Shown here: positions 1 through 40,262 of the stretch, in pieces | Layout of the letters: each line of letters begins with the position of its first letter | Position numbering within the stretch: the stretch's first letter is position 1 | Source: Nitrosomonas sp. | Lineage (GTDB): Bacteria; Pseudomonadota; Gammaproteobacteria; Burkholderiales; Nitrosomonadaceae | DNA: 40,262 bases | Reading direction: 5' to 3' | Assembly: GCA_021774155.1 (NCBI GenBank) | Contig: JAJFJH010000361.1 | Span: 1-40,262 of the forward strand | Notes under the pieces: model-generated | Told to the model about the DNA's origin: nothing | The model's database searches: none | The model's input: the letters and a program-made list of their open reading frames with translations, nothing else | Program-made: the position numbers and the translations under genes

Positions 1-76
1 CATTAACTAACCTTGCCGCATCTTGTTTAAATTCAAGTGTATATTTTGGATTCACTCGTTTTGTTTGTGTATTCAT
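1..76 (-). CDS. IS3-family transposase OrfA, N-terminal fragment (cut by window edge)
   Basis: Reading the minus strand from an ATG at 76 gives 25 codons that run off the window, beginning MNTQTKRVNPKYTLEFKQDA. The pattern of a basic start followed by Y-T-x-E-F-K-x-D-A-x-R-L-V is typical of the helix-turn-helix OrfA of IS3-family elements. A good ribosome binding site (AGAGGTGA) sits just upstream. The left end of the element should therefore lie between about 80 and 136, but I could not identify the terminal repeat because its partner is outside the window. Family level is fairly secure; the exact IS group is not. Confidence 0.6.
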   Translation of the reverse strand, partial: MNTQTKRVNPKYTLEFKQDAARLVN

Positions 77-136
77 ATTCACCTCTAATGACATTATAAA
101 TCTGCCTCTAGAAGTGTCCTGTTGCATTAAACCATT
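77..136 (-). mobile_element. Probable outer end of the IS3-type element
   Basis: These bases separate the OrfA start codon from the stop of a broken small ORF at 137. IS3-family elements usually have only a few tens of bases between their left terminus and orfA, so the element boundary should be inside this stretch. No inverted repeat can be confirmed from one end alone. Confidence 0.35.
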
Positions 137-312
137 TCATACATTGCTGACGGAATCCTGAGCAGCATCAACTACAACGTTTTGAACGGTACTGGCGGTA
201 TTGCTGGCCACATCGGTGACTACGTCAGCGGTATCTTGAGCTGATCACCCAGATTACTAGTTGCATCTTTCTTTCCGCCAAGAATGTTTTTTATCGTATC
301 GAAGAACCCCAT
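137..312 (-). pseudogene. Frameshifted small ORF, unknown function
   Basis: From an ATG at 312, preceded by a strong GAGGAGG site, the minus strand encodes MGFFDTIKNILGGKKDATS and then hits a stop after 30 codons. A change of frame at about 240-247 restores an open frame reading AQDTADVVTDVASNTAS onward, ending at a TGA at 137-139. The total of 176 bases is one short of a multiple of three, consistent with loss of a single base. The repaired product would be a protein of about 58 residues rich in Asp, Val, Ala and Ser, with no recognised domain. It lies immediately beside the IS3-type element, so it is plausibly a decaying gene; a sequencing error is the alternative. Confidence 0.45.
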
Positions 313-482
313 GCATCCTCCTCACTAAACTAGTTGACCGCCAAGTAATTCAGCGGTTGCAGCATCATGCCACGACGATTTACAATGCAAAGAGTCAAAT
401 ATTTCATATAGCACCGAAAATTTGTTAATAAACAACATTAAGCATCCTCAGAAAACTTACTTTTAAGTGTTTTAGTATGGTA

Positions 483-1199
483 TCAGCACATTTTGGCGGT
501 TATGAAATTAACAATCCACTGGGCCATTAATTGATCGTCCACATCCGTCTGCAACGATGTCTCCCCTTCTCGAATGCGCTTAGATGAAATGAGTTTTCGC
601 CGGAAATTCATTAATGTGGCGGAATAATGCTTGGTAAATTCTGGATGCCCTTGGATACTAATAAAGTGGTCACCGTAGGCCAACATGTAATGAGGACAAA
701 AAAGACTACTCACGAGTACATCCATTTTTACTGATTTGGGCAAACAAAGAACTTGATCTTGATGACTTGCTATTAAATTCAGTCTACTTTGATAAGGTTG
801 CATCCAGGGTTTACTGTCGACAATTTTATTCTGAGTGACGCCAATACCCCAGCCTTTGTCAGATTTTTTCACCATACCACCTAAAGCCTTGACCATTAAT
901 TGATGCCCAAAGCAGATGCCAATAAATGGTTTTTTGGCCTGGTCTAGCTCACAGATAAATGCCTCTAAATGTTTGATCCACTCAAAATCGTCATTCACAC
1001 CATGACGACTACCGGTGGTGATATACGCATCACATTCGTTTAGGTTTTGGGGGTATTCCAGCGATTGAACTTGGTAGGTTTTGAATCGACAATCTGGCTC
1101 AACCTTGGCAAACAAGGTAGCAATCATTTCTGGATAATCGCCGAATATCGGTTGAAACTGCTCCAAGACATGATCACATTGTAAAACGCCTATCTTCAT
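483..1199 (-). CDS. Class I glutamine amidotransferase domain protein
   Basis: A stand-alone triad-type glutamine amidotransferase of about 238 residues. The nucleophile elbow reads GICFGHQLM (Cys about 96) and the His-Glu pair appears as GHPEF near the C-terminal third, as in GMP-synthase-like amidotransferases. Such free-standing proteins hydrolyse glutamine or gamma-glutamyl compounds; the physiological substrate is unknown here. A GTG at 1211 is in frame, but the family usually begins MKIG, so the ATG at 1199 is preferred. The gene starts 14 bases after the phoR stop on the same strand and is probably co-transcribed with it. No terminator was seen downstream. Confidence 0.8.
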   Translation of the reverse strand: MKIGVLQCDHVLEQFQPIFGDYPEMIATLFAKVEPDCRFKTYQVQSLEYPQNLNECDAYITTGSRHGVNDDFEWIKHLEAFICELDQAKKPFIGICFGHQLMVKALGGMVKKSDKGWGIGVTQNKIVDSKPWMQPYQSRLNLIASHQDQVLCLPKSVKMDVLVSSLFCPHYMLAYGDHFISIQGHPEFTKHYSATLMNFRRKLISSKRIREGETSLQTDVDDQLMAQWIVNFITAKMC

Positions 1200-1213
1200 A
1201 CTATTAACCACAT

Positions 1214-2521
1214 TTAAATTTTAGAGACTATGCGATTCTCGGGAAACAGCACTTTAAAGCAACTTCCTCCTCCAGCTTTACTTTCAATTTTTAACTGGGC
1301 TTGATGGCGATTTAATACGTGTTTAACAATAGCCAATCCCAGTCCTGTTCCACCCGTTTCACGTGAACGGCTGCTATCTACTCGATAAAAACGCTCGGTT
1401 AACCGTGGAATATGTTTTCGATCAATACCAATACCACTGTCTTGCACTGAGAAAACACCTTGCCCATTACTGATCTGCCAACTAAGTGTTACTTCACCCT
1501 CATCTGGTGTATATCGAATAGCATTACTAACCAAATTACCAAAAGCGCTACGTAATTCGTCTTCATTACCCAATAATTGTGTTTCTGGTACAGAATTAAG
1601 CTTAATGACATGCCGACCTGCGCTCAGGGATTCAGCTTCATGATACAAATCATTTAACATTACTTGAACATCAATATGTTTCTCACCCAGTAAATTTGGC
1701 GTACTCTCAAGCCGTGATAAAGTAAGCAAATCCTCGATTAAACGTAACATGCGCATGGATTGATCGTTCATTAATGCCAATGCCTGCTTATTCATTTCGG
1801 CATCAACATTATTCTCTTCGGAAAGCGTTTCGAGAAATCCAATAATAACGGTTAACGGTGTGCGTAATTCATGTGAAATATTAGCAATGAAATCTCGCCG
1901 CATGATCTCGATATTTTCAAACCGAGTAATATCACGGCTGATCAGCAATTTTTGCTTAGCGCCATAGGGAACAAGTTGTAAAGACAAGATTAATTTATGA
2001 TGACGAGACTGTTTTAGCACCAGTGGATGACTGTAATCTCTAGCAGCCAAATAATCTACGAACTGCAAGTCTCTAACTAAATAGGTGATTTGCTGTTCAG
2101 CATCAACTTCCAGCGTAATACCTAGATGTTTCTCAGCCATCGGATTACACCACTCAATTCGATCATCATCATCGAGAATCACAACGCCCTCTGGCATCGC
2201 CGATGTCGCGCTTTGCATACGCTGTAGCGCCAAACTTAAGCGCTGTTGACTCTGGCTATGAGCGCGTACAAAACGTGCCAATGATGCAAACAAATCACCC
2301 CAGGTGCCTGAGCCACCGTCAGGAATAGTTGACACATCTAATTCAGATGTCTGCAACCAGCGATCTAATTCGTCCCGATGACGTATATGTCGAATGACGA
2401 CAAACAATAAAACACTGCTATAAAATATCAGCGCAAAAACCGCGCCGAACATCGCCCATAATATGACGGCTATGAAAGTAAGTATAAAAATACTGTGGAA
2501 ACGTTGCCAGAAAATAGACAC
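1214..2521 (-). CDS. phoR: Phosphate regulon sensor histidine kinase PhoR
   Basis: A membrane histidine kinase of 435 residues. Two hydrophobic segments lie within residues 8-45, followed by a linker, a PAS domain (about 105-200) and a HisKA domain with the phospho-acceptor box FIANISHELRTP (His about 217). The ATPase domain has N box NLVSNAIRYTP, G1 DSGIGI and G2 GGTGLGLAIV. Architecture and length match PhoR, which senses phosphate status with the Pst/PhoU system and phosphorylates PhoB. The start codon is GTG. Oddly, no phoB lies upstream: the next gene upstream, about 100 bases away, is a GGDEF-EAL protein. The partner must be elsewhere or the kinase serves another regulator. Confidence 0.85.
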   Translation of the reverse strand: MSIFWQRFHSIFILTFIAVILWAMFGAVFALIFYSSVLLFVVIRHIRHRDELDRWLQTSELDVSTIPDGGSGTWGDLFASLARFVRAHSQSQQRLSLALQRMQSATSAMPEGVVILDDDDRIEWCNPMAEKHLGITLEVDAEQQITYLVRDLQFVDYLAARDYSHPLVLKQSRHHKLILSLQLVPYGAKQKLLISRDITRFENIEIMRRDFIANISHELRTPLTVIIGFLETLSEENNVDAEMNKQALALMNDQSMRMLRLIEDLLTLSRLESTPNLLGEKHIDVQVMLNDLYHEAESLSAGRHVIKLNSVPETQLLGNEDELRSAFGNLVSNAIRYTPDEGEVTLSWQISNGQGVFSVQDSGIGIDRKHIPRLTERFYRVDSSRSRETGGTGLGLAIVKHVLNRHQAQLKIESKAGGGSCFKVLFPENRIVSKI

Positions 2522-2622
2522 TCAGATCATCTCAAAAAATGCGGGAAGGATTAAAGAAAACTCAATTGCGCAATAAGTTGTTTGGCTAAGTAAAGGCCGC
2601 CATGTCAATTGTTCAGTATGTC

Positions 2623-5559
2623 TTAGGTATTAACTTCTTCACCCACAACTTCTTTTTGGAAAAAATCAGCAAACGGCGCGGGTTTGCCTACAAAATAACC
2701 TTGAGCGTAGTCAATATCCATATTTTCTATAATTGAAAATATTTTGTCATTCTCTACAAATTCAGCTGTAATCCTCTTACCAAACCCTCTAGCAACACTA
2801 CATAATGCTTGCACTAAGATTTTATCATCTTCACTTTGGATTAGGTTTCTTATAAATGACCCATCTATTTTCACTGCATCAACAGGCAGTTCTCTTAAAT
2901 AATAAAAAGAAGAAAAACCAACACCAAAATCATCCAAGACAAAACCACACCCTAATTCCTTGATCTCCACCATAAGGCTTCTCGCACCCGGTAGGTTTTC
3001 TAAAGCCGCCGTCTCTGTAATTTCAAACACCAGTTTTCTTGGATCAACATTATGATAAGTAAGCTCCCGTTTCAGAATTGGCAACAATTCAGGGTCGTTA
3101 AATGCATGTGCAGACAAATTTATTGAAAATGTGACAGCTTGATCCGTTTGATTTATTTTAGCAGCCAAAGCAATAGCCTTACGCAACACTAAATGATCAA
3201 TCGCATGAATCAGCCCTGTCTGTTCCGCTGCCGGAATGAAGCCTGCGGGCGAAAGTACCTTGCCATCACTATCACGCATTCGCAACAGCACCTCATAGTA
3301 ATCAATTGACTTACTTCTCACATCCATAATCGGCTGCACATAAAGCAGGAAATTATCATGCAAATGAGAATATTCAATTTTCTCTTTCCAATACACAAGC
3401 GTATGCATGCGCTCACGGCTATGATCATCATTTGAAAACAGATGCCAAGCACTACGACCTGTTTCTTTCGCTTGATACATCGCCAAATCGGCAGCAGCTA
3501 ACAAATCATGCACATTACTTCCATGCTCGGGAAACAGCGCAATGCCGATACTAGCCGAAATCTTATGTGTGCGATTATTGATTGTTAACTGTGCTTCATT
3601 TAAATGAGACAGCACTTTCTTTGCGACCTCAATGGCACCTTCTGCTTTTGTCTCTGGTAAAATAACGGCAAACTCGTCGCCCCCTAATCGACCCGTTATA
3701 TCATCTGTACGTATCGTGCGAGACAACATGCCGGAAACCATTTTAAGCATTGCATCACCGGCTTGTTGTCCACTGGTATCATTAATATATTTGAAGCGAT
3801 CGAGATCAAAAAAGAGTAGTGCACCCGGATGCTCGTACCTATCCGCCCAACTTAATACTTGCTCAAGCTCTTCACTAAAGCGACGTCGATTAAATAGGTT
3901 GGTTAATGGGTCATGGTCGGCCAACCAAGCGAGGTGTCCTTCAACTCGCTTATATTCGGTTACATCAAGGCCGACAGATAGCACCGCAGGATCATTTTCT
4001 GAATGCCAGACTAAACTAGAATGCAGCCAAGCAACATGACGTGTAGAGCCATCTTTGCAGTTAGTAATCGCTTCATGACGAAACTGCTCTCTCTTACCTA
4101 AATGTATCTCATCCAAAGAAGCTGGCAAATCAAGCATTCTATCTTCTGAAGCTAAAATTTTCAGAAAAGGCGTACCTTGAAGTTCATTCTCAGTATAGTG
4201 CGTCAGCATCTCTCCATAAGCATTCAATGTAATGATATTGCCACTGGCATTTTGAGTTAACACAATAACCTGAGCTGTGTCAAGCAAATTAGCAATAAAG
4301 TCTTTCTCCTTACTCAGCTCATCTCTTTGCTTAACCAACATTTTAGTACGATAGACGACCTTATCTTCTAATCTTTCCAACTGATATGAAAGTGACTCTG
4401 CCGCTTCATAAACCACATCGACTTCGTCTTTAAACTTTTGCTTTTTATTCGCCGCATAGAGTGAGGTACGGAAATTGTCAAAATTACCACTCGCTAACAG
4501 TGGCAACGTAAAAGCAATATCCTTTAAACGAGACAGCAATCGAGTAAAGATTACAAATAACAATATTTCTGAAATAATCAATCCAAGTAAGCCAATCAAG
4601 GCTATTTTCCATATTGAATCATAAATATTATTAACCGCCTGAGTCACATCAGTAATAACGACAAAATGTGCTCTATCAGCTGCCACGGTATTCATTAAAG
4701 GGAACAATTTGATTTGCTTATATTGATTATTCCAATTGATTAGAACACCATTCTCCAGACTAGTAATACTTGGGTATTCCTCAACTGCTTGCTTGAGTAT
4801 CTCAAGGTTTCTTTTTTTGTTAGTCAAAGCAGTAAGGCGTATTCCCCAATCAGGTATTAACATCTCGCCCTGTTTAGTATCTTCGTCCTGTTCGTTCACA
4901 AACAAACCGACATCTGCACCGGATACACTTTTAAAACGAAGAAACGCATCAGCCAATGAAATGCCAATGACTACAACACCAGCATTTTTACCTTCCACTA
5001 ACAATGGCGCAACAAAAAACTGTATACAGCTTTTCCTGCAAAGTAACGGGCTAATAGGCTGTTCCTTAAGATTGACATCCTCGACCCAATTTTGCATCGA
5101 CTCATGCTCGTACAAGTTAGAGTCAAATATGTCCCAGTCCACTACTAATTGATTAGATCTGCTATAGAACCGTACAAGTTCTATCCCATTATGAAACTGC
5201 AATAATGACCAATGCTGACCAAATACAGTATTAATCCTCTCTTTATTCCCTTCGTGTAATACCTTGCTCATGCCTTCCAAAAAAGGAATCATTTCCGCGA
5301 TCTGGCGCAGGTCTTGCGAAGAACTTTTAATTAATGTATCAACTTCCCGCTCATAACGTTGATATTCAGAATTGCGTTGATTTTCAAAATTATCCATCAA
5401 TCCCAAATAACTAATCGTACAAAACAACAATACGACGGCTAGCAGAATCAAGCTACTTAGCAGTGAAATTTTCCATTTTAGACTAAGAAATGCTCGCTCT
5501 TCATTGTAGACTACCGAGTCATGACGCCTGATCGGCTCTTTTATAGGATCTTGTGTCAT
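2623..5559 (-). CDS. dCache-PAS-GGDEF-EAL c-di-GMP signalling protein
   Basis: A 978-residue sensor enzyme. Transmembrane helices at about 30-53 and 318-340 flank a periplasmic domain of about 260 residues resembling double-Cache sensors, with a close Cys pair (LCRKSC, about 175-180). Next come a HAMP-like linker, coiled segment and PAS domain (about 420-540). The GGDEF domain has an intact GGDEF at about 627 (diguanylate cyclase). The EAL domain carries EVL near 757, NLSAHAF, ITET, LDDFG at about 876 and AEFVE, so the metal ligands for phosphodiesterase activity appear present. An ATG at 5559 follows an in-frame TTG by one codon. It is last in a tight run with the barrel gene (17-base gap), so its periplasmic domain may respond to whatever the neighbours bind or transport. 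Confidence 0.9.
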   Translation of the reverse strand: MTQDPIKEPIRRHDSVVYNEERAFLSLKWKISLLSSLILLAVVLLFCTISYLGLMDNFENQRNSEYQRYEREVDTLIKSSSQDLRQIAEMIPFLEGMSKVLHEGNKERINTVFGQHWSLLQFHNGIELVRFYSRSNQLVVDWDIFDSNLYEHESMQNWVEDVNLKEQPISPLLCRKSCIQFFVAPLLVEGKNAGVVVIGISLADAFLRFKSVSGADVGLFVNEQDEDTKQGEMLIPDWGIRLTALTNKKRNLEILKQAVEEYPSITSLENGVLINWNNQYKQIKLFPLMNTVAADRAHFVVITDVTQAVNNIYDSIWKIALIGLLGLIISEILLFVIFTRLLSRLKDIAFTLPLLASGNFDNFRTSLYAANKKQKFKDEVDVVYEAAESLSYQLERLEDKVVYRTKMLVKQRDELSKEKDFIANLLDTAQVIVLTQNASGNIITLNAYGEMLTHYTENELQGTPFLKILASEDRMLDLPASLDEIHLGKREQFRHEAITNCKDGSTRHVAWLHSSLVWHSENDPAVLSVGLDVTEYKRVEGHLAWLADHDPLTNLFNRRRFSEELEQVLSWADRYEHPGALLFFDLDRFKYINDTSGQQAGDAMLKMVSGMLSRTIRTDDITGRLGGDEFAVILPETKAEGAIEVAKKVLSHLNEAQLTINNRTHKISASIGIALFPEHGSNVHDLLAAADLAMYQAKETGRSAWHLFSNDDHSRERMHTLVYWKEKIEYSHLHDNFLLYVQPIMDVRSKSIDYYEVLLRMRDSDGKVLSPAGFIPAAEQTGLIHAIDHLVLRKAIALAAKINQTDQAVTFSINLSAHAFNDPELLPILKRELTYHNVDPRKLVFEITETAALENLPGARSLMVEIKELGCGFVLDDFGVGFSSFYYLRELPVDAVKIDGSFIRNLIQSEDDKILVQALCSVARGFGKRITAEFVENDKIFSIIENMDIDYAQGYFVGKPAPFADFFQKEVVGEEVNT

Positions 5560-5576
5560 CAATGTATCAATGTATT

Positions 5577-6869
5577 TTAGAAACGATAAGAAGCTTGCAC
5601 CGCAAAAAGATTCCAGTGTTGGCTAGTAGGTGACGTCCTTGGATTATCCAACGGTGAAAGCCAAGCTGTACCATTGATACGATGGTACTCAGCACGCAAC
5701 ATAAATGAAGGCGTAACATTAAATCGCAAGCCTACCGTAATGTCTTTAGCAAATTGACTATGTGCAGGACGTTGGCCTCCAGTCGAGCGAGCAAAGGCTT
5801 TACCACTACGATCACTTTTGTCAGTATAAAGAACATCGTAACGCAACACACCTTCCCACTTTTTATTAAAGCGATAAACGCCCTGAAAATAATAACTCTC
5901 GCCAGTAAAGCTCATATCTGAGACCACATCAGAATTTTTAATTTTAAAATGGCGCAGCGCATACTCAGAAGTCAAGCTCCATTTTTCAGCATTATATTCC
6001 GCAGAAAAATATATGGGTGAAAATTGAATGGTACCGGAGCTGAACTTATCGGATGTAGGATCGTAACCTACATTTGTCTGCGACCCACTGACTGCTAAAC
6101 GAATACGTTTATCATTAGTTTCATAAATCCCCCGACCTATATAGGATAATGCCGGCGTTAAGTCACCTTCTCCAACAGGCACTGATGCCTTAGTGTCTTT
6201 ATCACTAACAACTGGTCTTGCTAATCCAAATTGGATGGCAATACTGCCAAGATCAGCATGGGAAGAGTCCACATAAAAATGTACGGCATCCGCAGAAAGT
6301 GCAAGATTACGTGTACGATCAAAATAAATGGATTGAGGCAATAAGATACTTGGGCGTGTAAACGCAACATCACGTGTGTCGTTATAAAAACCAAGTGGAT
6401 TTTTTAAACGACCGAGACGTACGCCGAATTGGCTTGTTTCATGCGAATATAATCGATAGTCGGCAAATCCAAAATCAAGTCGAGGCGTCGCAGAATTTCC
6501 ATTACCTGCACGACGCGACAAAACTTGTGCTGACAGTTGTAGTCTTGGCATAGGACGCATCAAGGCATTGAGTCCTGCCTCTGTAAAACCAAAACTACCA
6601 CCGTTATCTGTATTTCCAAATACATCATTGTCTGAAGTTACAATATATGCTTGGCTGACAAAACCTTGAAATTGTAAATTACCTGGTAATTCTCTATTCT
6701 TAAACCAATCGCGCACAGAAGGCGACATACTCTCCTTTGTTTCATCCACTGGCTCCTGAGCATATATAGAACAACCCCACATTAGCATAGAGGTAAACAT
6801 TAACGTAATGGTCAAATTATAATAATTAGGCATACCACTATTTGATTTGAAGGACATGGATATCTTCAT
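5577..6869 (-). CDS. Outer-membrane beta-barrel, porin-like protein
   Basis: About 430 residues. After a short charged start there is a hydrophobic stretch ending near CSIYAQ, which looks like a signal peptide with cleavage after Ala-Gln. The rest alternates short amphipathic strands rich in Tyr, Phe, Arg and Gly and ends in VQASYRF, with the C-terminal Phe expected of outer-membrane barrels. The segment near FGVRLGRLKNPLGFYNDTRD resembles porin-like barrels. The substrate is unknown. Possible starts are at 6869, 6857 and 6833; the first two overlap the upstream gene, implying translational coupling. It lies between a PstS-like periplasmic protein and a GGDEF-EAL sensor. Confidence 0.75.
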   Translation of the reverse strand: MKISMSFKSNSGMPNYYNLTITLMFTSMLMWGCSIYAQEPVDETKESMSPSVRDWFKNRELPGNLQFQGFVSQAYIVTSDNDVFGNTDNGGSFGFTEAGLNALMRPMPRLQLSAQVLSRRAGNGNSATPRLDFGFADYRLYSHETSQFGVRLGRLKNPLGFYNDTRDVAFTRPSILLPQSIYFDRTRNLALSADAVHFYVDSSHADLGSIAIQFGLARPVVSDKDTKASVPVGEGDLTPALSYIGRGIYETNDKRIRLAVSGSQTNVGYDPTSDKFSSGTIQFSPIYFSAEYNAEKWSLTSEYALRHFKIKNSDVVSDMSFTGESYYFQGVYRFNKKWEGVLRYDVLYTDKSDRSGKAFARSTGGQRPAHSQFAKDITVGLRFNVTPSFMLRAEYHRINGTAWLSPLDNPRTSPTSQHWNLFAVQASYRF

Positions 6870-7311
6870 TAATGTACGTCGACTCTAAGTAGCCTATTGC
6901 GCCCGGTGTACTGGCAATCTTGGCCAACATTTCTTCGGGTGAAGAGACACTAGTAGGCGCCTGGCCTGTGCCCGAAAATACAAGTCGGTCCCAAGCTAGG
7001 CGAAGTTGATATGGAAAAACTTTTAGCTGCTCTTTAGAAAAGTCATGATGAAGAGCATTATTATCAGAAAGTACAAAAACTTTTATCAAACTCCCATTCG
7101 ACCAAGTTCTCATTCGCATGCTAAAAATGGCACGCAATACATTAACCGAAACACTCTCCTCATTAACTTCAGAATGAGTCACAATCTGATAGTGCCCATG
7201 GGCCTTTGCTTCGTCCGTGACAAATAGAAAACAGACTAGCAAAGCGCAACAGTATATGGCATTAAGTTTTCTCAAGTGATCAGAACACCATATTTTATTT
7301 GTTGCAATCAC
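6838..7311 (-). CDS. Short PstS-like periplasmic substrate-binding-domain protein
   Basis: A 157-residue protein with an N-terminal hydrophobic segment (about residues 18-33) and probable cleavage near AKAHG. The mature part resembles the single-lobe phosphate-binding-protein-like family: an early IFSMRMRTWSNG segment, then FPYQLRLAWDRLVFSGTG and a closing TPGAIGYLE. No ABC permease or ATPase is near, so it is unlikely to feed a classical importer. The start is GTG, inside the end of the upstream acyltransferase gene (17-base overlap). Its stop overlaps the start of the barrel gene. This packing suggests a ligand-capture role linked to the barrel and the c-di-GMP sensor; that role is inferred. 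Confidence 0.7.
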   Translation of the reverse strand: MIATNKIWCSDHLRKLNAIYCCALLVCFLFVTDEAKAHGHYQIVTHSEVNEESVSVNVLRAIFSMRMRTWSNGSLIKVFVLSDNNALHHDFSKEQLKVFPYQLRLAWDRLVFSGTGQAPTSVSSPEEMLAKIASTPGAIGYLESTYINEDIHVLQIK

Positions 7312-8083
7312 TTACTTCAGCAATTCTTGCATGAGTTTCTCTTGAAAGATAATCGCTGTACTCACCATGCTCCGTTACAACCTCCCAAGCATCGCGATTA
7401 TCTTGCTTCATTTTATCGAATATTCTGGTTAACTCACCATAATATGGTCGACGCAAACCATAATGCTGAATTGCTGGTCCAATAGGATTTAAACCCAAGC
7501 TATAATAGCTTAACAATCTATTCAAAGCAGGATCCATAATTGTGAGCCAACTATAGATATTGTATTTAGCACTCAGACGTACAATGCCAGCCGCCAATAC
7601 TAAAGTTAAATTTTTGATTGTTCGTCGATCAGTTTTGGCAGTGTCTGCTGCAGGCTTTCTTGTCTTAAAATTACGACGCTCAGCCTTGCGCCTTTCAAAC
7701 CTCTTGATGATCAGAAAACGAGAAATCTCACCCGTATGTTGACGTGAGAAATTATCCGCATTAAAAAGATCAAAATTAATTTTTGTATACTGTTCAACCG
7801 GGAATAATTTCTTTGGGTTTTTTTTATCAAACATTATCAAACGCGTTGTCCCAATAAATTCGCCCGTTTGACGATATCGTATAAGAACATGCGAAGAATG
7901 ATCATCATAATTATCTTTCTCCTGCCCGTCAGGATAAAGTGAAGCTTCATATCCTGGAACATTCATATCGATACATAGCTTCTGGTAGCGCATACGAAAC
8001 ACGACTTCTAATAAACCAGGTGTATCCGCTATAACAATTTCAAAATACTCGTGAAAAGCTTTATATAAATCATTCATAAACAC
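7295..8083 (-). CDS. PEP-CTERM/exosortase-associated N-acyltransferase (N-acyl amino acid synthase type)
   Basis: A 262-residue protein resembling the PEP-CTERM/exosortase-system acyltransferases, which are distant relatives of acyl-homoserine-lactone synthases and the FeeM-type N-acyl amino acid synthases. Visible hallmarks are an early VVFRMRYQKLCIDMN, then FIGTTRLIMF and GEISRFLI, the E-x-S-R-F core of the family. Members transfer a long acyl chain, usually from acyl carrier protein, to the amino group of an amino acid. No acyl carrier protein gene is in the window. GTG at 8083 has an AAAGG five bases upstream; an ATG lies two codons later. It heads the overlapping run acyltransferase, PstS-like, barrel, GGDEF-EAL. 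Confidence 0.75.
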   Translation of the reverse strand: MFMNDLYKAFHEYFEIVIADTPGLLEVVFRMRYQKLCIDMNVPGYEASLYPDGQEKDNYDDHSSHVLIRYRQTGEFIGTTRLIMFDKKNPKKLFPVEQYTKINFDLFNADNFSRQHTGEISRFLIIKRFERRKAERRNFKTRKPAADTAKTDRRTIKNLTLVLAAGIVRLSAKYNIYSWLTIMDPALNRLLSYYSLGLNPIGPAIQHYGLRRPYYGELTRIFDKMKQDNRDAWEVVTEHGEYSDYLSRETHARIAEVSDCNK

Positions 8084-8188
8084 TGCAGCCTTTGAATTAT
8101 AGCTAACGTCAGATTCATTTTAATTAACGTGCATATAAGCGAAATACTTTTCTGAGCAAAAATTAGGTTTTAATCCCTCTAAACATCA

Positions 8189-10033
8189 TTAACTCATACG
8201 CTGTTTAAACCAATACTCCAGCATCATTAATACCCATATCATAGTTCCGTAGTAACTCGCATGCTCTTTTAAATGCTGACCCAGTAACTGGTCAATAAAA
8301 TCAGCGCGTACAATTTGACGCGCTTTCAGATCAACCAAGCTATCCGCAGCCATTGACTTTAGCAATCGATGTTCGTGAAGCCAAACACCAAAAGGCAAAC
8401 CAAAACCTTGCTTTTGCTTAGCCAATACTTCGTCGGGCAAAAAACCGCGCAAAGACTCTTTAAAGAAATAACGCAGTTTTGTTCTTTTAAGTTTTAATTG
8501 TGGTTCTAAACGTGTAGAGAACTCAACCAACTCGTTGCTAATGAGAGGAAACCCTACATTCATACCTGCTAATTCACAGGCTTTCACAACTTTTGGCAGA
8601 TCGTTATCTGCCAAAGTAATTTTAAAATCAAATGCTAACATATTATTAATCAAACTTTCTGTCTGAGTTTGATGATAAACTTCATCTAATAGCTCAGAAG
8701 GTCGCGCAAGATCGATCGTTGCCAAGAAGTCTTTAGTAAAAACAGCCTCATAACCATAACGCCTAAGCAAATTATAATTTTCCATGCGCGCAGGCATCGG
8801 AGTCAGTGCCTGTTCAATGTAACTACGAGCTTTACGCATCAAAGCTATTTTTTCACTACCAGCAATACCAAAAGCTATCGGTTCAAATAGCCTTTTACGT
8901 AACACGAGCGGCAAATGCTTGTAATATGTAAATAGGTGTTGTTTTGCATAACGCTCATTACCACCAAATAATTCATCGCCACCATCACCACCAAGTATTC
9001 GGGTCAACCCATCAGTTTTTGCCATGCGTGCACAATAAAACGCTGGGATGGCGGAAGCATTGCCAAATGGTTGGTCAAAAACCGCTGCGATCTGTGGTAT
9101 TGCCGCAACAACATCATCAGGTGTCACATAATATTCATTGTGTTGAGTGGAGAAATGCTTAGCAGCAATACGTGCGTATTTCATTTCGTCATATCCTTCG
9201 GCTTCAAATCCGATAGAATACGTTCTAACTGGTTGACCTGTCACTTCACCCAATACTCCTGCTATGGTTGAGCTATCAGTGCCACCACTCAGAAAAGTAC
9301 CCACTGTTTGACCACCCGTTGCCTCACGCACACTTGATCGCAACAAGCCTCTAAGTTCAAATTTTAATTCATTAAATGGACGTTTCTCGATTTCATCAAA
9401 AGCAACCTTCCAATAAAAATCCGATTTAACTTCGCCTTTCTTAAAGGTTAAATATTGGCCTGGTAATAAACGCTGCTGATCCTTGTAGATAGAATCAGGG
9501 CTTGGCACCATATGAAAATAAATATAATTAAATAAACTTTGTGAACTAATCTCTGAATTGGCCAATGGATGCCGAATGATGGCATCTGCTGATGTAGAGA
9601 AAATTAAAGCCTCACCTGACACCTGGTAAGACAGTGATCGGGTACACATCCGGTCGACCGCAAGAATAGCCACACCGGTGTCCTCATTTAGCATACAGAA
9701 GGTAAACTCACCTTCTAAATCAGCAAAAATGTTCCCACCTTTACTTTGACTTCCGTCAGCCAATACTTTTGCAATTCCACCGATACGATCAAAATCACGA
9801 GGAGATTTACCTTGGTATCTCACCTGTCCCCATAACGCAGCCACGATTCCATTATTTTGATAAGAATACATGTGCCTGTCGTCTGCAGCAATCGCCATCG
9901 CTGCTGTTGATTTTGTCAACGTTAATATTTCACCGCCATCAAAACGAGCAATGGGTTCCGCCATTTTCTCAATTAACTGGCGGTTATCCGTATTGGTAGC
10001 GCTATAGCCGATCCAGCCACACAATCCACTCAT
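8189..10033 (-). CDS. Asparagine-synthetase-like amide-forming enzyme with degenerate glutaminase domain
   Basis: 614 residues in two parts. The C-terminal synthetase half is intact: PP-loop FLSGGTDSS (about 247-255) and LGGDGGDELFGGNERY, which adenylate a carboxylate. The N-terminal half has the fold order of class II amidotransferases but not the usual residues. It begins MSGLCGW, so Cys is residue 5. The RGPD region reads ARFDGG, the NGEIYN region reads LWGQVRYQG, and the SDTE segment is absent. The enzyme may therefore use free ammonia or another amine, as lasso-peptide cyclases and beta-lactam synthetases do, rather than glutamine. It is related to the XrtA-associated asparagine synthase family. 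ATG at 10033 has AGGAAA upstream. It follows the ligase and decarboxylase genes on the same strand. Confidence 0.75.
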   Translation of the reverse strand: MSGLCGWIGYSATNTDNRQLIEKMAEPIARFDGGEILTLTKSTAAMAIAADDRHMYSYQNNGIVAALWGQVRYQGKSPRDFDRIGGIAKVLADGSQSKGGNIFADLEGEFTFCMLNEDTGVAILAVDRMCTRSLSYQVSGEALIFSTSADAIIRHPLANSEISSQSLFNYIYFHMVPSPDSIYKDQQRLLPGQYLTFKKGEVKSDFYWKVAFDEIEKRPFNELKFELRGLLRSSVREATGGQTVGTFLSGGTDSSTIAGVLGEVTGQPVRTYSIGFEAEGYDEMKYARIAAKHFSTQHNEYYVTPDDVVAAIPQIAAVFDQPFGNASAIPAFYCARMAKTDGLTRILGGDGGDELFGGNERYAKQHLFTYYKHLPLVLRKRLFEPIAFGIAGSEKIALMRKARSYIEQALTPMPARMENYNLLRRYGYEAVFTKDFLATIDLARPSELLDEVYHQTQTESLINNMLAFDFKITLADNDLPKVVKACELAGMNVGFPLISNELVEFSTRLEPQLKLKRTKLRYFFKESLRGFLPDEVLAKQKQGFGLPFGVWLHEHRLLKSMAADSLVDLKARQIVRADFIDQLLGQHLKEHASYYGTMIWVLMMLEYWFKQRMS

Positions 10034-10076
10034 TGTTATTTTCCTATTCTCAAACAGTTAAATTTATTTTAATTAT

Positions 10077-11309
10077 TCACACCAATACTTCTACAGGCAA
10101 AGGATGACTTAGAAATGCCGTTGGGCTAGCAGTTAATCCATAAGCACCTGATTGAAAGACGACAACTAGATCCCCAACCTCAACTTTGGCCATTTCCATT
10201 TTATCTGCCAACAAATCCAGCGGCGTACAAAGCGGGCCAACGACTGAAACCGTCTCTCGTTTACCTTTATAAACTTTGTTGCCCACCACAACAGGGTAAT
10301 TTTTTCGAATCACCTGACCAAAATTACCAGATGCGGCTAGATGATGATGCAGCCCACCATCCGTTATCAGAAAAACTTGCCCTCTTGATAATTTTCGTTC
10401 TAACACTTTGCACACGTAAATCCCTGCTTCGGCCACCAAGAAACGGCCCAACTCAATTACAATCTGAGTTTCAGGCAATCGCTGCCTCACTTCAGGTAGT
10501 ATCCGTCGTAAATTTTGGCCAATAGCGGCTACGTCTAAATCACATTCTCCGGGAAAATAAGGGATACCAAAGCCACCCCCGATATTTAGCTGCCGAATTG
10601 GCCTGGATACTTTCTCAGCTAAGCGCATACCCAGCTGCAACGTATTTTCGTGAGCTTCTTGTATAGACGCCACTTTTAAGTTTTGTGAGCCACTAAAGAT
10701 ATGGAAACCTTCGAAATCTAGTCCAAGCACAATTAGTCGTTCCAGCATAGCGGGAACCCGCTCGGCATCCATGCCAAATTGCTGTGATCCACCTCCCATT
10801 TTCATTCCAGATGACTTAAGTTCAAAGTCTGGATTCACACGCACAGCCACTTTTGGACAAATACCAAGTTTTTCGCCAATACGAACTATCTGTTCCATTT
10901 CTTGCTCAGATTCCATATTGAGAACGATACCTGCCGCTATAGCACTGGACAGCTCCTCAATTCTTTTTCCTGGGCCCGCAAAACTAATGTTCTCAGGTGC
11001 CATCGTTGTATCCAATGCCACTTTCATTTCGCCCATTGACGCAACGTCAATACCGTCAACCAACGTTGCAAAATGTTGTACAACAGCAGGCATAGGGTTG
11101 GCTTTCATTGCATAATGCAAATGAATCTCATCTGGCAAATGTTGACGTAACAACGCCACTCGCTCTGCAATCTTTTCCCGGTCATAAGCATAAAAAGGCG
11201 TATGACCTATTCGTTGCGCCAACCTAGTCAGTGACATACCACCAATTTGAAGACAATCATCATGCACGGAGAATTGTGTCAAAGGTGCGTGTACTGGACG
11301 TAAATTCAC
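10077..11309 (-). CDS. PLP-dependent decarboxylase, exosortase A system-associated
   Basis: A 410-residue fold-III decarboxylase of the Orn/DAP/Arg type. The PLP lysine is in HYAMKANP (Lys about 69). Further hallmarks are HIFSGSQ, the glycine-rich NIGGGFGIPYF phosphate loop, ELGRFLVAEAG, and CTPLD where the partner active-site Cys of this fold sits. The family normally sits beside the AMP-ligase found next door, in genomes with the type 1 exosortase system. The natural amino acid substrate is not established; the product would be an amine. The GTG start overlaps the ligase stop by four bases (GTGA), so the two are translationally coupled. Confidence 0.85.
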   Translation of the reverse strand: MNLRPVHAPLTQFSVHDDCLQIGGMSLTRLAQRIGHTPFYAYDREKIAERVALLRQHLPDEIHLHYAMKANPMPAVVQHFATLVDGIDVASMGEMKVALDTTMAPENISFAGPGKRIEELSSAIAAGIVLNMESEQEMEQIVRIGEKLGICPKVAVRVNPDFELKSSGMKMGGGSQQFGMDAERVPAMLERLIVLGLDFEGFHIFSGSQNLKVASIQEAHENTLQLGMRLAEKVSRPIRQLNIGGGFGIPYFPGECDLDVAAIGQNLRRILPEVRQRLPETQIVIELGRFLVAEAGIYVCKVLERKLSRGQVFLITDGGLHHHLAASGNFGQVIRKNYPVVVGNKVYKGKRETVSVVGPLCTPLDLLADKMEMAKVEVGDLVVVFQSGAYGLTASPTAFLSHPLPVEVLV

Positions 11310-12892
11310 CCGGGAATTTCCATAAAAACACCTTGTAATTCTGACGCTAGGCGCCTACGGTCAATTTTCCCATTAGGGTTTCGTGGCAAATAGCCTTCAC
11401 GGATATCAATTAGACTCGGCAACATAAACGCCGGAAGGTGTGGTTTACATGCAGCTATCAACTCATCACTATCAATCACCACACCTTCACGTGCGGTAAC
11501 AACGACAACAATCGCTTGACCTAAAGCAGGATGCGGGACTCCAATGGCGATGGCATCTCCGACGCATTCTGTCGCATAGATAACTTCTTCGACTTCTGTT
11601 GGGCTGACTCGGTAACCCGAAGTCTTGATCATTTCATCTCGGCGACCAATAAAAAATAAATAGCCTTCTTCGTCCATACGTACTGTATCGCCTGACCATA
11701 CGGCAAGCTCTGGTATTGGAAGACCTGATTGCCTAGAGGGGATAGGCTTAAAACAAGCTGCTGTCTTTTGCGCATCACCCCAATACCCCATAGAAACCAA
11801 GGACCCACGATGAACAAGTTCTCCTGGCTCCCCAACCGCACATTGAGAACCATCTTCACGTAACACAAGAATTTCAGCATTCGGTATTGCCTTACCCATT
11901 GAATCAGGTCGCGCATCAATATCCTCTGGTGGCAGAAAAGTTGAACGAAACGCTTCGGTCAATCCGTACATTAAAAAAACTTTTGTTTTGGGTAAGGCAT
12001 GGCGAAGTAAACTCAATGTTGCAATTGGCATAGCACCACCTGAATTGGTAATGTAACGTAATGAGTCAACCTTTTCCCAATTTAATTGCGCCAGTTGTAT
12101 CCACAAAGGGGGTACGGCTGCGAGACCACTAATATTCTCTTTTTCTAACGTTCGAATAATGTCTCGCGGCAACAAATAATTCATTAGAACATTTGTCGCG
12201 CCTTTATAAAAAGCCGTCGTTAATTGACTTAATCCATAGTCAAAGCTAAGTGGTAGTACAGACAAAATTCTATCGCTGGATTGATTCTCTAAATATTGTG
12301 AAACACTCTTCGCTCCGACTACAAGATTACGGTGCGACAACACAACACCTTTTGGCTTACCCGTACTTCCTGATGTATAAAGAATAGCAGCCATATCACT
12401 GTCGATTCTACGACGTACTTTATTTAACCCAACACTGGAACGAATAGCCTCCCAGGTTAAAACTTTCAAGCCTGGGAGATTTGGCAGCTCATCAACCAAA
12501 CCAACGACAATAACCGTGTGTAAATCATGACACTGCGGCAGAACATCTATCAGTAATTTTAAGCGTTCTAGCGAAGTTACTAGGACTCTAACATTGCAAT
12601 CGCCCAGAATATAGGTCACTTGCTCTGGTCTAAGCAATGGATTAATTGGCACAAACACACCGCCAGCAGCTGTTGCTCCAAATAACGCAATAACAACTTC
12701 CAATCGTTTCTCTAAATAAACAGCTAGACGCTCATTGCGATCAACGCCTAAACTAATCAAACTAGCTGAGAATCTTTCAACACCTGTTGCCAAATCAGCA
12801 TAGGACAGTCGCTTTCCCTGATAAACCAGCGCCTCTGCATCAGGCGCATCAGTTGCCGAATCAATAATTAATTCATGTGCAAGATCAAACAT
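11306..12892 (-). CDS. Acyl-CoA ligase (AMP-forming), exosortase A system-associated
   Basis: A 528-residue ANL-superfamily adenylating enzyme. It contains the P-loop-like ILYTSGSTGKPKG, the core motif YGLTEAFR, the hinge GRRDEMIKTSGYRVSP, and the C-terminal catalytic lysine in RNPNGKIDRR. It activates a carboxylic acid as acyl-AMP and transfers it to a thiol (CoA or a carrier protein). Family members in exosortase-bearing genomes are almost always adjacent to the PLP decarboxylase, as here. The substrate is unknown. It begins 50 bases after prsR ends and continues the same transcription unit. Confidence 0.85.
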   Translation of the reverse strand: MFDLAHELIIDSATDAPDAEALVYQGKRLSYADLATGVERFSASLISLGVDRNERLAVYLEKRLEVVIALFGATAAGGVFVPINPLLRPEQVTYILGDCNVRVLVTSLERLKLLIDVLPQCHDLHTVIVVGLVDELPNLPGLKVLTWEAIRSSVGLNKVRRRIDSDMAAILYTSGSTGKPKGVVLSHRNLVVGAKSVSQYLENQSSDRILSVLPLSFDYGLSQLTTAFYKGATNVLMNYLLPRDIIRTLEKENISGLAAVPPLWIQLAQLNWEKVDSLRYITNSGGAMPIATLSLLRHALPKTKVFLMYGLTEAFRSTFLPPEDIDARPDSMGKAIPNAEILVLREDGSQCAVGEPGELVHRGSLVSMGYWGDAQKTAACFKPIPSRQSGLPIPELAVWSGDTVRMDEEGYLFFIGRRDEMIKTSGYRVSPTEVEEVIYATECVGDAIAIGVPHPALGQAIVVVVTAREGVVIDSDELIAACKPHLPAFMLPSLIDIREGYLPRNPNGKIDRRRLASELQGVFMEIPG

Positions 12893-12941
12893 TTATAAAT
12901 TTAATTTGCAATAATAGAACAACAATACTTTGATTTATTAA

Positions 12942-14300
12942 TCATTTGAGCCCATACCTGCTCATTAAATCATAAATAGTGGGGCGACTAACACCCAACA
13001 ACTTAGCAACTTGAGCAACATTTCCATCGGCTCTTGCTAATGCTTTGATTAATGCCTTGTATTCTTCTTTTTCACGTACTTCACGCAAATTAAGCGGTTC
13101 CATATCTGCATCACTAGGATGCAAACCAAGATCCTCTGCAGCAATACTAGGACCATCTGTCATAATAACCGCACGTTTTATACAATTCTCCATTTCCCTA
13201 ACATTACCTGGCCAACCATGCGATTCTATCGCAGCCAAAGCCTCCTGACTAAAATTTAACGAAGACTTTCCTTCTTTATCACAAAACTTATTTTTAAAAT
13301 AATGCGCCAGTAAAATAGCGTCACCAATTCGGTCACATAAAGGCGGAATCGTAATCACAATTTCACTTAATCGATAATAAAGATCCTCACGAAAGCTCCC
13401 CTCTTCAATCAATTTTTTTAAATTCTGGTGTGTTGCACATACGATTCTTACATCCACCGATATTTCTTCACGCCCCCCTATTCTTTCAATCATTCTTTCT
13501 TGAAGAAAGCGTAGAAGCTTAGCTTGAAGAGACATTGGCAAATCTCCCACCTCATCTAAAAAGAAAGTTCCTCCATTAGCAAGCTCAATCTTTCCGAGCG
13601 TCTGTTTCGATGCACCAGTAAATGCACCTTTCTCAAAACCAAAAAGTTCACTTTCGAGAAGATTTTCAGGTATTGCCGCACAATTTATGGCTATAAATCG
13701 CCTTTCTTTCCTGACGCTCGATTCATGAAGCAGCCGCGCCATGACTTCTTTACCCGTACCACTGTCACCAAGCAACATGACCGTTGCGTCTGAAGGCGCT
13801 ACTTTTTCTAAATCTCTGCATGCTTTAATCATGACTGGGTCACGTGTTATAACACCAGAAACAGGTGAGTCTCCTTGACTTAATGTTAAATTACGATTTT
13901 CTTGTTGCAATGCGTGCAAATAAAATGCTCGCTCGACAATTAACCCAAGCATAACTGGATCAAACGGTTTTTGATGAAAATCATACGCGCCCATTTCAAT
14001 CGCTTTTAAAGCATTGCTATGGTCTTGATTTCCAGTTAGTACAATTATTTTAGTATCGGGCGCGAGTGTAAGTATCTGCTGTAAAGTAGCCAAACCCTCA
14101 GTGGATCCATCAGGATCAGGCGGTAGGCCAAGGTCCATCGTTATAACTGATGGTTCATGCCGTCGAACTTGTGCAAGCGCACTTTCTCGATCAGTCGCAA
14201 CAAACACCTCATAACCATCAAAATTCCAGCGTAACTGTTTCTGTAGACCCAAGTCATCCTCAATGACCAACAGTCTTTTTTTTTCTTGTTTTAATTGCAT
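12942..14300 (-). CDS. prsR: PEP-CTERM-box sigma-54 response regulator PrsR
   Basis: About 452 residues. The receiver domain has IEDD near the start, the phospho-Asp in ITMDLGLP (about 56) and the conserved Lys in HQKPFDP. The AAA+ sigma-54 activator domain has Walker A GDSGTGKE (about 178-185) and the GAFTGA loop (about 225-230) that contacts sigma-54. A Fis-type helix-turn-helix ends the protein (AKLLGVSRPTIYDLM). PrsR activates sigma-54 promoters of PEP-CTERM protein genes, with PrsK as its kinase. An in-frame TTG at 14348 would add 16 residues, but ATG at 14300 has AGG seven bases upstream and gives the expected length, so it is preferred. Confidence 0.9.
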   Translation of the reverse strand: MQLKQEKKRLLVIEDDLGLQKQLRWNFDGYEVFVATDRESALAQVRRHEPSVITMDLGLPPDPDGSTEGLATLQQILTLAPDTKIIVLTGNQDHSNALKAIEMGAYDFHQKPFDPVMLGLIVERAFYLHALQQENRNLTLSQGDSPVSGVITRDPVMIKACRDLEKVAPSDATVMLLGDSGTGKEVMARLLHESSVRKERRFIAINCAAIPENLLESELFGFEKGAFTGASKQTLGKIELANGGTFFLDEVGDLPMSLQAKLLRFLQERMIERIGGREEISVDVRIVCATHQNLKKLIEEGSFREDLYYRLSEIVITIPPLCDRIGDAILLAHYFKNKFCDKEGKSSLNFSQEALAAIESHGWPGNVREMENCIKRAVIMTDGPSIAAEDLGLHPSDADMEPLNLREVREKEEYKALIKALARADGNVAQVAKLLGVSRPTIYDLMSRYGLK

Positions 14301-14487
14301 ATGATTACCTGCACTTTTAACCGTTGATTTGACAGATGAGTCACTCAAAACTTTTACTTAGCCTCAACATCGGGATTGAGAAAATAAACGAGACAATCTT
14401 TGTAACATTTTGAATATTAATATAGCAAATACAGCACGAAAGAATATGCATACGAACTCATAATCAATTCATAGATCTTGCTTCTGC

Positions 14488-14526
14488 CATAAGAGTAACA
14501 GTATTACTCAATTCCTAACTCTTATG
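14488..14526. other. Overlapping alternative hairpins between prsK and prsR
   Basis: A perfect 9-base inverted repeat CATAAGAGT / ACTCTTATG (14488-14496 with 14518-14526, 21-base loop) overlaps a second perfect repeat GAGTAA / TTACTC (14493-14498 with 14504-14509, 5-base loop). The two share the GAGT arm, so they cannot form together. They lie in the 240-base gap after prsK. There is no adjacent T-run, so it is not a clear terminator. Confidence 0.4.
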
Positions 14527-14540
14527 ATCTAAGGGTATTC

Positions 14541-16601
14541 TTATGTTGTTGCTAGTTGCAATTCTAAATGAAATGCTGTACCAACCATTTCTTCACTTAC
14601 CACTTCTAGCTTACCCCCGAGTTCATGGATGTACTCTCTGCTCTCAAAAACTCCGATCCCCATACCTGCAGGTTTAGTTGACTCAAAAGGCTTAAAAAGG
14701 CGCTCATTAATGAATTTCTCACTCATGCCGTGCCCAGTATCTTTAATTTCAATAACCGCAGCACCACCTTTTTTCAATAACCGAACACTTACCCGACCAT
14801 CAGCGGTTGTCGCCTCAATCGCATTCTGAATGAGATGGCCCAACACACGCTCAAATCGCGTGCGATTAGCTAACACAACCAATTCTTTATCGACAACCTC
14901 CAAAACAGGACACGGCCTAAAAGCCGATTTTCCTTCCATAATCTCAAGCAACAACTTATCCAATAATAAAAAATCAGGCTTTTCTAAAGCATTTCCACTA
15001 CTTAACTTTTCCAGCAGCCGCTTCATTTTATGAACTGAAAGATCGACTGTTTCCACCATGTCACGCTGAAACTCTGGGTTGCCTTTGTGTCTTTCTGCGT
15101 TAGAAAGCAAAAGTGATAACTGAAATATTAGATTTTTAAGATCATGTACCATAAAAGTAGACATCCGATTGAAAGATTCAAATTGACGAGCAACAATCAA
15201 TGCTTTTGCAGCCTCATCTTGAGCCAAGTAACTTGCTGCTTGGTTACCAGCAACTCTCAGCAAATCCGTCACTTCCCAGTTTAGCTTCATGCGGCTTCTT
15301 GGCTGCATCAGCACAACAAAGCCCATCAGTTTCTTTTGCAACATCAACGGAATGACTAATCCCACAGTCGATAACGTTTTAAGCCAGTCGGGCAATACAA
15401 TTTCTGTATTGTTTACTGTATTTATGTTGCTTCCTTGCAGATCAACCACCCATTCGTTATCTTCCAAGAAACGACTAAAATCACTATTTACAGATTCTGA
15501 TTCATTTATTAACGTCATATTCCAAGACGCAGCAGGCTCATAATTACTTGTTTCACGACAAAGCCATAAACCACCTCCCGGACTTTCTACTAGATTAGCT
15601 AACGCTTCAATCACCCTCTCACCTAAATCACCTCTCCCTTTTGAGAGGGTACGCGTAAAACGCAACCATTCCTCCCTGTAATCATAGTTATAACTAAAAA
15701 AATGCTTACTAATAAACACTTTTAACCAAGACCTTATGGTGCCAGAAAACATTACGCCGACAAGCAACATCATTGCACCAAAAAGAAACGTCATTTGCAA
15801 TACTGTGCCCCAACTTCCTCCAGAAAAACGCAAATAATACCCAGCTGCCGCCATGACAAGTAGATAAATCGCCGTCCCAAACAATGCAGCTGAGTAAAAT
15901 AAAATATGGCGTGAAACGGCTATCCCAACCGCCCATTGTGGATTCCGCGCAGCTGAAACTGCTATTAATGGAACAACCAAGGCATTAATTCCGCCCCGGG
16001 CAGCCCATAGATCTTCATTCACATGTCTGAATAACAAGGCATCACTGTATAAATAAAAATCATAGATAAAAATACTACCAATACCCAAACAAATAAACTT
16101 TATACCCCAACGCTGATCAACCGGAGTGTTCCTATAGAACTGCTCAACTAACATCACACCAATAATAGCCATTAACACACTACTGGCGATACTGGCCAGA
16201 GAATTATTGATCACATTGTATGTAACTCCTATTTCATCAGGAGAAAAAAGAGGAACAATTAAAAAAACAAGGTAGAGCACTGATATAGCAATGACGGAGG
16301 TCCTGATTTTTGGAAGAGAAACATCATTTTTTGCCGTCTGAAAAGGCCCCAGCAAGACAATTAGAAAAGCAGACCAAGTCACATTACGAAGCATTTCTAA
16401 ACTATACGTTAAAAATGGCGCAGAATAACCCCAAGCAAGTTGATAAACGATGATTGCGGCCCATAATGCAGAAGACAAACAAGCAACCGTTAGCATCATG
16501 CCATACAGACGCCCTCGCCAGCTTGTCAACAAAAGTACTGTCAAAAAGAAAAAGGCCAATACTGCAGACGCATAACTTACTAGTGCAATGTTTTCCAACA
16601 T
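14541..16601 (-). CDS. prsK: XrtA/PEP-CTERM system histidine kinase PrsK
   Basis: 686 residues. The first about 290 residues hold eight or so hydrophobic segments, a multi-pass sensor. A GAF-like region follows (about 320-465), then the kinase core with the unusual dimerisation box FMVHDLKN (His about 486), ATPase N box HLIQNAIEAT, DTGHGM, and a G2-like GMGIGVFESREYI. The layout and length match PrsK, the kinase partner of PrsR. It starts 22 bases after the sugar-transferase reading frame ends and precedes prsR, so the three probably form one transcript. The stimulus is unknown. Confidence 0.9.
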   Translation of the reverse strand: MLENIALVSYASAVLAFFFLTVLLLTSWRGRLYGMMLTVACLSSALWAAIIVYQLAWGYSAPFLTYSLEMLRNVTWSAFLIVLLGPFQTAKNDVSLPKIRTSVIAISVLYLVFLIVPLFSPDEIGVTYNVINNSLASIASSVLMAIIGVMLVEQFYRNTPVDQRWGIKFICLGIGSIFIYDFYLYSDALLFRHVNEDLWAARGGINALVVPLIAVSAARNPQWAVGIAVSRHILFYSAALFGTAIYLLVMAAAGYYLRFSGGSWGTVLQMTFLFGAMMLLVGVMFSGTIRSWLKVFISKHFFSYNYDYREEWLRFTRTLSKGRGDLGERVIEALANLVESPGGGLWLCRETSNYEPAASWNMTLINESESVNSDFSRFLEDNEWVVDLQGSNINTVNNTEIVLPDWLKTLSTVGLVIPLMLQKKLMGFVVLMQPRSRMKLNWEVTDLLRVAGNQAASYLAQDEAAKALIVARQFESFNRMSTFMVHDLKNLIFQLSLLLSNAERHKGNPEFQRDMVETVDLSVHKMKRLLEKLSSGNALEKPDFLLLDKLLLEIMEGKSAFRPCPVLEVVDKELVVLANRTRFERVLGHLIQNAIEATTADGRVSVRLLKKGGAAVIEIKDTGHGMSEKFINERLFKPFESTKPAGMGIGVFESREYIHELGGKLEVVSEEMVGTAFHLELQLATT

Positions 16602-16623
16602 ATATAATTATCGAAACCCAGAA

Positions 16624-18017
16624 TTATCTACCACCTTTTCCAAAAAGAACCACTTCTACCGTATCAATTAAAATAATCACATCAAGGAAAAGACTATGAT
16701 TCTTTACATAATATAAATCATATTGAAGCTTTTCTATTGCGTCTTCCACTGAAGAGCCATATGGATACTTAACCTGAGCCCAACCTGTAATGCCTGGTTT
16801 GATCGTATGACGAAAATTATAATATGGCACTTTTGCACATAGAGTGTCGACAAAATAAGGTCGTTCTGGACGAGGACCAACAAAACTCATTTCATTCTTT
16901 AACACATTTAAAATCTGAGGTAATTCGTCTATTCTCAGTTTTCGTATAAACCCTCCAACCCGTGTAACTCTTGGGTCATTCTCAGTCGCCCATTGCGGCG
17001 CTTGATTCTTCTCTGCATTTTTTTCATGCTGCGAAATTTAAGCACCATAAATGCATCGCCTCCTTTTCCCACTCTTTCTTGCTGATAAAAAATTGGGTAA
17101 CCATCCTCAATCAAGATCAAAATGGCAGTGACAATCATGATTGGTATAGCAACAACCAATAAAATAACGCACGCAAACACATCAAAAACACGCTTAATAA
17201 CCGAACGAAACAAACTTTGATCAAACCCTCCACCAAAAACCAACCAACTTGGGTATAAAGAGTCCATTCGAATATGCCCTTTCTCCCGTTCGAAAAAAGT
17301 CGCAATATCAGTAACTTTTATTCCGTGCATTTTACACTCCAGCAGTTCTTGAATAGGGAAACTTCCCCCACGTCTTTCCTGCGTTGCAATAATAATTTCA
17401 CTAACATTATATTGTGCAACTAACGAAACTAACGTACTGCCTGAAGCTAAAACATCAGACGCAGGAACACAACGCTCTTCTCCATAAAAGGGCACAAAAC
17501 CAACTATTTTAGGCCTACGATAGCCAGAATCATCTTCTTGTCGACCGATCAACTCTTTTGCATTTTCACCAATACCTAACACTAATGCACGAGGCTGCAG
17601 CACTCCCAGACTAGACCATTTGAAAAACAAGGTGCGCTCAGCAAGAATGACACAAAATGAAAGTATCATTACCACTATTAAGACCCCACGCCCTAAATAA
17701 AGCACAGGTATTAAATAGAACACAAAAGTCATCAAGGCAAAACTTACGACCATAGAAGGCATTAATCGAAATAAAATCGCTTTAAAATTTTGCCGCGAAT
17801 CTATTTGATACATACCAATGACGGCCATACTTGACATGATAATAAGAACATAGACTATGACTGCTGGAAACAATAAAGTTAACGAGTCTATAGCTGCTCC
17901 TTGATCATTAAAACGAACAAAAATACCCAAATAAAACACAGCTATCAATAACAAGAATTCTATACTGACAAGTAATGCAGTATACCTTGATATATAGTGA
18001 TTATAGATACGTAACAA
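16624..18017 (-). pseudogene. XrtA/PEP-CTERM system sugar transferase, frameshifted at a poly-A run
   Basis: Two frames together encode one polyprenyl-phosphate sugar transferase of the EpsB/WcaJ type associated with XrtA. The first (18017-16935, 360 residues) has N-terminal membrane helices, a nucleotide-binding-like middle and the cytoplasmic transferase start through VGKGGDAFMVLKFRSMKK. It then goes out of frame. The second frame continues AEKNQAPQWATENDPRV, RIDELPQ, SFVGPRPERP, PGITGWAQV and DLYYVKNHS to the stop at 16624. The break is at seven A on the coding strand (17018-17024); an eighth A would restore a single protein of 464 residues, the usual size. It starts at TTG (18017) after seven G. 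Sequencing error, mutation, or slippage on the homopolymer are all possible. Confidence 0.8.
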
Positions 18018-18049
18018 CAGCCCCCCCTAATTATTAAAAAAATTAATAC

Positions 18050-18079
18050 AGTATATTACGCATTATTTTATTGGCTCAA
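18050..18079 (-). promoter_or_regulatory. Candidate sigma-70 promoter for the sugar transferase-prsK-prsR unit
   Basis: On the minus strand TTGAGC (18079-18074) is followed after 18 bases by TATACT (18055-18050), about 33 bases before the TTG start codon. Matches to consensus are 4/6 and 5/6. No sigma-54 (GG-N10-GC) site was found in this gap. Confidence 0.35.
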
Positions 18080-18522
18080 TATACCTGCATTTTAGAGGAA
18101 CTATAGATCAATTAATACAACAGCTATTATTTGATGACTAAAAGCTTTTGTTATTTCACACGACAATTCACTTTTATACACCCAAGCTTATCTGAAAGTT
18201 TTTAGCGATAATTTGTTTATCTTTAAGTTGACCAACAGTTTCTTGATTTCCATCAATTCATGGGCGGAATTGTACCAGGACTATAAAAATTGGATGTGAT
18301 AAAAATTATTGCACGCAAAAATTTAAGTTTAATCACCAAATTAATTCTACTTTTAAGATCCAATGACAGTTAAAACGAAGATATCCGGCAAACCCAATAA
18401 GCCGGATTTAATTGGCTTGGTGACGACTCACATATTGTGAGTGTCAATAGGAACAAAACTTCGATAAGAAGCATATAAGGCAGGAAGGATGCTCTATTCT
18501 ACTGTTCTAATTCGCAAAAAAA
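18080..18522. other. Gene-free stretch with two inverted repeats
   Basis: No open frame with a credible start was found. Two palindromes stand out: ATCCGGC / GCCGGAT (18383-18389 with 18401-18407) and ACTCACA-TAT-TGTGAGT (18426-18442). The second is a perfect operator-like 17-mer and overlaps a TTGACA on the minus strand. A regulatory site or small RNA is possible but unproven. Confidence 0.35.
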
Positions 18523-18545
18523 CCTCTAAGGCAAATACCTTAGAG
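18515..18545 (-). terminator. Rho-independent terminator of the degenerate diguanylate cyclase gene
   Basis: On the minus strand an 8-base perfect stem (18545-18538 pairing with 18531-18524, CTCTAAGG/CCTTAGAG) with a 6-base loop is followed by a run of seven T (18522-18516). It lies 13 bases after the stop codon at 18558. Confidence 0.8.
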
Positions 18546-18557
18546 ACTTCATGTTTT

Positions 18558-19484
18558 TTAGTACCGAGACCGAGCTAGAATGGCAGCAATACGTGATGTA
18601 TCTTTTGTACTTACGGGAGGCACTGTTGTTACTCTATTTTTTCCATCTGCTTTAGATTGCAACAATGCTTTTTCAGCACGCTGGCACAGCGATCTTTCGC
18701 TATCTTTTTCCTCAAGCGTTGCAATACCCATACTCAACGTAACATTTCGACCACTCAGCGCAATCTTGCTAGAAGTTTTTTTGCAAATAGCCTCACCCAC
18801 ACTTTTGGTACCTCGCATACCCGTTTCCGCAAATAAAACTGCAAATTTGTCCCCGGCCAGCCGATACAAAACATCGCTACTTCTGATATTGGCTTCTATC
18901 TCTTTTGCTACTTGATTAATTACACTGTCTCCACCATCACTACCATAAGATTGATTAATCTTATGTAAATTATCGATATCAATAAAAGCAACCGACAAGC
19001 TTCTGTTGTGTCTTTTATGTAGCAGTATTCCTCTACTTAACTCTTGTTCAAACGCTCGATAATTTTTAGTTTGTGTTAATGGATCAATAACAGACTGAAT
19101 TCTCAAAGCTAAGATATTCTCATCCGCTTTTTTAATTCGGATCACAATTAAAGCGGCACCAATAATTAATAAAGCAGCAAGCAACCGGTTAATCATCGCC
19201 GTTTCTAGTGGATTAATCACTGACGCAGACAAAAAAAACCCTGTAATCGTAAAGATCAACCCCATCACTGCGGCAACATAAGTTGGTATATTCCCCTTTA
19301 TAAAAAGACTCCCAAAAACAACCAGAACATACGATGTGCCAGCCGCAATGCCTGAAGACGAAGCCAAATCAAAAACGAAAATACCAATGATTGCTACTAG
19401 CATAATCAAATAATGAATATGATTAGCAAATTCATTTAAGAACACCCTTAAGTATGAAGCAGTTGAAAATCTCTGGCTACTCAT
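18558..19484 (-). CDS. Membrane GGDEF-domain protein with degenerate active site
   Basis: 308 residues. Four to five hydrophobic segments occupy residues 20-116, then a GGDEF domain (about 130-290) with conserved DPLTQTKNYRAFE and VAFIDIDNLHKINQSYG. The signature loop reads RLAGDKFAVLF at about 208-218: AGDKF instead of GGDEF. The first Gly and the catalytic Glu are both replaced, so cyclase activity is doubtful; such domains often act as GTP or c-di-GMP-independent regulators. The RxxD inhibitory site is not evident. ATG at 19484 has AGGT eight bases upstream. Single gene with its own terminator, next to the EPS-type cluster. Confidence 0.8.
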   Translation of the reverse strand: MSSQRFSTASYLRVFLNEFANHIHYLIMLVAIIGIFVFDLASSSGIAAGTSYVLVVFGSLFIKGNIPTYVAAVMGLIFTITGFFLSASVINPLETAMINRLLAALLIIGAALIVIRIKKADENILALRIQSVIDPLTQTKNYRAFEQELSRGILLHKRHNRSLSVAFIDIDNLHKINQSYGSDGGDSVINQVAKEIEANIRSSDVLYRLAGDKFAVLFAETGMRGTKSVGEAICKKTSSKIALSGRNVTLSMGIATLEEKDSERSLCQRAEKALLQSKADGKNRVTTVPPVSTKDTSRIAAILARSRY

Positions 19485-19769
19485 TTAAGTTTACCTATAA
19501 CTGTGATTGTAAATAATCAAATAAATTCATAAATGATGGTGCGGGTAACGCGTCAATTACAAAAATAAATAGTTAAAAATATTCTGAGCGAATATTACGC
19601 AGAGTTTTTACATAACGCAATACCCATATTAATATCCATGCCTAACTTCAAAAATAACTTCCCGATAATCTCCCACAGCATAACGCAATATAAATTTCTT
19701 AGGTAGTGCAATAAAATTTTATTTATTTCTACATAGCTAAATTGACAATTCAGGTTACTATACATCCCC

Positions 19770-21308
19770 ATGAATCTGCTTAAAGCACTCGTTACGATCA
19801 GTAGCATGACCTTTGTTTCTCGCATACTTGGATTTTTGCGAGATGTATTAATCGCGAGAATCTTTGGCGCAGGTGTTGCGACAGACGCTTTCTTTGTTGC
19901 ATTTCGCATCCCAAATTTACTACGCAGATTATTCGCCGAGGGCGCTTTCTCTCAAGCATTTGTACCTATACTTGCCGAATTTAAAAATAAACGCACCGAA
20001 GAAGAAACACGCGATCTCATTGATCATATTGCTTATCTGCTAAGTATCACACTCTTTTCCGTCACGCTGATTGGCATTATTAGTGCGACATTTATCATTC
20101 AAGCCAGCGCACCGGGCTTTATGAATGACCCAGAGAAATTTGATTTAACAGTCGAATTACTGAAGATTACTTTCCCCTACATATTCTTTATCTCGTTGGT
20201 TTCATTAGCAGGCGGTATTCTTAATACATATGGCAAGTTTTTTGTCCCTGCACTTACACCCGCACTGCTAAATTTGTCATTTATTGCCTGTGCATTATGG
20301 CTTGCTCCACACATTGAGCCGCCCGTTATGGCACTAGCATGGGCGGTATTCATCGGTGGCGCACTACAACTGGCCTTTCAAATACCGTTTCTCATGCGTA
20401 TCAAGCGATTCCCTCGTTTACGTTTCAAGTTCAAAGAAACAGGCGCTTGGCGTGTGATTAAACTCATGGGCCCTGCCGTATTCGGCGTATCCGTTGGACA
20501 AATCAGCATGTTGATCAACACCATATTTGCCTCACTTTTGGTTACAGGCAGCGTGTCATGGTTATACTACGCAGACCGGCTTATGGAGTTTCCTGCAGGT
20601 CTACTGGGCGTTGCATTGGGCACAGTGCTACTACCTTCACTTGCACGCCACCACAATAGTGACAGCACAGAAGAATACTCTCGTTTACTGGACTGGGGAT
20701 TACGTCTAACGGTCTTATTAACACTCCCTGCTGCTGTGGCCTTAGCGTTACTCTCAACCCCATTAATTTCCACCTTATTTTATTACGGCGAATTCACAGT
20801 TCATGACGTTTGGATGACACGTGAAGCATTGATTGCTTACAGCTTTGGCTTACTAGGATTCATTTTTGTAAAAGTCCTGGCACCCGGATTCTACGCGCGA
20901 CAAAATATCAAGACGCCGGTAAAAATTGCAGTTATTACCCTGATTGCTACACAATTAATGAATCTTGCCTTTATCGGCCCATTACAACACGCTGGATTAG
21001 CGTTAGCAGTAGGATTGGGCGCTTGTCTGAATGCTAGCTTGCTATTTTACAAACTACGCAGCCACAACATCTATCAACCGCAACCCGGCTGGTTTATTTT
21101 CTTCTTCAAAATACTGACATCGCTAATTATCATGGGAATGACATTATGGGTTGCGACAGGGAACGACGCCTCCTGGTTAGACGATTCCGCAATTAACCGC
21201 GCATCTCGATTAGCATGGGTCATCTTAACCGGCGCGACCAGTTATTTTGCCGCATTATGGCTGCTTGGTTTTCGCTTGAAAGATTTCACTCGGAAGGGAA
21301 TTGACTAA
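19770..21308 (+). CDS. murJ: Lipid II flippase MurJ (MviN)
   Basis: A 512-residue polytopic membrane protein with about 14 hydrophobic helices. The N-terminal signature MTFVSRILGFLRDVLIARIF, then ATDAFFVAFRIPNLLRRLFAEGAFSQAFVPIL, is diagnostic for MurJ. It flips lipid II across the inner membrane for peptidoglycan synthesis. It is a lone plus-strand gene; its stop lies 3 bases from the stop of folE2, which converges on it. The 285 bases upstream contain no gene; a TTGACA is present at 19742 but has no properly spaced -10 before the ATG. The ribosome site is weak. Confidence 0.95.
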   Translation: MNLLKALVTISSMTFVSRILGFLRDVLIARIFGAGVATDAFFVAFRIPNLLRRLFAEGAFSQAFVPILAEFKNKRTEEETRDLIDHIAYLLSITLFSVTLIGIISATFIIQASAPGFMNDPEKFDLTVELLKITFPYIFFISLVSLAGGILNTYGKFFVPALTPALLNLSFIACALWLAPHIEPPVMALAWAVFIGGALQLAFQIPFLMRIKRFPRLRFKFKETGAWRVIKLMGPAVFGVSVGQISMLINTIFASLLVTGSVSWLYYADRLMEFPAGLLGVALGTVLLPSLARHHNSDSTEEYSRLLDWGLRLTVLLTLPAAVALALLSTPLISTLFYYGEFTVHDVWMTREALIAYSFGLLGFIFVKVLAPGFYARQNIKTPVKIAVITLIATQLMNLAFIGPLQHAGLALAVGLGACLNASLLFYKLRSHNIYQPQPGWFIFFFKILTSLIIMGMTLWVATGNDASWLDDSAINRASRLAWVILTGATSYFAALWLLGFRLKDFTRKGID

Positions 21309-21311
21309 ATT

Positions 21312-22124
21312 CTATCCCCGTGCAGTCATTCTTTTATTCCGCTCAATCAATGCATAAGCCGAATGATTATGGATGGATTCAAAATTCTCTGATTCAACCA
21401 CGTAGGCTTCAATCCGCGAATCATTATTTAAAACCTCAGCAACATCTCGCACAATATCCTCAACAAACTTGGGATTGTCGTAGGCTTTCTCAGTGACATA
21501 CTTCTCATCGGGCCGTTTTAACAGCCCGTAAAGCTCACAAGACGCCTGTGTTTCAGCAATCCGGATAACTTCTTCAATCCACACAAAACTATTCGTGCAC
21601 ACGGAAATAGTCACATGCGAACGTTGATTATGCGCTCCATACTCAGATATTTTTTTTGAACATGGACAAAGGCTAGTCACGGGCACAACGACTTTCATGG
21701 TGAATTCATATTTGGCTTCTTTAATCTCACCAATGAAAGTAACCTCATAATCCAGCAAACTTTTCACACCAGAGATAGGTGCTGATTTGTCCACAAAATA
21801 AGGAAATGTCATTTCAATATGACCTGATGATGTTTCCAACTTTCGCATCATGGTCTGCAGAATATTCTCAAATGATTCGACAGAAATCTCACGCTCATTA
21901 TCATTGAGTATTTCCACAAAACGAGACATGTGGGTGCCCTTAAAATTGTGCGGCAAATTCACATACATATTAAAAACAGCGACTGTATGCTGAACGCCCC
22001 CATCTTTGTCTGCCACTTTGACCGGATGGCGAATCGCCTTGATACCCACCCTGTCAATTGCAATGTGTCTCGTGTCTGGTGCACTTTGCACATCGGCGAT
22101 CGGCATATCCATTTGTTTATTCAT
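21312..22124 (-). CDS. folE2: GTP cyclohydrolase FolE2
   Basis: 270 residues. It converts GTP to dihydroneopterin triphosphate, the first step of folate (and queuosine-type) synthesis, and is the type IB enzyme that can work with metals other than zinc. Visible are the N-terminal [11 protein letters not shown] segment and the signature [23 protein letters not shown], where the active-site Cys resides, and a late HNHSAYA. It lies 26 bases after dxs on the same strand and is probably the last gene of xseB-ispA-dxs-folE2. No zinc-regulator site was identified. Confidence 0.95.
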
Positions 22125-22150
22125 AATTCTCGTATTATCAGTATGATTGT

Positions 22151-23995
22151 TTATTTAGGTAAATGTTCCTGAACAAATTTAACAATACCGTCCTTGTCCA
22201 ACCCGCAATCAGCCAACATTTGTGCATGATCGCCTTGATCGATAAAAATATCCGGCAGACCAAGCTGTAACACCTTAGTCACTCCACCGCCCATCGCTAA
22301 TGATTCTAAAACTGCGCTGCCAGCGCCACCTATGGTCGTATTTTCTTCAACCGTAACCAGCAAATCGTAATCTTCAGCTAATGATGCAATTAATGCATCA
22401 TCTATTGGTTTAATGAAACGCATGTTAACAACCGTTGCATCTAGTGTTTCTGCCGCACCCAAACAAGGCGTCACCATACTACCGAAAGCAAGCAAAGCAA
22501 CTTTTTCGCCCTTACGGCGTACTTCACCACGACCCATAGGCAATGCAACCATCTCTTTTTGTACTTCCGCGCCCGTTCCAGCACCACGCGGGTACCGCAC
22601 TGCTGTTGGGGTATCCATTTGGAATGCGGTATAAAGCATCTGCCGGCATTCATTTTCATCAGCCGGTGCCATCACCGTCATATTGGGAATACAACGCAAG
22701 AATGAATAGTCAAAGCTACCCGCATGTGTCGGGCCGTCTGCACCGACCAAACCTGCCCGATCAAGTGCAAATACAACGGGAAGGTTCTGAATAGCAACAT
22801 CATGAATCAATTGATCATAGCCACGCTGTAGAAATGTTGAGTAAATCGCAACAACTGGTTTCAAGCCATCACAAGCCGCACCTGCAGCAAATGTCACCGC
22901 ATGCTGCTCTGCGATACCCACATCGAAATAACGCTTTGGATATTCTTTAGAAAATTTAACTAGCCCTGAACCCTCTCGCATGGCGGGCGTAACACCAATC
23001 AATCGTGAATCCATTGCCGCCATGTCACACAACCAGTCACCAAAAATTTTTGTATAAGTTGGCTTGTTCACAGGCTTAGGCACAATCCCCTCATCAGGAT
23101 CAAATTTTCCAACGCCATGATAGAGAATAGGGTCTTCCTCAGCCACATTGTAGCCTGCACCTTTACGTGTCACTACATGTAGAAACTGCGGGCCTTTCAA
23201 TTGCCGAATATTATTCAGCGTAGTAGTCAGCACTTCTAAATCATGGCCGTCAATTGGGCCAATATAATTGAAGCCAAACTCTTCAAACAACGTACCCGGC
23301 GTCACCATTCCTTTCATATGCTCTTCAGCACGCTTGGCAAGTTCCAGTACAGGCGGCACAACTCTGAGTACTTTTTCTCCGGCACGTCGTGCACTAGCAT
23401 AAAAACGCCCAGACATCAGCTTAGCAAGATAGTTATTTAAAGCGCCGACAGGCGGTGAAATGGACATATCATTATCATTCAACACAACCAATAAATTAGC
23501 GTCCATCACACCCGCATTATTCAATGCTTCAAATGCCATACCAGCACTCATGGCGCCATCACCAATCACCGCAATAGCACGTCTATCGACACCTTCTAAT
23601 TGTGCAGCCACTGCCATACCAAGTGCTGCACTAATCGACGTACTAGAATGTGCCGTACCAAAAGCATCATACTCACTTTCATCCCGACGCGGAAATCCTG
23701 CAATACCGCCATGCATACGTAACTTACTCATTCCTTCTCGACGGCCCGTCAGGATTTTATGCGCGTAGGTTTGATGGCCAACATCCCAAACGACTCTGTC
23801 GTTAGGTGTATCAAAAATGTAATGTAAAGCAATCGTCAGCTCAACCGTGCCAAGATTTGATGACAAATGGCCACCAGTCTCCGAAACAGAATTAACTAAG
23901 AAATTGCGCAACTCTTCAGCAAGTTGCGGTAACAACTTGCAATCCAATGAGCGCAGCTGGGAAGGCGAATTAATAGTATCTAACAGGGGGTACAT
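22151..23995 (-). CDS. dxs: 1-deoxy-D-xylulose-5-phosphate synthase
   Basis: 614 residues, the expected length. It condenses pyruvate with glyceraldehyde 3-phosphate in a thiamine-diphosphate-dependent first step of the MEP isoprenoid pathway. Motifs: N-terminal [16 protein letters not shown], the [12 protein letters not shown] segment, the TPP-binding [19 protein letters not shown] through NDNDMSIS, and the transketolase pyrimidine domain [15 protein letters not shown], with [15 protein letters not shown]. It sits 39 bases after ispA, giving precursor supply and chain extension in one unit. Confidence 0.95.
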
Positions 23996-24034
23996 TCAGA
24001 ATTTGATATAAGAAATCTTTTAAAAAAACTGCTC

Positions 24035-24928
24035 TCAAAATTCACGTTGAATTATGAAATCAGTGACTTGTCTCAATCGAGCAGCCGCATCGCCAAAACT
24101 TTCCAATGACTGAAAAGCATCACGACGCAATGACTCAGCTAGCTCACGTGCTTGATTAACACCTAAAATACTGACATAAGTTGGCTTATCATTATCTGCA
24201 TCTTTACCGGCTGTTTTGCCCAATGTCGCGGTTGTTGCTTCGGAATCAAGCACATCATCTACCACTTGAAATGCCAGTCCGACACATTTAGAAAAATGAT
24301 CTAACTGTGTTAATTGCTCCTCATTCAAACGATTGCCACACTGTGCGCCCAACATCACGGCTGCACGAATCAAAGCACCAGTTTTATGAATATGCATAAA
24401 CTCAAGTTCTGGCAAGGTCAGCGCTTTACCAACACTATCAAGGTCAACAGCTTGCCCACCAGCCATGCCGCGTGAACCTGATGCTTGCGCTAACTGTTTA
24501 ATCATAGCTAACTGTACTTGTGCTGAGTCTGCCACTTGATGCTCTGCCAGCAACTGAAAAGACAAACTTTGTAAACTATCGCCTGTCAATAATGCCGTGG
24601 CTTCATCATATTCCACATGACACGTGGGTTTGCCGCGTCGCAACACGTCATCATCCATGCATGGCATATCATCATGTACCAGGGAATAAGCGTGTATCAA
24701 CTCAACCGCGGCACCTACAACCGTTATGCGTTCTGCATCCGCACCATTGAGTGCTCCTGCAGCAAAAGAAAATAACGGACGTACCCGCTTACCACCACCC
24801 AAAACACTGTAGCGCATCGCACTATGCAATCGCGCCGGTTCACGATCAGTTTTTGCGAGTTGTGATTCCAGGAAAGTCTCTAAGCGACTCTGGCAATCTC
24901 TTGCCCAACTTTGAAAATCAGCGTTCAT
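24035..24928 (-). CDS. ispA: Farnesyl diphosphate synthase (short-chain polyprenyl synthetase)
   Basis: 297 residues. Two aspartate-rich motifs bind magnesium-diphosphate: DDMPCMDDD at about 86-94 and DDVLDSE at about 224-230. Other hallmarks are GGGKRVRP near residue 45 and GMAGGQAVDLDSVGK. It makes farnesyl diphosphate from IPP and DMAPP, used for undecaprenyl phosphate and quinones. The start overlaps the end of xseB by 11 bases, an arrangement common in proteobacteria. Confidence 0.95.
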   Translation of the reverse strand: MNADFQSWARDCQSRLETFLESQLAKTDREPARLHSAMRYSVLGGGKRVRPLFSFAAGALNGADAERITVVGAAVELIHAYSLVHDDMPCMDDDVLRRGKPTCHVEYDEATALLTGDSLQSLSFQLLAEHQVADSAQVQLAMIKQLAQASGSRGMAGGQAVDLDSVGKALTLPELEFMHIHKTGALIRAAVMLGAQCGNRLNEEQLTQLDHFSKCVGLAFQVVDDVLDSEATTATLGKTAGKDADNDKPTYVSILGVNQARELAESLRRDAFQSLESFGDAAARLRQVTDFIIQREF

Positions 24929-25172
24929 CTATACCAGACGTAGAAAAATTTTTCAGCATATCTGTTTCAAGAATACGCACTTGCTGCTGCGCGGTTTGTA
25001 ATGTGTTTTGACAATATTGTAATAACTCGATACCACGCTTATAAGCTGCGAGAGAGTCTTCCAACGGCATCTGCCCCGCTTCCATTTTTGCCACAATATT
25101 TTCCAGCTCAACTGATGCTGCCTCATAATTTTCTGGCTGGGATGCAGAAACAAGCTTAGTGGTTTTGGTCAT
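24918..25172 (-). CDS. xseB: Exodeoxyribonuclease VII small subunit
   Basis: 84 residues. The core YEAASVELENIVAKMEAGQ, MPLEDSLAAYKRGIELLQYCQ is the classical XseB coiled-coil hairpin that binds the large subunit XseA for single-strand DNA degradation. xseA is not in the window, as is usual. It is the first gene of the isoprenoid unit and overlaps ispA. Confidence 0.92.
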   Translation of the reverse strand: MTKTTKLVSASQPENYEAASVELENIVAKMEAGQMPLEDSLAAYKRGIELLQYCQNTLQTAQQQVRILETDMLKNFSTSGIDER

Positions 25173-25207
25173 AAGTACCCAGCGTTATCGATAAATAATA
25201 TCAGCAT

Positions 25208-25213
25208 ATTATA
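25208..25213 (-). promoter_or_regulatory. Candidate -10 box upstream of xseB
   Basis: A perfect TATAAT on the minus strand, 36 bases before the xseB ATG. No good -35 hexamer sits at 16-18 bases; the closest are GCAGAA and TGCAGA. Confidence 0.35.
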
Positions 25214-25334
25214 CGCACTACTTATGAAATTTCTGCATTCCGTGCATTATTTTTATAAATCTTCTCACTACACAATCATACAAACAATTAATTATTAGCT
25301 ATTTAAAATGCTCGTTGTAAATAAAACACACTAG

Positions 25335-25471
25335 GAGACTGTCCAAGAATAGGATAATTTACCGTGGGAAAGCCATTTTGGTCAGATTTCCCGATCATTT
25401 CCGTTAAATAGAATAACCATTCACCTCAAAATTACTTCCCCTTGCTACGACAACTATTCTCGGACAGCCTC
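25335..25471. mobile_element. MITE-like element, 137 bp, with 18-bp terminal inverted repeats
   Basis: The left end GAGACTGTCCAAGAATAG and the inverted right end GAGGCTGTCCGAGAATAG match at 16 of 18 positions. The element is bordered by CTAG on both sides (25331-25334 and 25472-25475), a probable 4-bp target duplication. A 4-bp YTAR-like duplication is known for IS5-family elements. It has no coding capacity, so it would need a transposase in trans. It occupies the gap between ggt and xseB. Confidence 0.65.
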
Positions 25472-25575
25472 CTAGTTTATATGGAATACGCCTTCGAAAA
25501 CCGATCAAAATAACGTAACTACCATATTTGGTCAAATTCGTTACCAAAATATAGACATCTAAATCGATCATAAAA

Positions 25576-27276
25576 TTAATAACGTGTATCAGTAAAACCG
25601 CGCGGATCGTTGGCCACATGAGAATCACGGTTGTTTTTATCAACATAAATTAACTGCATATTTCCCCATTGCCTTTTCCCTACCTGCACTGTATGCCCTT
25701 TTGATTTCAAGCGGGAAACCCATTGTTTATCAAACGCATCGGGTTCTATCATCATATAATCTGGTAAATATTGATGATGAAAGCGTGGTTTAGAAACCAG
25801 CATCATTGGGTTTGTTTGTTGATTATCCACATAATCAATAATTACCAACAGCGCCATACTAATAATTCTGGAACCACCCGGTGTGCCAACAATTAACACA
25901 CCCTTGCTATCCTCCACAAAGGTCGGTGACATACTCGACAAAGGACGTTTACCTGGCGCAATAAAATTTGCCTTCATGCCAAACAAGCCAAAAACATTGG
26001 GCAGATCATGACTCACTGAAAAATCGTCCATCTCGTTGTTAAGCAGCACCCCCGTCTTACCAGCAACAAAACCTGACCCAAAGAATGTGTTGACGCTCAT
26101 GGTCGCAGCCACCCGATTCCCTTCGTTATCAACAATGGAAAAATGTGTGGTTTGTGTCCCTTCTCGATTTGAAATATCTGTATTGATTGGACTTGGTGCC
26201 ACTTGCTGTAAACTGATACTTGCTGCTCGTTTACGTGCATATGCTTTACTTAGAAGCTTTGTTTCTGGCACGTCAACAAAATCACTATCACCCAAATAAT
26301 TCATACGATCCTGGTAAGCGTGTCGTAGCGCCTCGATAATGATATGCGCTTTATCCCATTCACTCAAATCAGACAAAGTGAAGTTTTCAATGATGTTGAG
26401 ACCTTGTGCTAAAGTTAAGCCGCCAGATGACGGCAATGATGCCGTGGTCACTTGCGCCCCACGGTAGGTAAACTTCACCGGCTCACGCTCAATTACACGG
26501 TAGCTAATTAAGTCCTCAAGCTGCCAAATGCCACCACCTTGCTGAACTGACCGAACCATTTCTTCTGCGACCCAACCACGATAAAAACCATCTCGGCCTT
26601 TTTTACCGATTTCATTCAATGTTGCAGCAAGTGCCGACTGACGTAACAAAATCCCTTGAACAGGTGCGTCACCTCGTTTATCCAAAAAAGTCCGCGCTGT
26701 ATTCGGGTAGCGATTTAACTTGTCTTGGTGATTCTTCAATGTGTTCGCAAAACGTGAGTCCAGCTTAAACCCGTCACGCGCCAAGGTAACGGCAGGCGTA
26801 AGACTCTGTTTCAAAGACAGCTTGCCGTAATGCTTGGCGATATGATCCAACGCCGCAGGCGTCCCTGGAATCGCTGCTGCTAATGGCCCATTGAGCGAAG
26901 CACCTTGAATAGGTTTATTCTCAGTACCTAGATACATTTTGGTTGAAGCCTTACCCGGCGCCGTTTCGCGACCATCAATCATGATGTCCCTGCCATCACT
27001 GGCACGGTGCAACAGCCAAAAGCCACCGCCTCCCAAGCCCGACGCGTAAGGCTCAACCACCGCCAAGGCAGCACTTACCGCCACTGCCGCATCAAATGCA
27101 TTACCACCTCGCGCTAATATAGTCTCACCCGCCTTGGTCGCCAGCTCATGTGCCGATGCAATTGCTGCAGTATGAGATGACGCAACACTGCTATCATTTA
27201 CCTGTGTAAAAATGGACAGAATTAAGAAAAACCCCACCAACAACTTATTCTTTCCAAATATTTTTAAAATTGTCAT
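25576..27276 (-). CDS. ggt: Gamma-glutamyltransferase (periplasmic)
   Basis: 566 residues. A signal-peptide-like hydrophobic stretch (about 9-24) suggests export. The autocleavage and catalytic Thr is in the TTHFSIVD motif (Thr about 376), dividing the precursor into large and small subunits. Other signatures are the early AAVAVSAALAVVEPYASGLGGGGFW and MSVNTFFGSG, and later SSMSPTFV and PGGSRIIS. It cleaves glutathione and transfers gamma-glutamyl groups. It is a single gene, diverging from the BON lipoprotein. A TAAAAT sits too close to the ATG to be its -10. Confidence 0.92.
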   Translation of the reverse strand: MTILKIFGKNKLLVGFFLILSIFTQVNDSSVASSHTAAIASAHELATKAGETILARGGNAFDAAVAVSAALAVVEPYASGLGGGGFWLLHRASDGRDIMIDGRETAPGKASTKMYLGTENKPIQGASLNGPLAAAIPGTPAALDHIAKHYGKLSLKQSLTPAVTLARDGFKLDSRFANTLKNHQDKLNRYPNTARTFLDKRGDAPVQGILLRQSALAATLNEIGKKGRDGFYRGWVAEEMVRSVQQGGGIWQLEDLISYRVIEREPVKFTYRGAQVTTASLPSSGGLTLAQGLNIIENFTLSDLSEWDKAHIIIEALRHAYQDRMNYLGDSDFVDVPETKLLSKAYARKRAASISLQQVAPSPINTDISNREGTQTTHFSIVDNEGNRVAATMSVNTFFGSGFVAGKTGVLLNNEMDDFSVSHDLPNVFGLFGMKANFIAPGKRPLSSMSPTFVEDSKGVLIVGTPGGSRIISMALLVIIDYVDNQQTNPMMLVSKPRFHHQYLPDYMMIEPDAFDKQWVSRLKSKGHTVQVGKRQWGNMQLIYVDKNNRDSHVANDPRGFTDTRY

Positions 27277-27317
27277 CCTTGTATTTTAGCTACTACGAAT
27301 AAGTGATGCTAAACTGA

Positions 27318-27346
27318 TTGACTGCACATTACTTACAATTTATTAA
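27318..27346 (+). promoter_or_regulatory. Candidate sigma-70 promoter of the BON lipoprotein gene
   Basis: TTGACT (27318-27323), 17 bases, then TATTAA (27341-27346), 23 bases before the ATG. The -35 matches 5/6 and the -10 matches 4/6. Confidence 0.4.
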
Positions 27347-27369
27347 TTAACTCAGATACGGGATAGAAA

Positions 27370-27696
27370 ATGCGTATATTCAACAAACTATCAATTTTAT
27401 CACTGGCCTTAGCTGGCACATTGTTAACAACGGGCTGCGGAGAAAGGATTCATGAGTCTTGGGTTGAAAAACCTGCTGCACCAGTATATAGTGACCCGCT
27501 GATTTTTGACCGGATAAGTTCGGCTATACTGGAGGACCCACAACTTCAAGGCTTTGATATCAAGATTGAGGTAAGCGATGGACATGTTATATTGAGCGGC
27601 TTAGTCAATACTCAAGAGCAAGCGGAACGTGTCTCCATGCACTCATGGATCGTGGATGGAGTGAATACGGTAGACAATCAGATTGATCTACCGTAG
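27370..27696 (+). CDS. BON-domain lipoprotein
   Basis: 108 residues. A signal peptide ends in the lipobox LLTTGC (Cys about 23). Residues about 45-107 form one BON domain, with the pattern of conserved Gly and hydrophobics in IKIEVSDGHVILSGLVNTQEQAERV and a DGVNTVDNQIDL ending. BON domains bind phospholipid or contact the envelope. It is related to the OsmY group but has a single repeat. It converges with dapD, and an imperfect hairpin without a T-run lies between. Confidence 0.8.
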   Translation: MRIFNKLSILSLALAGTLLTTGCGERIHESWVEKPAAPVYSDPLIFDRISSAILEDPQLQGFDIKIEVSDGHVILSGLVNTQEQAERVSMHSWIVDGVNTVDNQIDLP

Positions 27697-27709
27697 TAAT
27701 AACTCTCTC

Positions 27710-27741
27710 TCACAGAATTTTCTATGATGGAGATTCTGTGA
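27710..27741. other. Hairpin between convergent BON and dapD genes
   Basis: TCACAGAAT and ATTCTGTGA form a 9-base perfect stem with a 14-base loop. Neither side has a T-run, so it is a weak bidirectional terminator candidate only. Confidence 0.3.
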
Positions 27742-27762
27742 AATGACTAACGCAGCTAGGCT

Positions 27763-28584
27763 TTAAATGCCGCGCAGCAGTTCATTAATACCTGTCTTTG
27801 AACGCGTCTTAGCATCAACTTGCTTAACAATAACCGCACAGTAAAGGCTATATTCTTTATTTGCTGACGGCAGATTTCCTGAAACAACAACCGATCCCGG
27901 TGGAATACGTCCATAGCTGACCTCACCCGTTTCGCGGTTATATATCTTGGTACTCTGACCAATATAAACACCCATTGAAATCACTGAGTTCTCACCCACA
28001 ATCACCCCTTCAACCACTTCCGAACGCGCTCCAATAAAGCAATTATCTTCAATAATGGTTGGATTCGCTTGAACAGGCTCCAACACGCCACCAATACCCA
28101 CTCCACCGGACAAATGCACATTCTTACCAATCTGCGCACATGATCCAACGGTTGCCCAAGTATCAACCATCGTACCTTCATCAACATAGGCACCGATATT
28201 GACATAAGATGGCATTAACACCACGTTGCTAGCAATAAACGAGCCTTTTCGTACGGCGGCAGGCGGTACAACACGGAAGCCACCATCACGGAAATCTCTC
28301 GAGCTGTAATCCGCGAACTTAGACGGAACTTTATCAAAGTAATTAGAAAACCCGCCTTTGATAAAGCTGTTGTCTTCAATACGGAAAGACAGCAACACCG
28401 CTTTCTTAAGCCATTGATGTGTGACCCAATCACCATCAATCTTCTCTGCAACCCGAAGCTTCCCACTATCAAGCATTTCCAATACTTGTGTAATAGATTC
28501 CTTAAGATTAGCATCGACGTTACGCGGTGTCATATCAGCACGGCGGTCAAATGCTTCTTCAATAGTCGCTTGCAGTTGTTCCAT
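27763..28584 (-). CDS. dapD: 2,3,4,5-tetrahydropyridine-2,6-dicarboxylate N-succinyltransferase
   Basis: 273 residues, the usual length. It transfers succinyl from succinyl-CoA to tetrahydrodipicolinate in lysine/meso-diaminopimelate synthesis. The N-terminal domain opens with [14 protein letters not shown]. The C-terminal half is a left-handed hexapeptide helix, with segments such as [26 protein letters not shown] and the signature [15 protein letters not shown]. It lies 29 bases after dapC, so the two successive steps are co-transcribed. Confidence 0.96.
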
Positions 28585-28613
28585 AATTTTTCCTAATATT
28601 AATTTCTGTTATT

Positions 28614-29843
28614 TCAAGTGTGACGATTTGCCAGGCTTTTTATTCGGTTAATGGCTTCTATACACTCATCCAGCGATGCTACCAACGCGATGCGTACAAA
28701 ATTTTCACCTGGATTCATCCCGTGTGCCTCTCGCGCCAAATACGACCCTGGTAAAATAATAACATTATAATCTTGATAAAGCTGCTTGGTGAATACGACA
28801 TCATTAATCGGCGTTCTTGCCCACAAGTAAAAAGCCGCATCAGGTATGGTCACAGACATTGCACTTGATTTTGCAAATGAGGACACAATCGTCGTAAATT
28901 TCTCATTGTATTGACGCCGATTCTCAATTACATGCCCCTCATCACCCCAAGCAACTATACTGGCCGCTTGTACGGCTGGGTTCATCGTACAGCCATGGTA
29001 GGTACGGTAATGTAAAAACTTTTTCAGAACTCCCGCATCACCTGCAACAAAACCAGAACGCATACCTGGCACATTAGAACGCTTAGATAAGCTACTAAAC
29101 ACTACCAACTTCTGAAAACCACTGCGTCCTAATTTATGCGCCGCCTCAAGCCCACCCATGGGTGCTTTCGCCTCATCAAAATAAATCTCTGAGTAACACT
29201 CATCTGAAGCAATAACAAAATCGTAACGATCCGATAACTCAAAGAGTTGTCGCCACTCATCCATCGACATCACCCTACCCGTTGGATTACTAGGCGAACA
29301 CACATAAACTAATTGTGTTCGCATCCATACATCATCAGGCACTTGTGCAAAATCCAGCTTAAAATCGTTCTCAGGTAGCGTATTGATAAAATAAGGCTCA
29401 GCACCTGCCAACAACGCAGCTCCTTCGTAGATCTGGTAAAAGGGGTTAGGACATACAACCACTGGCTGCTGGGCAGAGTTATCAATCACTGTCTGAGCAA
29501 AAGAAAACAACGCTTCTCGGCTACCATTTACTGGGATAATTTCTGTCTCTGGATTAACCGCCGGCAAACCATAACGCCGAGTTAGCCATGAAGCGATACT
29601 CGTACGCAAAGCATTAACACCTAACGACGTCGGATAGCTTTCCATGCTTTTAATGTTCTCAGCAAGCGCTTTAAAAATAAATTCAGGCGCTGGATGCTTT
29701 GGTTCGCCAATATGCAAGCCAATCGACTGATAGTTAGAATTCGGCTTAACACCATCGAATAGGTTTCTAAGTTTCTGAAAAGGATAAGGCTGTAATTGAT
29801 TCAGTTTTGGGTTCATGCTTGCGCGGGTCGTCTTTTCAGTCAT
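28614..29843 (-). CDS. dapC: Succinyldiaminopimelate transaminase DapC
   Basis: 409 residues, a fold-I PLP aminotransferase. The PLP lysine is in SSLSKRSNVPGMRSGFVAG (Lys about 254). SPSNPTGRVMS and SDECYSEIYF are the adjacent PLP-binding motifs. The opening MNPKLNQLQPYPFQKL is typical of DapC. It converts N-succinyl-2-amino-6-oxopimelate to N-succinyl-diaminopimelate. A second Met at residue 10 (29816) is an alternative start and fits the family better; neither start has a strong ribosome site. It is followed by dapD. Confidence 0.93.
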   Translation of the reverse strand: MTEKTTRASMNPKLNQLQPYPFQKLRNLFDGVKPNSNYQSIGLHIGEPKHPAPEFIFKALAENIKSMESYPTSLGVNALRTSIASWLTRRYGLPAVNPETEIIPVNGSREALFSFAQTVIDNSAQQPVVVCPNPFYQIYEGAALLAGAEPYFINTLPENDFKLDFAQVPDDVWMRTQLVYVCSPSNPTGRVMSMDEWRQLFELSDRYDFVIASDECYSEIYFDEAKAPMGGLEAAHKLGRSGFQKLVVFSSLSKRSNVPGMRSGFVAGDAGVLKKFLHYRTYHGCTMNPAVQAASIVAWGDEGHVIENRRQYNEKFTTIVSSFAKSSAMSVTIPDAAFYLWARTPINDVVFTKQLYQDYNVIILPGSYLAREAHGMNPGENFVRIALVASLDECIEAINRIKSLANRHT

Positions 29844-29908
29844 CAGCTTTAAAGTAATATCTAAAACGAAAGTTCACCACCCCGAATTAGATTATTTATT
29901 GTGAGCAG

Positions 29909-29937
29909 ATTATAAAACGTGCCCACCATAATGACCA
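29909..29937 (-). promoter_or_regulatory. Candidate sigma-70 promoter of dapC-dapD
   Basis: On the minus strand TGGTCA (29937-29932), 17 bases, then a perfect TATAAT (29914-29909), about 65 bases upstream of the dapC ATG. The -35 matches 4/6. Confidence 0.5.
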
Positions 29938-30017
29938 ACTAAACATCACTTATCCTCCAATACAAAAAAATTACTCCTGCTCAATTTATACATGACAATG
30001 AATGCAAATAACCCACA

Positions 30018-31013
30018 TCAAACTGCGAGCGGCACCTTATTTTGAATCGTTTTCGGCAAATAGTTAACCAGCTGACAGCGAGCTTTATGCCAAAAGCCAG
30101 ACAACATAAGTAACGAGAATCCTATAAACACACCGACAAATGCAATGCTATCGCCAGCAAGCCCGTAGGTGCCCAACAAAACAGTGAGTGCAAATAAAAC
30201 ATAGACCAACGATGAAACCATGAATGCGCGCCGGTCGACAATCAAAGAAATAATGGTCAATACAGCATACAGCCCCATTATCGTGACGACACTAATTAGA
30301 CTATCGTCACCCTTGAGAACGCCTAAGTTTGAGAATATAGGATGCACAATTAAAGGCGCGGAGACCAAGTGAAGCCAAAAAGCAACGTCAGATTTGCGCG
30401 TTATCCGACTGATATCCGCAGAGTCCCATATCATGGCAATGCAAAACGTGATAATTCCACTTAAAAAAATCAAGTATAAGGTGTAGTCAAAGAGATTCGG
30501 GTAAATAATCATAAATAGCGATACTACAAACATCACCACAAAAGCGGCACCCGCTGCCACAGTGATGGGCACTTGAAAGCGCTTCCAATGCAGCCACGCA
30601 CCGATGGACGCCGCCGCAGCTGACAACACAAACATTCGCTCAGGCGTACTGTCAAACAACACCATAAAGCAAGCAAAAATACTACCCACAAATGTCATCA
30701 ATAACACAATGGCAGGCAATGCCATTTTACGTTTCCTAGCAAATAGTTCAGACAATCCCCAAGACAACATCGAGACGACGACCATCGCCAATGCTGGATG
30801 CACACTAGTCGCAACCCAAGCAGAGGAAATCAGCAGTAAAAGACAGGCAATCACGACAAACACATCATGAAAACTCATAACCAACCTAATGTTCTCTTCA
30901 TCGGCAACAGGAAGACTATTCGACTCGGAAATATACGAACGGAATGCCGTCACCGATGTTTCTGTAAAGATCCCTTCCTCGATCGCATCGTCTAAATCTT
31001 CATCTGTGTACAT
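30018..31013 (-). CDS. Integral membrane protein, unknown function
   Basis: 331 residues. A soluble acidic N-terminus (MYTDEDLDDAIEEGIF, about 1-45) is followed by nine or so hydrophobic segments, with short loops and a basic tail. It reads like a multi-pass inner-membrane hypothetical protein of the DUF2157/DUF4401 style, without catalytic motifs that I recognise. It is divergently placed next to the SDR gene and stands alone; no functional inference can be made from neighbours. Confidence 0.65.
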   Translation of the reverse strand: MYTDEDLDDAIEEGIFTETSVTAFRSYISESNSLPVADEENIRLVMSFHDVFVVIACLLLLISSAWVATSVHPALAMVVVSMLSWGLSELFARKRKMALPAIVLLMTFVGSIFACFMVLFDSTPERMFVLSAAAASIGAWLHWKRFQVPITVAAGAAFVVMFVVSLFMIIYPNLFDYTLYLIFLSGIITFCIAMIWDSADISRITRKSDVAFWLHLVSAPLIVHPIFSNLGVLKGDDSLISVVTIMGLYAVLTIISLIVDRRAFMVSSLVYVLFALTVLLGTYGLAGDSIAFVGVFIGFSLLMLSGFWHKARCQLVNYLPKTIQNKVPLAV

Positions 31014-31125
31014 AACCCACCCTTATCACTTGTATCATTTTCAACAACCTCACATAAATTCTTCCCATGCAATTATCTATTGCCGTTATAGCATCGCACA
31101 AGCTACCATCATCGACAAAATATCC

Positions 31126-31138
31126 TATTAGGGTCTAA
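31126..31138. promoter_or_regulatory. Small inverted repeat upstream of the SDR gene
   Basis: ATTAG-GGT-CTAAT, a 5-base palindrome with a 3-base centre, lies 14 bases before the ATG. It could be an operator, but such short repeats are common by chance. Confidence 0.2.
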
Positions 31139-31151
31139 TCATGAGGAAAAA

Positions 31152-31967
31152 ATGGTACAACGCATTGCAATAGTGACCGGCGCATCCAGTGGTATTGGGA
31201 GGGCAACCGTAGAACTTCTCGCCCAAAATGGTTATTATATTTTCGCCATAGCACGACGCATGGACAGGCTGGAACAAATACGTTCAGACAACATTGAACC
31301 CGTTTGCCTAGACGTAACGGATGCCCCTGCCATACAAGTAGCAGTCAGCCATGTCATCTCAACAAAAGGTCGGATTGACATGCTGGTGAACAATGCTGGC
31401 TTTGGTCAATTAGGCGCCATTGAATGCGTTTCAATGGAAGCGGCGCATCAGCAATTTGAAGTTAATGTCTTTGGCTATGCGCGTTTCATAAAAGAAGTCC
31501 TACCACATATGCGTGTTCAAAAAACAGGGTGCATAATCAACATCACCTCAATTTTAGGCAAAATCTCAATTCCAGGTTTTGGTTGGTACGCCGCGTCCAA
31601 ACATGCTGTTGAAGCGTTGTCAGAAACCTTGCGCGGCGAAGTCATTCAATTTGGCATTAAAGTCGTGGTCATTGCACCAGGATTAATTAAAACCGAGTTT
31701 GCTACCAAGGAATTTGAATTACTCGAGACAGTCAACCATCCACCAGCATATCAAAAACTACTAACTGCCCTTCCCCGCCTTCTAACTGATGAACCCAAAG
31801 CACCCGGCCCCGAGATTATCGCAAAAGCCGTACTCAATGCAGCAAAAGCATCATTTCCCCCAGCACGACACGCACTACCCGCCGATTCTAAAATTGCGGT
31901 TATCTCAAGGTGGTTTCTGGGTGGGCGACTCTTTGATTGGGCTGTGCGACTGAAGATGAAAATTTAA
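31152..31967 (+). CDS. Short-chain dehydrogenase/reductase
   Basis: 271 residues. A Rossmann glycine motif GASSGIGRAT lies near residue 10, then NNAG (about 80-83), a catalytic Ser in NITSILG (about 133) and Tyr-x3-Lys in YAASK (Tyr about 146, Lys about 150). It belongs to the classical SDR family and would use NAD(P)H on an alcohol/carbonyl substrate that cannot be named from sequence. The start has an AGGAAAA site five bases upstream. It is a single plus-strand gene. Confidence 0.85.
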   Translation: MVQRIAIVTGASSGIGRATVELLAQNGYYIFAIARRMDRLEQIRSDNIEPVCLDVTDAPAIQVAVSHVISTKGRIDMLVNNAGFGQLGAIECVSMEAAHQQFEVNVFGYARFIKEVLPHMRVQKTGCIINITSILGKISIPGFGWYAASKHAVEALSETLRGEVIQFGIKVVVIAPGLIKTEFATKEFELLETVNHPPAYQKLLTALPRLLTDEPKAPGPEIIAKAVLNAAKASFPPARHALPADSKIAVISRWFLGGRLFDWAVRLKMKI

Positions 31968-31993
31968 GTAACGGACTTATGTCACCAATCACC

Positions 31994-32021
31994 TTAAGTA
32001 TCCTACGCTAAGTACCGTTAT
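31994..32021 (+). promoter_or_regulatory. Possible sigma-28-like promoter of the YjfB-type gene
   Basis: TTAAGTAT (31994-32001) resembles the FliA -35 (6/8 match). An ACCGTTAT 12 bases later resembles the -10 (5/8). The gene product is motility-associated, which gives some support, but the match is weak. Confidence 0.25.
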
Positions 32022-32051
32022 AAATATGACACAAGAACTAAGGAATAAACC

Positions 32052-32252
32052 ATGGACGTTACAGGGATCACGAAGACAGCAACAGCACTAAACGCAGCCA
32101 GCACTCAACAGGAAATCAGTGTCGCTGTACTTAAAAAAGCAATCAATCTGAGTGCAGAAGGCGCTCTCAGTTTGATACAAGCCATTCCAGACAACAAATC
32201 ATTACAAAGTCTACCTTCACATCTCGGACAAAATGTTAATACCACCGCCTAG
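32052..32252 (+). CDS. YjfB-family putative motility protein
   Basis: 66 residues. The compact helical pattern, starting MDVTGITKTATALNAAS and continuing VAVLKKAINLSAEGALSLIQAIP, is characteristic of the YjfB_motility family of small proteins annotated near flagellar genes. Its molecular role is not established. An AAGGAA ribosome site lies eight bases upstream of the ATG. It stands next to a flagellar operon on the opposite strand. Confidence 0.75.
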   Translation: MDVTGITKTATALNAASTQQEISVAVLKKAINLSAEGALSLIQAIPDNKSLQSLPSHLGQNVNTTA

Positions 32253-32712
32253 CCTGAATATTGCGCCAGCACATTAAATTTCAGCCTGTAACACTTATGG
32301 TTATTGACCTTTGGGAAGTTGAGTAAATGTACAGCTTGTATCCAAGACTTCACTTGCTAGTTTTAAACTTGTCCTGATCTACCGCGCAAATAACGCCATC
32401 ACAACATTAGTTTTTTTGAAGCTATGTAAGACAGGTTGATGGGCTAAAAATGGATGCATTGAAACAAAACTGCAGAACCGCTTTAACACCGGTTTATCAT
32501 TACGACCAGAAGACTTAATGTAGAAAATTATCAGCAAGAAAGAAAATCAGATTTTTATCCTCCAAAGATCTGTCAGATGCTTTCCTCACAGGAGGTGAGC
32601 AATTACGAAAATAGTACAGATAACTACTCAACCTAGTTCTCGTTCATATTTTTTCTGTAATGTCTTCTAATGCGATTTTTTTCAGTGTCGACTTGCTATA
32701 GTTTTATAAAAA
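32253..32712. other. Gene-free gap beside the flagellar operon
   Basis: No credible gene is visible. There is a T-run near 32411 and an AGGAGG-like segment near 32591 without a following open frame. The region may be decayed insertion-sequence DNA, as the neighbouring 32713-32844 suggests, or remnant flagellar control sequence. Confidence 0.4.
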
Positions 32713-32844
32713 CTAGCCATCAAACAGCAATATTGCGGAACCTTCTTTGAATTCCCGAATCAACGAGCGAGCGACTGTTCTGAGGCGCTTCAGTGCTTTT
32801 CTAGCTTTGACCTTCTTCCTCACATGACGAAAATGTGTTGTGGT
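32713..32844 (-). pseudogene. Decayed IS5-type transposase C-terminal fragment
   Basis: An open stretch of 43 codons on the minus strand without a start, ending in TAG at 32713. It reads FRHVRKKVKARKALKRLRTVA and then RSLIREFKEG. The basic KARKAxKRLRT-x-A-x-x-LIRE pattern recalls the middle of IS5-family transposases. It has no start codon and no flanking transposase sequence, so it is a relic. The family call is tentative. Confidence 0.4.
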
Positions 32845-32889
32845 CTAATCAAGTCATACTTGCTTACAACTTTGCATGGATTAAAACAA

Positions 32890-34110
32890 TTATATGAAAT
32901 CAAACAAAGATAAACTCGTTACCGTCACATAGGATTTTTGTGCAGCTTCAAGGAAAACCTGCTGTTGATTTAATTCTGAGATTGCTTTTGCATAATCCAC
33001 ATCTTGTAACTCAGAGAGATTTTGCTGAAATTGAATGGCAGAATCTTCACCAATATTTTGTAGCGTATCAACTTCTTGCAAACGTGACCCTATAGTGGCA
33101 CGGGCCGTTAAAACTTGATTTAAATCATTTTCTAAATTCTGAAATGCGGTGTTTAACCCATTAATAAGTCTGGTACCGCCAGGCTGTCCGGTCGACGGTT
33201 GTGATAACACCTTGATAAGGTCATCAATTGTTTTAAAGATACTTTCATTAGAGCTTGCTGTCACGGTGAATCTGTCAGTATCTGAGGGTTCACCATTGAT
33301 GCTGAATTGAAGACCATCAAATGTTATCGCATCGCCGCTGGTATAAGAATTTCCAGTTGAGACTACAGCAGCTGTCGTCGTATTAACAATTTCATAAGTT
33401 GTCGTTTTAACTGGCAGCGGTGTTACCGTAAAAGTAATTTCATAGTTATTTCCAGTTAGACTTGCGGGAGCTGTCACTGAACCGACATCAATAACACCTG
33501 CACCAACATTTCCTGAATTAGCTGCTGTTACAAATACACCGTTTCCATTTTTTATACGCTCAAAAACGTCAGTGCCCGGTTCACCTGTCGAGATCTGGCG
33601 TGATGCACCAATTTGTATTTTTCGTTCACCTTGATCACCGTTATACACAACTCCTGTGGCTGTTTTAACAAATGGTATAGTATCTCCTTTATAGCCAGAG
33701 AATAGATATTGGCCTGTTGCATCGGTGGTATTAGCAAGCCCTATTAATTCTTCAAATCGACCACGCAACTCTGTAACAATACTTTGTCTGTCTGAATCAG
33801 TAAATGTCGCATTCCCAGCATTGACAGTTGCTGTTTGCACATTCTGTATCAACCGTGTCACGCCATCTAATGTACTTTCAACAACTCCTAAATTGGTGGC
33901 AGCGATATTACGATTCTCTGAATATTGTGTATTTAGAGTAGCTGCTTGCATTATTTCTAACGCACGTGCCGCAGCGACAGGATCATCTGCTGGCGTCAAA
34001 ATGCGTCGTCCCGTCGACACTTGCTGTTGAACATTAAGAAGTTTTTCTTGCTGCTGTAGTATAGACGTTACAGCTTTGTCATGGATGGTGTTTGTACTTA
34101 AACGTATCAT
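32890..34110 (-). CDS. flgL: Flagellar hook-associated protein 3 FlgL
   Basis: 406 residues. The N-terminus (TNTIHDKAV, then QQQEKLLNVQQQVSTGRRI and PADDPVAAARALEIMQ) and the C-terminal coil (ATIGSRLQEVDTL, then SELQDVDYAKAISELNQQQ) are the paired helical D0/D1 regions of a flagellin-like hook-filament junction protein. The middle carries an extra beta-rich module of roughly 100 residues. It is the last gene of the flagellar run, 25 bases after flgK, with no visible terminator. Confidence 0.93.
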   Translation of the reverse strand: MIRLSTNTIHDKAVTSILQQQEKLLNVQQQVSTGRRILTPADDPVAAARALEIMQAATLNTQYSENRNIAATNLGVVESTLDGVTRLIQNVQTATVNAGNATFTDSDRQSIVTELRGRFEELIGLANTTDATGQYLFSGYKGDTIPFVKTATGVVYNGDQGERKIQIGASRQISTGEPGTDVFERIKNGNGVFVTAANSGNVGAGVIDVGSVTAPASLTGNNYEITFTVTPLPVKTTTYEIVNTTTAAVVSTGNSYTSGDAITFDGLQFSINGEPSDTDRFTVTASSNESIFKTIDDLIKVLSQPSTGQPGGTRLINGLNTAFQNLENDLNQVLTARATIGSRLQEVDTLQNIGEDSAIQFQQNLSELQDVDYAKAISELNQQQVFLEAAQKSYVTVTSLSLFDFI

Positions 34111-34135
34111 AAATATTTGCCTTTATAGTTGACCG

Positions 34136-36049
34136 TTATCCAATATTAAGTAACGTATCAAATAAGGTGCTACTTACTTCTATAATTTTACCTGATGCCT
34201 GGAACGCCTGCTGATATCGCAATAGATTCGCAGCTTCTTCATCAAGATTCACGCCGGACAACGATTGTAATGATTCGTTTGTTTGAGCTAATAAGTTTGC
34301 CTGAACTTCGCTAGTTACGATAAGCTCCCTTGTCTTATTTCCAACCTGGCTAACGAGTTGGCCATAGGTCGATTGATAATTAGCTGTACCACCGACTAAG
34401 ATATTTTTAGTTTGTAATCCTGCTATCAATAATGCATTACGTGAATCACTACCTCCATTGTTATTTGGACCAATGCTAAATACATCACCGGCTCCTGGAG
34501 TACCACTAATCTGAACAGTCAAACCATTGAAAGTAATATCTGCACCATCGGTATAAACCTGATTCACGGCAGGCAAGCCAACACCAATTCCCGCCACATC
34601 AAATTGCCCATCCGCAGGTGTATGGAAAGTTATTGTAAGAGGCTGTTGCAAGTTTGCATCTATTGGAAGCGGGTTTACTGTACCGGCGCTAATAGCACCT
34701 GACCCTATATTAGACAACGAAGACTTTGTCTCAATTGGTGCGGCGGCAGCAAGCTTAGCGGTGTCGCTAATTGCTACAGAAATATTCTTGGCAACATCAC
34801 GTGTTGGCTGAATTATGAACCTTTCATTTGCGTTAATCACTGCCCCAGATACGCCAACGCCATCAAGTGTTAAGGGCGCAGCACCTGAAGGTAAAACAGC
34901 AGTAGTAACTGAGGTATTATCTGATAATCGCGTTAATGAATAATTTGCACCATCGTAAGAAAACCTATAGTCACTGGTTGTTAGTGCTGTAACATCACTG
35001 ATGTCCATGGTGATGTTAGAAGCTGGCGCATTACCTGTAACTGAAATAACTTTGGGGCTTGGCACATTAAAAAGATCACCACCTAAGTCACCATTTAAAT
35101 CCTGCCCAAGTCGATGTTGATCGTTTAGTGTTTGAGCCAAGCCTATGGCAATACGCCCTAACGAATTCTGCACACTATCCAGTGTTTCGTTACGATATGC
35201 TAATAAACCGCCTAAACTTCCGCCACTTTGTAAATATTTTTCTGGAATCAATACCGTTTTATTTCCGGCAACAAAACCAACTGTTATCTCTAATGGATCA
35301 TTAGGTGAAGTAACAGCTCTAAGTGTCATTGTTTCTGAACCAACAACTAATGGCTGGCCGTTACCAATAAAAACATTATAGTTTCCATTATTTTGCCTAA
35401 CAAAATTGGTATTCACTAACTTGCCAAGCTCAGAGACTAAGGCATCACGCTGATCTAATAAATCATTGGGCGGCTGACCACCTGCTGTGCCTTCAGCAAC
35501 AGTAATACTATTATTTAGGTTTGCAATATTTGTCGCTATTGAATTGATTTCAGTAACTGTACCTTGAACCTGTGAATTAATGCCTTCACGTGAAGCTGAT
35601 AAATTTTCATCCAGAGCATGGAATCTTGAAACCAAGGCCTCAGAATTACTTAATAACGATTGACGGGATGGTATCGAAGCTGGGTTATTAGCAAGGTCCT
35701 GCAAGCTCCCAAAAAAATTCTGTAATGCCGGAGATAACCCAGCACTCGCATCTGCTAGTAAATTATCAACCTGAGATATTTGTGTCAGATAAGTATCTAA
35801 TTGATTACTTTTTGTCTGAGCTTGAAGCGATTGATTCACTAGAAACTGACTGTAAACACGTTCAACAGTCGATACATGAACACCTTGCCCAATAAAGCCT
35901 GCGCCAGTTGATTGTGCAAGATTGGTGGCTTGAAGTACCTGCTGTCGGCTATAACCTGGTGTATTTACATTACTGATATTATGGCTAGCCGTCTGTAGAT
36001 TAGCCCTTGCAGATGATAAACCAGATACGCCAATGTCTAGAATTCCCAT
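34136..36049 (-). CDS. flgK: Flagellar hook-associated protein 1 FlgK
   Basis: 637 residues. The start (MGILDIGVSGLSSARANLQT then SHNISNVNTPGYSRQQV) is the signature of FlgK, the junction protein between hook and FlgL. The C-terminus GVNLDEEAANLLRYQQAFQAS with EVSSTLFDTLLNIG is the conserved D0 end. A beta-rich insert near residues 465-545 contains ITFNGLTVQISGTPGAGDVF, a pattern also seen in FlgL. It is 83 bases after flgJ. Confidence 0.95.
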   Translation of the reverse strand: MGILDIGVSGLSSARANLQTASHNISNVNTPGYSRQQVLQATNLAQSTGAGFIGQGVHVSTVERVYSQFLVNQSLQAQTKSNQLDTYLTQISQVDNLLADASAGLSPALQNFFGSLQDLANNPASIPSRQSLLSNSEALVSRFHALDENLSASREGINSQVQGTVTEINSIATNIANLNNSITVAEGTAGGQPPNDLLDQRDALVSELGKLVNTNFVRQNNGNYNVFIGNGQPLVVGSETMTLRAVTSPNDPLEITVGFVAGNKTVLIPEKYLQSGGSLGGLLAYRNETLDSVQNSLGRIAIGLAQTLNDQHRLGQDLNGDLGGDLFNVPSPKVISVTGNAPASNITMDISDVTALTTSDYRFSYDGANYSLTRLSDNTSVTTAVLPSGAAPLTLDGVGVSGAVINANERFIIQPTRDVAKNISVAISDTAKLAAAAPIETKSSLSNIGSGAISAGTVNPLPIDANLQQPLTITFHTPADGQFDVAGIGVGLPAVNQVYTDGADITFNGLTVQISGTPGAGDVFSIGPNNNGGSDSRNALLIAGLQTKNILVGGTANYQSTYGQLVSQVGNKTRELIVTSEVQANLLAQTNESLQSLSGVNLDEEAANLLRYQQAFQASGKIIEVSSTLFDTLLNIG

Positions 36050-36132
36050 AAGTTCACTTATAATTTACGCAGGCACCCCTGCTTGCTAAATTTAACGGCA
36101 CTATTAAAAAAGAATTTATAGTGTTCGATTCT

Positions 36133-37107
36133 TTAGATCATTTGATGATCTTTAATTGGGCTGCTATTAATAATACGCATAATTTTGTCTGCGTACATCG
36201 GGTCAGTTGCATATCCAGCACGTTGTAACCCATATGCAAATCCCGACGCATCTTGGCTATTAAGAACGGTTTCATAGCGAGGATTATTAGATAATAAGTT
36301 GGCATAGTCTTGGAAGCTTTCAGCATACGAATTGTAAGCACGAAACTTTTCAGTCATTTTCTCAGCTACACCGTTGACATATTCCGTTGTAACAACTTCT
36401 ACAACTGCCCCACTCCAGTTCTTTCCCGCCTTAATACCGAATAAATTAAAACTTGAACTGTTGTCCGCATGACGGATCTCATGTTTGCCCCAACCACTCT
36501 CTAAAGCCGCTTGAGCTATCATAAAATGTTCGGGTATACCAGTTAATTTTGCGGCTTCCTTTGCATGAGTCCATACAGCACTAATAAATTCTTCTGGCTT
36601 GCCTGATGATATTGATATCGTGTTATTCGGCGTTAATGGGACACTAAATGCCTCACTAACAGGTGTATTTGTTGATTTCTCAAGTCCATTAGACCCTTCT
36701 GTACTATTTATTGATGGCCAAAGTAAATTTGAAACATCCCCAGTATGGCGGGAAACAGATGAATGGCTTTTAAAATCAACTGGATCAGTAGATAGCGGCT
36801 TAATCGATGCTTGTGTTAATTGCTTTACCATCATATCAGCCAAACCAATGCCTCTTGAAGACATGCTCTGCGCTAATTGTTGATCAAGCATTTGAGTATA
36901 AAATTGGGTTTGCTGGCTATCGAACATACCATCTTTTGGTGTTGCTTCACGCATACTCTTAAGCATCATATGAACGAATAAGGCTTCAAATTGTTTGGCG
37001 ACTTCTTTCAACGCCTGATCTGGGTCTTTTTTTGCTTGTAAGCGAAGATCATCGACACTTCTCGTGTCAACTGCCAGCTTACTCGAAATGTCATATGTAT
37101 TAATCAT
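36133..37107 (-). CDS. flgJ: Flagellar rod assembly protein / peptidoglycan hydrolase FlgJ
   Basis: 324 residues in two domains. The N-terminal rod-capping part includes ALKEVAKQFEALFVHMMLKSM and the C-terminal glucosaminidase domain includes AQAALESGWGKHE (candidate catalytic Glu about 203). The enzyme opens the peptidoglycan for the growing rod while capping it. A linker of about 70 Ser/Thr/Pro-rich residues separates the domains. The two-domain form is usual in beta- and gammaproteobacteria. Confidence 0.95.
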   Translation of the reverse strand: MINTYDISSKLAVDTRSVDDLRLQAKKDPDQALKEVAKQFEALFVHMMLKSMREATPKDGMFDSQQTQFYTQMLDQQLAQSMSSRGIGLADMMVKQLTQASIKPLSTDPVDFKSHSSVSRHTGDVSNLLWPSINSTEGSNGLEKSTNTPVSEAFSVPLTPNNTISISSGKPEEFISAVWTHAKEAAKLTGIPEHFMIAQAALESGWGKHEIRHADNSSSFNLFGIKAGKNWSGAVVEVVTTEYVNGVAEKMTEKFRAYNSYAESFQDYANLLSNNPRYETVLNSQDASGFAYGLQRAGYATDPMYADKIMRIINSSPIKDHQMI

Positions 37108-37119
37108 CGGTCGGTTTTT

Positions 37120-38232
37120 TTAAATTATTTCTAAATCAGCACGTAGGGAACCTGCTGCTTTCAGTGCTTGCAAAATTGAAAGTAAATCTTGTGTAGTTGC
37201 ACCTATTGCGGTCAACGCTTTTACCACTTCACCAAGATCAGCACCGCTAGGTACGACCATTAAATTGCCCTCTTCCGTTCGGATTTCAACTTGTGCCCGT
37301 TGCGCCACGACCGTTTCGCCGCGTTCTGCAAACGCACCTGGTTGGCTGATAATAGGCTCACTATTAATAATAATTGACAAGTTGCCATGAGCTACTGCAC
37401 TAGCATTCAGCTTAACTGTCTGGCTCATGACTACTGATCCAGTACGAGAGTTGACGATAACTTTAGCAGCCCCTAGTGCCGGAGTTATTTCCAGGCTTTC
37501 GAGTTGAGCAATAAACATAACACGTTGATTACTCGGTGTTGGCGCACGAACTTGAACCATACGACCATCAATTGCCGTTGCAATATTTGGTGCGATTGTA
37601 TGGTTAATGGCATCAACTATGCGCTGCACGGTAGTAAAGTCTGTAGTGTTTAACTCTAGATTGACATAATCACCCTGACCAAGCGTCGAAGGGACTTCAC
37701 GCTCAACCGTTGCACCTGCCGAAATACGTCCAACACTTAAATGATTAATTTGCACGCTGCTACCTGCTGCCGCGGCACCCACACCACCCACCAATATATT
37801 ACCTTGCGCCATGGCATAGACTTGACTATCAACTCCTTTAAGTGGTGTCATGACCAACGTACCACCTCGCAGGCTTTTAGCATTACCCATCGATGACACA
37901 GTGACATCAATATTTTGTCCCGGTTTAGCAAATGGAGGCAAGGTAGCTGTAACCATGACGGCTGCAACATTACGTAACTGTAGATTTGTGCCAGGTGGTA
38001 GATTTACACCTAACTGACCCAACATATTGATAATGCTTTGAACCGTAAAAGGTGTCTGTGTCGTCTGATCACCACTGCCATCTAAACCTACAACTAGGCC
38101 GTAACCAATTAGTTGGTTACTACGAACACCTTGTATGGAAGCTAAATCTTTAATACGCTCAGCTACACTTAGACTTGGCACAAGTAAAGCTATCAGCAAG
38201 AATATAAAAGTTATTACACGATATAATTTCAT
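37120..38232 (-). CDS. flgI: Flagellar P-ring protein FlgI
   Basis: 370 residues. A signal peptide (FLLIALLVPSLSVA) is followed by the conserved mature start ERIKDLASIQGVRSNQLIGY and GLVVGLDGSGDQT. The C-terminus with DLLSILQALKAAGSLRADLE is typical. It forms the P ring in the peptidoglycan layer around the rod. It lies 12 bases before flgJ starts. Confidence 0.96.
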   Translation of the reverse strand: MKLYRVITFIFLLIALLVPSLSVAERIKDLASIQGVRSNQLIGYGLVVGLDGSGDQTTQTPFTVQSIINMLGQLGVNLPPGTNLQLRNVAAVMVTATLPPFAKPGQNIDVTVSSMGNAKSLRGGTLVMTPLKGVDSQVYAMAQGNILVGGVGAAAAGSSVQINHLSVGRISAGATVEREVPSTLGQGDYVNLELNTTDFTTVQRIVDAINHTIAPNIATAIDGRMVQVRAPTPSNQRVMFIAQLESLEITPALGAAKVIVNSRTGSVVMSQTVKLNASAVAHGNLSIIINSEPIISQPGAFAERGETVVAQRAQVEIRTEEGNLMVVPSGADLGEVVKALTAIGATTQDLLSILQALKAAGSLRADLEII

Positions 38233-38278
38233 GATATGAATTATCTTGTCAGTAAGTTTATGATTTCATTTTACTCAA

Positions 38279-38989
38279 TTAAAATGGGGATACACTCAAG
38301 AAAAAACGTGACAACCAGCCCATTGTTTGCGCTTCATCAATATAACCATTTGCACGATATTCAATGCGAGCATCGGCTACCTGTACCGAAGACACCGTAT
38401 TAGACATGATATTGATCGGGTTGATAATGCCAGAAAGTCTTATGAACTCTTGGCCTTGATTGATTCCGATTAATTTCTCGCCACTTACCAATAAATTACC
38501 ATTGGTTAGCACCTCGATAACGGTTACCGTAATGGTGCCAGTGAAATCATTATTACTTGAACTTGCGCCACCGCCATCAAATGTATTAGTTGTACTTGTC
38601 TCTGCTTCAGCTTTTTGCAAGAGACTTAACGGCAATCCAAGGAAACTAGGAACCGACATTCCCAAGCTGCCCGTACGATCAACGTTACTACCAGACTGCT
38701 TGCTGGCATTAGTTCTCTCATTTAATGTGACAATAATAGTATCGCCAACACCCCGCGCCCTTCTATCCTCAAATAGTGGAATATATCGATTTCCCGCTTG
38801 TGAACTGTTACCGGCCTGCTGAAATATACTGCCATCGTGATCTGTCGATGCCACCTGAGGCGCGGGATGCATAGCAATTGGCTGATGCAACGATGTGGAC
38901 GGCTTAATCGCACAACCGGTCATCGTGCTTAATAGCACTATTAATATAAGATAATATTGCAAATCATTTAATTTTATCTTAATACTCAT
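38279..38989 (-). CDS. flgH: Flagellar L-ring lipoprotein FlgH
   Basis: 236 residues. A lipoprotein signal ends in LLSTMTGC (Cys about 26). The [23 protein letters not shown] motif and the later [24 protein letters not shown] with GWLSRFF are the FlgH signatures. It forms the outer-membrane L ring. It is 46 bases before flgI. Confidence 0.95.
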
Positions 38990-39014
38990 TGGTATCAGCC
39001 TTTAAACAATCTCA

Positions 39015-39797
39015 CTAAAGTTGCGCTAAACGCTGCAACATTTGGTCTGACGTTTCAATTGATTTTGAGTTAATCTCATAAGCACGCTGTGTTTGAATCA
39101 TATTGACCAATTCTTCCACGACATTCACATTGGAAGTTTCTACATAACCTTGGTTAAGTAATCCCATACCATTAGTACCCGGGGCATTCTGATTCGCAAC
39201 GCCGCTAGAAGCTGTTTGCAAATAGAGATTTTCACCAACTTTCTGCAAACCAGCCGGATTGATAAAACTGGCTAATTGCATATTGCCAACTTGAACCGGT
39301 GCTGCTGATCCAGGAACTAACACAGAAACGGTACCATCACGACCAATTGTAATACTTTGTGCATTTGGTGGAATCGTAATAGCTGGTTGGATTACAAATC
39401 CACTGGAAGTCACTAACTGGCCATTAATATCCGACTGAAACGCGCCATCACGCGTATAAGCAAGTGTGCCATCTGGTTGTAATATTTGAAAAAAACCTTC
39501 ACCTTGGATAGCTATATCACGTGAATTGTCAGTCTGCTGCAAACCTCCTTGCGTAAAAATACTCTGTGTGGCAACAGGTCTAACACCCGTTCCAAGTTGC
39601 AGCCCCGAAGGCAATTGTGTCAACTGTGAAGATTGAGCACCTGGTTGACGAACTGTTTGGTAGAGTAAATCTTCAAAAACCGCACGTGCACGTTTAAAGC
39701 CATTGGTACTGACATTCGCTAAATTATTCGCGATGACATCCATCTTAGTCTGCTGTGCGTCAAGACCTGTTTTAGATATCCATAAAGACCTAGTCAT
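39015..39797 (-). CDS. flgG: Flagellar distal rod protein FlgG
   Basis: 260 residues. The N-terminal [20 protein letters not shown] and [20 protein letters not shown], and the C-terminal [18 protein letters not shown] with [16 protein letters not shown] are the axial-protein signatures of FlgG. It builds the distal rod that passes through the P and L rings. It is followed by flgH after 25 bases. Confidence 0.96.
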
Positions 39798-39854
39798 AAA
39801 TCACCTCATTTCATTTACGCAAACACTCAATTATAATAAATACCTGACGCCTAT

Positions 39855-40262
39855 TTATCCTCTTAGAACCATAATTTCACTTGCTTGTTGTGCATTATGC
39901 TCTGCACTCTCAAGTATTTTCATTTGCATATCAAATTGACGCGCTAGCGTAATCATACTCACCATCTCATGCACAAGATTGACATTACTCCCTTCCAGTG
40001 CACCGTCATGCAACTGCACATTTACATCCGCCAATACTGCATTACCATGTTTTACGCGAAACAAACCATCTTCGCCTTTGGTTAGCTCATTCTCTGGTGG
40101 ATCAACTAATTTAATCTGGTCGACGATCACTACTGTATTAGGCAAAGGTGTAATAGGAACCGCTGAAACCGTGCCATCTTTAGCAATAATTATTCTCGAA
40201 TTTGGTGGTATTGCAATAGCTCCACGCTCACCTTTGACATTGAGTCCATTGGGTGTCTGCAA
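39855..40262 (-). CDS. flgF: Flagellar proximal rod protein FlgF, C-terminal part (cut by window edge)
   Basis: The last 135 residues of FlgF are present; the gene enters from the right edge and the open frame has no start here. The preserved end GALEGSNVNLVHEMVSMI and TLARQFDMQMKILESAE is the FlgF counterpart of the FlgG tail. It lies 57 bases upstream of flgG and is the first visible gene of the flagellar run. Confidence 0.92.
   Translation of the reverse strand: MQTPNGLNVKGERGAIAIPPNSRIIIAKDGTVSAVPITPLPNTVVIVDQIKLVDPPENELTKGEDGLFRVKHGNAVLADVNVQLHDGALEGSNVNLVHEMVSMITLARQFDMQMKILESAEHNAQQASEIMVLRG

What the first reader, a model, noticed from the sequence alone, without database searches (positions are those of the whole stretch)
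8189..12892. Ligase, decarboxylase and asparagine-synthetase-like set as a possible small-molecule pathway tied to PrsK/PrsR
An acyl-AMP ligase and a PLP decarboxylase (translationally coupled) are followed by an amide-synthetase-like enzyme whose glutaminase half is degenerate, all directly downstream of prsK-prsR. Activating an acid, making an amine by decarboxylation, and joining them by an adenylating amide synthetase would give an amide. The families are known in exosortase genomes, but the product is not established. The acyltransferase at 7295 could add an N-acyl tail.
Basis: partly seen in the sequence, partly recalled or inferred. Interest (0 to 1): 0.7.

Follow-up and report, generated by a model that had tools for sequence, protein, structure and literature searches.

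The report
Carrier-bound amino-acid decarboxylation beside exosortase genes
The genes are real and conserved, but they look less like 'acid plus free amine' and more like a module that hangs an amino acid on a small carrier protein and decarboxylates it there, next to a separate amide-forming enzyme that goes with the exosortase (surface-slime) system.

Summary
In detail: ligase (11306-12892), decarboxylase (10077-11309, GTGA overlap) and asparagine-synthetase-like AsnL (8189-10033) lie on one strand behind prsK-prsR, and AsnL has lost its glutamine site. The ligase pocket is closest, among solved proteins, to the amino-acid enzyme VinN; the amino-binding Asp is kept in 38 of 38 rows. The decarboxylase is closest to BtrK, which decarboxylates glutamate on a carrier protein; the residue that reads a basic side chain in relatives is Thr in 44 of 44 orthologue rows. 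Dedicated carrier proteins exist, on another contig here and near ligase or decarboxylase in 14 of 33 large stretches. Likely chemistry is VinN/VinL/VinO- or BtrI/BtrK-like: load an amino-dicarboxylic acid on the carrier, decarboxylate it to an omega-aminoacyl thioester; 'hydrolase 1' (Cys-Asp-His in 12 of 12) may transfer it. AsnL is a distinct exosortase-A partner: in 200 genomes all 42 with AsnL have XrtA, but within XrtA genomes AsnL is independent of the decarboxylase (p=0.29), while ligase, decarboxylase and hydrolase 2 track one another (p below 1e-6, relatedness ignored). Substrate and product are inferred, not shown.

The parts
11306..12892 (-). TIGR03098 ligase; predicted amino-acid:carrier-protein ligase (VinN-like pocket: D230, Y231, S299, F330, R331 in VinN numbering)
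10077..11309 (-). TIGR03099 PLP fold-III decarboxylase; nearest solved relative BtrK; CTP where the aligned DAP decarboxylase has CET
11306..11309 (-). GTGA stop/start overlap between ligase and decarboxylase
8189..10033 (-). AsnL: asparagine-synthetase-like amide synthetase with dead glutaminase half; XrtA-linked family, below the TIGR03108 cut-off
12942..14348 (-). prsR, TIGR02915 response regulator directly upstream
14541..16601 (-). prsK, TIGR02916 histidine kinase
7295..8083 (-). TIGR03694 exosortase-associated acyltransferase (N-acyl amino acid synthase type, recalled and from a paper title); neighbour, membership in the pathway not shown

Best explanation
The ligase and decarboxylase, with a dedicated stand-alone carrier protein encoded on another contig of this genome (C462), form a carrier-tethered amino-acid decarboxylation module like VinN-VinL-VinO or BtrI-BtrK. 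The ligase adenylates the side-chain carboxylate of an amino-dicarboxylic acid (Asp or a substituted Asp most likely, Glu next) and loads it on the carrier. The decarboxylase removes the alpha-carboxylate there, leaving a beta-alanyl- or GABA-type omega-aminoacyl thioester. 'Hydrolase 1' (Cys nucleophile), with its nucleophile-less partner 'hydrolase 2', then moves the group to an acceptor. AsnL is a separate XrtA-linked ATP-dependent amide synthetase that no longer draws ammonia from glutamine and probably amidates a carboxylate of the exopolysaccharide with an amine, in these genomes possibly the omega-amino acid. Shown: families, pocket residues, carrier genes, co-occurrence, loss of the glutamine site. 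Inferred: substrate, carrier-bound timing, transfer step, AsnL acceptor and amine.
For: Ligase: best PDB match for the pocket region is VinN (115 bits, next different protein 84). VinN's key residues as described in passages of PMC11253843 are kept at D230 and R331 (38 of 38 rows each); 231/299 are Tyr/Ser in 29 and Ala/Thr in 9. Decarboxylase: BtrK 282 bits versus 167 for the best DAP decarboxylase; lysA model 246.9, below its 297.9 cut-off, and a proper lysA (541.8 bits) sits elsewhere in the genome; CTP motif in 44 of 44 orthologue rows. Carrier: two PF00550 proteins over the cut-off on C462, each beside hydrolases 2 and 1, one also beside a second TIGR03098 ligase; a carrier gene within 6 kb of ligase or decarboxylase in 14 of 33 stretches of 11 kb or more, one of them weak (L090), including carrier-LIG-DC in two genomes without XrtA, AsnL or hydrolase 2 at the thresholds used (L083, L084). 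Co-occurrence within 51 XrtA genomes: LIG-DC p=7e-8, DC-hydrolase 2 p=3e-7 (relatedness ignored). Hydrolase 1: Cys, Asp and His in 12 of 12; hydrolase 2: Arg at the nucleophile place in 12 of 12. Thioester-before-decarboxylation precedent: passages of PMC11284099.
Against: Of the general models, a long-chain-fatty-acid--CoA ligase subfamily scores the ligase higher (313.2 bits, cut-off 476) than the amino-acid adenylation domain (257.3, cut-off 317.4); neither reaches its cut-off. VinN's Lys330 is Phe in all 38 ligase rows, and 9 rows have Ala at 231 as GrsA has, so the exact substrate is open. In this genome no carrier gene is near the ligase of the window, and 19 of 33 large stretches lack one. 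G146 and G183 keep LIG-DC but have no XrtA over the cut-off, no AsnL and no hydrolase 2 at the thresholds used, and no carrier near LIG-DC; whether one of their other PF00550 proteins (10 matches each) serves is unknown. AsnL is absent from 11 of 38 DC genomes and present in 15 without DC, so its link to the module is not obligatory. No biochemistry of the ligase, decarboxylase, hydrolase or AsnL families turned up in the paper searches.
Confidence: 0.6

Rival explanations
1. One reading: the ligase activates a fatty acid, the decarboxylase makes a free amine from a basic amino acid, and AsnL joins them into an amide.
For: Gene order, translational coupling, glutaminase-dead AsnL, acyltransferase neighbour, and a fatty-acid-CoA-ligase subfamily model that outscores the amino-acid adenylation domain, both below cut-off.
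Against: Amino-acid-type ligase pocket; BtrK as nearest relative and Thr at the distal-amino position; AsnL independent of LIG/DC within XrtA genomes.
Confidence: 0.08
2. The ligase-decarboxylase-carrier module is as proposed, but AsnL has nothing to do with it: it uses free ammonia (plentiful in a nitrifier) to amidate a uronic acid of the exopolysaccharide, and the neighbourhood reflects only common regulation.
For: AsnL tracks XrtA in 42 of 42 genomes and not DC (p=0.29); AsnL lies directly behind prsR without LIG/DC beside it in L014, L072 and L080 (in L080's genome LIG/DC are 18 kb away); Asp at the position of AsnB Glu348; a nucleotide-sugar dehydrogenase near AsnL in L061 and an epimerase like TviC, below its cut-off, in L077.
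Against: Where both exist DC and AsnL are within 5 kb in 19 of 27 genomes; in G039, which lacks this decarboxylase, AsnL is followed by a different fold-III decarboxylase (L066); the Cys loss is also found in relatives that are not named as nitrifiers, such as Massilia and Duganella.
Confidence: 0.25
3. The decarboxylase is a redundant DAP or ornithine decarboxylase and the ligase a generic acyl-CoA ligase; the set is an accident of the operon.
For: Same superfamilies.
Against: lysA cut-off not met, separate lysA present; LIG-DC within 500 bases on one strand in 30 of 35 genomes with both; conserved specific residues.
Confidence: 0.03

Closest known systems
VinN-VinL-VinO (vicenistatin starter unit)
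   Same: Stand-alone amino-acid adenylating enzyme, stand-alone carrier, PLP decarboxylase acting after thioester formation (PMC11284099 passages); nearest solved relative of the ligase pocket
   Different: Lys330 is Phe; exosortase/EPS context; carrier on another contig in this genome; no polyketide synthase among the window proteins scanned
BtrI-BtrK (butirosin side chain)
   Same: Decarboxylase clearly closest to BtrK among solved proteins
   Different: The butirosin ligase BtrJ is, from recall, of another class; no aminoglycoside genes among the window proteins scanned
TIGR03098 / TIGR03099 / TIGR03100 / TIGR03101 exosortase A-associated families
   Same: Members over the curated cut-offs
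   Different: These hypothetical-equivalog models state no substrate; the names 'acyl-CoA ligase' and 'hydrolase' are not favoured by the active-site residues
TIGR03108 XrtA amidotransferase
   Same: Same superfamily and XrtA context
   Different: AsnL 277 bits against a cut-off of 816.9; 25-26% identity; glutamine site lost; a true TIGR03108 (1104.5 bits) is separate in this genome on the XrtA contig
Beta-lactam and carbapenam synthetases, TsnB9
   Different: Asp where beta-lactam synthetase has Tyr348 (recalled)

Membership tests
VinN-type amino-acid adenylating enzyme | Asp230 binding the substrate amino group | tested here: met
   Asp in 38 of 38 rows
VinN-type amino-acid adenylating enzyme | bulky 231 and Ser299 | tested here: met
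   Tyr/Ser in the window protein; 29 of 38 rows Tyr/Ser, 9 Ala/Thr
VinN-type amino-acid adenylating enzyme | Lys330 and Arg331 | tested here: inconclusive
   Arg331 kept in 38 of 38, Lys330 is Phe in 38 of 38
VinN-type amino-acid adenylating enzyme | partner stand-alone carrier protein | tested here: met
   two in the genome on C462; near LIG or DC in 14 of 33 large stretches; use of them not shown
BtrK/VinO-type carrier-bound amino acid decarboxylase | closest solved relative BtrK, distal-amino residue lost | tested here: met
BtrK/VinO-type carrier-bound amino acid decarboxylase | acts on aminoacyl-carrier | not testable with these tools
   needs enzymology
DAP decarboxylase LysA (TIGR01048) | curated score | tested here: not met
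   246.9 against 297.9
long-chain-fatty-acid--CoA ligase (NF004837) | curated score | tested here: not met
   313.2 against 476
amino acid adenylation domain (TIGR01733) | curated score | tested here: not met
   257.3 against 317.4
TIGR03098 and TIGR03099 | curated scores | tested here: met
   787.9/592.35 and 625.6/478.45
TIGR03108 XrtA amidotransferase (AsnL) | curated score | tested here: not met
   277 against 816.9
glutamine-dependent asparagine synthetase (AsnL) | Cys2 and glutamine-site motifs | tested here: not met
   0 of 21 with Cys2; motifs absent in six AsnL proteins
beta-lactam synthetase type (AsnL) | Tyr of the Tyr-Glu dyad (recalled) | tested here: not met
   Asp350 aligned with AsnB Glu348; the beta-lactam synthetase residue is recalled

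The most novel reading that the evidence does not exclude
The module makes the amine handle of the exosortase system: an omega-aminoacyl group (beta-alanyl or GABA type) built on the carrier, moved by the Cys 'hydrolase 1' and fixed by AsnL as an amide on the exopolysaccharide, giving XrtA a primary amine onto which it transfers PEP-CTERM proteins, as sortases use an amine acceptor.
Probability: 0.1. Interest if true: 0.85.

Novelty: new variant of a known kind. Interest (0 to 1): 0.55.

Why it matters
It turns named but functionless exosortase-associated families into a concrete, cheap test (load, decarboxylate and transfer on a carrier). It questions two names (acyl-CoA ligase, hydrolase), and it sets apart an XrtA-linked, glutaminase-dead amide synthetase that falls below the one XrtA amidotransferase model. 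The acceptor of exosortase A is, to my knowledge (recall), unknown, and an amine-making module beside it would be a direct lead.

Tried and rejected
Sigma-54 promoter pattern: 25 matches against 26.04 expected, all with 2 mismatches, so no regulatory link shown. Suspected DC-AsnL fusion in L079 (1053-aa frame): by the coordinates the two matches lie in different frames, rejected. AsnL as obligatory partner of LIG/DC: rejected. AsnL as TIGR03108: rejected. A substitute decarboxylase near AsnL in the 15 AsnL genomes without DC: found in 1 (L066) by BLAST at 1e-8 in stretches of 6.5 to 16 kb. Acyltransferase TIGR03694: over the cut-off in 26 of 200 genomes; I did not test it against LIG/DC statistically. 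Literature: no paper held names TIGR03098, TIGR03099 or their model names (0 papers); none joins aminoacyl, acyl carrier protein, adenylation, decarboxylation and exopolysaccharide (0 papers); one search listed 4 papers, of which two were opened for passages, and the passages shown did not describe this module. From the listings single papers were opened for passages; two searches were read as listings (one paper, PMC4897644, was opened). Beta-lactam-synthetase-like chemistry for AsnL is not favoured, by a recalled residue.

Rows dropped: from the 27 AsnL loci, 7 were left out of A1 (L030 frame-split; L031, L033, L034, L035, L038 incomplete or shortened; L039 a Cys2-bearing relative). From, genomes G092, G142 and G009 (414-520 bits) and the second hits of G107 and G016 were not counted as AsnL. 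Searches count rows, some from one genome twice (window=L054, L041=L076, L045=L077); the 45th decarboxylase hit, L066 at 26%, is not an orthologue and has CHP. In one search five ligases below the cut-off were counted and G029:C23 was not; the strand flag for XrtA there is meaningless. The carrier model was built from hits in the same loci, so those match it by construction; the independent check is Pfam, made for the two carriers of C462 and the one of L083 and for seven whole genomes.
Full report
WHAT IS THERE. On the - strand the window reads split epsB, prsK, prsR, ligase, decarboxylase, AsnL, acyltransferase. The ligase and decarboxylase are full members of TIGR03098 and TIGR03099; the acyltransferase is a member of TIGR03694 (240.9 bits, cut-off 111.95). 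AsnL falls far below TIGR03108 (277 against 816.9). Ligase stop and decarboxylase start overlap as GTGA.

THE LIGASE. Over its whole length the best single-enzyme PDB match is VinN (203 bits; the five higher rows are a multi-domain gramicidin synthetase). For the substrate-pocket stretch VinN leads with 115 bits, the next different protein having 84. A review (passages, PMC11253843) names D230, F231, S299, K330 and R331 as VinN recognition residues. The window protein has D, Y, S, F, R. In 38 rows D and R are invariant, Phe replaces Lys330 in all 38, and 231/299 are Tyr/Ser in 29 and Ala/Thr in 9. Against this, a long-chain-fatty-acid--CoA ligase subfamily model outscores the amino-acid adenylation model (313.2 against 257.3 bits), both under their cut-offs. 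I weigh the pocket more: an amino-acid-type adenylating enzyme that probably also reads a free carboxylate; the exact amino acid is open.

THE DECARBOXYLASE. BtrK, titled L-glutamyl-[BtrI acyl-carrier protein] decarboxylase, is the nearest solved protein by a wide margin (282 bits; best DAP decarboxylase 167). The motif C-E-T of the aligned DAP decarboxylase (C-D in ornithine decarboxylase, recalled), whose acidic residue reads the distal amino group (recalled), is C-T-P in BtrK and in 44 of 44 orthologue rows. A housekeeping lysA is elsewhere in the genome (541.8 bits).

THE CARRIER. Contig C462 of the same genome holds two cassettes, each carrier-hydrolase 2-hydrolase 1 (TIGR03101, TIGR03100), one continuing into a second TIGR03098 ligase (725.8 bits, 53% identical to the first). 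Both carriers pass PF00550 (26 and 29.6 bits, cut-off 20.8). In relatives, mostly outside the Nitrosomonadaceae, the carrier lies near ligase or decarboxylase in several arrangements: 14 of 33 fetched stretches of 11 kb or more, one weak. Two genomes of genus g2 without XrtA, AsnL or hydrolase 2 at the thresholds used have carrier, LIG and DC (L083, L084); the ligase of L083 is under its cut-off (531.1) and its carrier barely over (21.2 bits).

HYDROLASES. In 12 of 12 hydrolase 1 sequences the nucleophile elbow holds Cys, with Asp and His conserved in 12 of 12; hydrolase 2 holds Arg there in 12 of 12. From recall, Cys-type alpha/beta-hydrolase enzymes are often acyltransferases. I therefore propose that hydrolase 1 transfers the aminoacyl group; this is inference.

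CO-OCCURRENCE. In 200 genomes of the order (tables): XrtA 51, AsnL 42 (at least 600 bits), DC 38, LIG 33, hydrolase 2 30. All 42 AsnL and all 30 hydrolase 2 genomes have XrtA; DC lies outside XrtA genomes in 7 and LIG in 2. Within XrtA genomes AsnL against DC is 27/15/4/5 (p=0.29), LIG against DC 28/3/3/17 (p=7e-8), DC against hydrolase 2 27/4/3/17 (p=3e-7). These p-values ignore relatedness. Distances: LIG-DC within 500 bases on one strand in 30 of 35; DC-AsnL within 5 kb in 19 of 27 and 10 kb in 23 of 27. So there are two units: a LIG-DC-carrier-hydrolase module, and AsnL as a general XrtA partner that usually sits with it when both are present. L066 is suggestive: AsnL is followed there by another decarboxylase (TIGR01048 258.9, below 297.9). 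G146 and G183 keep LIG-DC and the acyltransferase without AsnL, hydrolase 2 or XrtA over the cut-off, which I cannot explain.

LITERATURE. Passages of PMC9012009 say a conserved EPS cluster with two asparagine synthetase genes is encoded in floc-forming Zoogloea and Aquincola, and that without PrsK or PrsR Zoogloea cells were planktonic with soluble EPS; I did not establish whether either gene is AsnL. Passages of PMC4784049 show an asparagine synthase gene in the Thauera EPS cluster. Passages of PMC9850573 report prsK and epsB2 floc mutants. The title of Craig et al. 2011, seen in a reference list, links N-acyl amino acid synthases to exosortase; that paper is not held. A term search of PMC1569441, which defines PrsK/PrsR, found none of ligase, decarboxylase, amidotransferase, asparagine or acyl carrier in its main text.

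VERDICT. A real, conserved, functionally unassigned module, most likely carrier-bound amino-acid decarboxylation wired to the exosortase A/EPS system, plus a glutaminase-dead XrtA-linked amide synthetase.

Noticed in passing
16624-16905 and 16935-18017: epsB (TIGR03013) is split into two ORFs here but is one ORF in the close relative L013; a frame change or an assembly error.
   Followed up: partly
L040 (C462) 1653-5245 and 12517-15271: Two carrier-hydrolase cassettes in one genome; one with a second ligase, the other preceded by a 246-aa protein without a Pfam match at 0.001.
   Followed up: partly
L066:6616-9930: AsnL followed by a lysA-like but sub-cut-off decarboxylase and a flippase in a genome without LIG/DC over the cut-offs.
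   Followed up: partly
L081, L082: Two genomes of the window's genus keep LIG-DC-acyltransferase but show no AsnL, no hydrolase 2 and no XrtA over its cut-off.
   Followed up: partly
G000:C77:11121-11811: A further TIGR03694 acyltransferase copy that looks broken (two pieces, one with an in-frame stop).
   Followed up: no
2623-7311: A 157-aa protein, a porin-like protein and a GGDEF-EAL protein follow the acyltransferase in the same order in nine fetched loci (L013, L019, L025, L027, L028, L029, L036, L081, L082).
   Followed up: no
L030:9920-11837: The AsnL frame is split in Pseudoduganella violaceinigra.
   Followed up: no
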